In this document: positions 1 through 64,000 of the stretch, one piece after another
How positions within the stretch are numbered: the first letter of the stretch is position 1
Layout of the letters: the number at the start of each line of letters is the position of its first letter
Notes under the pieces: model-generated
What the model was told of the DNA's origin: nothing
The model's input: the letters and a program-made list of their open reading frames with translations, nothing else
Databases searched by the model: none
Made by a program: the position numbers and the translations under genes
DNA from: Mycolicibacterium chubuense NBB4
GTDB taxonomy: Bacteria; Actinomycetota; Actinomycetes; Mycobacteriales; Mycobacteriaceae
Reading direction: 5' to 3'
Assembly: GCF_000266905.1 (NCBI RefSeq)
Contig: NC_018027.1
Location: 3,534,001 to 3,598,000 of the forward strand
Length of the DNA: 64,000 nucleotides

Positions 1-1048
1 GCTTGCTGCCCACGAGCGACAACCATGCGCCCGCGGTGAGGAAGAGTCCGGCCTTGGTGGCCGCATGGGCGACCAGTTGCGTCGCACCGCCACTGATCGC
101 GGCGAGCCCGGCAGCCATCACCACGAAACCCAGCTGCGCCGAGGTCGACGCGGCGAGCAGCTGTTTGAGATCACGCTGGGCGAGGGCCACCGCACCCAGC
201 ACAACGGCAGTCGCAACGCCGAGCCACGCCGCGGCCGGGGCGGCCCACCCCGAGGCAGCCAGGAGATCGCCCATACGCAGCAGCAGGTAGGCGCCCAACG
301 CCACCATCGCTGCCGAGTGCAGCAGAGCGCTGACCGGGCTCGGGCCCTCCATCGCCCGGGAGAGCCAGAACGAGAACGGCAGCTGCGCCGCCTTACCGAG
401 TGCGGCCACCAGAAACCCGGCCGCGATGACGTGCCGCCAGCCGCCGGAGGCGTCCGCGAGGTCCGCCAGCGCGAGCCCCGCTCCGCCGGCGAGTGCACCG
501 CCGGCAGCCAGATACAGACCGAGGTCGGCGGTGCGCGTGGTGAGGAAGGCGGTCAAACCGGCCGACACCCGGTCGTTCTCGCGCCACCAGAAACCGATCA
601 ACCCGTAGGAGACCGCGCCCATGACCTCCCACGCGAGCAGCAGTGCGGGCAGGGTCGCCGCGGTGACGGTCAGCATCGCGGCAGCGGCGAAGACCAGCAT
701 CAACCCGTAGAAGCGGCCGCCCGCCACGGAGTCGTCGCCGACCGTGAAGATCAGCACCAGCAACGTGGTCACGGCAACCGTCGCCGCCATCGTCGCGGCC
801 AGCGCATCCACCCGCAAGGTGAGGTCCGCTCCGGCCATGAACGGCACGTCGACCGTCGGCCTGGCCACGGCGACCACCGCGGAGAGCGCGACCATCACCG
901 CCGACACCGCGACCGAGACCACCGACGGCAGCCGATCGGCGGTCGGACTCCGAAACGCATTGAGCGACAGAATGATTCCACCGGCCGCCGGTAGGCCGAC
1001 CAGCCCCCACAGCGACCACTGCGCACCAGCGAGCATTGCCGCCGTCAT
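1..1048 (-). CDS. nuoL: NuoL-like proton-pumping subunit, partial
   Basis: Membrane antiporter-like subunit of a complex I-type enzyme, related to NuoL/ND5. The ATG at 1048 overlaps the nuoK stop by 4 bp (ATGA). The gene runs off the left window edge, so the C-terminus is missing. The translated part is strongly hydrophobic. It contains the family core GKAAQLPFSFWLSRAMEGP followed by a PVSALLHSAAMV stretch, and later DLKQLLAASTSAQLGF. These are hallmarks of the proton_antipo_M domain, and the lysines expected in the channel are visible. It is the last gene seen in a nuoA-to-nuoL string lacking NADH-module genes. nuoM and nuoN probably follow outside the window (inference). It could also be named after Mrp or hydrogenase-4 antiporter subunits, but the nuoJ/nuoK neighbours favour NuoL. 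Confidence 0.87.
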   Translation of the reverse strand, partial: MTAAMLAGAQWSLWGLVGLPAAGGIILSLNAFRSPTADRLPSVVSVAVSAVMVALSAVVAVARPTVDVPFMAGADLTLRVDALAATMAATVAVTTLLVLIFTVGDDSVAGGRFYGLMLVFAAAAMLTVTAATLPALLLAWEVMGAVSYGLIGFWWRENDRVSAGLTAFLTTRTADLGLYLAAGGALAGGAGLALADLADASGGWRHVIAAGFLVAALGKAAQLPFSFWLSRAMEGPSPVSALLHSAAMVALGAYLLLRMGDLLAASGWAAPAAAWLGVATAVVLGAVALAQRDLKQLLAASTSAQLGFVVMAAGLAAISGGATQLVAHAATKAGLFLTAGAWLSLVGSK

Positions 1049-1347
1049 CCGGTCAGGTCGGTTGCGCTGTCGGTCATGTCGGACTGCCGGTCCCGATGCA
1101 GGAGCGTGGCGACCGCGAATCCCATCGCCATCTCCACGGTCATCGCCGCGATGATCACCATCAGCAGCACCTGACCCGTCGGCGCGGGCGCGAGGAACCA
1201 CCAGAATGCCGCGGCAGCGAGGATGACGGCGTTGATCATCAGCTCCAGGCCCATCATCACCATCACCACCACCTGCTGGGACAACGCGCCGTACAAGCCG
1301 ACGCTGAACAGCGCTGCGGCAACCAGCAGCACCGTCTGCAGCGTCAT
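1045..1347 (-). CDS. nuoK: NADH-quinone oxidoreductase subunit K-like
   Basis: 100-residue membrane protein with three hydrophobic helices, the normal size for NuoK/ND4L. It retains a glutamate in helix 2 (residue 35, in GLELMINAV) and one in helix 3 (residue 72, in MTVEMAMGF). These correspond to the two glutamates known to matter for proton translocation in E. coli NuoK, so the pump channel looks functional. Its start overlaps the nuoJ stop by 4 bp and its stop overlaps the nuoL start by 4 bp, so all three are probably translationally coupled. The short C-terminal tail after helix 3 is polar and typical. Confidence 0.93.
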   Translation of the reverse strand: MTLQTVLLVAAALFSVGLYGALSQQVVVMVMMGLELMINAVILAAAAFWWFLAPAPTGQVLLMVIIAAMTVEMAMGFAVATLLHRDRQSDMTDSATDLTG

Positions 1348-1907
1348 CGCCCCACCCCTCCCGGTTGCGGGTCCCGAGGGGGACGCCGGCGCAGGTCGTC
1401 ACCGAGCCGGTCGTACCGGCTGCGATGAGTGGCCAGCACCACACCGCCCACGATCGTGGCGACCATCACCGGGCTGATCACCACCATGGCGAGCATCTTC
1501 GGCCCCATCAGCGCGGCGCCGAGCGCGGCGGTGACATCTCCCGGCGGACTCCCACGCCGCTGCGGCCAGTCCACCGACAGGATGCCGGCGGCCAACAGCG
1601 CGAACGTCGCCGCCGAGACAGCGATCGACATGCGCTTGCCGTGCACCATGCTCATCGGCATCAGCGCCGGGTTCATGCCCATGAACATGACCATGTAGAC
1701 GGCCATCACCGCCATCTCCATGACCATCATCAGAATGACGATGACGCCCACGTAGTTCTGCGCCAGCAGCAGCACCGCGACGCCGACCGCGATGAACGAC
1801 GTCGCCAGGGCGTAGGTGGCGCGGGCCATCGAATCGACGACGAACACCGCAGCTCCGGCGGCGACGGCCACCACAGCGGCGATCCAGAACACGACGTCGG
1901 CAACCAT
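1344..1907 (-). CDS. nuoJ: NADH-quinone oxidoreductase subunit J-like
   Basis: 187-residue protein with about five membrane helices, matching NuoJ/ND6. The region LAQNYVGVIVILMMV is the typical conserved helix 3. It is followed by a methionine-rich helix (VYMVMFMGMNPALMPM) richer in Met than most NuoJ proteins. The C-terminal tail is short and basic (RRRPPRDPQPG). The gene lies 6 bp after the nuoH stop and overlaps nuoK by 4 bp, so it belongs to the same transcript. NuoJ contributes the central half-channel and the pi-bulge coupling element in canonical complex I. No residue loss is obvious by eye. Confidence 0.9.
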   Translation of the reverse strand: MVADVVFWIAAVVAVAAGAAVFVVDSMARATYALATSFIAVGVAVLLLAQNYVGVIVILMMVMEMAVMAVYMVMFMGMNPALMPMSMVHGKRMSIAVSAATFALLAAGILSVDWPQRRGSPPGDVTAALGAALMGPKMLAMVVISPVMVATIVGGVVLATHRSRYDRLGDDLRRRPPRDPQPGGVGR

Positions 1908-1913
1908 GAGTTC

Positions 1914-2846
1914 TCACCTCCAGACCGTGACGACGGCCACGACCAGATCTTGTACGAGTACGGCCGGCAGCAGCACAAGCCAGCCGACCTCCATGAACCT
2001 GTCCGGGCGAAGGATCGGCAACCGGCGCCGGACCCACACGAGAAACGTCAGCACCGCAACGGTTTTCACGAGGACCCACAACCACTCCGGCAGCACCGGA
2101 CCCGCGCCTCCCCCGAGGAACAGGGGGACGGAGAACGCCGACCCGGCGGCCAGCACTGTGTACCGTCCCACACTCCAGAGCAGGCGATCGACGCCGGAGA
2201 GCTCTGCGGCCACCCCGCCGGAGATGTCGGCGCCGACCGCGGCCGAGAGCGGCCCCCACACCGAGAACCCGGTCACCGCAAGCAAATACACACCGAAGGC
2301 GACCGGCATCCACACCCCGTACCACAGGCCGTGCTGGGCGTCGGCCACCGTGCCGACCCGCAGGCTGGCCGCCGCGATGGCGGGACCGACCAACGCGAAC
2401 ATGAGCGGCAACTCGTAGCCGAGTGCCTGAGCGAGGAACCGGTAACCCCCGATGAGCGGGTGAATCGAGTTGGGGCCCCAGCCGGCCAGCCACACCAACG
2501 CCCACACACAGACGTCCATCGCGTTGAACCAGACGATGCCCACATCGCTGTCGAACAGCGTCCACCGACCCAGCGGCACCACGGTGATCATCAGCAGGGC
2601 GACGGTGATCAGGCCCCCACCGCCGATTCGCCACAGCAACCGGTCGGCCGCGACGGTGGTGCGCCGTCGCTGACAGAGCAGCCGGACGGACTCCGCCAGC
2701 GGCGCTCGCAGGTGCGCCGCTGCACCGACGTCGCGCCCGGACAGTCCGCTGTCGAGTGCGGCGGCGTAATACCCGAGCGCGAGGACCAACGCGGCGGCGA
2801 CTGTCGCCCACACCCCCGAAACCGTGGTGATCGTCGACGCAGTCAT
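1914..2846 (-). CDS. nuoH: NADH-quinone oxidoreductase subunit H-like
   Basis: 310-residue membrane protein of the NuoH/ND1 family, the subunit that docks the hydrophilic arm to the membrane arm. The ATG at 2846 overlaps the stop of the upstream fused gene by 4 bp, and this start gives a clean first helix. The helix segment YELPLMFALVGPAIAA matches the family YElP motif with its conserved glutamate. The cytosolic segment between helices 1 and 2 (HLRAPLAESVRLL) resembles the family helix that normally lines the quinone site, but the GPNRVGP-type signature is not recognisable. That fits the reduced NuoB/NuoD partner encoded just upstream. Canonical NuoH is slightly longer (about 325-400 residues). 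Confidence 0.88.
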   Translation of the reverse strand: MTASTITTVSGVWATVAAALVLALGYYAAALDSGLSGRDVGAAAHLRAPLAESVRLLCQRRRTTVAADRLLWRIGGGGLITVALLMITVVPLGRWTLFDSDVGIVWFNAMDVCVWALVWLAGWGPNSIHPLIGGYRFLAQALGYELPLMFALVGPAIAAASLRVGTVADAQHGLWYGVWMPVAFGVYLLAVTGFSVWGPLSAAVGADISGGVAAELSGVDRLLWSVGRYTVLAAGSAFSVPLFLGGGAGPVLPEWLWVLVKTVAVLTFLVWVRRRLPILRPDRFMEVGWLVLLPAVLVQDLVVAVVTVWR

Positions 2847-3997
2847 GCCGTACCCACCCCGGCGCGCAGCGATGTCTCGATGCCCAGACCCGCGACGGTC
2901 AGGCGCGCGGCGGCGATGTCGAGGCCAGCCACCAGATCGGGCAGAGCCTCCACAACGGCGCCACCCGGTAAGGGACTGTCCCGCAGGGACTTCGACGCGA
3001 GGCCGGAAGCGATGCGCAGTCTCTCGAGCAACCGGTCGTAGGCGTCGCCGGAGAGTCCGGCGGGCAGCTGACACCGGTCGAGCTCGCGTTCCGTCAGCGG
3101 CCCGACGCCGCACAGGGACCAGCGCAGCACCCCCGATCGGCGCACGCTGCGCTGCAGCCGCTCGAGCAGCGGCAGCGCGCCGCGGTCGTCGCCCGCGAGC
3201 AGAAGGTCCCGGCAGCGGCGTGCGAGCACGGCACCGCGGGCCCATCCCGCCAGGGCCAGCAGATCGTGGATGTGGTCGCACTCCCGGGCCGCGGCGACCG
3301 ACCCGGTGGCTGACCGGCCGGCGGTCCAGTCGCCGACAGGGCCGGCGGCATCGACGATCCAGGCCTGCGCCTCGGCGATGACGTCACCGTGCAGACTGCA
3401 CCGCAGCACCAGCGCGGCCGGCCAGAAGCTCAACACGGGGCCCAGCCGCAGATGCAGGGTGTCCATCTCCAGTCCGTCACGATCCTCCCCGCCCTGGGCG
3501 AGCGGGATCCCTTCCGGCGCCATGTCCATGTCGCCGTCCATGTCGCCGTGATCCATTCCGCTGTGGTCGGAGTCGTGATCCATGTCTGCTTCGCCGTCGC
3601 CGTCGCCATCGCCGGCTTCGCCGTCCTCGGAGTCGGGCGCGGGCTCGGGATGCCGGGGGCGGTCGCGGGCGTCGACCCGCTGACCGGCGATGTCGAGCAA
3701 CGTCGCGGCGGCGCTGTCGAGTTCGCGCGCCGCGTGCGCGGCATCGCGGATGTCGACGCGCGCCCGGGGGCCGGGAAGCTGGCGCCAGATCTGCTCGACG
3801 ACGGTCGACATCTCGGGACCGGGTGGACCGCAGACCGCCAGCACATCGGCGTCGGCGGCGCACAGCGCGCGGCGCCAACCGCGCGCCGACATCTCGCGCT
3901 CCAGCGCGCACCGGGTGACCCAGTGGCCGGCCACCTCCACGGTGAGCACACGGACTCTGGTCACCGCGAGCCGAGCCAGCGTGTCCCTCAGGCCCAC
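2843..3997 (-). CDS. Fused NuoB-like/NuoD-like protein without Fe-S cysteines
   Basis: 384-residue soluble protein between nuoA and nuoH. The GTG at 3997 is preceded by a GGGAGGGGG ribosome site inside nuoA and overlaps nuoA by 10 bp. Residues 1-105 resemble the second half of NuoB (ADVLAVCGPPGPEM, then IWRQLPGPRARVDI), but the CC and other cluster-N2 cysteines are missing. Residues 123-159 form an Asp/Met/His-rich linker (MDHGDMDGDMDM). From about residue 183 the chain resembles a worn NuoD N-terminus (LHLRLGPVLSFWPAALVL, HGDVIAEAQ) and a later NuoD helix region, ending at residue 384. The NuoB and NuoD assignments are inferences from pattern and gene position. If correct, this polypeptide replaces the quinone module without carrying its redox centre. 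Confidence 0.75.
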   Translation of the reverse strand: MGLRDTLARLAVTRVRVLTVEVAGHWVTRCALEREMSARGWRRALCAADADVLAVCGPPGPEMSTVVEQIWRQLPGPRARVDIRDAAHAARELDSAAATLLDIAGQRVDARDRPRHPEPAPDSEDGEAGDGDGDGEADMDHDSDHSGMDHGDMDGDMDMAPEGIPLAQGGEDRDGLEMDTLHLRLGPVLSFWPAALVLRCSLHGDVIAEAQAWIVDAAGPVGDWTAGRSATGSVAAARECDHIHDLLALAGWARGAVLARRCRDLLLAGDDRGALPLLERLQRSVRRSGVLRWSLCGVGPLTERELDRCQLPAGLSGDAYDRLLERLRIASGLASKSLRDSPLPGGAVVEALPDLVAGLDIAAARLTVAGLGIETSLRAGVGTA

Positions 3998-4332
3998 CGC
4001 AGGGCCCCCTCCCGCCAGGCCCACGCCACCGCGACGAACAGCGCAGCCAGGAAGACGAACATCTCGACGATCGCCCGGGCGCCTTTCTCCGCGACGACGA
4101 GCGCCCACGGATACATGAACAGCATTTCGACGTCGAAGGCCAGGAACACGATGGAGGCCGGGTACCAGCGGGCGTGGTACCGCGACAGCGCGTGTTCTTC
4201 CGGTCGCCACCCGGACTGAAAGGGCAACGACACGAGAACCGTCGGCGCGACCGCGGCGAGGCGATGCAGTGCGTAGACGCCGGCGATCCCCAGCAACGCG
4301 ACCAGCACCATCGCCACCATGCCGGTGTACAT
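3988..4332 (-). CDS. nuoA: NADH-quinone oxidoreductase subunit A-like
   Basis: 114-residue, three-helix membrane protein of the NuoA/ND3 family and first gene of this operon. The start has a good ribosome site (GGGAGGACC). The acidic pair in helix 2 is present (FDVEMLF, Asp67 and Glu69) with the typical PWA motif after it. The loop that normally reads ECG (the ND3 loop cysteine near the quinone site) reads QSG here (residues 39-41). This loss matches the missing Fe-S ligands in the adjacent fused NuoB/NuoD-like protein. The C-terminus is RWA, and the next gene starts inside it. Confidence 0.9.
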   Translation of the reverse strand: MYTGMVAMVLVALLGIAGVYALHRLAAVAPTVLVSLPFQSGWRPEEHALSRYHARWYPASIVFLAFDVEMLFMYPWALVVAEKGARAIVEMFVFLAALFVAVAWAWREGALRWA

Positions 4333-4444
4333 GGCGCAAGGTCCTCCCGCGGATCGTCGTCGACACGAGCCGCCGCACCGGCGACCCCGGGCTAAGGTTC
4401 CCGACGCAAAGGCCGGTAAACCCTTTTCGGCCGGTCGCGCCGGA

Positions 4445-5050
4445 TCAGCGCGGCGACCGCCACATCTGCCACATCGTCGGCCCGCCGTCGGGGACCGTGA
4501 GCTCGCCGGTCACCTCGAAGCCGAACCGCAGGTAGTACGGCACGTTGGATTCCTTCGTCGACTCCAGATAGGCGGGGGCGCCCTCGGCGTCGCAACGATC
4601 GAGCCGCGAGGCCATCAGGGCCTGCCCGAAGCCGGTGCCCCGCACGCCGGGATCGCTGCCGATCACCGCCAGATACCAGTGCGGCTCCTCCGGGTGGTGG
4701 CGCTTCATCAGTTCGGACACGACCTGCCCTCGCCGGCCTTCGCTGCCCATCGCCAGCAGGAACGCCGGCAGCATGCGCAGTTCCTCGATCGCCGTCTGCT
4801 TCCACCGGCCCGGGGGGTCCCACAGCGCCGCCGCACCGACCGCCCCGGCGGTCGAGGCGATCTCCACCGCGTCGTTGGCCAGGAAGTGGTGCCGGGTCAT
4901 CGCCGCGAAGATCCGCGGCAGCGCCTTCGCCCGCCGCGCGCCGTTGGGCACCATCCACATCATCACGGGATCGTCGTGAAAAGCCCGGCCCAGCACGCGG
5001 GCCAACGTCTTCACGTCCGACCGGCGCGCGGGAGCGACATCGATGGCCAC
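4445..5050 (-). CDS. GNAT family N-acetyltransferase
   Basis: 201-residue acetyltransferase of the GNAT fold. The acetyl-CoA pyrophosphate-binding motif A is visible as RGTGFGQAL (around residues 137-145). It is preceded by the beta strand HWYLAVIGSDP and followed by the motif B region PYYLRFGFEV near residue 170. This arrangement is common among actinobacterial acetyltransferases whose acceptor is unknown, and no substrate can be read from the sequence. It stands alone, about 110 bp from the start of the nuo-like operon. The N-terminal half (residues 40-100) is helical and charged. Confidence 0.85.
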   Translation of the reverse strand: MAIDVAPARRSDVKTLARVLGRAFHDDPVMMWMVPNGARRAKALPRIFAAMTRHHFLANDAVEIASTAGAVGAAALWDPPGRWKQTAIEELRMLPAFLLAMGSEGRRGQVVSELMKRHHPEEPHWYLAVIGSDPGVRGTGFGQALMASRLDRCDAEGAPAYLESTKESNVPYYLRFGFEVTGELTVPDGGPTMWQMWRSPR

Positions 5051-5077
5051 GACCCCGACCCTACGCGGCGGCGCCCC

Positions 5078-5506
5078 TCATCCCTGGGTGATGTAGGCCT
5101 GCAGTTGCTGCTGCTCCCGCTCGAGTTCCTCCATGCGGGTCTTGACGACGTCACCGATGCTGACGATCCCGGCGAGCCGGTCGCCCACGACCACCGGCAC
5201 GTGCCGCACCCGGTTGGTGGTCATCAGCGCGCTCAGGCTGTCCACGGAGTCGTCGGGCGAGCATGTCGCCACCAGTGTCGTCATGATGTCCGACACGGGC
5301 CGCCGCAAGAGGTCGGGGCCGATCTCGTGCAGCTTGCGCACGACATCACGCTCGGACACGATGCCCTGCAACCCATCCGGCGACACCACGACCATGGCGC
5401 CGATGTTGTGCACGGACAGTTCGGTCAGCAGGCCGGCAACCGAGGTTTCGGGCGTGATCGTGGCCACCGTCGCACCCTTGTTGCGCAACACATCGGATAT
5501 CCGCAC
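5078..5506 (-). CDS. CBS domain-containing protein
   Basis: 142-residue protein made of two CBS motifs (about residues 8-60 and 72-128) forming one Bateman module. Such modules sense adenine nucleotides or related ligands. Features seen are GIVSERDVVRKL after the first motif, the RHVPVV strand, and GIVSIGDVVK in the second. The tail (MEELEREQQQLQAYI) looks helical. A GTG start at 5506 is chosen because it follows GGGAGG at 5 bp spacing and matches the usual VRISDVL beginning. A start 9 codons upstream is open but has no ribosome site. It corresponds in order to Rv2406c of M. tuberculosis. Ligand and partner are unknown. Confidence 0.88.
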   Translation of the reverse strand: MRISDVLRNKGATVATITPETSVAGLLTELSVHNIGAMVVVSPDGLQGIVSERDVVRKLHEIGPDLLRRPVSDIMTTLVATCSPDDSVDSLSALMTTNRVRHVPVVVGDRLAGIVSIGDVVKTRMEELEREQQQLQAYITQG

Positions 5507-5626
5507 CGGCACCTCCCTGGTGACCCACGTCACATCAGGCTACTCCAGAGAGCCTCCGCAGCGGAACAGATCGGCGGTGGCGCTCGTTGCACCGGCGAAC
5601 GGCCCGGACTCCCGAAAGGATGGCAG

Positions 5627-6634
5627 ATGCCCGACTCAGTATCGCTCGGCGACCAATTAGAGGTCAGCGCAATCGGTTTCGGCGGGATGGCGCTCACACC
5701 GGTCTACGGGGGCGCCGTCGACGACGAGGAGTCGCTGGCCACCCTGCACCACGCGGTCGACGTCGGGGTGACGTTCATCGACACCGCCAACATCTACGGC
5801 AGCGGCGACAACGAGCGGCTGATCGCGCGTCTGCTGGCCGACCGCCGCGACGAGGTCACGCTGGCCACCAAGTTCGGCATCCAGGCCAACCCCGCCGAAC
5901 GTACGCAGGGCCGGATCAGCCCGCGCGGCGACGCTGCCTATGTGCGGCAATGCATCGACGAGAGTCTGCAGCGGCTCCAGACCGACGTCGTCGACCTGTA
6001 CTACTTGCACCGGCGCGATCCCAACGTGCCGATCGAGGAGACCGTCGGCGCGATGGCCGAGCTGGTCACCTCAGGCAAGGTGCGCCACCTCGGGCTGTCG
6101 GAAGTCAGCGCCGCGGAGCTGCGCGCCGCCCACGCCGTGCACCCGATCGCCGCGCTGCAGAGCGAATGGTCGATCTGGACCCGGGACATCGAGGCGGTCA
6201 TCGTTCCCGCGGCGGCCGAACTCGGTGTCGGCATCGTGCCGTTCTCGCCGTTGGGCCGCGGATTCCTGGCCGGCACCGTGCGGTCGGCCGCCGACATCGG
6301 CGAGAAGGACTTCCGGCGCACCATGCCCCGGTTCGCGGACACGGCGCTGGACGCCAACCAGGCCGTGGTCGACGCCGTGATCGGGGTGGCGAACGAGGTC
6401 GGCGCCACGCCGGCGCAGGTCGCCCTGGCGTGGCTGCGCCAGCGCGCCGACGAGCTCGGCGCGGCCTCCGTGCCGATTCCCGGCACCCGTCGCGCCGCGC
6501 GCGTCGACGAGAACCTGGCATCTCTGTCGGTCACGCTGTCCCCGGAGCAGATCGCCGGGCTCGGCAACGCCGGCAACGCGGTGACCGGCGCGCGGTACGC
6601 GGATATGTCCTCGATCGGTTCCAGCCGGGAGTAA
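5627..6634 (+). CDS. Aldo/keto reductase
   Basis: 335-residue NADPH-dependent oxidoreductase of the AKR superfamily, a TIM barrel that reduces aldehydes or ketones. The catalytic tetrad is visible: Asp in [10 protein letters not shown], Tyr in the same motif, Lys in LATKFG and His in YYLHR. The cofactor site is suggested by [10 protein letters not shown] and by [15 protein letters not shown] near the C-terminus. The length is typical of the YakC/YhdN-like branch. The ATG at 5627 has a GAAAGGA ribosome site 6 bp upstream. The next gene on the same strand follows 11 bp later, so the two are probably cotranscribed. The natural substrate cannot be inferred. Confidence 0.92.
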
Positions 6635-6645
6635 CTTCTGGCGGC

Positions 6646-7506
6646 ATGATCGAAGTCACCCTCCTGGGTACCGGCAGCCCCATCCCCGACGCCCGCCGCG
6701 CGGGACCGTCCACCCTGGTGCGGGCCGGCGGGCAGACCTTCCTCGTCGACTGCGGCCGCGGGGTGCTGCAGCGGGCCGCCGCGATCGGGATCGGCGCCAA
6801 CAACCTGACCGCGCTGCTGCTGACCCATCTGCACAGTGACCACATCGCCGACCTGGGCGACGTGCTGATCACCCGCTGGGTGTCGAACTTCGCGCCCGAC
6901 CTGGCGCCGCTGCCGATCATCGGGCCGCCGGGCACCGCGGAGGTCGTCGAGAACACGCTCAAAGCGCTGCGCTTCGACATCGGGTACCGCATCGCCCACC
7001 ACGCCGACCTGACCACACCGCCTCCGGTCGAGGTCGAGGAGGTGACCGAGGGCGTGGTCTGGGGGCGCGACGGCGTCTCCATCCGCGTCGGACGGACCGA
7101 TCACCGGCCCGTCGAGCCGACCATCGGGTTTCGGATCGAGCACGACGGCGCGTCGGTGGTGCTGGCCGGCGACACGGTGCCGTGCGCGAGCCTCGATGAA
7201 CTCGCGAAGGGCGCGGGAGCGTTGGTGCACACGGCGATTCGGCGCGATCTCATCGAGACCATGCCCCTGCAACGCCTCCGCGACATCTGTGATTACCACT
7301 CGTCGGTCGAGCAGGCCGCCGAGACCGCGGCCCGCGCCGGAGTCGGAATCCTGATCCTGACCCACTACGTGCCCGCCCCTGCGCCGGGACAGGAGGAGGA
7401 CTGGCGGGCACTGGCCGCCTCGGTGTTCGACCGGCAGATCGAGATCGGCGAGGATCTGCACCGGGTCGAGGTCCACCCGGGGGTGTGCGCTAAGCCAGCC
7501 GGGTGA
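6646..7506 (+). CDS. Metallo-beta-lactamase fold hydrolase (RNase Z-like)
   Basis: 286-residue metallo-beta-lactamase-fold protein of the RNase Z/arylsulfatase-like branch. The zinc-binding motif HLHSDH is at about residues 64-69. Further ligands are likely in DHRPVEP, in the strand AGDTVP, and at the C-terminal HY in LTHYVPAP. The N-terminus [16 protein letters not shown] is typical of the family. It occupies the position of Rv2407, annotated as RNase Z in M. tuberculosis, so tRNA 3'-end processing is possible but not shown. It overlaps the convergent transglutaminase gene by 17 bp. It probably shares a transcript with the aldo/keto reductase. Confidence 0.87.
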
Positions 7507-8329
7507 TCTCCACGATCACGTCGAGATCGGTCGACCCCTCGCCCGAGTAGATGCCCTTTAGCGGCGAGACGTCGGCGTAGTCGCGGCCCACACCGACGCT
7601 GATGTACTGCTCGTTGATCTCACTGTCGTTGGTGGGGTCGTAATTCCACCACTCCCCAGTCCAGGCCTGGATCCAGGCGTGGCTCTGCCCGTCGACGGTG
7701 TCGCCCACCTTCGCGTTGCGCTGGGGATGCAGGTAACCCGACACATACCGCGACGGAATACCCATGCCGCGCAACAACATCAATGTCAGATGCGCGAAGT
7801 CCTGACAGACTCCCTTACCCTCGCGCAGCGCGTCGACCCCCGACGTGTGCACCCCGGTGGTACCCGGAACGTACTTGAGCTCACCCTGCACCCAGCGGGC
7901 GGCCTCGATCACCGCCTCGGCGGGGTCGTGATACTTGGCGATGCGGCGGCCGACCCGCTCGATCCGCTTGCTGGCCGGGACATAGTGGGTCGGGGCGAGC
8001 ACCTCGTCGTAGCGGTCGACGACGGCCTCGCCCGCCAGGTCGGCCCACGACGCCTTGGTCTTCGGCTCCTCCGGACGGTCGGTCTCGACCACCGAGGAGG
8101 CCGTCACCTCCAGTTCGGTGTGCGGGGCGTGCAGGTCGAACGCCGTCACCGCGGTACCCCAGTAATCGGTGTAGCGATATGACCTTGTGGCAGGCACGGT
8201 TTCGACGCGATTGAGGATCACGTTCTGACGGGTGTCGGACCGCGGCGTCAGGCGCGCCTCGTTGAACGAAGCCGTCACCGGTGACCTGTACGCGTAACCG
8301 GTCGCGTGCATCACGCGCATCCGCCACAT
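7490..8329 (-). CDS. Transglutaminase-like cysteine peptidase family protein
   Basis: 279-residue protein with an N-terminal beta domain (bacterial transglutaminase-like N-terminus, residues 1-85) and a transglutaminase/papain-fold core. The catalytic triad is visible: Cys in GVCQDFAHL, His in [10 protein letters not shown] and Asp in WNYDPTND. The ATG at 8329 lies 2 bp after the upstream alpha-E gene and has GGGGGAG inside that gene as ribosome site. It forms the last gene of a three-gene set with the alpha-E and circularly permuted ATP-grasp genes (Rv2409c-Rv2411c order). Family members are predicted to cleave or form peptide/isopeptide bonds. The substrate is not known. Confidence 0.9.
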
Positions 8330-8331
8330 CT

Positions 8332-9306
8332 TTAGATCTCCCCCTCTTCGATCACCAACGCGTTGCGACCCGCGTCCGTCCACGCCACCCACGGCGCGGA
8401 GTGGAAGTACTGCAGCGCCAAGGCCTCTCCGACGTCGAAGCATGTCGTCTGCAGTCCCGCGAGCCGCTGTTCCAACGACTCCAGCAGCGCGCCCGGCTGC
8501 AGGAACTCCAGCTCGCTTCGGGCCCGGCCCAACAGCCGCTGCGCCTCCGCGGTGGCCCCGAGCCGGCCCTGGGGGCGCTTGAGCAGTTCGTCGAGGCTGT
8601 GCTCGGCCAGCTTGAGCGAGTAGAAGATCGAGCGTGGAAAGAGCCGGTCCAGCAGCATGAATTCGACCACCCGGCCCGCGTCGAGCACACCGCGGTAGGT
8701 GCGCAGATAGGTGTCGTGCGCACCGGCGGACCGCAGCAGCGTCACCCAGGCCGGCGACGATGCGCTGTCACCGACGCGGGACAGCAGGAGCCGCACCGTC
8801 ATGTCGACCCGCTCGAGCGCACGCCCCAGCAGCATGAAGCGATAGCCGTCGTCGCGGGACAGCGTGGAGTCGGCCAGGCCGGCGAACATCGCCGCACGGC
8901 CCTCCACGTAGGACAGGAACTCGTGCGGCCCGAGACGTTTGGCCGCCCGCTCCCGCTCGGCCAGCGCGTTGTAGGTGGTGTTGAGGCACTCCCAGATCTC
9001 GGTGGAGGTCACTTCGCGTGCGCCGCGGGCGTTTTCGCGCGCTGCCGAGATGGCGTCGACGATCGAGCACGCGCCGTAGGTATCGCGGCTGAAGGCCACG
9101 ATGTCGGTCAGCGACCACACGTCGAGCAACTCGTCGGGTGGATCGATGCCGAGCACCCGCAGAAGTGTCCGCGACGCCTGGTCGGGATCCACACTCGAGT
9201 CCTCGAGCAGCTGGTGCACCGTCACGTCCAGGATGCGAGCCGTGTCGTCGGCGCGCTCCACGTAGCGGCCGATCCAGTACAGCGATTCTGCGTTCCTCGC
9301 CAACAT
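8332..9306 (-). CDS. Alpha-E domain protein
   Basis: 324-residue, almost entirely alpha-helical protein of the alpha-E family, named from its conserved glutamate-rich helices. It begins with the diagnostic MLARNAESLYWIGRYVERAD and contains FRDGYRFMLLGRALERVDMT-type repeats (here RDDGYRFMLLGRALERVDM). Alpha-E proteins always travel with a circularly permuted ATP-grasp ligase, and are thought to be its partner or adaptor in a peptide-bond-forming system. Their biochemical role is unresolved. It lies 11 bp after the ATP-grasp gene and 2 bp before the transglutaminase gene, so the three should be one transcript. Length is normal. Confidence 0.9.
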   Translation of the reverse strand: MLARNAESLYWIGRYVERADDTARILDVTVHQLLEDSSVDPDQASRTLLRVLGIDPPDELLDVWSLTDIVAFSRDTYGACSIVDAISAARENARGAREVTSTEIWECLNTTYNALAERERAAKRLGPHEFLSYVEGRAAMFAGLADSTLSRDDGYRFMLLGRALERVDMTVRLLLSRVGDSASSPAWVTLLRSAGAHDTYLRTYRGVLDAGRVVEFMLLDRLFPRSIFYSLKLAEHSLDELLKRPQGRLGATAEAQRLLGRARSELEFLQPGALLESLEQRLAGLQTTCFDVGEALALQYFHSAPWVAWTDAGRNALVIEEGEI

Positions 9307-9317
9307 CGGACGATCTC

Positions 9318-10946
9318 CTACTGCTGTTGCTGCTGCTGGTCCTGGGTGCTCTCGGCCTTGCCGTTCCTACTGCTGTTCTTGCTCGCGGGCGCCTTCGGTA
9401 GCGAGCGCACCACCTCCGCCGCGGCCAACTCACGGTCGGCGGCCGACGTCCGCGACGCCAGCACCCACGTGTCCTTCGACCCGCCGCCCTGACTGGAGTT
9501 CACCACCAACGAGCCCTCGGGCAGCGCCACCCGGGTCAGTCCGCCCGGCAGCACCCAGACGTCGTCGCCGTCGTTGACCGCGAACGGCCGCAGATCGACG
9601 TGACGCGGCGCGAGATGGTCACCGATCTGGGTCGGCACCGTCGAGAGCTGCACGACCGGCTGGGCGATCCAGCCGCGCGGGTCGGCGTTGATCTTCTTGG
9701 TGATCGTCGCGAGTTCCTTCTCCGAGGCGTCGGGCCCGAAGACGATGCCGTACCCGCCCGAGCCCTCGACCGGCTTGATCACCAGCTCCTCGATCCGGTC
9801 GAGCACCTCCTCGCGTTCGTCGTCGAGCCAGCAGCGGAACGTGTCGACGTTGGCCAGCAGCGGCTTCTCGCCCAGGTAGTACTCGATGATCGTCGGCACG
9901 TAGGTGTAGACGAGTTTGTCGTCGCCGACACCGTTGCCCACCGCGCTGGAGATCACCACGTTGCCGGCCCGCGCCGCGTTGAGGATGCCCGCCACCCCCA
10001 GCACCGAGTCCGGCTTGAACTGCATCGGGTCGAGGTAGTCGTCGTCGATGCGGCGATAGATGACGTCGACCTGGCGTTCGCCTTCGGTCGTGCGCATGTA
10101 GACGGTGTTGTCGCGGCAGAACAGGTCACGGCCCTCGACGAGTTCGACCCCCATCTGGCGGGCCAGCAGCGAGTGCTCGAAATAGGCGGAGTTGTAGACG
10201 CCCGGGGTCAACACGACGACCGTCGGGTCGGCGACGTTGTTGGCCGCGGCGTTGCGCAGCGCGCGCAACAGATGCGACGAGTAGTCCCCGACGGCGCGCA
10301 CCCGGTGGGTGGCGAACAGGTTCGGGAACACCCGCGCCATCGTGCGGCGGTTCTCCATGACGTAGGAGACGCCCGACGGGGAGCGGAGGTTGTCCTCCAG
10401 CACCCGGAAGCTGCCCTGCGCGTCGCGGATCAAATCGATGCCCGCGACATGGATGCGCACACCGTTGGGCGGGACGATTCCGACCGCCTCGCGGTGGAAG
10501 TGCTCACACGAGGTGACCAGCCGGCGCGGGATGACACCGTCGCGCAGGATCTCCTGCTCGCCGTAGATGTCGTCGAGGTACATCTCCAGCGCCTGAACCC
10601 GCTGGCGGATGCCGCGCTCCAGCCGCGTCCACTCCGCCGCCGAGATGACCCGCGGCACCAGATCCAGCGGGAACGGACGCTCCTGGCCCGACAGCGAGAA
10701 GGTGATGCCCTGGTCGATGAACGCACGGCCCAGCGCATCGGCGCGCGCTTCCAGATCGGAGACGTCGGACGGCGCGAGTTCCTTATGGATGCCCCTGTAC
10801 GGTCCGCGCACGTTGCCCTGGGCGTCGAACATCTCGTCGAAGGCCTGCGAATACCAGCCGAGCTTGTTGTAGCCACCGAAGATGCCGTCATGGCGTCTCG
10901 TGGCTCTGGCGTTCGTGCGCGCAGTCCGTACCGTCTCGGTCGCCAA
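9318..10946 (-). CDS. Circularly permuted type 2 ATP-grasp protein
   Basis: 542-residue predicted ATP-dependent carboxylate-amine ligase with a circularly permuted ATP-grasp fold (Rv2411c type). Signatures include the RHDGIFGGYNKL start, VLEDNLRSPSGVSYVMEN (about residue 190), CRDNTVYMRTTEGERQVDVI and the glycine-rich KPVEGSGGYGIVFGP. The chain ends in six consecutive glutamines encoded at 9321-9338. The likely start is TTG at 10946, just after AGGGGA, because the family begins near ATETVRTARTNARAT. An ATG at 11018 would add 24 residues not typical of the family. It heads the alpha-E/transglutaminase operon. The amine and acid substrates are unknown. Confidence 0.88.
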   Translation of the reverse strand: MATETVRTARTNARATRRHDGIFGGYNKLGWYSQAFDEMFDAQGNVRGPYRGIHKELAPSDVSDLEARADALGRAFIDQGITFSLSGQERPFPLDLVPRVISAAEWTRLERGIRQRVQALEMYLDDIYGEQEILRDGVIPRRLVTSCEHFHREAVGIVPPNGVRIHVAGIDLIRDAQGSFRVLEDNLRSPSGVSYVMENRRTMARVFPNLFATHRVRAVGDYSSHLLRALRNAAANNVADPTVVVLTPGVYNSAYFEHSLLARQMGVELVEGRDLFCRDNTVYMRTTEGERQVDVIYRRIDDDYLDPMQFKPDSVLGVAGILNAARAGNVVISSAVGNGVGDDKLVYTYVPTIIEYYLGEKPLLANVDTFRCWLDDEREEVLDRIEELVIKPVEGSGGYGIVFGPDASEKELATITKKINADPRGWIAQPVVQLSTVPTQIGDHLAPRHVDLRPFAVNDGDDVWVLPGGLTRVALPEGSLVVNSSQGGGSKDTWVLASRTSAADRELAAAEVVRSLPKAPASKNSSRNGKAESTQDQQQQQQ

Positions 10947-11051
10947 GATGTCCCCTAATCTGTCCCGCTCTTCATACCCGCGTGCGGTGCCGAAAGCACG
11001 GATGCCATGCTGCAGCATCGCGGCCGTTTCGGCAGGCCAGCGGGCACCGCT

Positions 11052-11081
11052 TTGGGATAACTACCCGCTCGCTGCTACCCT
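11052..11081 (+). promoter_or_regulatory. Candidate SigA-type promoter of rpsT
   Basis: TTGGGA (11052-11057) and TACCCT (11076-11081) are separated by 18 bp. They fit a housekeeping mycobacterial promoter with a transcript of about 65 nt before the rpsT start. Identified by eye only. Confidence 0.45.
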
Positions 11082-11152
11082 GAACAGTCGCTGCCCACTG
11101 CGGGCGCCCACAGACTCAAGCAACCCAGCCGAGATTTAGAAGGAATACACGC

Positions 11153-11413
11153 GTGGCCAACATCAAGTCGCAGGAGAAGCGGAACCGCACCAACGAGCGC
11201 CGCAGACTGCGCAACAAGTCGGTGAAGTCGTCGCTTCACACGGCGGTCCGCGGATTCCGTCAGGCCCTCGAGGCGGGCGACAAGGAGAAGGCAGGCGAAC
11301 TGCTGCTCGCCACCAGCCGCAAGCTGGACAAGGCCGCGAGCAAGGGCGTGATCCACAAGAATCAGGCCGCCAACCGCAAGTCGGCGCTGGCCCGGGCCCT
11401 CAACAAGATCTGA
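11153..11413 (+). CDS. rpsT: 30S ribosomal protein bS20
   Basis: 86-residue, lysine/arginine-rich, helical protein that binds 16S rRNA in the bottom of the small subunit. The sequence starts [17 protein letters not shown] after the initiator and has the family features KSSLHTAVR and [11 protein letters not shown]. The GTG start at 11153 follows AGAAGGA at 8-bp spacing. The gene is monocistronic on the plus strand and faces holA, as in other mycobacteria (Rv2412). The short space to holA is filled by the 26-bp tandem repeat described separately. Confidence 0.97.
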
Positions 11414-11422
11414 GCCCCGCCC

Positions 11423-11544
11423 AGTCGCTGACCAGCTCCGGATCCTTTAGTCGCTGACCAGCTCCGGGTCCTTTAGTCGCTGACCAGCTCCGGGTCCATT
11501 AGTCGCTCACAAGCTCCGGGTCCTTTAGTCGCTGACCAGCTCCG
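11423..11544. repeat. Five-copy 26-bp tandem repeat derived from the holA 3' end
   Basis: Copies of AGTCGCTGACCAGCTCCG begin at 11423, 11449, 11475, 11501 and 11527, a period of exactly 26 bp. The copy at 11501 has two changes. The rightmost copy is the real 3' end of holA, encoding ELVSD and the TAA stop on the minus strand. The other four are non-coding duplicates placed between holA and rpsT. Each repeat carries its own stop triplet. No stable hairpin or T-run was seen. Confidence 0.9.
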
Positions 11545-12484
11545 CGACCTTGCGGACCGCGCTCTCCAACGCATAGTCCGCGTCGGCCGCCGCACCCTTC
11601 ACATCGGCGTTCAGCGCAGCGACCACCCGCACCGCCTCGGCCACCGAGTCGCGCGACCACCGACGCGCCTGCTTCTGCGCCTTCTGCACCCGCCACGGCG
11701 GCATGCCGAGCTCTCCGGCCAGCCGGTACGGATCACCCGACAGTGGACCCACCCGCGCGATGGTGTGCACGGCCTCTGCCAACGCGTCGGCGAGGACCAC
11801 ATGCGGTTCGCCGGCCATCATCGCCCAGCGCAGGGCCTCGGCCGCCCCGGCCACGTCACCCACGACCGCCTTGTCGGCGATGTCGAATCCTTTGACCTCG
11901 GCCTTGCCGGAGTGGTACCGGCGCACCGCTGCCGCGTTCACCGCGCCCCCGGTGTCGGCGACGAGCTGTGAGCACGCCGACGCCAACTCCCGGATGTCTG
12001 AGCCGACGGCGTCGAGCACCGCCGTCACGGTGTCGTCGCTCACCTTGACGCGCAGGGCGCGGAACTCCTTGCGGACGAAGTCGGCACGTTCGGACGCCTT
12101 GGCGATGCGTGCGCACGGATGCACTTGCGCCCCGAGCTTCTTGAGCTGATCGGCCAGCGCCTTGGCGCGCCCGCCCCCGGAGTGCACCACCACGAGCAAC
12201 GTGCCATCGGGCAGGTCCTTGGCGGCTCCTTCGATGACGGCCACGGCCTCCTTGCCCGCCTCGGCCGCCGACTCCAGCACGACGACCCGCTCGTCGGCGA
12301 ACAGCGACGGGCTCAGCAGCTCGGCGAGTTCGCTGACGTTGACCTCACCGGCCCGCAGCCGGTCCACCGGAACGTCGGGCGTGCCCGCCGACTTGCGGGC
12401 CTGCCGCAGCACCGCCGCGACGGCGCGCTCGACCAACAACTCTTCATCACCCAACACCAGGTGCAGGCCGGTCACTTGGCTCAC
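11525..12484 (-). CDS. holA: DNA polymerase III subunit delta
   Basis: 319-residue delta subunit of the clamp loader, which opens the beta clamp during replication. It has the N-terminal AAA+-like fold without a functional P-loop ([15 protein letters not shown] at the start) and a C-terminal collar domain ([19 protein letters not shown], about residue 265). Length and order match Rv2413c. The ATG at 12484 overlaps the comEC stop by 4 bp, a coupling that puts a replication gene at the end of a DNA-uptake-type operon. Its last codons form the parent unit of the tandem repeat found downstream. Confidence 0.93.
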
Positions 12485-13971
12485 CGCACGATCGTGTCAC
12501 GTCGGCCCGACACGACCCAATGCCACACCGCCGCCACCGCGAGCCCGGCGCCTGCGACTGTCGCCACACCGAGGACACCGGACGGAACGGGCACCGACGC
12601 CAACGGTGCCGCGGCGCTCCAGCGGGCCACGCTCAACAGCCACCACACCTCCGGGCCGGTGAAGCGGATGAGCAACTGCGCGCCCGCCGGCCACAGCGCG
12701 GACAACGCCGCCGCGGCGGTTCCCATGACGGTGATGGGCGGGATCACCGGAGCGACTGCGAGATTCGCGGCAACCGCGACGAGACTCACAGAGCCCGTGA
12801 TCCCGGCCACCAGCGGCGCGGTCACCAGCTGAGCGGCGAGCGAGACGCTCACCGCGTCGGCGAGCGGCCGGGGCCAGCCCCGGTGTGCCAACCGCCGCGA
12901 CCACGCCGGAGCGATGATCACCAGCGCGGCGGTCGCCGACACCGACAGCGCAAAGCCCACATCGACGGCGAGCTCGGGCGCACCGACCAGCAGCACGATC
13001 ACACAGGTGGCCAGCGCGGGCAGAGCTTGCCGGCGACGATGCGAGAGCACCGCCAGCAGCGTGATCGCCCCCATCACCGCGGCCCGCAACACACTCGGCG
13101 ACGGCTGCACCACGACGACGAACCCCGACAACGTCACGCCCGCCAGCGCGACGGCGACTCGCGGTCCCACCAGAGCGGCGCTCAACAGAACTGCGGCACA
13201 CACGATCGTGACGTTGGCTCCCGACACCGCCGTCAGGTGCGCCAGCCCCGACAGCCGGAAATCCTTCGTCGTCCGGTTCGACACCATCGACATGTCACCG
13301 AGCACCAGCGCGGGCAGCATGGCCGCCTGCTCCGGTGGCAGCACCAGCCGCGACCCCTCGGCGAAACGCTCCCGCAGATGATGCGCCGCCCGCTGGAGCG
13401 GCGCGGCGCGTCCCAGCCGCGGTTCGCCCTTGGCGGCCAGGACCGCGACGGTCAGATCGCGTCGCTTCGGCCGGTTGACCGCGGCATCGAAAGCCGCGGG
13501 CTGCCCCGCCGCAAGCCGGGCATAGGCACTCCCCGACGCGAAGACCAGGACCCGGCCCGACGACGGCGATCCGTCGAGCTGCACCAGAGACCCGCGCACC
13601 ATGGTTCGCCCGCCCTCCAGCACGCGCGGACTCTCGCTCGGTGTGACGACCACCCGGGTGCTGGAGCCGAAGTAACCGGTTGCAGGATGCTGACGGACCT
13701 GCTCGACGCGCATACACACGGCCAGCGCAAAGCCGGCGCCGACCACCGCAACCGCGGCCACACCCATCGCCAGCGCCCGCGACGGCACCGCTCGGCGTCC
13801 GCGCCGGGCCCCCCACCAGCCCGCAGCGGCCGTTGCCACGACCGACACAGCGGCCCCCACCACTGCTCCGGGGACAGCCCACACGATGCCCGCGGCGGTG
13901 ACCGCCCAGCTCGTCAGCGCCGCCGGCACCAGTCGCAGATCCACCGGCGCCGCAGCAGCGGGACCGTCCAT
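12481..13971 (-). CDS. comEC: ComEC/Rec2-family DNA-uptake channel protein
   Basis: 496-residue polytopic membrane protein with the ComEC competence domain, which forms the inner-membrane channel for single-stranded DNA in transformable bacteria. The diagnostic segment [17 protein letters not shown] lies near residue 250 and is followed by many helices. The N-terminal OB-like periplasmic part (about residues 90-200) is present. The C-terminal metallo-beta-lactamase domain found in long ComEC proteins is absent, as in most actinobacterial versions. Start and stop overlap comEA and holA. Natural competence of the host is not established by this gene alone. Confidence 0.9.
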
Positions 13972-14795
13972 CAGACGCGGACGAGATCGCGCAACTTGCC
14001 CAGCCGCGCCGGCCCGATCCCGTCGACCTCACCGAGCTGGTCGACGCTGCGGAACCGACCGTTGGTCTCGCGCCAGGCGACGATGGCCGCGGCGGTGACC
14101 GGCCCGACACCGGGCAGAGCGTCGAGCTCCTCCGCGGTAGCCGTGTTCAGATCCACCAGACCCTTTGCGCCGGAGGTGGTTTCGGGTGGCGGCGCCACCC
14201 CGTCCGGCGGTGTGGCGCCGGGCACCACCGAACTGCCCATCTCGGCGGGCTGCCCGGGCGGTGCGTCGATACCGACGACGATCTGTTCGCCGTCGGTGAC
14301 GCGGCGGGCCATGTTCAAACCCATCACGTCGGCACCGTCGAGCGCTCCGCCGGCCGCATCGATCGCGTCGGCGATCCGCGCGCCCGACTTCAGGGTCACC
14401 AGCCCCGGCGTGTGCACGAGACCCACCACGCTGACCACCACGGGCTCGGGGGAACCGGGCGCGCCCGACGACGGCGCGCCCGACGTGGTCGGCGCCGCCG
14501 ACGACACCATCTCGACCGGCGGGAGTTTGGCCGACACCACCGCGGGAGGCTTGTCGCGCATCACGCTGATCACGGTGACCAGTACGGCGACCGCCGCGAC
14601 CGCGCACAGCGCGATCACCCCGGTGCGACCCGGGTCGGCGCGGATGCGCGACAGCCACGCCGCCGGACCCGCCGGCGCGGGGTCGGGCAGCCAACGCGAC
14701 AACGAGGTGTCCGGCTGTTCGTCGACCTCGGCGTCAGCCTCACCGGCGGGACCCAGGCGCCGGCGGAGCAGGTCGGCGGGCAGTTCGGTGGACAT
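13971..14795 (-). CDS. comEA: ComEA-family DNA-binding protein
   Basis: 274-residue membrane-anchored protein. A cytosolic N-terminus is followed by one transmembrane helix (VIALCAVAAVAVLVTVISV, about residues 60-80) and a Pro/Ser-rich stretch. Next come an SLBB domain (VSVVGLVHTPGLVTLKSGARI) and a C-terminal helix-hairpin-helix pair (LVDLNTATAEELDALPGVG). The latter binds double-stranded DNA outside the membrane for ComEC. The stop shares one base with the comEC start (TGATG). The ATG at 14795 is preferred because it gives MSTELPADLL. An upstream ATG at 14849 would add 18 residues. Confidence 0.9.
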   Translation of the reverse strand: MSTELPADLLRRRLGPAGEADAEVDEQPDTSLSRWLPDPAPAGPAAWLSRIRADPGRTGVIALCAVAAVAVLVTVISVMRDKPPAVVSAKLPPVEMVSSAAPTTSGAPSSGAPGSPEPVVVSVVGLVHTPGLVTLKSGARIADAIDAAGGALDGADVMGLNMARRVTDGEQIVVGIDAPPGQPAEMGSSVVPGATPPDGVAPPPETTSGAKGLVDLNTATAEELDALPGVGPVTAAAIVAWRETNGRFRSVDQLGEVDGIGPARLGKLRDLVRV

Positions 14796-14892
14796 GTCCG
14801 CGACGCTATGCCCGCCGGCTGACGAGCACGGTCGCAGCGCGCGGTCCACCGCCCATCCTGTGGATGAACTCGGCTCTCGGGATAGCGGTGGC

Positions 14893-14898
14893 TACGAT
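14893..14898 (+). promoter_or_regulatory. Candidate -10 element, near-leaderless start
   Basis: TACGAT lies 12 bp before the ATG at 14910, so a transcript would begin only a few bases ahead of the coding region. Short or absent leaders are common in mycobacteria. No convincing -35 was seen. Confidence 0.3.
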
Positions 14899-14909
14899 GG
14901 CTTCTCGAG

Positions 14910-15575
14910 ATGAACCGTCGAGCCCCGATGATCGCAGGCGTGGCGTTCGCGGTGCTCTACGCGACCGCGGTGCTGGTGCTGCCCGCCGTGCAGGGAACCG
15001 ACCAGGGCGCTGCACGGGTCCAGGCGCTCCTCCTGGCTTTCGCCGCGCTGGCGCTGGTGTTCGTCCTCGCCTTCGCGCGGGACCGGTTGAGCGGTCCCCC
15101 GGCGCATCTGTTCACGGTCGGTTCGGCCCTGCTCGTCGCCCAACTGTGCGCGGCGATCTGGTTCATCAGCGGCTCCGCGGTGCGTCCCGGTCAGACGGCG
15201 AGCGTGAACAGCGCCCTCGGGGACGTCGGCTCGATGTGGCTGCCCACGGCCACCATCGCCAACATCCTGATCGCAGTCCCTGTTCTGTTGAGCGCCAACG
15301 AGGATCGCCTGCCGCGATGGCTCGGGATCGGAGCCGCCGTGTTCACCGTCGAGCAGTTGATCGAGACCATCACGATCATCGGACCGCCCGGCAGCTTCAT
15401 CTCCCCCGGCGGACCCATGAACCACTATCTCGGCGGCACGTTGTCGGTCGCGTTCTTCGTCGCGCTCGGTGCGGCCGTGACACTGCCCGAGAAGGCCGCC
15501 GAGGCGGCGGAACCGAGCGACGAGAGCGCACGCGTCGACGACGACGCACCGGTCCAGGAAACCACGGCGGAGTGA
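14910..15575 (+). CDS. Six-helix membrane protein of unknown function
   Basis: 221-residue integral membrane protein with about six hydrophobic segments, starting MNRRAPMIAGVAFAVLYATA and ending in an acidic tail rich in Glu and Asp. Between helices it has conserved-looking SGPPAHLF and a loop PPGSFISPGGPMNHYLGG. I recognise no family or catalytic motif. Its stop overlaps the following acyl-CoA dehydrogenase start by one base (TGATG), so it is translationally coupled to the two dehydrogenase subunits. A role in presenting or handling their lipid or steroid-like substrate is only a guess from position. Confidence 0.75.
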   Translation: MNRRAPMIAGVAFAVLYATAVLVLPAVQGTDQGAARVQALLLAFAALALVFVLAFARDRLSGPPAHLFTVGSALLVAQLCAAIWFISGSAVRPGQTASVNSALGDVGSMWLPTATIANILIAVPVLLSANEDRLPRWLGIGAAVFTVEQLIETITIIGPPGSFISPGGPMNHYLGGTLSVAFFVALGAAVTLPEKAAEAAEPSDESARVDDDAPVQETTAE

Positions 15576-16720
15576 TGGCACTTCCCCGGCTGGTTCCCCG
15601 TTCAACCGTCGAGGCGGCGTCCACCACGGCGCTGCGCCACGAGGTCCGCGCATTCCTCGCCGAACAGATCGCCGCAGGCGCCTTCACCCCGGCGGTCGAC
15701 GCGTGGCTCACCGGCTGGGACGAGGACTTCACCGCTGCGCTGGCCGCTCGAGGCTGGCTGGGCATGACCGTGCCTTTCGAATACGGCGGTCACGGTCGCT
15801 CGTTTCTCGAGCGCTTCGCCGTCACCGAGGAACTGCTCGCGGCGGGGGCACCCGTGGCGGCGCACTGGATCGCCGACCGCCAGATCGTGCCGTCCCTGCT
15901 CAAGTACGGCACCGAAGCGCAGAAGACGCACTTCCTGCCGAGAATCGTGCGGGGCGAGTGCTTCTTCGCGATCGGGATGAGCGAACCGGACTCCGGCTCC
16001 GACCTCGCCAGCGTGCGCACCCGCGCCGAGCGGGTCGACGGCGGCTGGACGCTGACCGGCACCAAGGTGTGGACCTCCGGGGCGCACCTTGCCCATGCCT
16101 TCATCGCGCTGGTCCGCACCGCACCGGTGGACCCCGCGCACCGGCACGCCGGGCTGAGCCAGTTCATCGTCGACCTGCGGGGGCCCGGTGTCGACATCCG
16201 CCCGATCGTGTCCATGAACGGCGCACACCACTTCAACGAGGTCATCCTCGACGGGGCATTCGTCCCCGACGAGATGGTGTTCGGCGAGATCGGAGAGGGC
16301 TGGCGGCAGGTCACCTCGGAACTCAGCTTCGAGCGCAGCGGCCCCGAGCGTTTCCTGTCGACTTTCGTCCTGCTCGCCGCCTGCGCCGAACCCACTGCGC
16401 CACCGGCGGTCTCACGCAGCGCCGAGCTCGGTCGGCTGGTGGCCCGTGTCGCGGGACTGCACCAGATGTCGTCTGCCGTCGCGGGCGCGCTGGAACGTGG
16501 TGAACCGGCCGACGTCCCCGCTGCGGTGGTGAAGGTGCTGGGCACCACCACCGAGGGAGACGTCGCCGAGTTCGCCCACCTGGCGGGCGACGACGTTGCA
16601 CCGCAGGCCTTTCGGGAGACGTCGGGAGCCGCGATGGATCAGCGGCCCGGGTTCACACTGCGCGGCGGCACCAACGAGGTGTTGCGTGGGGTCATCGCAC
16701 GAGGACTGGGAATCCGGTGA
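15575..16720 (+). CDS. Acyl-CoA dehydrogenase, first subunit
   Basis: 381-residue FAD-dependent acyl-CoA dehydrogenase with the N-terminal helical, middle beta and C-terminal helical domains. The FAD/substrate segment is FAIGMSEPDSGSDLASV (about residue 130), followed by TGTKVWTSGAH. The C-terminal motif reads RGGTNEVLRGVIARGLG. A glycine stands where medium-chain enzymes carry the catalytic glutamate, so the base must come from elsewhere, as in isovaleryl-type enzymes. The ATG at 15575 shares a base with the upstream stop. The next gene, a second shorter dehydrogenase, overlaps by 4 bp, which suggests a heteromeric enzyme. Confidence 0.9.
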   Translation: MALPRLVPRSTVEAASTTALRHEVRAFLAEQIAAGAFTPAVDAWLTGWDEDFTAALAARGWLGMTVPFEYGGHGRSFLERFAVTEELLAAGAPVAAHWIADRQIVPSLLKYGTEAQKTHFLPRIVRGECFFAIGMSEPDSGSDLASVRTRAERVDGGWTLTGTKVWTSGAHLAHAFIALVRTAPVDPAHRHAGLSQFIVDLRGPGVDIRPIVSMNGAHHFNEVILDGAFVPDEMVFGEIGEGWRQVTSELSFERSGPERFLSTFVLLAACAEPTAPPAVSRSAELGRLVARVAGLHQMSSAVAGALERGEPADVPAAVVKVLGTTTEGDVAEFAHLAGDDVAPQAFRETSGAAMDQRPGFTLRGGTNEVLRGVIARGLGIR

Positions 16721-17709
16721 CCGTCGTGGACATCGACCCCGCCCTCGCCCAGATGATGGAGGCGGTTCTCGCCGAGCACGGAGGTGATCCCGATCTCTGG
16801 TCGCGCCTCGACGCACTGGGTCTGGTGCGGCTCACAGGCGCCGAGGAACGCGGCGGAAGCGGTGCCGGGTGGTACGAAGCCGCCGAGCTGATGTCCACCG
16901 CGGTGCGACACGGGGTTCGAATCCCGTTGGTGGAGCACGATCTGCTGGCCTGCTGGCTGCTCGACGCGGCCGGGCTGGGACACGACGACGCGCGACGCAC
17001 GGTGTGCGTTCTCGATTCCGGCGGCAGTGCCACCCAGGTTCCGTGGGCGGCCGACGCCGAGCGAATCGTCGTCGTGTGGCAGCGCGCCGGTGAGTACGCC
17101 GTGGCCGACGTCGGCGTCGGGCAGCTCTCGATCACCCCCGGGGTCAACATGATCGGAGAGCCGCGCGACACCGTCGTCGCCGACATCGACACCCTCGGCG
17201 GGGTGAGTCTCGACAGTGCTCTCGTCGGAGCTTTGCGGTTGAAGTCGGCGCTGGTGCGGTCGATCCAGGTCTGCGCCGCGCTGGACGGCGCGCTGCGACT
17301 GTCGGTCGAGCACGCGTCGGCCCGCGAACAGTTCGGCCGTCCGCTGGCCAGATTCCAAGCCGTGCAGCACCTCATCTCCGACATCGCCGCGGAAGCAGCG
17401 CTCGCGCGCTCGGCCACCGAGGCGGCACTGTCCGCCGCGGTGAGCAGCGACTGGACCAGCGCGCATCTGGAATTCCTTGTGGCCGCCGCACGTTCGTGCT
17501 CCGGACATGCGGCCACCGTCGTCGCGCGAAACGCACACCAGGTCCTCGGGGCCATCGGCACCACCCGGGAGCACCGGCTGCCCGAATACACCCGCGCCGC
17601 ACTGGCGTGGCGTTCGGAGTTCGGTTCGGTCCGATACTGGGACGCTCGGGTCACCGACATGGCTACCGAGGCCGGCGCCGACGGGCTGTGGGCGTTGATC
17701 CGCCCGTGA
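16717..17709 (+). CDS. Acyl-CoA dehydrogenase, second (short) subunit
   Basis: 330-residue acyl-CoA dehydrogenase-family protein starting at GTG 16717 (GTGA overlap with the preceding subunit). The C-terminal domain is clear: ALRLSVEHASAREQFGRPLARFQAVQHLISDIA is split here as SVEHASAREQFGRPL then FQAVQHLISDIA (about residues 195-225). The N-terminal and middle domains are weak and shortened, and the FAD-contact segment is not recognisable. This looks like the non-catalytic partner of alpha2beta2 dehydrogenases known in mycobacteria for sterol side-chain and branched substrates. Exact substrate unknown. Confidence 0.88.
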   Translation: MTVVDIDPALAQMMEAVLAEHGGDPDLWSRLDALGLVRLTGAEERGGSGAGWYEAAELMSTAVRHGVRIPLVEHDLLACWLLDAAGLGHDDARRTVCVLDSGGSATQVPWAADAERIVVVWQRAGEYAVADVGVGQLSITPGVNMIGEPRDTVVADIDTLGGVSLDSALVGALRLKSALVRSIQVCAALDGALRLSVEHASAREQFGRPLARFQAVQHLISDIAAEAALARSATEAALSAAVSSDWTSAHLEFLVAAARSCSGHAATVVARNAHQVLGAIGTTREHRLPEYTRAALAWRSEFGSVRYWDARVTDMATEAGADGLWALIRP

Positions 17710-17710
17710 G

Positions 17711-18514
17711 TCAGCGGACGACGACCGAACTCGGTTCTCGTGGCGCGCCCAGCATGTCGCGATGCGACGGCGGGGTACGGCCGTCATCGGTGAGGCCGTA
17801 GCGCCTGGCCAATTCCGCGCCGATCACCGTACGGCCGCTCAGTTCGGCCAGCGCGGGGTCGGAGAACGCAGCGTCGATCAGGTGGCCGGTGAACTCCGGT
17901 GTCTCCGCCTGAGCGGCGAACGCCGCGAGCGCGTCGGGCTTGCCGTCGAACGCGGCCCGCAGTCGGTCGGTCATCAGGATGCCCATCCAGATCGACAGCG
18001 TGGCCACCCCGGTGTCGCGGAAATCGACCGCCATGTCGGCCGCCATCTTGTCGACACCGGCCTTCTGGGCACCGTAGGCGGGGCCGTGCATGTAGCAGAC
18101 AGATCCGGGTGAGGACGTGAAAACGATCAGCCCCCGCGCGCGCTCGATCAACAGCGGCGCGGCGAACCACGACGCCACATACGACGATCGCAGCCCCACC
18201 TCGAGGACGTCGGCGAGCTCGCGGGGCTTGCGCCAGAACGGTTCCGCGCCGATCAGATCGTCGGAGATCACCGCGGCGTTGTTGACGAGAAGGTCGAGGC
18301 GGCCGCACTCCTGCCGCACGCGCTCGAAGAACCGGCCCACCGCGTCGTCGTCGCGGTGGTCCAGCTGCACGCCGGTCCCCCACGCCGGCGCGTCGCCAAC
18401 GGTGCGTCCCGTCCCGTACACCCGCCAGCCGTGGGCGGCCAACGCTGTCGCGATGCCCCGACCGGCGCCGCGGCTGGCTCCGGTCACGACGGCCACCGGC
18501 GCCGTGTCACTCAT
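17711..18514 (-). CDS. SDR family NAD(P)-dependent oxidoreductase
   Basis: 267-residue short-chain dehydrogenase/reductase. Cofactor motif TGASRGAGRG is at residues 12-21, NNAAV after the fourth strand, and the catalytic Ser-Tyr-Lys set in TSSPGSV and YGAQK. The ATG at 18514 follows GGGGA and gives the normal SDR N-terminus. An upstream frame start is open but poorly supported. It is convergent with the acyl-CoA dehydrogenase pair (1-bp gap) and divergent from the DapB-like gene. The C-terminal extension after the Rossmann core (about 40 residues) carries RDMLGAPREP. Substrate not inferable. Confidence 0.9.
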   Translation of the reverse strand: MSDTAPVAVVTGASRGAGRGIATALAAHGWRVYGTGRTVGDAPAWGTGVQLDHRDDDAVGRFFERVRQECGRLDLLVNNAAVISDDLIGAEPFWRKPRELADVLEVGLRSSYVASWFAAPLLIERARGLIVFTSSPGSVCYMHGPAYGAQKAGVDKMAADMAVDFRDTGVATLSIWMGILMTDRLRAAFDGKPDALAAFAAQAETPEFTGHLIDAAFSDPALAELSGRTVIGAELARRYGLTDDGRTPPSHRDMLGAPREPSSVVVR

Positions 18515-18545
18515 GTCCCCAACCCTAGGGCGGTACGTTGATGCC

Positions 18546-19595
18546 ATGCCGACCGACCGACCGCTTCGTGTCATCCAGTGGACCACCGGCAACATCGGGC
18601 GACGCTCGCTTCACGCGATCATCGGCCGCGACGACATGGAGCTCGTCGGCGTGTACGCCCACGGCGCCGACAAGGTCGGCGTCGACGCCGCGGATCTCGC
18701 GGGCTGGCCGGAACCGACCGGCGTGAAGGCCACCGCCGACGTCGACGCCCTCGTCGCGTTGCAGCCCGACGCGTGCTGTTACAACCCGTTGTGGCCCAGC
18801 GTCGACGAACTGGTCCGGCTGCTCGAGGCGGGGATCAACGTCTGCTCGAGCGCAGCGTGGATCACCGGGGGCAAGCAGACGCCCGAAGATCTCGATCGTA
18901 TCCGAAGGGCCTGCGAGACAGGCGGATCCACGATCTTCGGCAGCGGCGCCCACCCTGGGATGAGCAACCTGGTCGGCATGGTGCTCAGCGGGGCCTGCGA
19001 ACGCGTCGACGAGATCCGCATCACCGAGTCGGTCGACTGCTCGACCTACGAGTCTGCGGGTACACAGACCGCGATGGGGTTCTCCCAGGATCCGAACACC
19101 CCCGGCCTCGCCGAGAGCGTGCGCTCCGAAAGCGAGGTGTTCGCCGAGTCGGCGGCGATGATGGCCGACGCGATCGGCGCCCGCCTGGACCGGATGACGT
19201 TCGACGTCACGTTCACCGCGGCGACGGGCGACAGCGATCTGGGATTCATGAAGATCCCGGCGGGCACCGTGGCCGGCGTCCACGGATACCACCGCGGCTG
19301 GGTCGGCGACCACAACATCGTCAGCGTCGGCTTCAACTGGACCATGGGCGAGCACGTCACCCCACCGAAGCCGCTGGAGCACGGGCACGTGGTTCAGGTG
19401 TTCGGGCTGCCCAACATGCGCACCGTCGTGCATTGCCTGCCACCCAAGGACTGGACCGAACCGGGCTTCATGGGCCTGGGCATGATCTACACGGCCATGC
19501 CGGTGACGAACGCGGTGCCGGCGGTGGTCGCAGCGCCGCCCGGCATCGTCACCCTGGCCGATCTGCCGCCGATCACCGGACGATCGGCGGTGTGA
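18546..19595 (+). CDS. DapB-like NAD(P)H-dependent dehydrogenase
   Basis: 349-residue protein with an N-terminal Rossmann domain (VIQWTTGNIGRRSLHAII, residues 9-26) like dihydrodipicolinate reductase, followed by a large alpha/beta domain. It belongs to the mycobacterial family often labelled dihydrodipicolinate reductase-like or 2,4-diaminopentanoate dehydrogenase-like, present in several copies per genome. Typical features are CYNPLWPSVDELVRLLEAG and FGSGAHPGM. The true DapB function is unlikely because the family has a different C-terminal domain. ATG at 18546, 31 bp from the divergent SDR gene. Natural substrate unknown. Confidence 0.85.
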   Translation: MPTDRPLRVIQWTTGNIGRRSLHAIIGRDDMELVGVYAHGADKVGVDAADLAGWPEPTGVKATADVDALVALQPDACCYNPLWPSVDELVRLLEAGINVCSSAAWITGGKQTPEDLDRIRRACETGGSTIFGSGAHPGMSNLVGMVLSGACERVDEIRITESVDCSTYESAGTQTAMGFSQDPNTPGLAESVRSESEVFAESAAMMADAIGARLDRMTFDVTFTAATGDSDLGFMKIPAGTVAGVHGYHRGWVGDHNIVSVGFNWTMGEHVTPPKPLEHGHVVQVFGLPNMRTVVHCLPPKDWTEPGFMGLGMIYTAMPVTNAVPAVVAAPPGIVTLADLPPITGRSAV

Positions 19596-19601
19596 GTCGG
19601 A

Positions 19602-20027
19602 TCAGGGAGCGGTGATGGCCAGCAGCGCGAGCACGATGGTCACGACGGCGAGGACACCGTGGCCGAGCACGACCGGCACGGGGAACGACCGTTCGGGCGC
19701 CGCCCCCACCGGCGCCGGCTGGCCGCCGACCGGTTGCGGCTGACCACGGCGCACCGACCGCCAGCGGGCCACCATCACCACGCCGAGCACCACCACCGGA
19801 ACCAGAAGGGCCAGCGCGACCCAGCCGACCGAATCGTTGTCGATCACCAGGTAGACGATCCACAGCACCAGACCCAGTGCCGCCAACACGAAATGACCGA
19901 ACACCGCCGCGGGCGGCAGATGCGTCGAGCTCCCGTCCCGGTGGCCGCCGGCGCCCACCCATTTGGCGAGCATGAAGGCGCCGCCGCCGGCGGTCAGGAT
20001 CCACGCGATCAGCGATGCGATACCCAT
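19602..20027 (-). CDS. Small four-helix membrane protein, unknown function
   Basis: 141-residue membrane protein with about four hydrophobic helices (MGIASLIAWILTAGGG, FGHFVLAALGLVLWIVYLVI, WVALALLVPVVVLG, VVLGHGVLAVVTIVLALLAI). Between helices 3 and 4 is a Pro/Gly/Gln-rich cytosolic loop. The His residues in two membrane-adjacent positions (FGHF and LGHG) are notable and may be conserved. No family name recognised with confidence. It lies 6 bp after the convergent DapB-like gene and 25 bp downstream of the DUF2231 gene on the same strand, so it may be the last gene of the MFS-DUF2231 transcript. Confidence 0.75.
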   Translation of the reverse strand: MGIASLIAWILTAGGGAFMLAKWVGAGGHRDGSSTHLPPAAVFGHFVLAALGLVLWIVYLVIDNDSVGWVALALLVPVVVLGVVMVARWRSVRRGQPQPVGGQPAPVGAAPERSFPVPVVLGHGVLAVVTIVLALLAITAP

Positions 20028-20052
20028 GAGAGTCCTTCCTCTGCTGTTGCTC

Positions 20053-20565
20053 TCACCTTCCGGCGAAGCCGTCCTCCTGAGTGGCTTCGTCGGCGACGCG
20101 AACTCCGTAGCGGTAGGACAGCATGCCTCCGAGATAGCCCGACGCGCCCAGCACTGCGAAGCTGACCACCGACAGCGCCAACGGCCCGGCCCGTACCGGG
20201 CTATCCACCGAAAGCGACTGCCGCCAAAGGAAATTCACGATGTAGGCCGCCGTGACGACCAGGTTCAACGTCATGTGCGCCAGGGCCACCGTGAACGCTC
20301 GCGTGCCGGTGGGGATGGCGAGCAGATCCAGGAAGCCGACCACGGCAGCCGCCGCAGCACCGATGACTCCGATCGCGATGAGCCAGTGAGCGCCCCGAAC
20401 CAGGAAACCCGGATCGCCCACCACGTGCGACGCGATGTCGAAGACGAGGCCGGCGGCCCATGCGCCGATCGGGACGGTGACCAGGATCGGATGGAAGGGG
20501 TGCCCGTACGGGCCGGCCAGCATCGCGCTGACGGGATGCTTCGCCTGCCCTGCCCGAGTGCTCAC
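20053..20565 (-). CDS. DUF2231 membrane protein
   Basis: 170-residue protein with four membrane helices of the DUF2231 family. It shows the characteristic GHPFHPILVTVPIGAW start (His-containing first helix) and paired His in later helices (AHWLIAIG, ALAHMTLNLVV), which suggests possible haem or metal contact, although this is unproven. The GTG at 20565 is preferred over the ATG at 20577. It follows GGAGG at 5-bp spacing and overlaps the MFS stop by 4 bp (GTGA). It is thus cotranscribed and coupled with the MFS transporter. Confidence 0.82.
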   Translation of the reverse strand: MSTRAGQAKHPVSAMLAGPYGHPFHPILVTVPIGAWAAGLVFDIASHVVGDPGFLVRGAHWLIAIGVIGAAAAAVVGFLDLLAIPTGTRAFTVALAHMTLNLVVTAAYIVNFLWRQSLSVDSPVRAGPLALSVVSFAVLGASGYLGGMLSYRYGVRVADEATQEDGFAGR

Positions 20566-21815
20566 GGCCACCTCCACATGCCGTGGATCTGGATAACCGA
20601 TTTTCGTCTTCGCGGGGTGGCGTCGTCAAGATCGCGCCCCGGCAGCAGAACCGGCGTGGCGAGAAGCAGGGCACCGGCGGCGGCGATGGCGGTTCGCGGG
20701 CCGGCGACGTCGGCCAGGACACCCCAGCAGGCGGTGGTGACCGCGATGCCGGCGCTGCTGGTGATCGACCAGGCGGACAGGACGCGGGCCACGCGGGACT
20801 GATCGATGTTCTTCAGCCGGAATGCGGCGACGGCGGGGTTGTGCACGCTGATGCACAGGACGAGCGCGAACTCGACCGCGATCACGATCACCAGCCCGGG
20901 CAGGCCAGGTCGGACGAAGGCCAGCCCGATGGGCCACAGGGCCCGCAGCGCGCCGACGCGCACCAGCACGGTGTGCTCTCCGTAGCGGGCGACGACACGG
21001 CCGGCCAACCGCGATCCGATCAGCCCGCCGACGCACGGTAGCCCGAACGCGAGCCCGTACTGCCACGGCGTGAAGCCCAGCCGGTCGAGCATCAGGACGG
21101 TCAGCGGCGGCTCGGCAGCCATGATCAGCGCGTTGACGGCGACGGCGTTGAGGAACAACCGTCGCAACGCCGCGTGCTCCCAGACGTAGCGCCAGCCGAC
21201 CATCAGGTCACGAAAACGGTTGCGCTCCAGCCGCTTCGGCGACGTGGCCTCGGTACCACCGATGGCGGCGACACCCACCGCCGAGAGCAGGTAGCTGACC
21301 GAATCGGCAACGATCGTCACGACCGGTCCGATCAGGCCGATGGCCGCGCCGCCGACGACGGGACCGACGACGGTTGCCGACCATGTGGTGGATTCGAAAC
21401 GGCTAGTGGCCACCAGTAGATGCCCCGGTTCGACGACGTGCTTGAGGTAGGCGCCGCTCGCGGCGTTGGAGGCGATCTTCGCGGTGGCGGACACGATGCC
21501 GACCGCGAGGAGCTGAGCGAAGGTGAGGACGCCCGCGACGTAGGCGATCGGCACGGTGGCCATCGCCAGGAACCGGGTCACGTCCATCGCGATCATCACG
21601 GGCCTTTTGGGTCGATACTCGGCCCACGGACCCAGCGGTACGGCGAGAACGGTCCCGACCGCCAGGCCGGTCACCGCGAGCGCTGAGACTTGAGCGGCGT
21701 TGGCGTGCAGGACCGTGACCGCGACGTAGGAGAAGGCGCCGAAGCCCAGGCCGGTGCCGTACGCGCTCACCGCGTAGGCGCCCCACAGCCAGCCGAATCG
21801 GCGACCCAGCCTCAC
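20562..21815 (-). CDS. MFS transporter
   Basis: About 417 residues with twelve predicted membrane helices of the major facilitator superfamily, DHA/enterobactin-exporter-like. The loop between helices 2 and 3 reads PWAEYRPKRPVMIAMDVTR, and SATAKIASNAASGAYLKHVV lies in helix 5. A GTG at 21815 is taken as start (GGGGG five bases upstream). An ATG at 21884 is also open and would add 23 mostly basic residues. It is divergent from a LysR regulator, which suggests substrate-induced control of export. Substrate unknown. Confidence 0.85.
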   Translation of the reverse strand: MRLGRRFGWLWGAYAVSAYGTGLGFGAFSYVAVTVLHANAAQVSALAVTGLAVGTVLAVPLGPWAEYRPKRPVMIAMDVTRFLAMATVPIAYVAGVLTFAQLLAVGIVSATAKIASNAASGAYLKHVVEPGHLLVATSRFESTTWSATVVGPVVGGAAIGLIGPVVTIVADSVSYLLSAVGVAAIGGTEATSPKRLERNRFRDLMVGWRYVWEHAALRRLFLNAVAVNALIMAAEPPLTVLMLDRLGFTPWQYGLAFGLPCVGGLIGSRLAGRVVARYGEHTVLVRVGALRALWPIGLAFVRPGLPGLVIVIAVEFALVLCISVHNPAVAAFRLKNIDQSRVARVLSAWSITSSAGIAVTTACWGVLADVAGPRTAIAAAGALLLATPVLLPGRDLDDATPRRRKSVIQIHGMWRWP

Positions 21816-21929
21816 CCTTGCCCCCACCCGGCTCCGCCTTCCCCGCTCACCCGCACAAAGCTTCGTTGTCGCGCACTGATCCAACCGAGGGAGATGCGTT
21901 CAGACCAACAACGCGACTGTCGGTGCGCC

Positions 21930-21944
21930 ACAACCAGAAGTTGT
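21930..21944. promoter_or_regulatory. Candidate LysR operator
   Basis: Inverted repeat ACAAC-CAGAA-GTTGT sits between the MFS and LysR genes, 17 bp before the LysR start. The dyad and spacing fit a LysR-type box (T-N11-A class), perhaps autoregulatory. Seen by eye only. Confidence 0.4.
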
Positions 21945-21961
21945 CGCCTAACGTTGCGGTC

Positions 21962-22900
21962 GTGGAACTCGCCGCGGTGCGCACGTTCGTCGCGGTCGCG
22001 GATTCCGGTGGCTTCCAGGCCGCCGGCGACGAACTCGGGATCAGCCAGCAGGCCGTCTCCAAGAGGATCGCCGTTCTGGAGAGCGCGCTCGGCGTCCGCC
22101 TGCTGGCCCGCACGCCCAAGGGGGCCCTTCTGAGCGTCGACGGGCAGGCGTTTCTGCCGCACGCCCGAGAACTCCTGCGCGCCGAAGAACGAGCGATGAA
22201 CGCGGTGCGGCCGGGGCGGCGGGCGTTGCGGGTCGACGTGCGCAACCGCCGAACGGCGCCGGCCACGCTGCTGCACGGCTTCTACCAACAGCACGCCGAC
22301 ATCGAACTCGACGTCGTCGTGCTCCCGGAGGACAACGTCGAAGCGGCCCTGACCGCAGTCGCCACCGGGGCTCTCGATGCCACGTTCCGCGGCCTGATCG
22401 ACCCGACTGCACAGCTCGCCGGCACCGGGCTGTCCTGCAGGAGAGTGGTCGAAGACCGGCATCAACTGCTGGTGGGACCTCGCCATCGGCTCGCGAACGC
22501 GGTGACGATCGCCCCCGCGAACCTCGCGGGTCACCCGATCTGGATGCCCGGCCTACCCGTCGGGAGCGAGGTCAGGAGCTACTACGACGAGCTGGCAACG
22601 GCGTTCGGCCTCACCATCGACGTACTCGGCCCGGCGTTCGGCGCCGAAGTGCTTCTCACCGAGATCGCCGATTCGCCCACCCTCGCCAACCTCGTCGGCG
22701 AGCGCTCTCAATACCTGTGGCCCGCACATTACGACCTGCGACGCATCCCCATCGTCGACCCGACTCCGGTCTACCCGCTCTGGATCATCTGGCGCACCGA
22801 CAACGGCCACCCCGGGTTGGCGTCGTTGCTTGCTCACCTCGAGACCGACTACGCCGCAAGGAAGACCGACAACACATGGCTGCCCTCCTGGGCGCGGTGA
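21962..22900 (+). CDS. LysR family transcriptional regulator
   Basis: 312-residue regulator. The N-terminal winged helix-turn-helix covers residues 1-60 (MELAAVRTFVAVADSG, then DELGISQQAVSKRIAVLE). The C-terminal part is a periplasmic-binding-like effector domain. The GTG at 21962 gives the classic LysR beginning. Longer starts are open but encode a non-family, proline-rich leader. It is divergent from the MFS exporter and shares a 146-bp control region with an inverted repeat, so it is the likely regulator of that transporter. The effector-binding region has no signature that identifies a ligand. Confidence 0.9.
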   Translation: MELAAVRTFVAVADSGGFQAAGDELGISQQAVSKRIAVLESALGVRLLARTPKGALLSVDGQAFLPHARELLRAEERAMNAVRPGRRALRVDVRNRRTAPATLLHGFYQQHADIELDVVVLPEDNVEAALTAVATGALDATFRGLIDPTAQLAGTGLSCRRVVEDRHQLLVGPRHRLANAVTIAPANLAGHPIWMPGLPVGSEVRSYYDELATAFGLTIDVLGPAFGAEVLLTEIADSPTLANLVGERSQYLWPAHYDLRRIPIVDPTPVYPLWIIWRTDNGHPGLASLLAHLETDYAARKTDNTWLPSWAR

Positions 22901-22955
22901 CGAGATCCTCTGCGCCCGAAGACAGCCGCCTGTGCAGCGAGTCGGCCGGCAACGG

Positions 22956-23795
22956 TCAATCGTCGTGCACCGAGACGGCGACTCCCACCGCTGCGGCGCC
23001 CACGTGCACCGACAGCACCGGGCCCATGTCGCTGACGTCGAGCGAGGAGATCTGCGGAAGCCGCTGCGTCAGTGCGGCCCCGAGCTCGTCGGCCGCGTCG
23101 TGGTTGTCGACATGGTGGACCACGACGTCGGCGGTGTGCTCGCCCACCACGTCGGCGACGCGCTCGACCATCGCCGCATGCGCCTTGGTGACGGTGCGGA
23201 TCCGCTGATCGAGCACCAGCCGCCCGTCGACGTCCAGACGCAGTAACGGCTTGAGCGACAGGGCCGTTCCCAGCCAGGAGGCCGCCGTGCGGATGCGCCC
23301 GCTGCGACGCAGATTGTCCAGCCGGTGCACGACGAGATAGACGTGAGAGCGGTTCAGCGCCGAGCGCGCCGCGGCCTCGACCGCGTCGAGGTCGCCACCG
23401 GCTGCGGCGCACCGCGCAGCGGCCATCGCGACGAACCCCACCCCCATCGCCGCCGAGCGCGAATTGACGACGCGCACCGCCGGACCGAACTCCCGGGCCG
23501 CCGACACCGCGGCACCATAGGTGCTCGACAACGCCGCCGACAGGTGCACGGCGACCACGCCGTCACCTGCGCTGTCGGCCAGAGCCTGGCGATACGTGGC
23601 GACGAGTTCGGCCGGTGTGGCGCCCGCGGTCGTCACCTTGGGCCGGTCGTGAACGTCGTAGGGCACGTCGTCGACCCCGTCGCGCAGGTCCGTGCCGTCG
23701 ATCAGCACATGCAACGGCACTTCGCGGACGTTGAGCCGCTTGCGCTCGTCCGGGGGCAGACGCGACGACGAATCGGTGACCACGACTACCGGCAT
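22956..23795 (-). CDS. DegV family protein
   Basis: 279-residue fatty-acid-binding protein of the DegV/FakB fold. It starts VVVVTDSSSRLPPDE with the usual DSS motif at residues 7-9. The second conserved stretch is in VHLSAALSSTYGAAVSAA (around residue 88), and the C-terminal domain contains HVDNHDAADEL. Proteins of this fold present fatty acids to a kinase or acyl carrier; a matching FakA kinase is not in the window. It lies directly upstream of octT in the same order as Rv2417c-Rv2418c. The gap to octT is 9 bp on the minus strand. Confidence 0.9.
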   Translation of the reverse strand: MPVVVVTDSSSRLPPDERKRLNVREVPLHVLIDGTDLRDGVDDVPYDVHDRPKVTTAGATPAELVATYRQALADSAGDGVVAVHLSAALSSTYGAAVSAAREFGPAVRVVNSRSAAMGVGFVAMAAARCAAAGGDLDAVEAAARSALNRSHVYLVVHRLDNLRRSGRIRTAASWLGTALSLKPLLRLDVDGRLVLDQRIRTVTKAHAAMVERVADVVGEHTADVVVHHVDNHDAADELGAALTQRLPQISSLDVSDMGPVLSVHVGAAAVGVAVSVHDD

Positions 23796-23804
23796 GACCG
23801 GGGC

Positions 23805-24557
23805 CTAGCCATGCGAATCGGGCAGGGCGACACCGGCTTCGGCGAGTCCCTTGAGCATCAGTTCCGCCACCGCCTCATGGGCCTCGAAGTTCCAGTGGAT
23901 CCCGTCGGGATTCCCGCGTCCGCTCATCACGTGCTCGGCGACGGCGGCCTTGAGATCGACGAGCGGCACGTCATGCTCGCAGGCCCAGCGGCTCAGCGCC
24001 GCGACCGTTCCGGGCCTGCCGTGGTGGGCCATCCCGTAGGTCGGCGCGATATGCACCGACGGCAGCGACGCCACCACCGGGATCCCGGGTCTGTTGAAAT
24101 CGATTGCGGCTCGGGTCATCTCGAGGTATTCGACCGTCAGGTGAGGTGGCAGCGCAGCGCGCGCCACCGGCGAGAGCCGGGGCTGCACCCACCCGTAGCC
24201 GTCGCGCACCCACCGCCGGACCCACGGCGGCCGGACGTAACGGATCAGCTCGCGCAACGCCGTCGGCAGCGGCGACGGCAGCGAGTCCATCCCCGAGGTC
24301 GCGAAGATCACCGCGCCCGCACGCGGCAGCGCCGCCCAGGAGCGGGGGTCCTGCGTCGCGGCCCACCACACGTCGCGGCTCGTCCAGCCGATCCGCCCGA
24401 TCAGCTCGAGGTCCCAATCCAATTGCGCGGCGACGATGTTGGGCCAAATGCGCGGGTCGTCCGAGGGCAGGCCGCCCGTCGGGCCGTAGTAGGACAGCGA
24501 GTCGCAGAAGACCAGCAGGGTCCGGCGTCCCGGAGCGCAGGACGCGTCAGAGGACAT
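23805..24557 (-). CDS. octT: Diglucosylglycerate octanoyltransferase
   Basis: 250-residue SGNH-type acyltransferase. It corresponds by order and sequence features to Rv2418c (OctT), which adds octanoate to diglucosylglycerate, an early step of methylglucose lipopolysaccharide synthesis. The nucleophile block is FCDSLSYYG (Ser20) and the Asp-His block is DGIHWN (about residues 218-223). The ATG at 24557 overlaps the gpgP stop by 11 bp. Its partner gpgP, the phosphatase preceding it in the pathway, lies just upstream, so the two are coupled. The first nine residues before the strand are variable. Confidence 0.85.
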
Positions 24558-25224
24558 CGTTGGCGACCTGCGCCGAGGCGTTCCACACGTCGAGACGCCA
24601 CCGGATGTCGTCGAACGACGCGGCGGAACCATCGGCTCTGGTGTGCCCGGCCAGCTGCACCCAGCTGGCGTTGCCCATGCCGCCGAGCACCGGCCAGTTG
24701 TCGACCGGAAGCTGCAACAGCGCCGCGGTCAGCGCCGCGATCAGCCCGCCGTGGGCGACGAGGACCACCGGCCGGTCGGGCTCGTCGGCACCCCACTCGG
24801 TCTGTTGTGCCACCACGTCTTTCACCAGCGGCAGGCTGCGTTCGGCGACGTCGACGCGACTCTCTCCGCCGTGCGGAGCCCACCGCGCGTCGTCCCGCCA
24901 GGCCGTTCGGGCCCCGGGGGCCACGTCGTCGACCTCGAGGTGCGTCATGCCCTGCCAGTCACCGAGGTGCGTCTCGCGCAGCCGCGCGTCGATGCTCACC
25001 GGCTGCCCGCTGCGCTCACCGAGGGCCACGGCCGTGTCCAGCGCGCGCCGCAGGTCGGACGAGACGATCAGCAGCGGTTGGCGTTTGGCGAGCACTTCGG
25101 CCGCGGCGACGGCTTGTTCCCGGCCGAGGTCGCTCAGCTCGGTGTCCAGCTGGCCCTGCATCCGGCTGCCGGCGTTGTACTCGGTCTGGCCGTGGCGCAG
25201 CATCACCAGGCGGCGGATCCTCAT
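24547..25224 (-). CDS. gpgP: Glucosyl-3-phosphoglycerate phosphatase
   Basis: 225-residue histidine phosphatase of the phosphoglycerate-mutase superfamily. The catalytic LRHGQTEYN is at residues 9-17 (His11), with the second histidine in LVAHGG near residue 160 and the partner Arg/Glu in the expected places ([21 protein letters not shown]). Position next to octT, rsfS and nadD identifies it as the GpgP (Rv2419c) orthologue, which dephosphorylates glucosyl-3-phosphoglycerate to glucosylglycerate. The ATG at 25224 overlaps the rsfS stop by 4 bp. Confidence 0.88.
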
Positions 25225-25595
25225 GTGCCGTCCCCGGCCGGGTCGGCGTCGGCGTCGTCGAGGTCGTCGAGGTCGACCGCGATGGTCGGGCAGTCGCGCC
25301 AGAGCCGGTCCAGCGCATAGAAGTTGCGCTCGTCCTGATGCTGGATGTGCACGACGACGTCGACATAGTCGAGCAGTGTCCAGCGCCCTTCGCGGGTGCC
25401 CTCGCGCCGGGCCGGCTTGTAGCCCGCCAGGCGCATCTTCTCTTCGACCTCGTCGACGATCGCGTTGACCTGGCGCTCGTTGGACGCGGATGCGATGACG
25501 AAGCAGTCGGTGATGACGAGTTGTTCGGACACGTCGATGATGACGACGTCGTCGGCGAGTTTGGACGCCGCCGCGCGCGCGGCGACTGTTGCCAT
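25221..25595 (-). CDS. rsfS: Ribosome silencing factor
   Basis: RsfS/Iojap family protein that binds bL14 and blocks 30S-50S joining when nutrients fall. Core features are LADDVVIIDVSEQLVITDCF, then REGTREGRWTLLDY and VVVHIQHQDERNFY. The tail is acidic. The annotated ATG at 25595 has no ribosome site. A CTG at 25622, nine codons upstream, has GGAG at 8-9 bp. It overlaps the nadD stop as CTGA and restores the N-terminal [10 protein letters not shown] known from mycobacterial homologues, which begin with GTG. The protein may therefore be 133 residues long (25221-25622). Confidence 0.92.
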   Translation of the reverse strand: MATVAARAAASKLADDVVIIDVSEQLVITDCFVIASASNERQVNAIVDEVEEKMRLAGYKPARREGTREGRWTLLDYVDVVVHIQHQDERNFYALDRLWRDCPTIAVDLDDLDDADADPAGDGT

Positions 25596-25618
25596 GTCGA
25601 TGGCTTCGGCTGAGGCGG

Positions 25619-26272
25619 TCAGGGGCGGTCTCCTTCACCTGCGGGGGTGTGACTGCGGTAGAGGTCTCTCTTGGCGACGTACTGCACGACGCCGTCCGGG
25701 ACGAGGTACCAGATGGGCCGGGACTGCTCGGCGCGAACCCGGCAGTCGGTCGACGAGATGGCCAGCGCCGGCACCTCGACCAGGTGCAGCGCGTCGGCGG
25801 GCAGTTCGGCCATGGCGGCCGAGATGTGCTTGCCGTCGAGTTCGTATCCGGGCCTGCTGACCCCGATGAACCGGGCGATCGCGAACATCTCCTCCCAGTT
25901 CTGCCACGACAGGATCGAGGCGAGCGCGTCGGCGCCGGTGATGAAGTAGAGGTCCGCGTCCGGGTTCAGGGCGTGCAGATCCCGCAGCGTGTCCTTGGTG
26001 TAGGTGGGCCCGCCGCGGTCGATGTCGACCCGGCTCACCGAGAAGCGCGGGTTGGACGCGGTGGCGATCACCGTCATCAGATAGCGGTCCTCGGCGGCCG
26101 TCACCGGGCGACTGCGTTTCTGCCAGGGCTGGCCGGTGGGAACAAACAGCACCTCGTCGAGTTCGAACAGGTCGGCGACCTCGCTGGCCGCGACGAGGTG
26201 GCCGTTGTGGATGGGATCGAACGTCCCGCCCATCACGCCCAGCCTTCTCTGCCGTCGGCCGCCTGTTTGCAC
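25619..26272 (-). CDS. nadD: Nicotinate-nucleotide adenylyltransferase
   Basis: 217-residue NadD, which couples nicotinate mononucleotide with ATP to give deamido-NAD in NAD synthesis. Motifs are [11 protein letters not shown] (residues 15-25) and ISSTDCR near residue 180. The GTG at 26272 is preferred because it keeps the first beta strand (RRLGVM) before the motif. The ATG at 26233 would cut it away. A GTG at 26236 has the better AGAAGG spacing but would also lose the strand. Position before rsfS matches Rv2421c. The final enzyme of the pathway, NadE, is also in this window (39174-41222). Confidence 0.88.
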
Positions 26273-26325
26273 GAATAGCCAGCTTACGGGACCGAAAGCG
26301 GTGCGGCCGTCGCCCGCCGTCCGGC

Positions 26326-27054
26326 TCAGACCGACGAGAGCCGGTGTGCTGCGAGTTCCTCGGACACTTCGAAGGCGGCCCGGTCGGCGCGGTAGACGTC
26401 GCGCGCGTACTCCACGCAGCGCCCCTCGGTGTCGTAGGTGGTGCGGGTGAGCAGCGTCCCCGCCGACCCGGCCCGCACACCGAGCTGCACGCTCGACGCG
26501 TCGTCGAGGACGATCGATTCCAGCACCGCCGTCGAGCGGGCCAGATCGATGCCGTACCGCGACCGCAGCAGCGCCCACAGCGATCCGTCGTCGGGTACGT
26601 CGAGGATCCCCGGGGTGAGTTCGGCGGGCAGGAACGTCGTCTCCAGCGCGAACGGGACGTCGTCGACACTGCGCAGCCGGTGGAAGACGTGGACGGCGGC
26701 GCCCTCGGCCAGACCGAGTGCGCGCCGCACGGCGGGCTTGGCGATCTGGTATTCGGCCCACAGGAGCTTCGCGGCGGGCCGACGACCCATGCGGGCGACC
26801 TCTTCGGAGAAACTGCCCACGTGGAAGTGCACCCGCGGCTCCGCGACGAACGTGCCGCGCGGCGGCTTGCGGTACACCACGCCCTCACTTTCCAGCAGCG
26901 ACAGGGCCTGCCGGGCCGTCATGCGGCTGACGCCGTGCTGTTCGGCCAGCTCGCGCTCGGACGGCAGCAGGGTGTGAGGACCCAGTTGCTCGGTGGCGAT
27001 CCGGTCCCGCACATCGGCGGCGATCGTCATGTAGAGCGGTGTGCCAGCGGGCAT
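26326..27054 (-). CDS. GntR/HutC family regulator with UTRA domain
   Basis: 242-residue repressor. The N-terminal winged helix (residues 6-70) shows [23 protein letters not shown] and [16 protein letters not shown], diagnostic of the HutC subfamily. The C-terminal UTRA effector domain covers residues 90-235. It is divergent from the permease operon, with a 161-bp control region holding the palindrome TGGTCTATACCA, which fits the TGGTCTAGACCA-type sites of HutC repressors such as DasR/NagR. It is therefore the likely local repressor of the operon at 27216-32741. The inducer is unknown but is probably the imported substrate or its phosphorylated form. Confidence 0.9.
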
Positions 27055-27135
27055 CTTTGCAGATTAGTCGCCTCAGTTGCGGTTCGGTCGGTACTACGAG
27101 TGTGTAGATGACTGTGTAAATCCTCGGCGCAAACG

Positions 27136-27164
27136 TTGACGGAGGGCCGACCCCTGGCGATACT
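27136..27164 (+). promoter_or_regulatory. Promoter of the permease-kinase-flavoprotein operon
   Basis: TTGACG (27136-27141) and GATACT (27159-27164) are spaced by 17 bp, a near-ideal SigA promoter. Transcription would begin about 27171, inside the repeats listed as the GntR operator, and reach the permease ATG after about 45 nt. Confidence 0.7.
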
Positions 27165-27165
27165 C

Positions 27166-27190
27166 TGGTCCAACCAAATGGTCTATACCA
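27166..27190. promoter_or_regulatory. Candidate GntR/HutC operator
   Basis: TGGTCCAACCA (27166-27176) is followed by TGGTCTATACCA (27179-27190), two TGGT...ACCA dyads directly after the -10 element. The second is one base from the HutC-type consensus TGGTCTAGACCA. Binding would block transcription start of the operon. Confidence 0.65.
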
Positions 27191-27215
27191 AGCAGACGAC
27201 AATGGAGATGAGTCC

Positions 27216-28700
27216 ATGACCGACCCGTCATCCCGGAGCGACTCCGCCGAACTCGCCAAGTTCGGTTACGAGCAGTCGCTGGAACGGCGCACCGGCAAAT
27301 TCGCCTCGTTCGCCGTCGCATTCGCATTCGTGTCGATCGCCACCGGCATCTTCACCACGTACGGATCCGTTCTGAACACCTCCGGCCCGGTCGGTATCTG
27401 GACGTGGCCGATCGCGGTCGCCGGGCAACTCGCCGTCGCATTCGTGCTCGGCGCTCTCGCGTCACGGATCCCGGTGACCGGCTACCACTACCAGTGGATG
27501 TCACGGCTGGCCAATCCCGTGCTGGGCTGGATCATCGGCTGGATCTCGTTCACGTTCCTGGCCATCGTGGTGGTCGCGGTGGACTACACGATCGCCTCGA
27601 CGATCCTTCCCGTGCTGCTCAACTACGAGAGCACGGCCACCATCGCGTGGGTGATGACGGCGGGAGTGCTGCTCATCCAGGCGCTGCTGGTGGCGCTGTC
27701 GACGCCGTGGGCCGAGCGCGTCAACAACAGCCTGGTCACCCTCGAGTTGATCGGCATGGCCACCCTGACGGTGCTGCTGCTGGTCGTGGCCGCGATCCGC
27801 GGCGACATGGATTTCTCGAACCTGTTCAGCAAGGGCGCCGTCGCCGCCGACGCGAACTACTGGAGCTTCGGGGACTGGACCTCGGCCGGCCCGTGGATGC
27901 TCGGCTTCCTGCTCGGCGCGTTCACGATCGTGGGTTTCGAGTCGGCCGCGAATCTGGCCGAGGAGACCCACGACCCGGAGCGGGTGGTGCCGCGCGCCAT
28001 GTGGCAGGCGGTGCTGGCCTCGGGCGTGCTGGGTTTCATCTTCCTCGTCGCGGTGACGCTGGCGGCCGGCGACCCGGCGGCCCTGGCCGAATCCGGCACG
28101 CCGATCGCCGACGTCATCGACCACACGCTGGGCTCGGTCGTCGCCACCCTGCTGCTGCTCATGGTGGTGCTGGCGATCTTCGCGTGCGGTCTGGTCATCA
28201 TGATCACCGGCGTCCGGCTGACCTGGGCGATGTCGCGCGACGAGCGGTTCCCGGGGTGGCAGCAGTGGAAGCAGATCTCGCCGCGGTTCCACACGCCGCT
28301 GAAGGCCACGCTGCTGTACTTCTGCCTCGCGCAGCTGATCCTGGCGATCTTCGCGCACTCCGAGACCGCACTGTTCACCCTGTTCAGCGCCGCGACACTG
28401 CTGCCCGCCGTCATGTACGCCTCCACGGTGGTGCTCTACTTGGTCAAACGCAGAAGCCTGCCGCAGAACGGCAGATTCGACCTGGGAGTGTGGGAGATCC
28501 CGATCCTGGTGGTGGCGATCGTCTGGCTGGTCTTCGAGCTGGCCCTGTTCCGCGACGCGAGCTTCAAGCAGGCCTGGGCGTACGTGATCGTCATGGTGGC
28601 CATCGGGGCGGCCTATCTCGCCTATCTGCTGATCCGCCGGGGAATGCACGGTCTGTCGATGCCCGATATGCATTCCATCGACGCCGAGCTGCGGGAGTGA
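27216..28700 (+). CDS. APC superfamily amino acid/amine permease
   Basis: 494-residue transporter with about twelve membrane helices of the amino acid-polyamine-organocation family, close to the eukaryotic-type GABA/choline permease branch. It begins after a GGAG site and carries KFGYEQSLERRTGKFASFAV before helix 1, which is typical of that branch. Other typical features are GFESAANLAEETHDPERVVP, near residue 245, and the helix GSVVATLLLLMVVLAIFAC. It opens a four-gene operon with 4-bp overlaps throughout. An amine- or amino-acid-type substrate is expected from family, although the kinase and flavoproteins downstream suggest a hydroxylated compound. Confidence 0.9.
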   Translation: MTDPSSRSDSAELAKFGYEQSLERRTGKFASFAVAFAFVSIATGIFTTYGSVLNTSGPVGIWTWPIAVAGQLAVAFVLGALASRIPVTGYHYQWMSRLANPVLGWIIGWISFTFLAIVVVAVDYTIASTILPVLLNYESTATIAWVMTAGVLLIQALLVALSTPWAERVNNSLVTLELIGMATLTVLLLVVAAIRGDMDFSNLFSKGAVAADANYWSFGDWTSAGPWMLGFLLGAFTIVGFESAANLAEETHDPERVVPRAMWQAVLASGVLGFIFLVAVTLAAGDPAALAESGTPIADVIDHTLGSVVATLLLLMVVLAIFACGLVIMITGVRLTWAMSRDERFPGWQQWKQISPRFHTPLKATLLYFCLAQLILAIFAHSETALFTLFSAATLLPAVMYASTVVLYLVKRRSLPQNGRFDLGVWEIPILVVAIVWLVFELALFRDASFKQAWAYVIVMVAIGAAYLAYLLIRRGMHGLSMPDMHSIDAELRE

Positions 28701-30118
28701 GCGAACCCCTCCTGGCCATCGACCAGGGCACCTCGGGCACCAAGGCCGTCGTCGTCGACGGGCGGGGAGCGGTCCTCGCCACGGCCGAGATCGCCCTGCG
28801 CCCTGAGTATCTGCCCGGAGGCGGCGTCGAGCAGGATCCCGAAGCGATGTTCCAGTCGGTCGTGACGGCGGGACGTCAGGCCCTCGCGCAGGCCGGCGTG
28901 CCCGTCGCCGCGGTGGCACTGGCCAATCAGGGCGAAACGGTGCTCGCGTGGGACCGCGCCACCGGACGCCCGCTGACCCCTGCGATCGTCTGGCAGGACC
29001 GGCGCGCGGAGTCGCTCTGCGCCACGCTGGCCGACCACTCCGACGACGTCGCGCACCGCACCGGGCTGGTGCTCGATCCGTACTTCTCCGCGCCGAAGAT
29101 GGCGTGGGTTCGCGCGAACCTGACCCCCGACGGCGTGGTGACGACCACCGACACGTGGCTCGTCCACCGACTGTGCGGCGCATTCGTCACCGACGCGTCC
29201 ACCGCCAGCCGGTCGCTGCTGACCGGACTGGACGCGGTGACCTGGGACGACGACCTGCTCGCGTTGTTCGGGCTGTCCGGAGAAGCCCTGCCCGACATCG
29301 TCGGGAGCGACGAGATCGTCGGCCACACAGACGTTTTCGGGCCGACGCTGCCGGTGGCCGGTCTGATCGTCGATCAACAGGCCGCGCTGCTGGCCGAGAG
29401 CTGCCTCGACCCGGGATCCGCGAAGTGCACCTATGGCACCGGGGCGTTCCTGCTGGCGCAACTCGGGGCCGAACCGGTGCGGTCCCGATGGGGGTTGACG
29501 ACGTCGGTGGCCTGGCGGCTGCGTGACCGGGTCTCCTACTGTGCGGACGGCCAGGTCTACACCGCAGCCTCGGCCGTGCGGTGGGCCGTCGACCTGGGCC
29601 TGGTGCCCTCTGCCGCCGAAATCGATTCCGTGGCAGCCGAATCCAGCGACGGCGTGCTGTGCGTGCCGGCTCTGGCCGGCCTCGCCGCCCCGTGGTGGAA
29701 CTCGGCCGCCACCGCGTCGTTCACCGGCATGACGTTGTCCAGCGGCCGCGGACAGCTGGTGCGCGCGCTGCTCGAAGGCATCGCCGCCCAGGTGACGGCT
29801 CTGACCGATCTGGTGTCGGCGGACCTCGGCCGCCCGCTCACCCGGTTGCGGGTCGACGGCGGACTGACGCGGTCTGCGGTGCTGATGCAGGCGCAGGCCG
29901 ACCTGGCGCGCATGCCCGTCGACGTGTATCCGTCGCTGCACGCCACCGCGCTCGGCGCGGCGGCGTGCGCACGCCTCGCGTGCGATGCCGACCTCGCCGT
30001 CGCCGACGCCGTCGGACCGTGGGAGGCGCAACACACCTATCAACCCCGGTGGTCAGCCGATCGCGCCGCCGACTTCCTCGGCAGGTGGCGAGGAGCTGTA
30101 GAGGAGACCACGTCATGA
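28697..30118 (+). CDS. FGGY family kinase, glycerol kinase-like
   Basis: 473-residue kinase with two actin-like domains (DQGTSGTK at residues 9-16). It is closest in motifs to glycerol kinase: IVWQDRR (Trp99), TGLVLDPYFSAPK (Tyr129) and VDQQAAL (Asp226-Gln227), all matching GlpK substrate contacts. The GlpK arginine (NQRET, Arg83 in E. coli) is Gly79 here (NQGET) while the adjacent Glu80 remains. Loss of the arginine that binds two glycerol hydroxyls suggests another polyol or amino alcohol. GTG start (GTGA overlap with the permease); it overlaps the next gene by 4 bp. Length is about 30 residues shorter than GlpK. Confidence 0.88.
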   Translation: MSEPLLAIDQGTSGTKAVVVDGRGAVLATAEIALRPEYLPGGGVEQDPEAMFQSVVTAGRQALAQAGVPVAAVALANQGETVLAWDRATGRPLTPAIVWQDRRAESLCATLADHSDDVAHRTGLVLDPYFSAPKMAWVRANLTPDGVVTTTDTWLVHRLCGAFVTDASTASRSLLTGLDAVTWDDDLLALFGLSGEALPDIVGSDEIVGHTDVFGPTLPVAGLIVDQQAALLAESCLDPGSAKCTYGTGAFLLAQLGAEPVRSRWGLTTSVAWRLRDRVSYCADGQVYTAASAVRWAVDLGLVPSAAEIDSVAAESSDGVLCVPALAGLAAPWWNSAATASFTGMTLSSGRGQLVRALLEGIAAQVTALTDLVSADLGRPLTRLRVDGGLTRSAVLMQAQADLARMPVDVYPSLHATALGAAACARLACDADLAVADAVGPWEAQHTYQPRWSADRAADFLGRWRGAVEETTS

Positions 30119-31500
30119 GCAGCGACGTCATCAGCGACGTCATCGTCGTCGGGGCCGGGATCGTCGGATGTGCGATCGCCCGGGCGCTGGCGGCCACGCA
30201 GCTGTCGGTCACGCTCGTCGAGGCGCGCGCCGATGTCGGCGACGGCACCAGCAAGGCCAATACGGCGCTGCTGCACACCGGCTTCGACGCGACCCCGGGC
30301 ACGCTGGAATCTCGTCTCGTCGCCCGCGGCTACGACCTTCTCGGCGCCTATGCCGAGCAGACCGGCATCCCGGTGGAGCGCACCGGCGCGATGCTGGTGG
30401 CCTGGACGGAGGAGGAGGCGGACGCGCTCCCCGGGCTGATGGTCAAGGCCGAACGCAACGGCTATCGAGAGTGCGGCATCGTGCGCGCCGACGAGATCTA
30501 CCGCCGCGTACCCGATCTGGGGCCCGGCGCGCTGGCCGGCCTCGCGGTGCCGGGCGAGTCGATCATCTGCACGTGGACCACGAATCTCGCCTTGGCGACC
30601 GACGCCGTCGCGCGCGGTGCCCGGCTGCTGCGCGGTGCCCGGGTGACCGCGGCCGTCCACGGGCCCGAGTACACGACGCTGCGCACCACGCGCGGCGACC
30701 TGCGCGGCCGGTGGGTGATCAACGCGGCAGGGCTGGGCGCCGACCGGCTCGACGCCGAATTCGGCTACCACCGCTTCACGGTCACGCCGCGCCGCGGCGA
30801 GCTGCTGGTGTTCGACAAGCTGACGCGGCCGATGGTGCCGCTCATCGTGCTGGCGGTGCCGTCGTCTCGCGGCAAGGGGGTGCTGGTCAGCCCGACGATC
30901 TACGGCAACGTCATGGTGGGCCCGACGTCGGAGAATCTCGAGGACCGCACTGCCACAGGCACATCCGAGGAGGGCTTCGAGTTCCTCGTGGCCAAGGGCC
31001 GCGCGTTGATGCCCGCACTGTTCGACGAGGAGATCACCGCGACGTACGCGGGACTGCGCGCCGCCATCGATCACGACGACTACCTCATCGACGTCGATCG
31101 CGCGGCACGATACGTGCTCGTCGGCGGGATCCGTTCGACCGGGCTGACATCCGGCATGGCGGTCGCCGAACACGTCGCAGGCCTCCTCGATGAGGCCGGC
31201 GTCGACGTCACCGAACGCGACCACCTGCCCGCGCCGCCGCGGATGCCCAACATCGGCGAGGCCGGCATGCGGCCCTACCAGGACGCCGAACGCATCGCGG
31301 CCGACCCCGAATACGGCCGCATCGTGTGCTTCTGCGAGCGGGTCAGCGCCGGCGAGATCCGCGACACGTTCGACTCCTCCATCCCGCCCGCCGACCTCGA
31401 CGGCCTGCGCCGCCGTACCCGGGTGATGAACGGACGCTGCCAGGGCTTCTACTGCGGCGCGCACACCGCTGAATTGCTGGCCGCCGGGGCGGCGCGATGA
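30115..31500 (+). CDS. FAD-dependent dehydrogenase with C-terminal [2Fe-2S] domain (GlpA-like)
   Basis: 461-residue flavoprotein. An N-terminal DAO/GlpA-type FAD domain begins VIVVGAGIVGCAIARAL (residues 9-25). A BFD-like [2Fe-2S] domain follows near the C-terminus, with ligand spacing CFC in IVCFCERVSAGEIRD and C-x4-C in GRCQGFYCG. This layout matches the anaerobic glycerol-3-phosphate dehydrogenase large subunit and related 2-hydroxyacid or phospho-polyol dehydrogenases. It probably oxidises the product of the upstream kinase and passes electrons to the second flavoprotein. The ATG at 30115 overlaps the kinase stop by 4 bp. Confidence 0.88.
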   Translation: MSSDVISDVIVVGAGIVGCAIARALAATQLSVTLVEARADVGDGTSKANTALLHTGFDATPGTLESRLVARGYDLLGAYAEQTGIPVERTGAMLVAWTEEEADALPGLMVKAERNGYRECGIVRADEIYRRVPDLGPGALAGLAVPGESIICTWTTNLALATDAVARGARLLRGARVTAAVHGPEYTTLRTTRGDLRGRWVINAAGLGADRLDAEFGYHRFTVTPRRGELLVFDKLTRPMVPLIVLAVPSSRGKGVLVSPTIYGNVMVGPTSENLEDRTATGTSEEGFEFLVAKGRALMPALFDEEITATYAGLRAAIDHDDYLIDVDRAARYVLVGGIRSTGLTSGMAVAEHVAGLLDEAGVDVTERDHLPAPPRMPNIGEAGMRPYQDAERIAADPEYGRIVCFCERVSAGEIRDTFDSSIPPADLDGLRRRTRVMNGRCQGFYCGAHTAELLAAGAAR

Positions 31501-32741
31501 ACCACGTCGCGGTCGCCATCGTCGGAGGCGGGCCCTCGGGGCTGACCGCCGCGACGGCGCTCGCAGCCCAGGTCGACGGCGAGATCCTCGTGCTCGAGCG
31601 CGAAGCCCGCACCGGTGGGATTCCGCGGCACAGCGACCATCTCGGTTACGGCATGCGCGATCTGCGGCGCTTCATCACAGGACCCGCCTACGCCGGGCGC
31701 CTCACCGCGATGGCCTCCGAGGCCGGCGCTGTGCTCGAGACCGAGGCGATGGTGACGGGGTGGGCCGGCGACCGCACGCTGCAGATCACCTCACCGCGGG
31801 GAGTGCGCACCGTCACCGCCGACGCGGTGATCCTCGCGACGGGAGCGCGGGAGCGCCCGCGCCCCGCCCGCCTGATCCCCGGCGACCGACCCGACGGCGT
31901 GTACACCACCGGTCAGCTGCAGAACCTGGTGCACCTGCACCACGGCCGGGTCGGTGAGCGCGCCGTGATCGTCGGCGCGGAACTGGTCAGCTGGTCGGCG
32001 GTGCTGACGCTGCGTGAAGCCGGTTGCGCGACAGCCGCGATGATCACCGGACACCGCCGCGCCGAGGCCTATGCCGCGTTCCGCGTGCCCGGCCGGCTGC
32101 TGATGGACGGACCCGTGCTGACACACAGCAGGCTGGTCGCCATCCACGGCAAGGGCCGGGTGCGCTCCGTCACCGTCGAGCGGACCGACACCGGTGAACG
32201 GCGCGAGATCGCCTGCGACACCGTCGTATTCACCGGAGACTGGATTCCCGACCATGAGCTGGCCCGCACCGCCGGCCTGCAGATGGACCGCGGGACCCGC
32301 GGACCGGTCGTCGACGCCGCGCTGCGCACCAGCAAGCCCGGGGTGTTCGCAGTCGGCAACCTGTGCCACCCCGTCGACACCGCCGACGGCGCCGCGCTCG
32401 ACGGTCGCCACGTCGCGTCGGCGGTGGCGGCGTGGCTGCGCAGCGGCGACGAGGCCGACATCAGCCCCGCCGCGGCGCAGATCCGCACCGAGGCGCCGCT
32501 GAGATGGGTTGCGCCGCAGCTCGTCTCGTCCGACGGCGGGCTCCCGGCGCGCGGGGACCTGTTGCTGTGGACCGACGAATACCGCCGGCTGCCCCGGCTG
32601 CGTGCCACGCAGGACGGCCGGGTGCTTGCGGTCAAGCGCACGCCCTGGCCGGCCGCTCCCGGGCGCATCTTCCGGGCACCCTGGTCGCTGGTCGCCGACG
32701 CCGACCCCAAGGGCGGCGACATCACGCTGTCGTTGGCGTAG
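31497..32741 (+). CDS. NAD(P)/FAD-dependent oxidoreductase, electron-transfer partner
   Basis: 414-residue flavoprotein of the pyridine nucleotide-disulfide oxidoreductase fold. It has FAD motif VAIVGGGPSGLTAATAL at the start, GARERPRPARLIPGD (about residue 118) and the second Rossmann motif at VGERAVIVGAELVSWSAV. No redox-active CxxC pair is visible, so it resembles the second subunit of GlpABC-, HcnB- or octopine-oxidase-type dehydrogenases rather than a thioredoxin reductase. It overlaps the preceding gene by 4 bp and ends the operon, 7 bp before a long perfect inverted repeat. A third DUF1667 subunit often seen in such systems is missing. Confidence 0.85.
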   Translation: MNHVAVAIVGGGPSGLTAATALAAQVDGEILVLEREARTGGIPRHSDHLGYGMRDLRRFITGPAYAGRLTAMASEAGAVLETEAMVTGWAGDRTLQITSPRGVRTVTADAVILATGARERPRPARLIPGDRPDGVYTTGQLQNLVHLHHGRVGERAVIVGAELVSWSAVLTLREAGCATAAMITGHRRAEAYAAFRVPGRLLMDGPVLTHSRLVAIHGKGRVRSVTVERTDTGERREIACDTVVFTGDWIPDHELARTAGLQMDRGTRGPVVDAALRTSKPGVFAVGNLCHPVDTADGAALDGRHVASAVAAWLRSGDEADISPAAAQIRTEAPLRWVAPQLVSSDGGLPARGDLLLWTDEYRRLPRLRATQDGRVLAVKRTPWPAAPGRIFRAPWSLVADADPKGGDITLSLA

Positions 32742-32748
32742 CACCCGT

Positions 32749-32815
32749 CCCGCCGAACTTGCATTCCACGCGCGAAAGAGCGAGATGCGACCGCGTGGAA
32801 TGCAAGTTCGGCGGG
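32749..32815. repeat. 24-bp perfect inverted repeat between convergent genes
   Basis: Arms 32749-32772 and 32792-32815 are exact reverse complements (core GAACTTGCATTCCACG) around a 19-base loop. It lies between the stops of a plus and a minus operon. A hairpin this long fits a two-way terminator without U-run, as described for mycobacteria, or a mobile palindromic repeat. Only one copy was noticed here. Confidence 0.9.
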
Positions 32816-32821
32816 GGGAAG

Positions 32822-34261
32822 CTAGACGGGCAGCAGTGCGTCGATCACCGAAGCCAGCTGCTTGGCCGACCGGCACTCGTGCATGGTGATGACGTCCTCG
32901 TAGCGGGGCACCGCCGAATCGCCGCTGCCCCACAGGTGCCGGGGCTCGGGGTTGAGCCAGTGCGCATGCCTGCTGGCATTGACCATGTGGGCCAGCAGTT
33001 CGCTCTCGGGATTGCGGTAGTTGTTGCGGCCGTCGCCGAGCACCAGCAGAGAACTGCGCGGCGACAACACGTTCGGATACTTGTCGAGGAACGACACGAA
33101 CGCGTGACCATAATCCGAATGGCCGTCGCGGGTGTAGACGCCCGCCTCGCGGGTGATGCGCTGCACCGCGACCGCCAGGTCTGAGTCGGGCCCGAAGAGT
33201 TCGGTGACCTCGTCGGTGGTGTCGATGAAGGCGAACACGCGAACACGCGAGAACTGTTGGCGCAGCGCATGAACCAGCAGCAGCGTGAAGTGGCTGAAAC
33301 CCGCCACGGAGCCGGACACGTCGCAGAGCACGACCAACTCGGGGCGCGCGGGATGCGGCTTCTTGAGCACGACGTCGATCGGCACGCCGCCCGTCGACAT
33401 CGACTTGCGCAGCGTCTTGCGCAAATCGATCTCGCCGGCGCGGGAGCGTCGCCGGCGGGCGGCCAGCCGGGTGGCCAGCGTGCGTGCCAGCGGGGCCACC
33501 ACCCGGCGCATCTGACGCAGCTGTTCGCCCGAGGCCCGCAGGAACTCGACGTTCTCGGCCAGTTGGGGCACGCCGTAGGTCTGCACGTGCTTGCGGCCCA
33601 GCTGTTCGGCGGTGCGCCGCTTGGTCTCGGCCTCGACCATCTTGCGCAGCTGCGCGATGCGCTGGGCGGCAAGCGCTTTGGCGATCTGCTCCTGCGTCGG
33701 CGTCGGCTCCTCCCCGTAGGGTGCGAGCAGACCGGCCAGCAGCCGGCCCTCGAGATCGTCGAGGCTCATCGCCTTGAGCGCCTGGTAGGACGAATACGAC
33801 GGACCCCGGCTGGAGTTGTACCGCCCGTACGCCTCGACGATCTGGGCGATCATCGCCGCCAGCCGCTCGTCGACGTCGGCTAGTTCGTCATTGCCGCTGA
33901 GCATGTCGACCAGCGCGCCGCGCAGTGCCTCGATGTCCTCCGGCGGCAGGCCGTCGGAGTCATCCGCGCCGTCCTCGTCGAGCACCGTCCTGGCGCCCAG
34001 CGCCGCCGGGAAATACAGGTCGAACAGCGCGTCGTACGTCTCGCGGTGGTCGGGGCGGCGCAGTACCGCGCATGCGATCCCCTCGCGCAGCGCCCCGCGG
34101 TCCCCCAGGCCGAGAACGCTCATCACCCGTCCGGCGTCGACGGTCTCCGACGGGCCCACCGAAATGCCCGACCCGCGAAGCGCTTCCACGAACTCGACCA
34201 GATGGCCGGGAATCCCGTGGGGCGCCAGCGGCTGCGGCGGCCGGGTGCGTCGGACGGCCAT
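32822..34261 (-). CDS. VWA domain protein, CoxE-like
   Basis: 479-residue protein with an N-terminal helical half and a C-terminal von Willebrand A domain. The MIDAS metal site is visible as VLCDVSGSVAGFS (D-x-S-x-S, about residue 318) with later T and D positions in YTRDGHSDYG. An Arg-rich patch ([19 protein letters not shown]) precedes it. It is encoded directly after a MoxR ATPase whose stop shares one base with this start (TGATG). MoxR-VWA pairs act as chaperone modules that insert metal or mature enzymes. The client is unknown. Matches Rv2425c in order. Confidence 0.88.
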   Translation of the reverse strand: MAVRRTRPPQPLAPHGIPGHLVEFVEALRGSGISVGPSETVDAGRVMSVLGLGDRGALREGIACAVLRRPDHRETYDALFDLYFPAALGARTVLDEDGADDSDGLPPEDIEALRGALVDMLSGNDELADVDERLAAMIAQIVEAYGRYNSSRGPSYSSYQALKAMSLDDLEGRLLAGLLAPYGEEPTPTQEQIAKALAAQRIAQLRKMVEAETKRRTAEQLGRKHVQTYGVPQLAENVEFLRASGEQLRQMRRVVAPLARTLATRLAARRRRSRAGEIDLRKTLRKSMSTGGVPIDVVLKKPHPARPELVVLCDVSGSVAGFSHFTLLLVHALRQQFSRVRVFAFIDTTDEVTELFGPDSDLAVAVQRITREAGVYTRDGHSDYGHAFVSFLDKYPNVLSPRSSLLVLGDGRNNYRNPESELLAHMVNASRHAHWLNPEPRHLWGSGDSAVPRYEDVITMHECRSAKQLASVIDALLPV

Positions 34262-35136
34262 CAGTTGAGCCTCAGCTCCCCGGCGGCCTTGATCTGATCC
34301 GACTGGTGCTTGAGCACGACACCCAGTGTCGCGGCGATCACCTCGTCGTCGACGGTATCGAGGCCCAGCGCCAACACGGTGCGGGCCCAGTCGATGGTCT
34401 CGGCGACCGACGGCAGCTTCTTCAAGGCCATGCCGCGCAGCACCCCGACGATGCGCACCAGCTCCTCCGCCAGGTGCTCCGGCAACTCGGGCACCCGGGA
34501 CAGCAGGATACGGCGTTCGAGGTCGGCATCCGGGAAGTCGATGTGCAGGAACAGGCAGCGACGCTTGAGCGCCTCGGACAGCTCGCGGGTCGCATTCGAC
34601 GTCAGCACCACCAGCGGCTTGCGTTCGGCGACGATAGTGCCCAGTTCCGGCACCGTCACGGCGAAGTCGCTGAGCACCTCGAGCAGCAGGCCTTCGATCT
34701 CGATGTCGGCCTTGTCGGTCTCGTCGATCAGCAGCACCGTCGGCTCGGTGCGCCGGATCGCCGTTAGCAGCGGACGGGAGAGCAGAAACTCTTCGGAGAA
34801 GACGTCCATCTTGGTCTGGTCCCAATCGCCCGACCCCGCCTGGATACGCAGGATCTGCTTGGCGTGGTTCCACTCGTAGAGTGCGCGGGCCTCATCGACG
34901 CCCTCGTAGCACTGCAGCCGCACCAGCCCCGAACCGGTGGCCTGGGCGATGGCGCGGGCCAGTTCGGTCTTGCCGACGCCCGCCGGCCCTTCGACGAGCA
35001 GCGGCTTACCCAGCCGGTCGGCGAGGAACACCGCAGTCGCGGTGGCGGTGTCGGGCAGGTAACCGGTCTCGGCCAGCCGTCGCGCGACATCGTCGATGTC
35101 GGCGAACAGCGGCGCCGGGCGTGCTGGGACGCTCAC
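34261..35136 (-). CDS. MoxR family AAA+ ATPase
   Basis: 291-residue AAA+ ATPase. Walker A reads EGPAGVGKTELA (about residue 46), Walker B VLLIDETDKA, and Sensor 1 LVVLTSNATRELSEALKRRCLF. It is a single-domain MoxR-type protein that works with a VWA adaptor, here encoded immediately downstream and translationally coupled. Members of the family assist maturation of metalloenzymes or CO dehydrogenase-like proteins. It lies 19 bp after proA on the same strand, matching Rv2426c. A start at ATG 35136 is well placed. Confidence 0.9.
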   Translation of the reverse strand: MSVPARPAPLFADIDDVARRLAETGYLPDTATATAVFLADRLGKPLLVEGPAGVGKTELARAIAQATGSGLVRLQCYEGVDEARALYEWNHAKQILRIQAGSGDWDQTKMDVFSEEFLLSRPLLTAIRRTEPTVLLIDETDKADIEIEGLLLEVLSDFAVTVPELGTIVAERKPLVVLTSNATRELSEALKRRCLFLHIDFPDADLERRILLSRVPELPEHLAEELVRIVGVLRGMALKKLPSVAETIDWARTVLALGLDTVDDEVIAATLGVVLKHQSDQIKAAGELRLN

Positions 35137-35155
35137 GATTCTGTTCTCTCCCTAC

Positions 35156-36427
35156 TCAGGCCGGCCGGATCTGGCCGTCTCCCCAGACGATCCACTTGGT
35201 CGACGTCAACTCCGGCAGACCCATGGGTCCGCGGGCATGAAGCTTCTGGGTGGAGATGCCGATCTCGGCCCCGAACCCGAACTGCTCGCCGTCGGTGAAC
35301 GCGGTGGAGGCGTTCACCATCACCGCCGCGGCATCCACGCGCTCGGTGAAGCGTTGTGCGGCAGCGAGATCCGTGGTGACGATGGCCTCGGTGTGCCCGG
35401 TGCCGTACTCGTTGATGTGTGCGATCGCGGCGTCGATCCCGCCGACGACCGCCAGCGCGATGTCCAACGACAGGAACTCGGCGCGCAACTCGTCCTCCGA
35501 CGGATCGGCATGCACGGTCACGCCCGCGTCGCGCAGCGCCCCGGTCAGCCGGGGCACCGCGATGTCGGCGACGGCGGCGTCGACGAGCAGCGTCTCCGCG
35601 GCGTTGCACACGCTGGGCCGGCGCGTCTTGGCGTTGAGCAGGATCCGCTCGGCCATCTCGAGATCGGCCGAGGAATGAACGTAGACATGGCAATTGCCGA
35701 CCCCGGTCTCGATCGTCGGCACCTGTGCGTCGCGCACGACCGCGTCGATCAATCCGGCTCCGCCACGCGGGATCACCACGTCGACCAGGCCGCGCGCCTG
35801 GATCAGGTGGGTGACGCTGGCGCGGTCGTGGCTGGGCAGCAGTTGCACCGCATCGACGTCGAGGTCCTCGGTCGCCAGCGCCGCGCGCAGCGCGTCGACC
35901 AGTGCGGCGTTCGACCGTGCCGCCGACGAACTTCCGCGCAGCAGAACGGCGTTGCCCGACTTCAGCGTCAGGCCGAACGCGTCGACGGTGACGTTCGGGC
36001 GGCCTTCGTAGACGATCCCGACCACGCCGAGCGGGACCCGCTGCTGACGCAACTGCAGACCGTTGGGCAACGTACGCCCGCGCAGCACCTCACCGATCGG
36101 GTCGGCGAGACCCGCGACCTGGCGCAGACCGTCGGCGATGCCCTCCACCCGGGTGGGACTCAGCGCGAGCCGGTCGAGCATCGCGTCCGCTGTGCCCGCC
36201 TCGCGCGCGGCGGCCAGGTCGGCCTCGTTGGCTTCCAGGATCGCGCGCGTGTTCATCAGCACGTGGTCGGCGGCGGTACGCAACGCACGGTTCTTGGCGT
36301 CGGTGCTCAGTGTCGCCAGCGCGCGCGACGCGACACGAGCGCGGCGGGCCGCGTCATGCACCTGCCCGCGCAGATCGTCGGCCACCGCCTGCGAACCGAC
36401 GCTGCGCTCCGGTGCATGCAGACTCAT
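35156..36427 (-). CDS. proA: Gamma-glutamyl phosphate reductase
   Basis: 423-residue aldehyde dehydrogenase-superfamily enzyme that reduces gamma-glutamyl phosphate with NADPH to glutamate semialdehyde in proline synthesis. The active-site cysteine lies in [13 protein letters not shown] (about residue 275). Other family segments are [17 protein letters not shown] and [12 protein letters not shown]. The ATG at 36427 is 23 bp from the divergent rbsK start, so the promoters must overlap. The partner kinase proB is about 10 kb away at 46317, a split typical of mycobacteria (Rv2427c and Rv2439c). Confidence 0.95.
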
Positions 36428-36450
36428 CAGCCCAGCGTAGCGTTGCCGCC

Positions 36451-37316
36451 GTGGCACGGGTGTGCGTGGTCGGCAGCGTCAACGCCGACCTCACCTTCAG
36501 CGTCGACGCGCTGCCGCGGCCCGGGCAGACCGTGCTCGCCTCGCTGCTGACGACCTCCCCCGGCGGCAAAGGCGGCAACCAGGCGGTCGCCGCGGCGCGG
36601 GCGGGAGCCCAGGTGCGGCTCGTCGCGGCACTGGGAACCGATCCGGCGGCCGACCTGCTGCGCGCGCACCTGCGCGCCAACGGAGTCGGGCTCGACGCCG
36701 TGACCAGCGTGCCGGGGCCCAGCGGTTCGGCGGCGATCCTGGTCGACACCCGAGCGGAGAACACCATCGTGGTGGCGCCGGGCGCCAATGCCCACCTCAC
36801 CCTGAGTTCGTCGGCGATCCGATCGGCCATCGCGGGTAGCGACGTCGTGCTCCTGCAGTTGGAGATCCCCATGGCCACCGCCATCGCCGCCGCGCACGCA
36901 GGAAAGGCGGCCGGCGCGGCGGTCATCGTCAATGCCTCCCCGGCCGGCGTGGCGCCCGCCGAACTGGTGGCGCTGGCCCGCGCCTCCGACGTCGTCGTGG
37001 TCAACGAGACCGAGTCGACGCCGTGGCAGGACGGCGCGGCGCGGGTCGAGCACCTGGTCATCACGCGAGGCGCCCGAGGCGCCAGTTGTCTCGGCCGGAG
37101 ACGCTTCGACGTGCCGGCGCCCGCGGTCGAAGCGGTCGACACCACCGGCGCGGGTGACGTGTTCGCCGGAGTCCGGCGGCGTCCTGGCCCGCCGGCATCG
37201 AGGCCGCGCTGCGGCGCGCGTGCGCCGCGGGGGCGTTGGCGACACTGGTACCCGGTGCGGGTGACTGTGGGCCTTACAGTGAGGCCATCGACGACGTCAT
37301 CGGACAAGGCATGTGA
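36451..37316 (+). pseudogene. rbsK: Frameshifted ribokinase
   Basis: PfkB-family sugar kinase, probable ribokinase, disrupted by a one-base deletion. It starts at GTG 36451 with [13 protein letters not shown] and contains GGKGGNQAVAAARAGA and the catalytic TTGAGDVFAG. At 37174/37175 one base is missing (GTCCGGCGG where GTCCTGGCGG would read on). The rest of the domain (AASWPAGIEAALRRACAAG, then a tail ending DDVIGQGM and TGA at 37316) is intact in the next frame. Without correction, translation leaves the kinase about 47 residues early and stays open into the following crotonase gene. A sequencing error cannot be excluded. Confidence 0.82.
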
Positions 37317-37341
37317 CGTCCTGACCGGAAGGACGACCGCC

Positions 37342-38157
37342 GTGACCACCCCACCCCGCCCACCGGACGGCGACTGGCTCGGCACCCCCTACCTGCGGTT
37401 CACCCGCGAGGGCGCCTTTGGGGTGTGCACGCTCGACCGCCCCGAGGCGCGCAACGCGATGACACCGGCGATGTACTTCGGCATCAAGTACGCGGTCAAG
37501 CACGTCGACGGCGACCCCGACCTGGCCGGTCTGCTGATCACCGGCACCGGCGACGTGTTCGCGCCCGGCGGCGACATGGGCGGCGGCGGCGCCGACAACT
37601 GGCTCACGTTCGGGTCCGCTCTGGGCATGGACGCGTTGCCGTTCGACACGCTGCGGCAGTCGTCGAAACCGGTCGTGGCGGCCGTGAACGGTCTCTGCCA
37701 GGGCGGCGGTCTGCAGATCGCGCTGTGCGCGGACATGGCGGTGGTCAGCGACCGCGCCACGTTCCGGGTGCCCGAGCTGTACCGCGGGATCGCCGACACG
37801 TACTACAGCCAGATGCTGGCGCGGCTGATCGGACCGGTCCGCACCCGCGACCTGATGTTCACCGGGCGCACGCTGTCGGCGGCGGAGGCGCTCGACTGGG
37901 GCATGGTGGCCCGAGTGGTCGCCCACGACGAGCTCGCGGACACCGCGCGCGAGGTTCTCGCCCAGTGCTGCCGGACCGCCCCTGCGGCCCGCACCCTCAT
38001 CAAGTCCAGCCTCGACAACTACCTCGGTTTCTACGACCGCATCGGCATGCAGGCGAGTCTGGGCGCCCCCGAGTCGATCGAGGGATTCCTGGCGTTCAAG
38101 GAGCGCCGGTCCCCCGACTGGGTGCATCCGCAGCTGCGCATCGACGGACGGCTCTGA
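37342..38157 (+). CDS. Enoyl-CoA hydratase/isomerase family protein
   Basis: 271-residue crotonase-fold protein. Oxyanion-hole segments are in RPEARNAMTPAM and FAPGGDMGGGG, and the second glycine-rich helix start is NGLCQGGGLQIALCADMAV (about residue 122). The glutamates that serve as acid/base in crotonase are not both recognisable at the usual sites, so hydratase, isomerase or hydrolase activity is open. The GTG at 37342 has GGAAGGA upstream. It lies 25 bp after the broken rbsK and in the frame that rbsK falls into after its deletion, so a fused product is theoretically possible. Confidence 0.88.
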   Translation: MTTPPRPPDGDWLGTPYLRFTREGAFGVCTLDRPEARNAMTPAMYFGIKYAVKHVDGDPDLAGLLITGTGDVFAPGGDMGGGGADNWLTFGSALGMDALPFDTLRQSSKPVVAAVNGLCQGGGLQIALCADMAVVSDRATFRVPELYRGIADTYYSQMLARLIGPVRTRDLMFTGRTLSAAEALDWGMVARVVAHDELADTAREVLAQCCRTAPAARTLIKSSLDNYLGFYDRIGMQASLGAPESIEGFLAFKERRSPDWVHPQLRIDGRL

Positions 38158-38186
38158 ACGCCGGACAAAGTTCAGCCTTGGTTGAA

Positions 38187-38202
38187 TACAGATCTCGCTG
38201 TA
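38187..38202. promoter_or_regulatory. Candidate operator of the ArsR/CmtR-type gene
   Basis: Inverted repeat TACAG-ATCTCG-CTGTA lies 10 bp before the regulator ATG. Position and shape fit autorepression by an ArsR/SmtB-family sensor. Seen by eye, not tested. Confidence 0.45.
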
Positions 38203-38212
38203 CCGTTCGAGC

Positions 38213-38542
38213 ATGCAGACAGCGATCGGTGGCGACGCCCTCTCCCGCTTTGGCTGCGCCCTGTCCGACCCGACCCGCGCGCAGATCCTGCTGATCCTGC
38301 GGAACGGCCCCGGCTACCCGTCCGACCTCGCCGACCGCATCGGGGTGTCGCGGCAGATCCTGTCCAACCACCTGGCCTGCCTGCGTGGATGCGGGCTGGT
38401 GACCGTCAGCCCCGAAGGTCGGCGCAGCCGCTACGAACTCGCCGACCCGAGAATCGCCCGCGCCCTCGACGACCTCATCGGTCTCGTGCTGGCGGTCGAC
38501 CCGGCCTGCTGTGCGGCCGCCGACGAACTGGCGTGCTGCTGA
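38213..38542 (+). CDS. CmtR-like ArsR-family metal sensor
   Basis: 109-residue winged-helix repressor of the ArsR/SmtB group. The recognition helix region holds SNHLACLRGCGLV, giving Cys56 and Cys60 in the C-x3-C pattern that binds Cd(II)/Pb(II) in M. tuberculosis CmtR. The C-terminus carries four more cysteines (Cys99, 100, 108, 109), where CmtR has one ligand. YPSDLADRIGVSRQ forms the helix-turn-helix. The stop shares one base with the following cation transporter start (TGATG), so sensor and efflux protein form one unit. Cadmium or lead is the likely signal, by family. Confidence 0.88.
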   Translation: MQTAIGGDALSRFGCALSDPTRAQILLILRNGPGYPSDLADRIGVSRQILSNHLACLRGCGLVTVSPEGRRSRYELADPRIARALDDLIGLVLAVDPACCAAADELACC

Positions 38543-39150
38543 TGCCGACCGCCTCGGCGCGCCGGGCCGTCCTCACGCGGCGCGTGCGACTGCTGGTCGC
38601 CGCGACGATCACCTACAACGTGCTCGAGGCGGCCGTGGCCCTGGGTGAAGGCGCGCGGGTATCGTCCACGGCGCTGATCGGTTTCGGGCTCGATTCGGTG
38701 ATCGAGGTGTCGTCCGCGGCCGCAGTCGCCTGGCAGTTCTCGGCCCGCGACCCCGAGACGCGGGAGAAGGCCGCCCTGCGATTCATCGCCTTCTCGTTCT
38801 TCGCCCTCGCCGCCTACGTCAGCGTCGACGCGGTGCTGGCCCTTGCAGGGGTGCGCGATCCCCGACCGACGGTGATCGGGATCGTCGTCGCGGCGCTCAG
38901 TCTCGTCGTGATGCCTGCACTGTCGCTGGCGCAGCGCCGCGCGGGCCGCGAGCTGGGATCGCTGTCGGCAGTGGCGGATTCGAAGCAGACGCTCCTGTGC
39001 ACCTATCTCTCGGCGGTGCTGCTCGCCGGCCTGGTGCTCAACAGCACTCTTGGCTGGTCGTGGGCGGACTCGGTTGCCGCGCTTGCCATCGCGGTGATCG
39101 CTGCACGCGAAGGCGTCAACGCGTGGCGCGGGGACGCGTGCTGCGCATGA
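38542..39150 (+). CDS. Cation efflux (CDF-like) membrane protein
   Basis: 202-residue membrane protein with about five to six hydrophobic helices and similarity to cation diffusion facilitators. The helix segment GFGLDSVIEVSSAAAVAW (about residue 50) carries the family D-S pair, and ADSKQTLLCTYLSAVLLAGL the second metal-site helix. The cytosolic C-terminal domain of full CDF proteins is absent, a common short form linked to ArsR sensors. It is translationally coupled to the CmtR-like gene. Expected role is export of heavy metal sensed by that regulator. The tail ends DACCA. Confidence 0.85.
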   Translation: MPTASARRAVLTRRVRLLVAATITYNVLEAAVALGEGARVSSTALIGFGLDSVIEVSSAAAVAWQFSARDPETREKAALRFIAFSFFALAAYVSVDAVLALAGVRDPRPTVIGIVVAALSLVVMPALSLAQRRAGRELGSLSAVADSKQTLLCTYLSAVLLAGLVLNSTLGWSWADSVAALAIAVIAAREGVNAWRGDACCA

Positions 39151-39173
39151 CCGCGCCCGAGGGTCTTCGCCCG

Positions 39174-41222
39174 CTAGCTCTCCGGCACGGACCGTTCGAT
39201 CTCGTCGAGCCACGTGCGCGCCGACATGTCCGAGGGCGCCCGCCAGTCGCCGCGCGGGGACAGCGACCCACCGGCTGACACCTTGGGCCCGTTGGGCAGC
39301 GCCGAGCGCTTGAACTGGCTGAACGAGTAGAACCGCTGAGCGAACACCTGCAGCCAGTGCCGGATCTCCTTCAGCGTGAACGACGGCCGCTTGTCCTCCG
39401 GAATTCCGAACGGCCAGTCCCCGCGCTCGCTGTCGCTCCAGGCGTGCCACGCCAGGAAGGCGACCTTCGACGGCCGAAAGCCGTAGCGCAGTACGTGGAA
39501 CAAGGAAAAGTCCTGCAGCACATACGGCCCCACCTTGTCCTGGCTGCTCTGGATCTCTTCGTCCTCGCCGGCCGGGACCAGTTCCGGGCTGATCTCGGTG
39601 TCGAGGACGTCGGCCAGCACCTCGTTGACCGTGTCCTCGAACTGCTCCGAGGAGATGACCCAACGAATTAGGTGCTGGATCAACGTCTTCGGCACGCCCC
39701 CGTTGACGTTGTAGTGCGACATCTGGTCGCCGACGCCGTAGGTCGACCAGCCCAGCGCCAATTCGGACAGATCGCCGGTGCCGAGCACGATGCCGCCGCG
39801 CTGATTGGCCAGCCGGAACAGGTAATCCGTGCGCAGGCCGGCCTGCACGTTCTCGAACGTGACGTCGTAGACCTTCTCACCGCGGGAGAACGGATGGTCG
39901 ATCTCTTTGAGCATCAACTCCGCGGTGGAGGTGATGTCGATGGTCTCGAACGTCACACCGAGGGCCTCTGCGAGCCGGGTCGCGTTGCTCCTGGTGCGGT
40001 CGCCGGTGGCGAATCCGGGCAGTGTGAACGCCAGAATGTCACTGCGGGGCCGCTTCTCGCGGTCCATCGCCCGGGCGGCGACGATCAGGGCGTGCGTGGA
40101 ATCCAGGCCGCCGGAGAGGCCGAGCACCACCTTCGGGTACTCCAGCGCGCGCAGCCGCTGTTCCAGACCGGAGACCTGAATGTTGTAGGCCTCGTAGCAA
40201 TCCTGTTCCAGCCGAGCGGGATCGGCGGGCACGAACGGGAACCGTTCCACCTCCCGCCGCAGCCCGATGTCGCCGTCGGGCGGATCGAGTCGGAACTCGA
40301 CGCGCCGGTAGGTGTCGTCGTCGATCAGGTGGTGACGGCGGTTGTCGTCGAACGTGCCCATCCGGGTGCGCTCGTTGCGCAACATCTCGAGGTCGACATC
40401 GGCGACCGAGCGCCGCTCGCCCTTGGGGAAGCGCTCGGACTGCGCGAGGCAGACACCGTTCTCCCAGATCATCGTCTGGCCGTCCCACGCCAGATCTGTG
40501 GTCGACTCCCCCTCGCCCGCTGCGGCGTAGACGTAGGCGGCCAGGCAGCGCGCGGACGCGGAGCGCGCCAGCAGGGAGCGGTCTTCGGCCCGGCCGATCG
40601 TGATGGGACTCCCCGAGAGGTTGGCCAGCACCGTCGCACCGGCGAGCGCCGCCTCCGCGCTGGGCGGCACGGGCACGAACATGTCCTCGCAGATCTCTAC
40701 GTGCAGCACGAATCCCGCGAGGTCGGTCGCGGCGAACAACAGGTCGGGGCCGAACGGCACGACGTCGCCCCCCAGCCGGATCTCACCGCGTTCGTCGTCG
40801 CCTGCGGCGATCTGGCGCTTCTCGTAGAACTCGCGGTAGGTCGGCAGGTACGACTTCGGCACGACACCGAGGACCCGGCCGCGGTGGATGACGACGGCGG
40901 TGTTGTACACCCGTTGGCGGAATCGCAGCGGCGCGCCGACCACGAGCACCGGCAGGAGGGCCGCCGAACCCGCGGCGATCGTCGTCAGCGCCTCCTCGAC
41001 AGCTTCGAGGAGCGCGTCCTGCATGACGATGTCCTCGATCGAGTACCCGGACAGGGTCAGCTCGGGGAAGACCGCCAGCGCGACGTTGTCGTCATGGCAT
41101 TCGTGAGCGATCCGCAGGACGGACTCTGCGTTGGCGGCCGGATCGGCCAGCGCGGTGTGATGGGTGCACGCGGCGATGCGCGCGAAGCCGTGCCGATACG
41201 CCGAGTAGAAATCCATACTCAT
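39174..41222 (-). CDS. nadE: Glutamine-dependent NAD(+) synthase
   Basis: 682-residue two-domain enzyme that makes NAD from deamido-NAD, ATP and glutamine. The N-terminal nitrilase-like glutaminase shows the catalytic Glu in [11 protein letters not shown], Lys in [13 protein letters not shown] and Cys in [10 protein letters not shown]. The C-terminal synthetase has the PP-loop [12 protein letters not shown] (about residue 370). Length matches Rv2438c. A possible -10 (TAATTT, 41234-41239 on the minus strand) lies about 12 bp before the start, so the mRNA may be nearly leaderless. Divergent from an isochorismatase-fold gene by only 26 bp. Confidence 0.96.
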
Positions 41223-41248
41223 ATTGTTGCCCGCAAATTATTCGGGGT

Positions 41249-41797
41249 ATGCACGGCCCCATGAGCGACACCGTTGTCTTGGTCATCGACATGATGAACA
41301 CCTACCGGCACCCCGATGCGGACAAGCTGATCCCGCATGTCGAGCCGATCATCGACCCGCTCAGCCGGCTCGTCGCCTCGGCCCACGAGCGCGACGTCGA
41401 CCTCGTCTACGTCAACGACAACTACGGCGACTTCAGCGCCGAGTTCAGCGACATCGTGCGCGGGGCGCTCGACGGCGAACGGCCCGACCTGGTGAAGCCG
41501 ATCGTCCCGCAGCACGGCTGCCGGGTGATGACGAAGGTCCGGCACAGCGCCTTCTACGCGACGTCGCTGGCCTATCTGCTGTCACAGCTCAAACCGGAGC
41601 GGCTCATCCTGACCGGCCAGGTGACCGAGCAGTGCATTCTGTACACCGCGCTGGACGCCTACGTGCGCCACTTCCCGGTCGTGGTGCCGCCGGACGCCGT
41701 GGCACACATCGATCCCGCGCTCGGTGATGCGGCGCTGCAAATGATGGAGCGCAACATGAGCGCCGAGATCATCCCGTCCGCGGAGTGCCTGCCCTGA
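41249..41797 (+). CDS. Isochorismatase-fold cysteine hydrolase
   Basis: 182-residue hydrolase. The catalytic triad is visible: Asp in VLVIDMMNTY, Lys in MTKVRHSAF and Cys in TEQCILYTALDAY. A typical nicotinamidase zinc site (D-x-H plus His) is not seen, so nicotinamidase activity is uncertain. Other family members cleave ureido groups or isochorismate. It lies between nadE and a sirtuin gene, which makes an NAD-salvage link plausible (inference). The ATG at 41249 has GGGG directly upstream; ATG 41261 is an alternative. Confidence 0.88.
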   Translation: MHGPMSDTVVLVIDMMNTYRHPDADKLIPHVEPIIDPLSRLVASAHERDVDLVYVNDNYGDFSAEFSDIVRGALDGERPDLVKPIVPQHGCRVMTKVRHSAFYATSLAYLLSQLKPERLILTGQVTEQCILYTALDAYVRHFPVVVPPDAVAHIDPALGDAALQMMERNMSAEIIPSAECLP

Positions 41798-41829
41798 CGC
41801 TGTCACAGGCAGCGCCTACTCTCGGTGGA

Positions 41830-42666
41830 GTGGAAGCGCCGGAACTGGTCGAGTTGTTGCGTGGACGCCGCGTCGCCGTGCTGACCGGTGCGGGGATGTC
41901 CACCGATTCGGGCATTCCCGACTACCGCGGCCCCGACTCACCGCCGGCCAACCCGATGACCATCCGGCAGTTCACCTCCGACCGGGTCTTCCGCCAGCGG
42001 TACTGGGCGCGCAACCACGTGGGCTGGAGGCACATGGACCAGCGGAGGCCCAACGCGGGCCACCGCGCACTGGCCGCGCTCGAACGTGCCGGTGTGGTCA
42101 CCGGCCTGATCACTCAGAACGTCGACCTGCTGCACACCAAGGCCGGCAGCCGCGCCGTGGTCAACCTGCACGGCACCTATGTACAGGTCGTGTGCCTGGA
42201 TTGCGGGCACACCATGTCCCGCGCCGAACTGGCCGACCTGCTCGAAGCGGCCAACCCCGGGTTCCTCGAGCGCGCACACGACGTCGGCAGCATCGCCGTC
42301 GCGCCCGACGCCGACGCCGTGGTCGGCGACACCGCGAACTTCCGCATCGTCGACTGCCCGGCGTGCGGCGGCATGCTGAAGCCCGACATCGTGTACTTCG
42401 GGGAGAACGTGCCGAAACCGGTTGTGGACCTTGCCTATTCATTGATCGACGACGCCGATGCGCTCCTGGTCGCCGGTTCGTCGCTGACGGTGTACTCGGG
42501 CTACCGGTTCGTGCGTCACGCTGCGGCACAGGGCAAGCCGATCGCGATCGTCAATCGCGGCCGGACCCGGGGTGATGATCTGGCCACGGTGAAGATCGAC
42601 AACGGTTGTTCGCCCATGATGGCGCTGCTGGCCGACGAGCTTCCCGCCCTGGCCAGTTCGGCCTAG
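41830..42666 (+). CDS. Sir2 family NAD-dependent deacylase
   Basis: 278-residue sirtuin. NAD-binding motifs GAGMSTDSGIPDYRG and TQNVDLLHTKAG, the catalytic His in NLHGTYV, a CxxC...CxxC zinc site (CLDCGH and CPACGG) and GSSLTVYSGYR are all present. An insertion between the zinc knuckles (about residues 130-160) is longer than in core sirtuins, as in the mitochondrial SIRT4-like class II group. GTG at 41830 assumed; an in-frame ATG at 41785 would overlap the previous gene. The encoded reaction releases nicotinamide while removing acyl groups from lysines. Confidence 0.9.
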   Translation: MEAPELVELLRGRRVAVLTGAGMSTDSGIPDYRGPDSPPANPMTIRQFTSDRVFRQRYWARNHVGWRHMDQRRPNAGHRALAALERAGVVTGLITQNVDLLHTKAGSRAVVNLHGTYVQVVCLDCGHTMSRAELADLLEAANPGFLERAHDVGSIAVAPDADAVVGDTANFRIVDCPACGGMLKPDIVYFGENVPKPVVDLAYSLIDDADALLVAGSSLTVYSGYRFVRHAAAQGKPIAIVNRGRTRGDDLATVKIDNGCSPMMALLADELPALASSA

Positions 42667-42675
42667 ACGACCGAG

Positions 42676-43272
42676 GTGACCGCGCTGCTGCCACGCCTAC
42701 GACCGCCGCCCGGCCCTGTCTCGGGGCGGTGGGGGTTCGCCGTCGGAGACACCATCGCCGGTCTGGTCCGCGCGCCGCGGCCGGTGGCCAGGGTCATCCG
42801 CCTGCTCGACAACTTCGGCGGCCTGGTCATCAGCGATCAGTCCGTGGAGTTCGACGGTGACGCCGTCGACTGGTCGGACGTGCAGAGCATCGAAACTCAC
42901 AGCCTGGTCGGGTATCTGCTCTCCGGCGCGCTGAGCAAGCAGGCGAACAGGTTGCCGCTGCCCTGGTTTCCCGGTCGCCGGCTGCTGCTCGACGTCGCCT
43001 CGGATACGGCGCTGACCGCTCTTGTCGCCACGGTGGGCAACGCGGCGGCAGCGGTGCTCGACGTCCGTATCCCCGCCGAGGTGAACTATCGCGGCACGCT
43101 GCGCAATCGCACGCTGACCGCGGGGGTGCTGGCCACCGTGCTGCTGGCCGATCCGGCGGTGCGGGCCGCACTGGTCGAGACGGCGCGGGCACACGGTGTC
43201 ACGGTGCGTCGCGCCGACGACGATGCGCTCGACGCCGCCGAGCGGCGCGTGCGGTGGCTCAAGGACCGCTGA
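42676..43272 (+). CDS. Hypothetical protein
   Basis: 198-residue protein of no recognised family. It has a proline/arginine-rich start, a central part of beta character (FGGLVISDQSVEFDGDAVDWSDV), one possibly amphipathic hydrophobic stretch (LTAGVLATVLLADPAVRAAL) and a charged C-terminus. The pattern of a short strand with WSDVQSIE suggests a PH-like or GRAM-like fold, but this is only a guess. GTG start at 42676, 9 bp after the sirtuin stop, so it is probably the last gene of that transcript. The IS110 element begins 14 bp after its stop. Confidence 0.7.
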   Translation: MTALLPRLRPPPGPVSGRWGFAVGDTIAGLVRAPRPVARVIRLLDNFGGLVISDQSVEFDGDAVDWSDVQSIETHSLVGYLLSGALSKQANRLPLPWFPGRRLLLDVASDTALTALVATVGNAAAAVLDVRIPAEVNYRGTLRNRTLTAGVLATVLLADPAVRAALVETARAHGVTVRRADDDALDAAERRVRWLKDR

Positions 43273-43307
43273 CCGTCGGCACGCGGGATTTGAGTTCCTA
43301 ACGGATG

Positions 43308-44702
43308 TCAAGCGACGTGTTGGCCCGTAGGCTTGTGTTTGGCGGGCCTGGATGTTGGGGCGCTTGGCGACTCCTGCGACTCCTGGCCCGCCGCCTGTTT
43401 GCGGCGGTCTCGCATGCGTTGGTGACGGATGTTGTCGCGGCGCCGGGGCTCGATGTGATAGCGCTCTTTGACGATCTTGCGGCCCTGAGCGTTGGTGATG
43501 GGGGTGCCGTCGACATCGCGCAGGACGTAGGGCTGGCCGTTGCGCATGCAGGTAGCGATCCGGGTGACCAGCAGGGTGGCCAGGTGGCAGATCGCCGAGT
43601 CGTGGTGGCGGTTGCCGGTCATCAGTCGCTGGTATTTCGCAGCGATCTGCGGGTCGATCTTGCGGGCTTGATCAGCGGCGGTGCATAGCATTTCGCGCAG
43701 CAGGGGGTCGCCGGCCTTGGTGATCGAGGATTCGACCTTGCTCAGTCCGGACTGATTGACCTTGGGGATCAGTCCGGTGTAAGCGCGGATCGCGGCCAGC
43801 GAGGTGAATCGGTGGGGATCTCCGATGCGTCCGGCGATCACGGCGCTGATGACGGGTCCGACGCCGGGAGCAGAAGCCACGATTGCCTCGGGGTCGGCGT
43901 CGGCGTAGAGGTTAGCGACCCGTTCATCGATCTGCTTGATTTGCCGGGTCAAAAACAGTGCCTGTTCGGCCTCGTGGGCGATGTCGTCGCCCAGTTCGGC
44001 GAAGTTCATCCCATCCGGTCCCCACAGCATGAGGGTTTCCTTGGCTGCGACGATGAGTCCGGCGGCGTGGTCTTCACGCCACGCGCCGCGGGAGCGGGCG
44101 ATCAGAAACCGGCTCAGACGTCCCTGGCCGAGTCGAATCACCGTATTCGGATCGGCATAACGAGCGAGGAATTCCAACGCCGCGGTGCCGTAGTTCGAGC
44201 CGAGCACCGCATACCACGCCGGCCCGAGGAGCTCGACGAGCGCATCGAGCCGGGAATACACCGCGACCCGGCGTTTAATCATGGTGGAGCGCTGTTTGAC
44301 CAAGCGCCGCAACGGGTCTGCCGGCCCCTGGCCGGAATATTCGCGCAACCCTTCGGGATGCAGTAGCGGCAGCCGGGCCAGCAGCTCGGAGTCGATCCGA
44401 TCGTTCTTGGTGTGCTTGGAGTAGTACTTGCGCAGATCCGCCGATTGGGTGGTAGGCACCATCACCACCCGGGCGCCGCGGCGGCGGAACCACTCGGCCA
44501 GCACGATCCACGCGTTACGGGTCGGCTCCACCACCACGGTCACGTCCGTGGCGTCGGCCAGGAACAGATCGGCCCACAGCCGCTCCAGGTCCGCCGGCCG
44601 GGTCGAGAATTTCCGGCCCCGCCATACCGTGGTCCCGTCGCGGGCCAGCGTCGCTTGATGCGCCGCGCGCACCGCTACGTCGATCCCTAATGTCCATGCC
44701 AT
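43308..44702 (-). CDS. IS110-family transposase
   Basis: 464-residue DEDD recombinase. The RuvC-like N-terminal domain shows Asp8 (LGIDVAV), Glu59 (VVVEPTRNAW), Asp101 and Asp104 (KNDRIDSELL). The C-terminal Tnp domain contains PGVGPVISAVIAGRIGDP and AIRAYTGLIP. It ends near SSITKAGDPLLREML, where the catalytic Ser is expected. A basic tail of about 60 residues follows. The frame is complete, so the element may be active. IS110 enzymes cut and join using a structured bridge RNA encoded by their own non-coding end. Confidence 0.93.
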   Translation of the reverse strand: MAWTLGIDVAVRAAHQATLARDGTTVWRGRKFSTRPADLERLWADLFLADATDVTVVVEPTRNAWIVLAEWFRRRGARVVMVPTTQSADLRKYYSKHTKNDRIDSELLARLPLLHPEGLREYSGQGPADPLRRLVKQRSTMIKRRVAVYSRLDALVELLGPAWYAVLGSNYGTAALEFLARYADPNTVIRLGQGRLSRFLIARSRGAWREDHAAGLIVAAKETLMLWGPDGMNFAELGDDIAHEAEQALFLTRQIKQIDERVANLYADADPEAIVASAPGVGPVISAVIAGRIGDPHRFTSLAAIRAYTGLIPKVNQSGLSKVESSITKAGDPLLREMLCTAADQARKIDPQIAAKYQRLMTGNRHHDSAICHLATLLVTRIATCMRNGQPYVLRDVDGTPITNAQGRKIVKERYHIEPRRRDNIRHQRMRDRRKQAAGQESQESPSAPTSRPAKHKPTGQHVA

Positions 44703-44873
44703 CGTTGTGTGCTCCTGTCAGCCATCAATCCCTATTCACCCAGGTGGCTGACCATCGCGGCTGTGGCCCAGACATTCTCTAAGCAGGAGTCCACACCGAC
44801 CGGCCGGCTCCAAGTTCCCGAACAAGGACACCGCTCGACCAGACACCGAGCTCGCGAGCGGACCACTCAAATC
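44703..44873 (-). ncRNA. Candidate bridge RNA region of the IS110 element
   Basis: About 170 bp between the transposase start and the inferred left end hold no open frame worth calling. In IS110-group elements this place encodes the bridge RNA that pairs with donor and target DNA. Palindromic segments such as GAGCTCGCGAGC suggest folding. The assignment rests on position and element class, not on a fold calculation. Confidence 0.45.
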
Positions 44874-44967
44874 TCAGGGATCACCACGCGTCCCAGTCGG
44901 ATGTTCGGCCCGCCCGCGAACTCACACTCCAAAGCTAAATGTCGGTGGTGGCTGTGATGATGGGGTC

Positions 44968-46299
44968 ATGTCCTCGCCTGCACCATCTTTGGCCGCTTCG
45001 CGGCGTGCCGATGAGCGGTTGGCGGTGTTGTTCGAGGAGTTGGCGGAGCTGACCGGTCAGCGCAACGCGATCGACGGCCGCATCGTGGAGATCGTCGCCG
45101 AAGTCGACCGCGACCGGCTGTGGGCGGCCGCGGGAGCACGGTCGGTGGCGTCGCTGGTGGCGTGGAAGGCCGGGGTGACCCCGGCACGCGCGGAGACCAT
45201 CGCCACCCTGGCCCACCGGCTCGAGGGGTTCCCGGTGTGTCATCAAGGCTTGCGCGAGGGCCGGCTATCGCTCGATCAAGTCGGCACCATCGCCGAGCGG
45301 GCCGCCGACGGCTCCGACGAGCACTACGCCGAGTTGGCCGCCTCGGCCACGGTGACCCAGCTGCGGTTCGCCCTCAAGCTCGCCCCCAAGCCGAAACCCG
45401 AACCCAGGCCCGAACCCGAGGTGGAGCCGGAGCCTGACCACACACCGGAGCCCGCACCGGTGCCGGAGCCGTCGATCAGCAAGTCCACCGACGGCCAGAG
45501 CACCACCTGGCGGATCACCCTGCCCGCACTGGAGGCCGCGAAGTTCGAGGCCGCGCTGGCCTCCCACCAGGACGCGCTGATCACCGACTGGAAGCGCGAC
45601 CACGACACCGAGGCCCACGACACCGAGGCCGCCGACGGCCCAGGGCAACCCGGCTCGGGGCAGCGGCCGCCGATGCCCACCACCGGCGACGCGTTCCTGG
45701 CCCTGGTCGAAGCGAGCTGGGACGCCGAGGCCAGCCGCCGCCCGCACGGGCAGCACACCACCGTGGTCGCGCACCTCGACCTCGACAAGCCGGTGGCCGC
45801 CCTACACCTGGGTCCGCTGCTCTCCGACGCCGACCGCCGATACCTGACCTGCGACGCCACCTGCGAGGTGTGGTTCGAACGCCACGGCCGGCCGATCGGC
45901 GCGGGCCGCACGACGCGAACGGTCAACCGGCGGCTGCGCCGCGCCCTCGAACACCGCGACCGCTGCTGCGCCGTGCCCGGCTGCGGGGCCACCCACGGGC
46001 TGCACGCCCACCACATCCGGCACTGGGAAGACGGCGGCCCCACCGACCTGAACAACCTCGTCCTCGTCTGCCCCTACCACCACCGGGCCCACCACCGCGG
46101 CCTGATCACCATCACCGGACCCGCCGACCAGCTCGTCGTCACCGACGGCGCCGGCCGCGCCCTGAGCAGCGCCTCGCTGGCCCGCACCCCGACCACACCG
46201 CCACCCGCGGCGGCACCCTACAAAGGCCCCACCGGCGAACGCGCCGACTGGTGGTGGTACGAACCCTTCCAACCCCAACCACCACCGAGCGCCAATTAG
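44968..46299 (+). CDS. DUF222/HNH endonuclease, REP13E12-type
   Basis: 443-residue protein of the mycobacterial 13E12 repeat family. The N-terminal DUF222 helices cover about residues 1-290, with a Pro/Glu-rich linker of PEPEVEPEPDHTPEP type at about residues 130-165. A C-terminal HNH nuclease follows, with CCAVPGCGATHGLHAHHIRHW split as CCAVPGCG and HAHHIRHW, then CPYHHRAHH. Zinc-binding Cys/His are intact, so the enzyme may be active. Multiple copies per genome are usual, and some behave as mobile repeats or prophage attachment targets. It sits next to the IS110 element, 18 bp from the end of proB. Confidence 0.9.
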   Translation: MSSPAPSLAASRRADERLAVLFEELAELTGQRNAIDGRIVEIVAEVDRDRLWAAAGARSVASLVAWKAGVTPARAETIATLAHRLEGFPVCHQGLREGRLSLDQVGTIAERAADGSDEHYAELAASATVTQLRFALKLAPKPKPEPRPEPEVEPEPDHTPEPAPVPEPSISKSTDGQSTTWRITLPALEAAKFEAALASHQDALITDWKRDHDTEAHDTEAADGPGQPGSGQRPPMPTTGDAFLALVEASWDAEASRRPHGQHTTVVAHLDLDKPVAALHLGPLLSDADRRYLTCDATCEVWFERHGRPIGAGRTTRTVNRRLRRALEHRDRCCAVPGCGATHGLHAHHIRHWEDGGPTDLNNLVLVCPYHHRAHHRGLITITGPADQLVVTDGAGRALSSASLARTPTTPPPAAAPYKGPTGERADWWWYEPFQPQPPPSAN

Positions 46300-46316
46300 G
46301 GGGCGCGGCGGTACAT

Positions 46317-47429
46317 CTAGACGGCGACGAGATCGTCGGCGTGCACAGCCGGCCTGCGCATCTCGGCGGGCAGGTCCGACGTCGACCGGCCGAGCATCGT
46401 GGCCAGTTCGGTCGCGTCGTACGCGACGACTCCGCGACCCACCATGGTCGAGTCCTGGGCGCGCAGTTCGACCACGTCGCCGCCGTAGAATCGACCGGTC
46501 AACGCCGTGATGCCGGCGGGCAGAAGCGAACGACGCTGCCGCACAACGGCATTGACGGCGCCATCGTCGAGCGTCAGCGTGCCCGCTGCCTCCGCGGCGT
46601 AGCGCACCCAGAATTTGCGCGCGGACATGCGGCCCGCGCGTGGCGCGAACACCGTGCCCACCGATGCGTCCGTCAGCGCGGCCGCGGCATCCGAGGCGGC
46701 GGCTAACAGCACCGGCACGCCCGCATCCGCGGCCAGCAGCGCCGACGACAGCTTCGACATCATGCCGCCGGTGCCCAGGTGGCTGCCGCGGCCGGCGGTC
46801 ACGCCTTGGAGATCGTCGGGTCCGGCCACCTCGGGGATGAAACGCGCCGGGTTGCCGGGGGCCGCCTTGCGGGGATCACCGTCGTAGAGACCGTCGATAT
46901 CGCTGAGCAACACCAGCGCATCGGCGCCGACGAGATGGGCCACGAGCGCCGAAAGCCGGTCGTTGTCGCCAAACCTGATCTCGTTCGTCGCGACCGTGTC
47001 GTTCTCGTTGACGATCGCCACCGCGTGCAGAGCACGCAGCCGGTCCAGCGTGCGGGCGGCGTTGGTGTGCTGCACGCGCATCGAGATGTCGTGGGCGGTC
47101 AGCAGCACCTGCCCCACGGTGCGGTCGTAGCGGCGGAACGCCGTGTTCCAGGCGTTGATCAGCGCGACCTGACCAACGCTCGCCGCGGCCTGCTTGGTCG
47201 CCAGATCGGTGGGTCGCCGGCTCAGCCTGAGCGGCTCCATACCCGCCGCGATGGCCCCCGACGACACGATCACGACGTCGGATCCCGACTTCATCCGCGC
47301 CTCGATGGCTTCGGCGAGGTCCTGCAAACGGCCCGTGTCGAACACGCCCGTCGGCGTGGTCAGCCCCGTGGTGCCGATCTTGACCACCACGGACCGCGCG
47401 GTGCGGATCGCCTCCCGGTGCTGACTCAC
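46317..47429 (-). CDS. proB: Glutamate 5-kinase
   Basis: 370-residue kinase of the first proline-synthesis step. The amino acid kinase domain shows [20 protein letters not shown] and [21 protein letters not shown]-terminal PUA domain begins near [14 protein letters not shown]. The GTG at 47429 lies 10 bp after the obg stop, as in Rv2439c-Rv2440c, so it is cotranscribed with obg, rpmA and rplU. A start further upstream is open but overlaps obg heavily. Feedback inhibition by proline is usual for this family. Confidence 0.94.
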
Positions 47430-47439
47430 TCGCTGACCG

Positions 47440-48897
47440 TCACTCTTCGCGCAAGCGCTCGTCGACGTGCTCCCGGCGCGCCTTCCGGGCAGCCTTACGC
47501 TCGTCGGCCGAGACACGGTCGGTCTGGTCCAGCCGCATGTCGGTGCCGCGACCGGACATCCGCACGTCGACGCCGGCCGGCGTCTGCGGCTCCCAGTCGA
47601 ACGTCATGTCCCCGATCGTCACGGCGCACCCGGGCCGCGCGCCGAGCTTGAGCAGCTCGTCTTCGACACCCAGGCGGGCCAATCGATCGCCGAGATAACC
47701 GACCGCCTCGTCGTTGTCGAAGTTCGTCTGGGCCACCCAACGCTGTGGGCGCGTGCCCCGCACGACGAAGCCACCCTGTCCGTCGGGCTCGACGGAGAAC
47801 GCTGTCTCGTCGACGGCCACGGGCCGGATCACCGGACGCCGCGGCACCGCCTCCGGCTGGGCGGCCCGGTAGGCCGCCACCATGTCCCACAACGCGAACG
47901 TCAACGGCCGCAGGCCTTCCCGCGACACCGTCGACACCTCGAACACCGGCCAGCCGAACTTGCGGGTGATCTCCTCGCGGACGAACTCGGCGAGCTCGCG
48001 GGCATCGGGTACGTCGATCTTGTTGAGTACCACCGCCCTGGGCCGCTCGGCGAGGTCGCCGAGCGTCGAATCACCCTGAAGCGTAGGCGTATACGCCGAG
48101 ATCTCGGCCTCGAGCGCTTCGATGTCGGAGATCGGATCGCGGCCCGGCTCCAGCGTCGCGCAGTCGACGACGTGTACCAGCACCGCGCAGCGTTCGATGT
48201 GCCGGAGGAAATCCAGCCCGAGCCCGCGGCCCTCGGAGGCGCCGGGGATCAGGCCGGGCACGTCGGCCACCGTGAACGTGTGCTCTCCTGCGGAGACCAC
48301 CCCGAGGTTGGGCGCCAGCGTGGTGAACGGATAGTCGGCGATCTTGGGCTTCGCCGCCGAGATCGCGGACACCAGCGACGACTTTCCCGCCGACGGGAAG
48401 CCCACGAGGCCGACGTCGGCGACGGTCTTGAGCTCGAGGGTCAGGTCGCGGACCTCGCCCTTCTCACCGAGCAGCGCGAAGCCTGGAGCCTTACGCGCCC
48501 GGGACGCCAGCGCAGCGTTGCCGAGCCCGCCGCGCCCCCCGGCGGCGGCCTCGAAGCGGGTGCCCGTACCGACGAGGTCGGCCAGGATGTGGCCGTGTTC
48601 GTCCAGCACGACCGTTCCGTCGGGGACCTTCACCTCGAGATCGGTGCCCGCGGCTCCGTCGCGGTTGCTGCCTGCCCCCTGCTTGCCCGACGGGGCGACC
48701 ACATGCGGGTGGAAGTGAAAGTCGAGCAGCGTGTGCACCTGCGGATCGACGACGAACACCACACTTCCGCCGCGCCCGCCGTTGCCGCCGTCAGGACCGC
48801 CGAGCGGTTTGAACTTCTCGCGGTGCACCGAGGCGCAGCCGTTGCCGCCGTTGCCCGCCCGCGCGTGAACGACGACGCGGTCGATGAAACGGGGCAT
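47440..48897 (-). CDS. obg: GTPase Obg
   Basis: 485-residue essential GTPase involved in 50S assembly and growth-state control. The glycine-rich Obg domain lies at residues 1-158 ([24 protein letters not shown] split as [15 protein letters not shown] and [14 protein letters not shown]). The G domain has [17 protein letters not shown] and NKID. A C-terminal OCT domain is seen around residues 350-430 ([13 protein letters not shown]). The acidic/basic tail ends HVDERLREE. It is encoded between proB and the ribosomal genes rpmA and rplU, as in Rv2440c. Confidence 0.96.
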
Positions 48898-48980
48898 CGG
48901 ACGTCCTTTCCATGACGAAATCTACGTGGTGCTGCCGAAGCATGAGCGCTCGCGGCACGACGCGGATCTCGACGTGAAAG

Positions 48981-49247
48981 TCAGGCCTCGACGCGGGTGA
49001 CGCGAACGACGTTGACGAACTTGCGGCCGCGCCGGGTACCGAACTCGACAGCGCCGGGCGCCGTGGCGAACAGCGTGTCGTCGCCGCCGCGGCCGACGTT
49101 CGCGCCCGGGTGGAAGTGCGTGCCGCGCTGCCGGACCAGGATCTCGCCGGCCTTGACGACCTGACCGCCGAACCGCTTGACGCCGAGCCGCTGTGCGGCG
49201 GAGTCGCGACCGTTACGTGAGCTGGAAGCGCCCTTCTTGTGTGCCAT
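48981..49247 (-). CDS. rpmA: 50S ribosomal protein bL27
   Basis: 88-residue ribosomal protein whose N-terminus reaches the peptidyl transferase centre. The sequence begins [21 protein letters not shown] after the initiator, followed by [20 protein letters not shown], the normal family pattern. There is no N-terminal extension of the type removed by a protease in Firmicutes. It lies 13 bp after rplU and 83 bp before obg on the minus strand. Confidence 0.97.
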
Positions 49248-49260
49248 GTCCCTCGCTCCG

Positions 49261-49584
49261 TTACTTGATGCCGGTGACCTTGAGCACCGTCAGCTGCTGA
49301 CGATGGCCCTGGCGCTTGTGATAGCCGGACTTGTTCTTGAACTTGTGGATGCGGATCTTCGGGCCCTTGGTGTGCTCGAGGACCTCGCCGGTGACCGCAA
49401 CGCTCTCCAGCGCCTTGGCGTCGGTGGTGACGTTGGCGCCGTCGACGACCAGGGCGACGGGCAGCGAGACCGAGGCGCCGGGCTCGACGTCGAGCTTCTC
49501 CACCTTGACGATGTCGCCGGCGGCGACCTTGTACTGCTTACCGCCGGTCTTGACGATCGCGTACGTGGCTGTCTGAGCTGCCAT
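49261..49584 (-). CDS. rplU: 50S ribosomal protein bL21
   Basis: 107-residue 23S rRNA-binding protein. Typical features are [14 protein letters not shown] near the start and [22 protein letters not shown], ending LKVTGIK. The ATG at 49584 has GGAAG upstream. It starts the rplU-rpmA-obg-proB unit. The 122-nt leader between the candidate promoter and the start is unusually long for a small operon and could hold autoregulatory structure; none was resolved by eye. Confidence 0.97.
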
Positions 49585-49705
49585 CGTTGGTCTTCCTCTG
49601 CTTCGCGTGCGGGCGCGCATCACCCGAGGGCGTGCGTGCGGGTCTGGGTGGGATCTCGTCCCTGCCCCGGGCCGGCCGTCGGCAAGCCCTGGAGACAACT
49701 GCTCA

Positions 49706-49735
49706 AGGTTACGTGACCAGCAGGGAGAGGGTCAA
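49706..49735 (-). promoter_or_regulatory. Candidate SigA promoter of rplU-rpmA-obg-proB
   Basis: On the minus strand TTGACC (49730-49735) and TAACCT (49706-49711) are 18 bp apart. The transcript would start near 49699 and run about 115 nt to the rplU ATG. The -35 lies within the spacer after the rne stop. Confidence 0.6.
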
Positions 49736-49740
49736 ACCGC

Positions 49741-52623
49741 TCAGTCGTGACCGGGCGGGCCGGCGGGTCGCGCCGCGGCGCGGCGCCGATGCCGGCCGGG
49801 CCGGGTGGCAGCGACTGGCGGTTCGGCCTCGTCGTCCGAGTCGTCGGAGTCCTCGTCAACGCCCGAGTCGCCCGACTCATCAGAGTCGTCCGAGTCGTCA
49901 GAGTCGTCCGAGTCGTCGGAGTCGTCGTCGAGGACCTCGATGTCGTCGTCGATCTCGTCGTCCTCGTCATCGGAGTCGAGGTCGATCTCGTCGGAGTCCT
50001 CGTCGTCCGAGTCGGTCTCGTCGTCCGAGTCGTCGTCTTCGTCGTCCTCCTCGAAATCGTCGTCGAGTTCCCCGTCGGCGGGGCCGGCGACGGCCTGGCG
50101 GATCGAGTCGGGCTCGAGCTCGGCGACCTCTTCGGCCGCTTCCTCGTGCTCGTCGTCGTCGTGCTTGCCGTTGGCGGCGGCCATCGCCTTGAACATGGGA
50201 TGGTCACCCGGACTGTGCGACGGCAGCTTGGCGACCTGGACCTCCTGCTCCTTGCCGCCACGCTTGCCGCGCTTGCTGCGCCGGCCACCGCCCGATTCGG
50301 ACTTCCGGCCGGCCGAGGACGTCGAGTCGACGGGATCGCCGTGCAGCAGGATGCCGCGGCCGCCGCAGTGTGTGCACGCGGTCGAGAACGCCTCGATCAG
50401 CCCCGTCCCGAGTCGCTTGCGCGTCAACTGCACCAGCCCCAGAGACGTCACCTCCGAAACCTGGTGCCGCGTGCGGTCTCTGGCCAGCGCTTCGGTGAGC
50501 CGGCGCAGCACCAGATCGCGGTTGGACTCCAGCACCATGTCGATGAAGTCGATCACGACGATGCCGCCGATGTCGCGCAGCCGCAGTTGGCGCACGATCT
50601 CCTCGGCGGCCTCGAGGTTGTTGCGGGTGACGGTCTGTTCGAGGTTGCCGCCGGACCCGGTGAACTTGCCGGTGTTGACGTCGACGACCGTCATCGCCTC
50701 GGTGCGGTCGATGACCAGCGTGCCGCCCGACGGCAGCCACACCTTGCGGTCCATCGCCTTGGTGAGTTGTTCGTCGATGCGGTGCACGGCGAAGACGTCC
50801 GGCCCCTCCGGCGAGGCGGGCTCGTACTTCGTCATCCGCGGAAGGAGCTCGGGCGCAACCGAAGTCACGTAGTCGTTGATGGTCTTCCAGGCGTCATCGC
50901 CCGAGACGACCAGACCCGTGAAGTCCTCGTTGAACAGGTCGCGGATGACCTTGACCAGCACGTCGGGCTCTTCGTAGAGCGCGACCGCGGCGCCGGCCTT
51001 CTTCGCGCTGATCTCGGCGGCCTTGGCCTCGATCTCGTTCCACCGCTTCTGCAGCCGGTCCACGTCGGAGCGGATGTCGTCTTCCTTCACGCCTTCCGAC
51101 GCGGTCCTGATGATCACGCCGGCGTCGGACGGCACGACCTCGCGCAGGATCTCCTTGAGCCGCTGACGTTCGGTGTCGGGCAGCTTGCGGCTGATGCCGG
51201 TGGACGACGCGCCCGGCACGTAGACGAGATAGCGCCCGGCCAGCGACACCTGGGTGGTCAAGCGCGCGCCCTTGTGACCGACCGGATCCTTGCTGACCTG
51301 CACCACGACGTAGTCGCCGGGCTTGAGCGCCTGCTCGATCTTGCGCTGCGCACCGCCGAGGCCGGCGGCCTCCCAGTTCACCTCGCCGGCGTAGAGCACG
51401 CCGTTGCGCCCGCGGCCGATGTCGACGAACGCTGCCTCCATCGACGGGAGCACGTTCTGCACGATGCCGAGGTAGATGTTGCCCACCAGAGACGCCGACG
51501 CCGCGGAGGTCACGAAGTGCTCGACGACGACGCCGTCCTCGAGCACGGCGATCTGCGTGTAGCGGGCGCCCTCGTGCGGCGGCTCGGAGCGGACCTTGTC
51601 GCGGACGACCATCATGCGCTCGACGGCCTCGCGGCGCGCCAGGAACTCGGCCTCGCTCAGGATGGGCGGCCGACGGCGGCCGGCGTCGCGGCCGTCCCGG
51701 CGTCGCTGACGCTTGGCCTCCAGCCGGGTCGATCCGTTGATCCCCTGGATCTCGGAGTCTCCCTGGGAGGACTTGTCGGACTTGCCGGACTGCCGTGGCT
51801 CTCGCTCGTGCACGACGGTGTTGGGCGGGTCGTCGACCGAGGTGTTGTCGTTGTCGTCGCCGGATCCCGACTTGCGGCGGCGGCGGCGACGCCGCCTGCG
51901 GCTGCTGCCGTCACCGCCTGCGCCGTCGTCCTCGCCGCTGTCGTCGTCCGAGTCGTCCCCGGTCTCCGAGGATTCGCCCTCGGCCTGGGCGTCGGTGTCG
52001 TCGGTCCCGGAGTCGTCACCGTTCTGCTCACCGCGCCCCCGGCCGCGCCCCCGTCGGCCGCGCCGCCGGCGCTTGGCGGCCGGGCGTTCGGACTGCTCGT
52101 CGTCGGAGTCGGTGTCGTCCTCGGTGCTGTCGTCGTCCTCGTCGCCGCCCTCGTCACTCTTGTCGGCGGCGTCGTCGAAGCGCACCGGCTGCGGGGCCAC
52201 GAACAGCGGCAGGTAGTCGGCTGGTTCGGCGGTCTGCGGGGCCGGGGTCTCCAGGATCAGCCGGGACTCCGGCTCCTCCTCGGCGGGGGTTTCGGGCTCC
52301 TGCTCGGGTTCGGGCGCCTCGGCTTCGGCGGCCGGCTCGGGAGCGGCCTGCGGCTCGGGCTCGGGGGCGGGCTCCGCGAGCGCCTCGCGCACCCGGTCGG
52401 CTTCTTCGCGGCCTACGGTCGAGTGTGCGCTGCGCGCCCGACCGTCGAGTTCGACGAGCGCGTCGATGATCCGCTTGCTCGTCGTGCCCAATACCCGGGC
52501 CAGGGAGTGGACCCTCAGCCGTTCGGGCGGCGCGTCCTTGGCCTCACCTGAAGAGCCAGCGACCTGCTGGGTCTCTTCCGGGAGCTCGTGGGCTGGAGCT
52601 TGAAGATTCTCATTGTCGGCCAC
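49741..52623 (-). CDS. rne: Ribonuclease E/G
   Basis: 960-residue endonuclease of RNA decay and rRNA processing. The catalytic core (about residues 320-800) has an S1 domain (GNIYLGIVQNVLPSMEAAFVDIG split as GNIYLGIVQNVLP and AAFVDIGRG), the DNase I-like Asp pair (VVDVNTGKFTG, VIDFIDM) and the zinc link CTHCGGRG. A disordered N-terminal arm (residues 80-310) alternates acidic runs with Arg blocks (RRRRRRRRRK). The C-terminal 130 residues are Asp/Ser/Glu repeats (DDSDDSDDSDDSDES). Such flanking arms bind RNA and partners in mycobacteria. Confidence 0.95.
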   Translation of the reverse strand: MADNENLQAPAHELPEETQQVAGSSGEAKDAPPERLRVHSLARVLGTTSKRIIDALVELDGRARSAHSTVGREEADRVREALAEPAPEPEPQAAPEPAAEAEAPEPEQEPETPAEEEPESRLILETPAPQTAEPADYLPLFVAPQPVRFDDAADKSDEGGDEDDDSTEDDTDSDDEQSERPAAKRRRRGRRGRGRGRGEQNGDDSGTDDTDAQAEGESSETGDDSDDDSGEDDGAGGDGSSRRRRRRRRRKSGSGDDNDNTSVDDPPNTVVHEREPRQSGKSDKSSQGDSEIQGINGSTRLEAKRQRRRDGRDAGRRRPPILSEAEFLARREAVERMMVVRDKVRSEPPHEGARYTQIAVLEDGVVVEHFVTSAASASLVGNIYLGIVQNVLPSMEAAFVDIGRGRNGVLYAGEVNWEAAGLGGAQRKIEQALKPGDYVVVQVSKDPVGHKGARLTTQVSLAGRYLVYVPGASSTGISRKLPDTERQRLKEILREVVPSDAGVIIRTASEGVKEDDIRSDVDRLQKRWNEIEAKAAEISAKKAGAAVALYEEPDVLVKVIRDLFNEDFTGLVVSGDDAWKTINDYVTSVAPELLPRMTKYEPASPEGPDVFAVHRIDEQLTKAMDRKVWLPSGGTLVIDRTEAMTVVDVNTGKFTGSGGNLEQTVTRNNLEAAEEIVRQLRLRDIGGIVVIDFIDMVLESNRDLVLRRLTEALARDRTRHQVSEVTSLGLVQLTRKRLGTGLIEAFSTACTHCGGRGILLHGDPVDSTSSAGRKSESGGGRRSKRGKRGGKEQEVQVAKLPSHSPGDHPMFKAMAAANGKHDDDEHEEAAEEVAELEPDSIRQAVAGPADGELDDDFEEDDEDDDSDDETDSDDEDSDEIDLDSDDEDDEIDDDIEVLDDDSDDSDDSDDSDDSDESGDSGVDEDSDDSDDEAEPPVAATRPGRHRRRAAARPAGPPGHD

Positions 52624-52941
52624 GTATTCTCCTCAAGCCCCCGGGCGCGTCATTTGCTGACGCGGCCACGCGAGGGCTTCCGATTCTGTGCCCGGGCTCC
52701 GATCTCTCGGCACTCCCGAACTTGTATGGTCTCGCTCCGAGTGCTCCCGGGGGAACGGTCTCGGTGCCGGTCTGAATGATGGCTGGACGGTCTGCGCCGC
52801 ACTGCGGGTAGCGGTGGTCGCGCTCGTCGAAGTCTTCATCCGGGCGGCCGACCCGGGTTGTAAGGCCGGTCACCCGCTCCCAGTATCCCATACGTCAGGG
52901 GGTGCCCCGCGGAGGCCGGGTCGGCCCGGCCGGGCCGGCGA
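52624..52941 (-). promoter_or_regulatory. Long rne leader region between ndk and rne
   Basis: 318 bp with no gene. A -10-like GATACT (52882-52887 on the minus strand) would give an rne leader of about 250 nt. Long rne leaders are known in mycobacteria and E. coli, where they allow RNase E to limit its own mRNA. No ORF or clear hairpin series was found. Confidence 0.4.
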
Positions 52942-53352
52942 CTACCGGGCGGGGAACCAGAGCTCGATTTCGCGCGCGGCCGATTCCGGCGAGTCCGAGC
53001 CGTGCACCAGGTTGAACTGCGTCTCCAGACCCAGGTCGCCGCGGATGGTGCCGGGGATCGCCTTCTCGACGGGGTCGGTGCCGCCGGCCAGCTGCCGGAA
53101 CGCGGCGATGGCGCGGGGACCCTCGAGAACGGCCGCCACCACCGGACCGGAGGTGATGAACTCCAGCAGCGATCCGAAGAACGGCTTGCCTTCGTGTTCT
53201 GCGTAGTGCGCACGGGCCAGCTCATCGCTGACGCTCTTCAGCTCCAGGGCGGCGACGGTCAGGCCCTTGGCTTCGATCCGGCTGATGATCTCTCCGATGA
53301 GGCGGCGCTGCACACCGTCGGGCTTGATCAGTACGAGAGTTCGCTCAGTCAC
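52942..53352 (-). CDS. ndk: Nucleoside diphosphate kinase
   Basis: 136-residue enzyme balancing nucleoside triphosphates. Features are [23 protein letters not shown] at the start (KPDGV motif) and the active-site histidine in [13 protein letters not shown] (about residue 117). It is the classic short hexameric form without extra domains. It lies between rne and the DUF4233 gene, 10 bp after the latter, in the order of Rv2445c-Rv2446c. Confidence 0.96.
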
Positions 53353-53362
53353 GGCGGACAGC

Positions 53363-53752
53363 CTAGCCGTCGTTGTTCTGCTGGCCCGGAAGAAGTCCGC
53401 GCTTCTGCCGGCGCAGCACCTCGGCCCGCAGGTAGACGATGAGCAGCCAGACCACCGTGAACAGCAGCCCGATGAAGCCCACGCCGGGATAGAGCACCCA
53501 CCCGGCGATCAGCAGCAGCTGCACCGCGAGATTCGCCCAGATCGCCCACGACCGGCCCTGCACCCCGGCCATCAATACCAGCACCACGGCGACGCCGACG
53601 AGGTAGGCCGTCGCCGGTGCGGTGAGACCGCCGCCGACCGCACCGACCACGGGCAGCGCGAGCAGCACCACGATCGCTTCCAGGATCAGCGTGCCCGCCA
53701 TGACGCCGCGGAAGCTCTTCCACGGGTCGGGCGGCGGCGGGTGCTCACTCAT
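53363..53752 (-). CDS. DUF4233 membrane protein
   Basis: 129-residue protein with four membrane helices and a basic C-terminus, family DUF4233. It always sits between folC and ndk in actinobacteria (Rv2446c position). The start overlaps the folC stop by 4 bp, so it is coupled to folate synthesis genes, but no function is known. The N-terminal stretch [13 protein letters not shown] is typical of the family. Confidence 0.87.
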
Positions 53753-55173
53753 GCGGGGTCCTTCCCGAACAGGGTGCGCGCCGCGCCCGCGGTGACCACC
53801 GATCCGGTGATCACGATGCCCGCGCCGCTCATGCCGCCGGCTCCGTCGGCGCCCCCGCCGGACTCTTCGACCACCGCGGTCGCGGTCTCGATGGCGTCCG
53901 GCAGCGTCGCGGCAACGATGACGCGCTCGGGCCCGAAGGCCTCCTCGGCCTTGACCGCCAGCGCCTCGACCTCCAGCGCCCGCGGCGACCCGTTGTGCGT
54001 GACGACGATCTGGTCGAAGGCCGGCTCGAGCGCGGCCAGGATGCCGTCGACGTCCTTGTCCGCCATCACGGACACGACGCCGACGAGGTAGCGGAAGTCG
54101 AATTCGTCCGCCAGCGCCCGGGCCAGCGCGGTGGCGCCGGCCGGGTTGTGTGCCGCGTCGATGAACACCGTGGGCGCGTTGCGCATGCGCTCCAGCCGGC
54201 CCGGCGAGGTCACGGCGGCGAAGCCGGCCCGCACGGCGTCGATGTCCAGTTGGCGTTCCGCACCGGCGCCGAAGAACGCCTCCACGGCCGCGAGCGCCAG
54301 GACCGCGTTGTGCGCCTGGTGTTCACCGTGCAGCGGCAGGAAGATCTCGGAGTACACACCGCCGAGACCCTGCAACTCGAGCAGCTGCCCGCCGATGGCG
54401 ATCTGCCGGCCCAGTACGGCGAACTCCGAGTCTTCGCGGGCCACCGCGGCGTCGGCGCGCACTGCCTGTGCGAGCAGCACCTCCATCGCCTCGGGTACCT
54501 GGCGTGCGATCACGGCGACGGTGTCGGTCGGGACGAGGTCGTCGGCCTGCCGGGTGATGATCCCGGCCTTCTCCGCGGCGATCTCGGCGATGGTGTCGCC
54601 GAGATAGTCGGTGTGGTCCATCCCGATGGGCGTGATCACGGCGACGGGGGCGTTGACGACGTTCGTGGCGTCCCAGCGGCCGCCGAGACCGACCTCCACC
54701 ACCGCCACGTCGATGGGGGCGTCGGCGAACGCCGCGAACGCCATCGCGGTGACGACCTCGAACTTGCTCATCCGCGGGCCGCCGGCCTCCTCGGACTGCT
54801 GGTCCACCATCTGCACGAACGGTTCGATCTCGCGATAAGTGTTCACATAGGTCGCCGGGCTGACGGGCTTGCCGTCGATCGAGATGCGTTCGACCGCGGA
54901 CTGCAGATGCGGGCTCGTCGTGCGGCCGGTGCGACGGTGCAGCGCTGTCAGCAGCGAGTCGATCATCCGGGCCACCGAGGTCTTGCCGTTGGTTCCGGCG
55001 ATGTGGATCGACGGATAGCCGCGCTGCGGTGCGCCGAGCATCTCCATCAAGGCCGCGATGCGGGCGGTGCTCGGCTCGATCCTGGTCTCCGGCCACCGCT
55101 GGTCGAGCAGATGCTCGACCTGCAGCAACGACGCGATCTCGTCGGGGGCGGGTTCCGGGTCGGCTGCGCTCAT
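53749..55173 (-). CDS. folC: Folylpolyglutamate synthase/dihydrofolate synthase
   Basis: 474-residue ATP-dependent ligase of the Mur family that adds glutamate to dihydropteroate and folates. The P-loop [11 protein letters not shown] lies at about residue 59. DNA-like ligand residues are in [14 protein letters not shown], and the carbamylated-Lys region in AAEKAGII. The ATG at 55173 overlaps the valS stop by 4 bp. Order valS-folC-DUF4233-ndk matches Rv2448c-Rv2445c. The C-terminus has a Gly-rich insertion [16 protein letters not shown] not needed for catalysis. Confidence 0.94.
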
Positions 55174-57845
55174 CGCTCCGCCGGTAGAGCGGCGAGCCTG
55201 GCGGTGATGCGCTCCACTTCCTCGCCGGCCACCTGCTGGCGGGTGCGGATCTTGTCCACGACCTCGGCCGGCGCCTTCGACAGGAAGCCCTGGTTGCCGA
55301 GTTTGCCTGTGGTGCCTGCCAATTCCTTCTGTGCAGCGGCCAGGTCCTTCTCCAGCCGGCGCCGCTCGGCCGCGACGTCGACGGTGCCGGACGTATCCAC
55401 CTCGACGACGACGGTGGCGCCGGACAGGCGCACCTCCACCGACGCCGACGGCGTGAAGCCCTCGGCCGGAGGGGTCAGCCAGGCCAGCGCGGAGACCGCC
55501 GGCACATGCGCATCGAGGCCGGCGGCGGTGACGTCGGACATCCGCGCGGGCACCTTCTGACGGTCGGCCAGGCCCTGGTCGCTGCGGAACCTGCGGACCT
55601 CGGTGATCAGCTTCTGCATGTCGCCGACCCGCTGGGTGGCGCCCGGATCGACCGCGAAACCGGTCGGCCGGGGCCAGTCCGCGACGACCAGCGACTCCCC
55701 TCCGGTCAGCGTCTTCCACAACACCTCGGTGACGAACGGCATCACCGGATGCAGGAGTTTGAGCAGTACGTCCAACACAGCCGCCAGCACCGCCGTCGTG
55801 TGCGAGATGCCCTCGCTCAGTTGGACTTTCGCCAGTTCGACGTACCAGTCGCAGAACTCGTCCCAGGCGAAGTGGTACAGCGCCTCGCACGCCCGGTTGA
55901 ACTCGTAGGAGTCCAGTGCCGAATCCACCTCTGCGCGCACCTCTTCGAGGCGGCCGAGGATCCAGCGGTCGGCGTCGGTGAGGTCGGAGGTGGCCGGCAA
56001 CGGGGCGGGGGTCGCGCCGTTGAGGAGTGCGAAACGCGTGGCGTTGAACAGCTTGGTCGCGAAGTTGCGCGAGGCGCGCGCGTGGTCTTCACCGATCGCG
56101 AGGTCCCCGCCCGGGCTCGCGCCACGCGCCAGCGTGAAGCGCAGCGCGTCGGCGCCGAACATCTCCACCCAGTCGAGCGGGTCGATGCCGTTGCCGCGGG
56201 ACTTGCTCATCTTGCGGCCGTGCTCGTCGCGGATCAGGCCGTGCAGGAACACGTGCTCGAACGGCACCTGCGGGCCGCGCGCCCCGTCCCCCGTGACCGC
56301 CGGGTCGCCGGCGACGAACTGGCCGAACATCATCATCCGCGCCACCCAGAAGAACAGGATGTCGTAGCCGGTGACGAGCACCGTGGTCGGGTAGAACTTC
56401 GCCAGCTCGGGCGTGTGGTCGGGCCAGCCCATCGTCGAGAACGGCCACAGCGCGGAGCTGAACCAGGTGTCCAGCACATCCGGGTCCTGTTCCCAGCCTT
56501 CCGGCGGCGCCTCGTCGGGGCCCACGCACACGGTCTGGCCGTCCGGGCCGTGCCAGATCGGGATCCGGTGGCCCCACCACAGCTGCCGGGAGATGCACCA
56601 GTCGTGCATGTTGTCGACCCAGGCGAACCAGCGCGGCTCGAGGCTGGCGGGGTGAATCACGGTGGCGCCGTTGCGAACCGCGTCGCCGGCCGCCTTGGCC
56701 AGGGATTCCACCTTGACCCACCACTGCAGGCTCAGCCGCGGCTCGATCGGCTCACCGCTGCGTTCGGAGTGACCCACGCTGTGCAGGTAGGGCCGCTTCT
56801 CGGCCACGATGCGGCCCTGCTCGGCCAGCGCCTCGCGGACCGCCACGCGCGCGGCGAACCGGTCCATGCCGTCGAATTGCGTGCCGGTGTCGGCGATTCG
56901 GCCCTTCGTGTCCAGTATCGACGGCATCGGCAGCTGGTGCCGCAGGCCGATCTCGAAGTCGTTGGGGTCGTGCGCCGGGGTGACTTTGACTGCGCCCGTA
57001 CCGAACTCGGGGTCGACGTGCGAGTCGGCGACGACGATGAGGCGACGATCCAGGAAGGGGTGCGCCAACGTGGTGCCGACCAGCGCGCGGTACCGGTCGT
57101 CATCGGGATGCACCGCGATGGCGGTGTCGCCCAGCATCGTCTCCAGTCGGGTGGTGGCCACCACGATGTGCGGCTCGTCGTCGGACATCGACCCGTACCG
57201 GAAGGACACCAGCTCGCCCTCGACGTCTTCGTACTTGACCTCGAGGTCGGAGATCGCGGTCTGAAGGACCGGCGACCAGTTGACCAGGCGCTCGGCCTGA
57301 TAGATCAGGCCGGCGTCGAAGAGCCTCTTGAAGATCGTGCGAACGGCGCGGGACAGGCCCTCGTCCATGGTGAACCGGTCGCGGCTCCAGTCCACGCCGT
57401 CGCCGAGACGGCGCATCTGCGCGCCGATGGTGCCGCCGGACTCGCGCTTCCAATCCCACACCCGCTCGATGAACTGTTCGCGGCCGAGGTCCTCCTTGGT
57501 CTTGCCGTCGAGCGCGAGCTGCTTCTCCACCACGGTCTGGGTGGCGATGCCCGCGTGATCCATTCCCGGCAGCCACAGCACCTCGTACCCCTGCATGCGC
57601 TTGCGGCGGGTGAGCGCGTCCATCAGCGTGTGGTCGAGGGCGTGACCCATGTGAAGCGAGCCGGTGACGTTGGGGGGCGGCAGCACGATCGAGTACGCGG
57701 GCTTGTCGCTGGCGGGATCGGCGGTGAAGTAGCCGGCGTTGACCCAGCCGTCGTACAGCTCACTCTCCACCGCCCCCGGGTCCCACGACTTGGGCAGGGC
57801 ATCAAGCCCTGGGGGGCTGTGATCGGCGATGGGCTGGGAGGTCAC
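55170..57845 (-). CDS. valS: Valyl-tRNA synthetase
   Basis: 891-residue class I synthetase. HIGH-like motif is in [14 protein letters not shown] and KMSKS in [11 protein letters not shown]. The CP1 editing domain lies between them (about residues 190-340). A C-terminal coiled coil ([19 protein letters not shown]) packs on tRNA. Length is usual for bacterial ValRS. The start at 57845 is close to that of homologues. No T-box is expected in mycobacteria for this gene and none was seen. It heads the valS-folC-DUF4233 transcript. Confidence 0.97.
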
Positions 57846-57898
57846 CGAGCCATTCTAGGAAGAAGCGGCGGACTACTTCCTGCCGCCCGACTCCCGGC

Positions 57899-58483
57899 CT
57901 ACTTCCCCCTGCCGGACTTCCCGCCGAACAAGCCACCCAGGATGTCCCCGAGACCGCCCCCCTTGTCACCACCGAGCACTGTGCCGAGGATGCTGCCGAG
58001 CGGGTTGTCCCGTCCGCCGCCGGCGCCGGAGAGGATGCCGCCCAGGATGTCGCCGACTCCGCCCCCGCCCCCGGCCTGCCCTTTCGAGAGCTGCTTGCCG
58101 AGGTAGGCCAGCACGATCGGCGTCAGGATCGGGAGCAGCTTGTTGATCAGGTCGCTGTTGCCTGCCCCGCCACCGGCCAGTGCCGAGGAGACCTGATCCG
58201 GGTTGTTGCCGCCGAAGATCTTCGCGACGGCACGGGAGCCGTCGGCCTCGTCGACCTGGTCGACGCTGACCCCGCCGTCGAGCAGCCCGCGGGCGGCGTG
58301 GTCGCTGGCCGCCGACGCGATGCTGTCGGCCGCGGCGGGGTCCTGCGCGTTGTGGGCGAGGCCGCCGACGAGAACGGGCACCAGCGTCTTGACGGCACTG
58401 TCGACCTCGGCCTCGCCGACGCCCAGCCTGGTCGCGATCTGCTGGGTGGGAATCTCGTTGAAGAGTTCGTCGAGGTCTGCCAT
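57899..58483 (-). CDS. DUF937 protein
   Basis: 194-residue protein of the DUF937 family. The N-terminal half is helical with the repeat-like ADLDELFNEIPTQQIATRLG and VLVGGLAHNAQDP. The C-terminal half is Gly-rich (GDILGGILSGAGGG, GGLGDILGGLFGGKSG) and probably disordered or self-associating. No catalytic motif was seen and function is unknown. It lies 53 bp upstream of valS in transcription order and 45 bp after the saccharopine dehydrogenase-like gene. Confidence 0.82.
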   Translation of the reverse strand: MADLDELFNEIPTQQIATRLGVGEAEVDSAVKTLVPVLVGGLAHNAQDPAAADSIASAASDHAARGLLDGGVSVDQVDEADGSRAVAKIFGGNNPDQVSSALAGGGAGNSDLINKLLPILTPIVLAYLGKQLSKGQAGGGGGVGDILGGILSGAGGGRDNPLGSILGTVLGGDKGGGLGDILGGLFGGKSGRGK

Positions 58484-58528
58484 GGACCGACAGTAGACCC
58501 GCCTGCCGGCGCCGACCAGGCGTTCGGC

Positions 58529-59785
58529 TCAGTTGAGCCGGGAGACCTCCAGCGACACTCCGGCACCGGGGAAACGAGCCAGGAGCGCGTCGCCCATCGC
58601 GGCGGCGGGCGTCAGGATTCCGTGCAGGTCGGAGAGCTTGTCGCGGTCGAGCGCCAGCGCGAGGCCACTCTCGCCGAGCAGCACCGACGTCGCCTTGTAC
58701 CCGGGATCGCCCTTCTGCGACATCCGGGCGACGTAGCGGGCACCGCTCGACGTCGTCGTGTAGGTCTCCACCGTGTAGTGGCCCTGTTCGCGGGCCCGGT
58801 CGCTGGGCCCGGTGCCCGGCTTGGGCAGCACCCGCTCCAGCGCCGAACGCGGGACCCGGTTGAGAAATCTGCTGCCGAGTTCGACCGTCGCGACATTGCC
58901 GGCGGTCGCCATCGCGGCGGCCACCGGCGCGAGGATCGAGCGGCCGAGACTCATCTGCTCGGCGTACTCGAAGCGCCTGCCATAGGCGTAGTCGAGCAAC
59001 GCGTTGCTGCGCCGGACCACCCGGGTGTTGGGGATCGCCATGGCGAACGCACCCACCCAGTAGCCGTCGAGTTCGGGGGCGATGTCGCGGCCGCGGCGCC
59101 ACCGCGCGTCGGGCTGGGCACCCAGCTCCGGTTCGGCGGCCCGGTCCGGGGACAGCGTGTACGGGTCGTCGAGCAGCCGCCGCGCCTCCGGATCGAGCGA
59201 CGCCTCCCGGGCGAGCTCGGCCATCGAGGCCACGGTGCCCCCGGACACTCCGCCGGCGAACCTGCGCACCACGAAGTTCGTGTCACCGAGCTGGCCGGCA
59301 CCGTCGCTCTCGGCCCGACGGTACAGCGCGAAGACGGTGAGATCGGAAGGGATGGAATCGAATCCGCACGCGTGCACGATGCGGGCGCCGTTGTCGAGCG
59401 CCTGCTTGTGATAGAGGTCGATCGCCTTGCGCTCGAAGAGCGGTTCACCGGTCAGGTCGGCGTAGTCGGTGCCGGCGGCCGCGCAGGCGCCGACGAGCGG
59501 CAGCCCGTACTTCAGATACGGGCCGACCGTGGTGACGACCACCCGGGTCGACGCCGCCATGTCGTTGAGCGTCGAGGGTTCCGACGCGTCGGCGACGACG
59601 AGCGGCCAGGACTGCGCCGCCTCTCCCAGCGAGTCGCGGACCGCGAGCAGCCGGTCGGCCGACCGGCCCGCCAGCGCGATCCGCGCGTTCCCGCCGTGGG
59701 CGGCCAGGTACTGCGCGGTCAGCTTGCCGACGAATCCGGTGGCGCCGTAGAGAACGATGTCGTGCTCGCGATCGGATGCGCTCAT
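58529..59785 (-). CDS. Saccharopine dehydrogenase-like trans-acting reductase
   Basis: 418-residue NAD(P)-binding protein of the saccharopine dehydrogenase family, orthologous in order to Rv2449c. The Rossmann motif YGATGFVGKLTAQYLA is at residues 13-28, with GRSADRLLAVR after the second strand. The C-terminal region ends in LEVSRLN. Mycobacterial relatives act in cell-envelope lipid reduction (trans-acting enoyl reductase of PDIM) or are unassigned, and true lysine catabolism is unlikely. The ATG at 59785 gives the normal MSASDREHDIVLYGA start. It lies 11 bp after the S9 peptidase stop. Confidence 0.86.
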   Translation of the reverse strand: MSASDREHDIVLYGATGFVGKLTAQYLAAHGGNARIALAGRSADRLLAVRDSLGEAAQSWPLVVADASEPSTLNDMAASTRVVVTTVGPYLKYGLPLVGACAAAGTDYADLTGEPLFERKAIDLYHKQALDNGARIVHACGFDSIPSDLTVFALYRRAESDGAGQLGDTNFVVRRFAGGVSGGTVASMAELAREASLDPEARRLLDDPYTLSPDRAAEPELGAQPDARWRRGRDIAPELDGYWVGAFAMAIPNTRVVRRSNALLDYAYGRRFEYAEQMSLGRSILAPVAAAMATAGNVATVELGSRFLNRVPRSALERVLPKPGTGPSDRAREQGHYTVETYTTTSSGARYVARMSQKGDPGYKATSVLLGESGLALALDRDKLSDLHGILTPAAAMGDALLARFPGAGVSLEVSRLN

Positions 59786-59796
59786 GACACCGGACG

Positions 59797-61782
59797 CTAC
59801 CCGAGCAGTTCGGGCACCTCGATGTCCTCCCCGAGCACGTGACGGCCCAGGAAGGCGAGCACCACCTGATACCAGAGCTTGGCGTGCTGCGGGCTGAGCA
59901 CCCAGTGGTTCTCCGACGGGAAGAACAGGAAGCGATGATCGGTGGTGCCGTCGTCTCCCGCGGGCAACGCGGAGCTGCTGAGCAACTCGTACCACAACCT
60001 CAGTGCCTCACCGATGGGCACGCGGTAGTCCTTGTCGCCGTGAATGACCAGCATCGGCGTGCGGATCTTCGAGACGAACCGGTGCGGCGAGTTCGCGGAC
60101 GCCATCTCGGGTGTCATCTCCCTGGCCCACCAGTACGCCCCGTCCGTGGTCGGGCCGAACTGGTCGAGCGCCCACAGGCTGGCATGGGTGACGATCGCGG
60201 CGAACCGGTCGGTGTGGCCGGCGATCCAGTTCACCATGTAGCCGCCGAAGGATCCGCCCATCGCGGCGATGCGCGACTCGTCGACCCGGGGATGGGCGCA
60301 GGCGGCGTCGGTCGCCGCGATCAGATCCGTGTAGGGCGCGGATCCCCAAGCGCCCCAGCCTCGTTGGATGAAGTCTTGGCCGTAGCCGGTGGACAGCGCC
60401 GGATCGGGCAGGAGCACCGCGTAGCCGCGGGCGACCATCACCCACGGGTTCCACCGCCAGTGCCAGGAGTTCCAGCTGCCCAGCGGGCCGCCGTGAACCC
60501 AGAGCACCAGAGGTGCCGGCGCCTCGCCGTGCGGGAGCGCCAGCCAGGAGCGGACCGGCTGCCCGTCGTCCGCGGCCGCGGTCATTTCGGTCAGGGTTCC
60601 GGGCAGCTCCGGCGCGGGGACGGCCGGCAACTCGGTCACCGAGCCGTCGGGCTCGATGCGCACCGGGTGCGGTGGACGACGGTAGGAACTGCGAAGCGCG
60701 AACAGGACTCCGCCCGGTGCGGTGTGCACATCGGTGTAGGTGAAGTCGTCGTCGACTATCGGCTGCACCTCCCCGGACGACGGGTCGACGGCGAAGATCG
60801 GGCCGCGGCCGTTCTGGTCGGCGGTCACGATCAACGAGGCCCCGTCGGAACTCCACGCGACCGACGTCGGCCACCGATCCCACTCGGCGGTGAGTTCCCG
60901 GGGCTCCCCGCCGAAGTGCAGGAGCCACAGCGTGATTCGCGGGGCCAGCTCCGGAGTGGAGTGGGTCTCGCGAGTGAAGGCGACCGAGCTGCCGTCAGGG
61001 GAGATCGCCGGCAGGCCCAGGTCGGCGTCGAGGTCCTCGGCGATCGTCGACCGCCGTCCCGTCGCCACGTCGACCCGCACCAGCAGGCTGCGGACCGAGG
61101 CTCCGGCGGCGGGTTCCTGCCATGTGGTCACCACGAAGCTGCCGTCGCCGCTGAGGTCGAAGGCGGCGTCGCGCAGCCCGGTTCCCGGATCCGGCGTGAG
61201 ATTGCGGCACCCGTCGGTGAGGAACAGATTCGTCTGCTGCGGACCGAGATCGTGGTCCCAGTGCCGGATCGGGTAACCGCTGTGCAGCACCGCCGACACG
61301 TTGTTGTCCTTGCGCGCCTTTCGCAGTCGGCGGTCGTCGTCGACATCGGTCGCCGACGGCAGCAGCGACGATGCGATCACCGTCGCGTCCGCCGCGCGGG
61401 CCGACACGACGCCGTCCACTCCCCCGGGCGGTGCGCTGAGCTGATAGGCCTCCCCGCCGCCGGCGGGCAGACACCACAGCGACTTCGGCGGCTCGTCGTC
61501 GTCGCCCGGCCGGACCGCGAGGAACAGCAGGTCACCGTCGGAGGTGAACCGCGGCGAGGACTCCCCTTTGGCGCCGTGGGTGATCCGCCGTGCGTCCCGG
61601 CGGCCGGCGGGGTCGAGTTCCCAGACGGCGCTGAGGAACTCGGTCCGCTTGTCGTTGAGCCGCGACACCGTCGTGACCACCCGTGAGCCGTCGGGCGACA
61701 CCGCCAGACCCGACACCCGCGGCACGGCGAGGAAGTCGTCGAGCTCATGAAACGGTGTTCCGAGGGGCGGATCGCAGGCCAT
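59797..61782 (-). CDS. S9 family peptidase (prolyl oligopeptidase type)
   Basis: 661-residue serine peptidase. An N-terminal seven-bladed beta-propeller (residues 20-390, with SPDGS repeats) precedes the alpha/beta-hydrolase domain. The nucleophile is in GGSFGGYMV, the Asp in IHGDKDYRVP and the His in FPSENHWVL. It lies directly upstream of the saccharopine dehydrogenase-like gene on the same strand and 38 bp divergent from the FAD monooxygenase. There is no clear signal peptide, so it probably acts on peptides in the cytosol as a dipeptidyl or acylaminoacyl peptidase. Confidence 0.92.
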   Translation of the reverse strand: MACDPPLGTPFHELDDFLAVPRVSGLAVSPDGSRVVTTVSRLNDKRTEFLSAVWELDPAGRRDARRITHGAKGESSPRFTSDGDLLFLAVRPGDDDEPPKSLWCLPAGGGEAYQLSAPPGGVDGVVSARAADATVIASSLLPSATDVDDDRRLRKARKDNNVSAVLHSGYPIRHWDHDLGPQQTNLFLTDGCRNLTPDPGTGLRDAAFDLSGDGSFVVTTWQEPAAGASVRSLLVRVDVATGRRSTIAEDLDADLGLPAISPDGSSVAFTRETHSTPELAPRITLWLLHFGGEPRELTAEWDRWPTSVAWSSDGASLIVTADQNGRGPIFAVDPSSGEVQPIVDDDFTYTDVHTAPGGVLFALRSSYRRPPHPVRIEPDGSVTELPAVPAPELPGTLTEMTAAADDGQPVRSWLALPHGEAPAPLVLWVHGGPLGSWNSWHWRWNPWVMVARGYAVLLPDPALSTGYGQDFIQRGWGAWGSAPYTDLIAATDAACAHPRVDESRIAAMGGSFGGYMVNWIAGHTDRFAAIVTHASLWALDQFGPTTDGAYWWAREMTPEMASANSPHRFVSKIRTPMLVIHGDKDYRVPIGEALRLWYELLSSSALPAGDDGTTDHRFLFFPSENHWVLSPQHAKLWYQVVLAFLGRHVLGEDIEVPELLG

Positions 61783-61820
61783 GTCCCACTTCGTAACACA
61801 CGCCCGATATCGTCGCCTCC

Positions 61821-62987
61821 ATGCCAGCGCGCATCCTCGTCGTCGGCGCCGGGATCGCCGGGCTGGCGACGGCGGTGGCGCTGCGCCGGTCCGGTCACGA
61901 CGTGACCGTCGTCGAGCAACGCACCGACCTCGCGTCCGGTTCGGGCATCAGCATCTGGCCCAATGCGCTGGCGGCCCTCGACGAGATCGGGCTGGGCGAT
62001 GCGGTGCGCGATGCCGGCGGCAGGGTCACCGCCGGGGCGATCCGGTGGCGGGACGGCGCGTGGCTTCGCCGGCCGTCGGCCCAGCGCATGGTGACCGCTC
62101 TCGGTGAGCCTCTGGTGGTGGTGCGCCGCGCGGCACTGACCGGCATCCTCCGTGAAGCGCTGCCCCCCGGGGCGGTGCAGACCGGTTTCTGCGCGACGAA
62201 CCTCACGGCGACGGGTTCGTCGGCGCGCGTGACGTTGTCCGACGGCCGGAGCCGGGAGACGGACGCAGTGGTGGGCGCCGACGGAGTCAATTCCCTGGTG
62301 GCCCGCACCCTGAACGGGCCACTCTCCAGCCGCTATGTCGGCTACACCGCGTGGCGCGGGGTGGCCCAGTTCGCGCTGGATCCGGATCTGGCGGGCGAGA
62401 CGATGGGCGCAGGTATAGAGGTGGGCCATGTCCCCCTCGGCCCCGACCACACCTACTGGTTCGCCACCGAGCGCGCACCGGAGGGCAGCGCCGCGACCGG
62501 CGGGGAGCACGCCTACCTCACCGCGAAGCTGGCCGGGTGGGCTGATCCCATTCCGCAGCTGGTGGCCTCCACCGCCCCGGCGGACCTGCTCCGCAACGAT
62601 CTCTACGACCGGGCTCAGCCCAGGGTCTGGTCGGCCGGGCCGGTGGTGATCGTCGGCGACGCGGCGCATCCCATGCGGCCCCATCTCGGCCAGGGCGGAT
62701 GCCAGGGGCTCGAGGACGCGGCGATCCTCGGGCGCTGCGTCACCGACTGCACGAACCTGGCGGAGGCGTTCGGGCGGTTCGCCGCGTTCCGCAGGCGCCG
62801 GGTCCGGGCGCTGGTGCGTGAGTCGGCGGCGATCGGCAGGGTCGTCAACCTGCGGCCGGCGTTCCTGAGCGGCGTCGCGAGTCGTGCCACCGCGTTGATC
62901 CCGGAGCCGGTGGTGACCCGTCACCTGGCATGGATCGCGGCACGCTCGGCATTCGTGCTGCCGACGGCCGGCGACCGCGCGACCTGA
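61821..62987 (+). CDS. FAD-dependent monooxygenase
   Basis: 388-residue class A flavoprotein hydroxylase. FAD motif VVGAGIAGLATAVALRRSGH is at residues 6-25. The DG-type motif is in VVGADGVNSLVAR, and the GD motif in VGDAAHPMRPHLGQGG (about residue 280). The ATG at 61821 is close to an upstream GATATC, so the mRNA may have almost no leader. It is divergent from the S9 peptidase and convergent with an rpf gene. Aromatic hydroxylation is the family norm. The substrate is unknown. Confidence 0.9.
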   Translation: MPARILVVGAGIAGLATAVALRRSGHDVTVVEQRTDLASGSGISIWPNALAALDEIGLGDAVRDAGGRVTAGAIRWRDGAWLRRPSAQRMVTALGEPLVVVRRAALTGILREALPPGAVQTGFCATNLTATGSSARVTLSDGRSRETDAVVGADGVNSLVARTLNGPLSSRYVGYTAWRGVAQFALDPDLAGETMGAGIEVGHVPLGPDHTYWFATERAPEGSAATGGEHAYLTAKLAGWADPIPQLVASTAPADLLRNDLYDRAQPRVWSAGPVVIVGDAAHPMRPHLGQGGCQGLEDAAILGRCVTDCTNLAEAFGRFAAFRRRRVRALVRESAAIGRVVNLRPAFLSGVASRATALIPEPVVTRHLAWIAARSAFVLPTAGDRAT

Positions 62988-63002
62988 CCGGTCGGGCCGT
63001 CG

Positions 63003-63575
<573 letters not shown>

Positions 63576-63591
63576 CTATCAGACCTGTCGG

Positions 63592-63605
63592 GTGACGAAC
63601 ATCAC
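63592..63605. promoter_or_regulatory. Candidate CRP/Cmr-type site upstream of the rpf gene
   Basis: GTGACGAACATCAC matches the GTGA-N6-TCAC core of mycobacterial CRP (Rv3676-type) sites. It is about 90 bp before the rpf start at 63503. rpfA is a known CRP target in M. tuberculosis. Confidence 0.5.
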
Positions 63606-63672
63606 GTGTTACGAGAGAGGCGAAAGTTTTAATCGTTACTTATTTGGTGTAAGAGGCCTCTGAGAACAAAGG

Positions 63673-63700
63673 GACGGCGCCGGCGGAAGCCGGCGCCGTC
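63673..63700 (-). terminator. Intrinsic terminator of the upstream rpf gene
   Basis: Arms 63673-63684 and 63689-63700 (GACGGCGCCGGC and its complement) form a perfect 12-bp stem with a 4-base loop, followed on the minus strand by CCCTTTGTTC. It lies 23 bp after the stop of the rpf gene at 63724. Confidence 0.8.
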
Positions 63701-63723
63701 TCCTCGGCAGATGGCTGAGCCTT

Positions 63724-64000
<277 letters not shown>

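Follow-up and report, generated by a model that had tools for sequence, protein, structure and literature searches.

The window (the whole stretch of 64,000 nucleotides that was analysed) carries, together with the flanking genome, a minus-strand operon with the 5' to 3' order nuoA-X-nuoH-nuoJ-nuoK-nuoL-nuoM-nuoN, in which adjacent genes overlap or almost abut (Table 1). X, the gene that the initial annotation had placed between nuoA and nuoH, is real, and its coordinates were right; it lies on the minus strand. NuoA, NuoH, NuoJ, NuoK and NuoL, named there as retained pump subunits, were all found above the Pfam cut-offs in the neighbouring ORFs, and NDH-1 subunit L was the top rank in NCBIfam for the NuoL part. 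Genes encoding NuoC, E, F, G and I were absent from the operon of the window, and no further Nuo gene was found in it or in four annotated plasmid regions, which agrees with the claimed lack of an NADH module. As also claimed, there is no nuoI between nuoH and nuoJ, where no room is left for it. A second canonical NuoB/NuoD set does not lie just outside the window, where the operon continues with nuoM and nuoN and is followed by a lepA-like gene (the names lepA and CBS were assigned by eye).

The genome of the window had one match to PF00346 (NuoD), at C3:1581465, which belonged to a separate canonical nuo region 1.95 Mb away. Two other antiporter-type genes were present near C3:530-535 kb and are taken to be Mrp. 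In records from actinobacteria and gammaproteobacteria, the nuo genes of this type of operon currently bear the annotation NADH-quinone oxidoreductase subunit, and X is given as a hypothetical protein in the records examined.

Table 1. Features of the X operon; positions are those of the window unless a genome coordinate is given.
Feature	Position	Strand	Basis
nuoA-like, first gene of the operon	3988..4332	-	Pfam PF00507, 81 bits
X, degenerate NuoB-NuoD fusion, 384 aa	2843..3997	-	GTG start; stop 2845-2843
X residues 1-115, NuoB-like domain lacking the N2 cysteines	3653..3997	-	AF2, fold matches, Cys mapping
X residues 116-170, Asp/His/Met-rich linker, mostly low-confidence	3488..3652	-	pLDDT; family composition
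X residues 171-384, domain of NuoD type, quinone His/Tyr missing	2846..3487	-	
nuoH-like, E214 retained, canonical TM5-6 quinone loop largely gone	1914..2843	-	PF00146, 144 bits; alignment
nuoJ-like with methionine ladder	1344..1907	-	PF00499, 40 bits
NuoJ residues 60-89, TM3 and TM3-4 loop	1641..1730	-	invariant Met/His/Glu set, 102/102 X operons
nuoK-like, E35/E72 retained, Met29/Met31/Met69 gained	1045..1347	-	PF00420, 50 bits
nuoL-like, N-terminal part, runs past window edge	1..1048	-	PF00361, 136 bits
nuoL, full gene	G000:C3:3533189-3535048		
nuoM, outside window after nuoL	about G000:C3:3531696-3533192		
nuoN, outside window after nuoM	about G000:C3:3530286-3531692		

Subunit X and the loss of redox ligands

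X itself had nothing above the Pfam cut-off, and a search of NCBIfam up to E=1 gave NuoB as the sole match (residues 42-89, E=0.13). A profile built from 38 homologues ranked NuoB chains first in the PDB (Nqo6, E=1.1e-4, profile positions 45-83), followed by 49 kDa/NuoD chains with E=0.025 at best (profile positions 291-340), and because it retrieves both in this way the NuoB/NuoD reading goes beyond chance. AF2 modelled residues 1-118 alone with pLDDT of 91.6, and the fold matches of this N-terminal domain were NuoB/PSST and related chains, with one of 50 rows (9a6d_A) not being a complex I protein. For the longer model of X the structure match covered the NuoD part only, and pLDDT was below 50 at residues 125-128 and 132-168. 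The initial annotation had read X as one gene joining degenerate NuoB and NuoD halves, and profile and structure models match both folds, so at the level of models X is confirmed as a fusion of a NuoB-like with a NuoD-like domain.

The linker between the two domains is enriched in His and Met across the family. Over the 70 residues ahead of the NuoD domain, His made up 12.9% and Met 7.9%, compared with 2.7% and 1.3% downstream, in 127 loci of which at least 15 were counted twice as short and long stretches of one genome. Fewer than eight His and Met in the 70 residues were found in 29 of the 127 loci, or in 19 of 107 distinct X. One X relative checked in Pfam carried a heavy-metal-binding domain (HMBD; PF19335, E=3e-27), which in some relatives occupies the place of the linker, and an HMBD-like motif was present in 13 of 108 distinct X. 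The linker is usually His/Met-rich and of a metal-binding type.

The ligands for electron transfer were lost throughout the family. None of the four mapped N2 cysteine positions was occupied by cysteine in any of 41 aligned N-domains, and the CC pair was likewise found in 0/41, so the missing cluster-N2 pair noticed in the window is absent in 41/41 members. Of the NuoD-like domains, 125 were aligned: the quinone His column had Pro in 123, Ser in one and Ala in one, and the quinone Tyr column had a gap in 104 and Pro in 21; we take these two columns to be the canonical quinone-binding residues. The TM5-6 loop of NuoH was degenerate in most of 30 aligned loci and partly retained in the HMBD-bearing branch. 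According to the available part of a study on complex I, this loop borders the quinone cavity (PMC10212512). The best reading is that the X operon is a non-redox derivative of complex I. Borrowing of the peripheral arm of canonical complex I by X is not generally possible, because 10 of 46 carrier genomes had no PF00346 match; an eleventh, G440, had a single partial match only (67 bits).

Proton channels and new methionines in the membrane arm

Most residues of the proton channels were kept. NuoK E35/E72, NuoA D67/E69 and the NuoH Y-E-L-P, all pointed out in the initial annotation, were present in the alignment of the window's copy, and within the family NuoK E35 was conserved in 102/102 and E72 in 100/102, NuoA E69 in 103/103 and NuoH E214 in 100/102. 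NuoL had E141 in 101/101, and K219, H244 and K387 each in 100/100 letters; NuoM had K223 in 98/99, K254 in 99/99 and E406 in 98/99; NuoN had K248 and K388 in 98/98. The TM5 glutamate of NuoN was lost, its TM7 lysine was changed to Glu in several loci, and the TM5 Glu of NuoM was changed to Asp in 24 of 30 loci. It means that most pump residues are retained and that the pumps are not wholly canonical.

About 100 X operons were set against 20 canonical operons for complex I, which all came from carrier genomes, and a column was counted as gained if one residue stood in at least 90% of the near X group and of the far X group alike and in at most 10% of the canonical operons. Methionine made up 16 of the 35 gained invariant columns in NuoA, NuoJ and NuoK, compared with one of 46 in NuoH, NuoL, NuoM and NuoN (Fisher p=1.5e-6), and these 16 methionines were rare or absent in the 20 canonical operons. 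Canonical-invariant Met was lost from the X operons in 11 columns over the seven subunits. NuoJ carried Met27, 60, 61, 65, 68, 72, 76, 78, 85, 87 and 138, each in 102/102 rows (97 distinct sequences), where canonical NuoJ had Met in 0/20 at each position; Glu64 and His89 were also invariant (each 102/102). NuoA had His53, Met70 and Met73 in 103/103, with the codons within 4114-4176 of the window, and NuoK had Met29, Met31 and Met69 in 102/102.

Residues 51-96 of NuoJ contained 10-14 methionines (median 12), compared with 2-4 (median 3) in canonical NuoJ. Met61, 65, 68, 72 and 76 share one helix face (p=0.0026, with these five picked from seven methionines of TM3), and the same test with all seven gave p=0.05. 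The ladder motif was found in 102/102 NuoJ of X operons and in 0/20 of canonical ones, and by eye in six of the six Pseudomonadota loci examined. It was also present in all 120 listed of the 1577 matches to one Pseudomonadota NuoJ, a set selected by similarity, and these matches belonged, where named, mostly to Halomonadaceae, Marinobacter and relatives. The portion of PMC10212512 that was available describes how, in canonical complex I, NuoA, NuoJ, NuoK and part of NuoH make up the E-channel, TM3 of NuoJ toggles between open and closed states with coupling, and the TM3-4 loop of NuoJ communicates with the NuoA loop. The gained methionines would form a membrane path for a soft metal in this region.

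Distribution and copper-gene neighbourhood

Matches to the X profile were found in 64 of 396 sampled Actinomycetota genomes, many of them short matches of about 20 bits resembling ordinary NuoB, and in 17 of 398 Pseudomonadota genomes, where the six examined were all X-type and the rest mostly short matches. The order A-X-H-J-K-L-M-N was present in 18 of 18 Actinomycetota genomes with long stretches besides the window's own (in L054, X was found by profile only, and the stretch of L060 ends before nuoN). Homology-guided ORFs gave all eight genes at the first pass in 76 of 102 loci; NuoJ or NuoK missing at that pass was probably due to the ORF bias filter, because an unfiltered search recovered both in 102. 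X was located on 14 plasmids, and many carriers are mycobacteria or plasmids.

The neighbourhood of X was tested in 46 genomes, namely the window's own and 45 from 80 loci, mostly with longer contigs and several of them congeneric. In 23 of the 46, CsoR or DUF305 lay no farther than 20 kb from X, with 2.67 expected, which gives P of about 2e-17 if the genomes are independent, the DUF305 counts being lower bounds. Near canonical nuoD neither was found at any of 36 full-length places in 35 genomes (G407 has two; partial PF00346 matches were excluded). DUF305, DUF326, CsoR and P1B-1 have copper roles. The Cys-His-Cys pattern of CsoR was seen by eye in the four sequences viewed.

All flank ORFs of the 102 loci were also clustered with no preset families, and cluster identity was checked in Pfam with one representative each (two for DUF305). 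The flanks covered a median of 9.5 kb upstream (maximum 13.6) and 3.3 kb downstream. The recurrent families judged to be real genes were P1B/HMA in 42 loci, DUF305 in 33 (two clusters), multicopper oxidase in 24, CsoR in 23 and DUF326 in 19, with BNR-repeat (15) and ArsR (14) besides; the remaining large clusters resemble shadow ORFs of these genes. One or more of the five copper families were present in 67/102 loci and two or more in 48/102, corresponding to 64/98 and 45/98 when only distinct loci are counted (L044 duplicates L098, and in three other pairs the X cores are identical). None of the five was found in the flanks of 35/102 loci, including all four Salinispora. In 23/102 loci (23/98 distinct) a gene of a copper family reads in the same direction as nuoA and ends no more than 300 nt upstream of it, and on the FB24 plasmid a multicopper oxidase gene lies directly upstream of nuoA. 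Among 80 loci grouped by carrier, copper families accompanied 17 of the 29 from mycobacteria and 34 of the 51 from other hosts. Three of four X plasmids examined had copper-type genes near X and one had none, and CsoR or multicopper oxidase was found in the flanks of three of five Pseudomonadota loci (Lysobacter excluded).

Neither CsoR nor DUF305 lies within 25 kb of the window's own X copy. The motif TACCC-N5-GGGTA, presumably the RicR-type operator, gave 17 sites in the window with up to two mismatches (shuffle mean 10.1) and none upstream of the operon. The X operon family is genetically linked to copper genes and the window's own copy is not. Proximity alone is weak, since islands accumulate numerous resistance genes and the loci cannot be treated as independent.

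Possible function and comparison with known systems

The lost electron carriers, kept pumps, methionine ladder, metal-binding-type subunit and copper-gene neighbours together make copper rather than electrons the probable substrate. We suggest, with a probability of roughly 0.58, that the operon encodes a non-redox complex I derivative handling a soft metal, most likely an H+-driven exporter of Cu(I) and possibly of Ag(I). We infer the identity of the metal, its binding and transport, and the direction and stoichiometry of transport. X would dock at the NuoB/NuoD site, where its His/Met linker, or the HMBD in some relatives, would gather Cu(I) from the cytosol and pass the ion on to His53 of NuoA and to the Met-rich TM3-4 loop of NuoJ; both X and this loop are placed on the cytosolic side because of complex I homology. 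The ion might then travel along the methionine stripe of NuoJ TM3, flanked by the new NuoA and NuoK methionines and beside the retained E-channel glutamates, while proton influx through NuoL, NuoM and NuoN would pay for export against the membrane potential. H+ in and Cu(I) out is the simplest model because of the analogy with Mrp, the thioether ligands in the corresponding region and the soft-metal ligands in the NuoB/NuoD base. We give even odds to the full arrangement as a transition-metal pump, with NuoJ TM3 as the methionine conduit, the NuoB/NuoD base as metal collector and the antiporter-like subunits driving export. The initial annotation had proposed that the membrane arm is powered or used in another way, for example as a proton or sodium channel module: its structural half stands, and the channel half gives way to a probable proton-coupled transporter for copper or another soft metal.

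Three other explanations also involve copper. Cu(I) at X and NuoJ may control proton flux or signalling without being transported, making the complex a copper-gated channel or sensor, and the position of the newly gained Met and His and the retention of most proton-channel residues would suit this; however, the methionines span the whole TM3 and the next loop and not one site, and a complex with three pumps would be costly for a sensor (an argument only), so we regard it as unlikely. The metal may instead enter the cell, for loading exported cuproproteins such as multicopper oxidase, the ORFs of which lie in 24/102 flanks and directly before nuoA on the FB24 plasmid. This is quite improbable, because entry of a cation at normal membrane potential requires no pump arm, neighbours such as Cu-type P1B ATPase and CsoR speak for detoxification, and X should face the cytosol by complex I homology. 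Copper could also replace N2 as an electron carrier, its oxidation and reduction driving the proton pumping. A metal-binding-type region within the NuoB-NuoD subunit and a complete pump arm would suit such an enzyme, but the quinone His and Tyr are lost, most of the 30 loci have a degenerate NuoH quinone loop, no additional conserved gene occurs in the operon, and the ladder lies in the membrane part and not at the N2 position; we consider it very unlikely.

Two explanations do without a metal. A functionless, decaying remnant of complex I would explain the missing redox subunits and the status of X as hypothetical protein in the records, but on present sequences it is already contradicted by conservation: the order of the eight genes is identical in two phyla, 16 methionines are newly invariant, and X occurs on 14 plasmids and in the ten genomes without a PF00346 match. 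We hold it to be hardly credible. The other sees in this partial NDH-1 a pump for Na+ or H+ that serves adaptation to marine or osmotic conditions. Many of the named Pseudomonadota carriers are halophiles, which fits such a module, as do the four Salinispora loci, whose flanks contain no member of the five copper families. It is also the reading published for Salinispora (PMC3314556) and Kocuria flava (PMC6002675), in the parts of these papers that were available. The Salinispora NuoJ, however, are among the 102/102 with the ladder, X carries a metal-binding-type linker or HMBD and has copper neighbourhoods, and many carriers are mycobacteria or plasmids. Thioether ladders fit soft metals and not Na+. 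The marine module is therefore scarcely probable in our view.

The second partial NDH-1 of Salinispora and nuoAHJKLMN of Kocuria flava S43 are very probably the same operon as the X operon, because the Salinispora and Kocuria loci in our set show this gene content. The available portion of the Salinispora paper describes an operon that pumps Na+ or protons and was acquired with marine adaptation (PMC3314556), and that of the Kocuria flava paper gives the seven nuo genes the same marine-adaptation reading (PMC6002675). In these portions neither paper mentions subunit X, a methionine ladder or a copper role for the operon; copper is mentioned elsewhere in the Kocuria flava paper (PMC6002675). 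As far as their main texts were accessible, copper does not occur in a 2025 HMM survey of complex I (PMC12361115), and NADH, nuo and copper are all absent from the pMAH135 plasmid paper (PMC4324632). No link of the operon with a metal was found among the listed titles and abstract starts of the open-licence PMC literature. Comparative genomics of sponge-derived Streptomyces contains nuo terms (PMC6676996, PMC4018334). Within the open-licence PMC literature the copper link is apparently new, and the partial NDH-1 itself was already described.

If the proposed copper export is true, the X operon would encode, to our knowledge, the first transition-metal transporter of the complex I superfamily, and it would add proton-driven copper export to actinobacteria and gammaproteobacteria. 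How the distant quinone site is coupled to the proton pumps of complex I is a long-standing question, and a relative that retained most of its pump and E-channel residues and swapped electrons for, probably, a metal ion would separate coupling from redox and could be tested by point changes in NuoJ TM3. The carriers without PF00346 would allow a deletion phenotype to be read without a complex I background.

Among known systems, the X operon shares with respiratory complex I the subunits NuoA, H, J, K, L, M and N, the NuoB and NuoD folds in X and most of the E-channel and antiporter residues. It differs by the absence of NuoC, E, F, G and I, the fusion of NuoB and NuoD, the loss of the N2 cysteines and quinone His/Tyr, and the gain of Met and His in NuoA, NuoJ and NuoK and of the His/Met linker. 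Energy-converting hydrogenases and MBH have a small and a large subunit that are separate and carry cysteines for Fe-S and, in hydrogenases, NiFe, whereas X is a single fused subunit with the CC pair in 0/41. Mrp resembles the X operon in the non-redox use of antiporter-like and small subunits, and for Mrp it was proposed, in the part of PMC7419157 that was available, that the antiporter-like subunits take H+ in and another domain carries Na+ out. Unlike the MrpA-G set, the X operon has NuoH (PF00146), NuoA (PF00507) and a subunit derived from NuoB/NuoD, and it has a methionine ladder in place of a Na+ site. CusA, Ctr1 and P1B-1 possess methionine-lined Cu(I) paths; their folds are unrelated to those of the X operon, P1B-1 uses ATP, and genes of the P1B type flank X loci.

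Candidate regulation of the operon

In some distant actinobacterial loci, an ArsR-family regulator gene lies directly 5' of nuoA, and its product could be the operon's metal sensor. The RicR-type operator pattern TACCC-N5-GGGTA, allowing up to two mismatches, occurred at 17 sites in the window (1-64000), none of them 5' of the operon; the shuffle mean was 10, and none of 100 shuffles reached 17.

Recurrent and chromosomal neighbours

A BNR-repeat-like family was found repeatedly in the flanks (L122, L144 and 13 further loci), and a small rhodanese-like protein, assigned by eye, in those of 13 of the 102 loci (L093 and 12 further).

Features flanking the operon
Feature	Locus	Position	Annotation
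ArsR-family regulator	L048	8907-9272	Pfam HTH_5
ArsR-family regulator	L049	10650-11012	
ArsR-family regulator	L050	10953-11318	
BNR-repeat-like family	L122	5956-6882	
BNR-repeat-like family	L144	10660-11571	F510_1955 family glycosylhydrolase
Small rhodanese-like protein	L093	8922-9470	by eye

In some Mycolicibacterium (window 3988-5533; loci L067 and L071), the operon seems to occupy one shared chromosomal place, adjoining a CBS-domain-like gene and apart from copper genes, in contrast to the plasmid copies. Elsewhere in the window's genome, a DUF305 gene (G000:C3:2277784-2278303) may be split, since its match falls into two adjacent pieces.

Carrier genomes

Ten carriers, including Kocuria carniphila, Brevibacterium antiquum and Arthrobacter echini, had no PF00346 match (G406, G410, G411, G414, G418, G419, G430, G431, G432 and G439), and therefore no recognised canonical complex I NuoD. 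The copy in Lysobacter (Gammaproteobacteria; L113, L116, L166) is of actinobacterial type and 42% identical to the window's fused NuoB-NuoD subunit, which suggests transfer between phyla.
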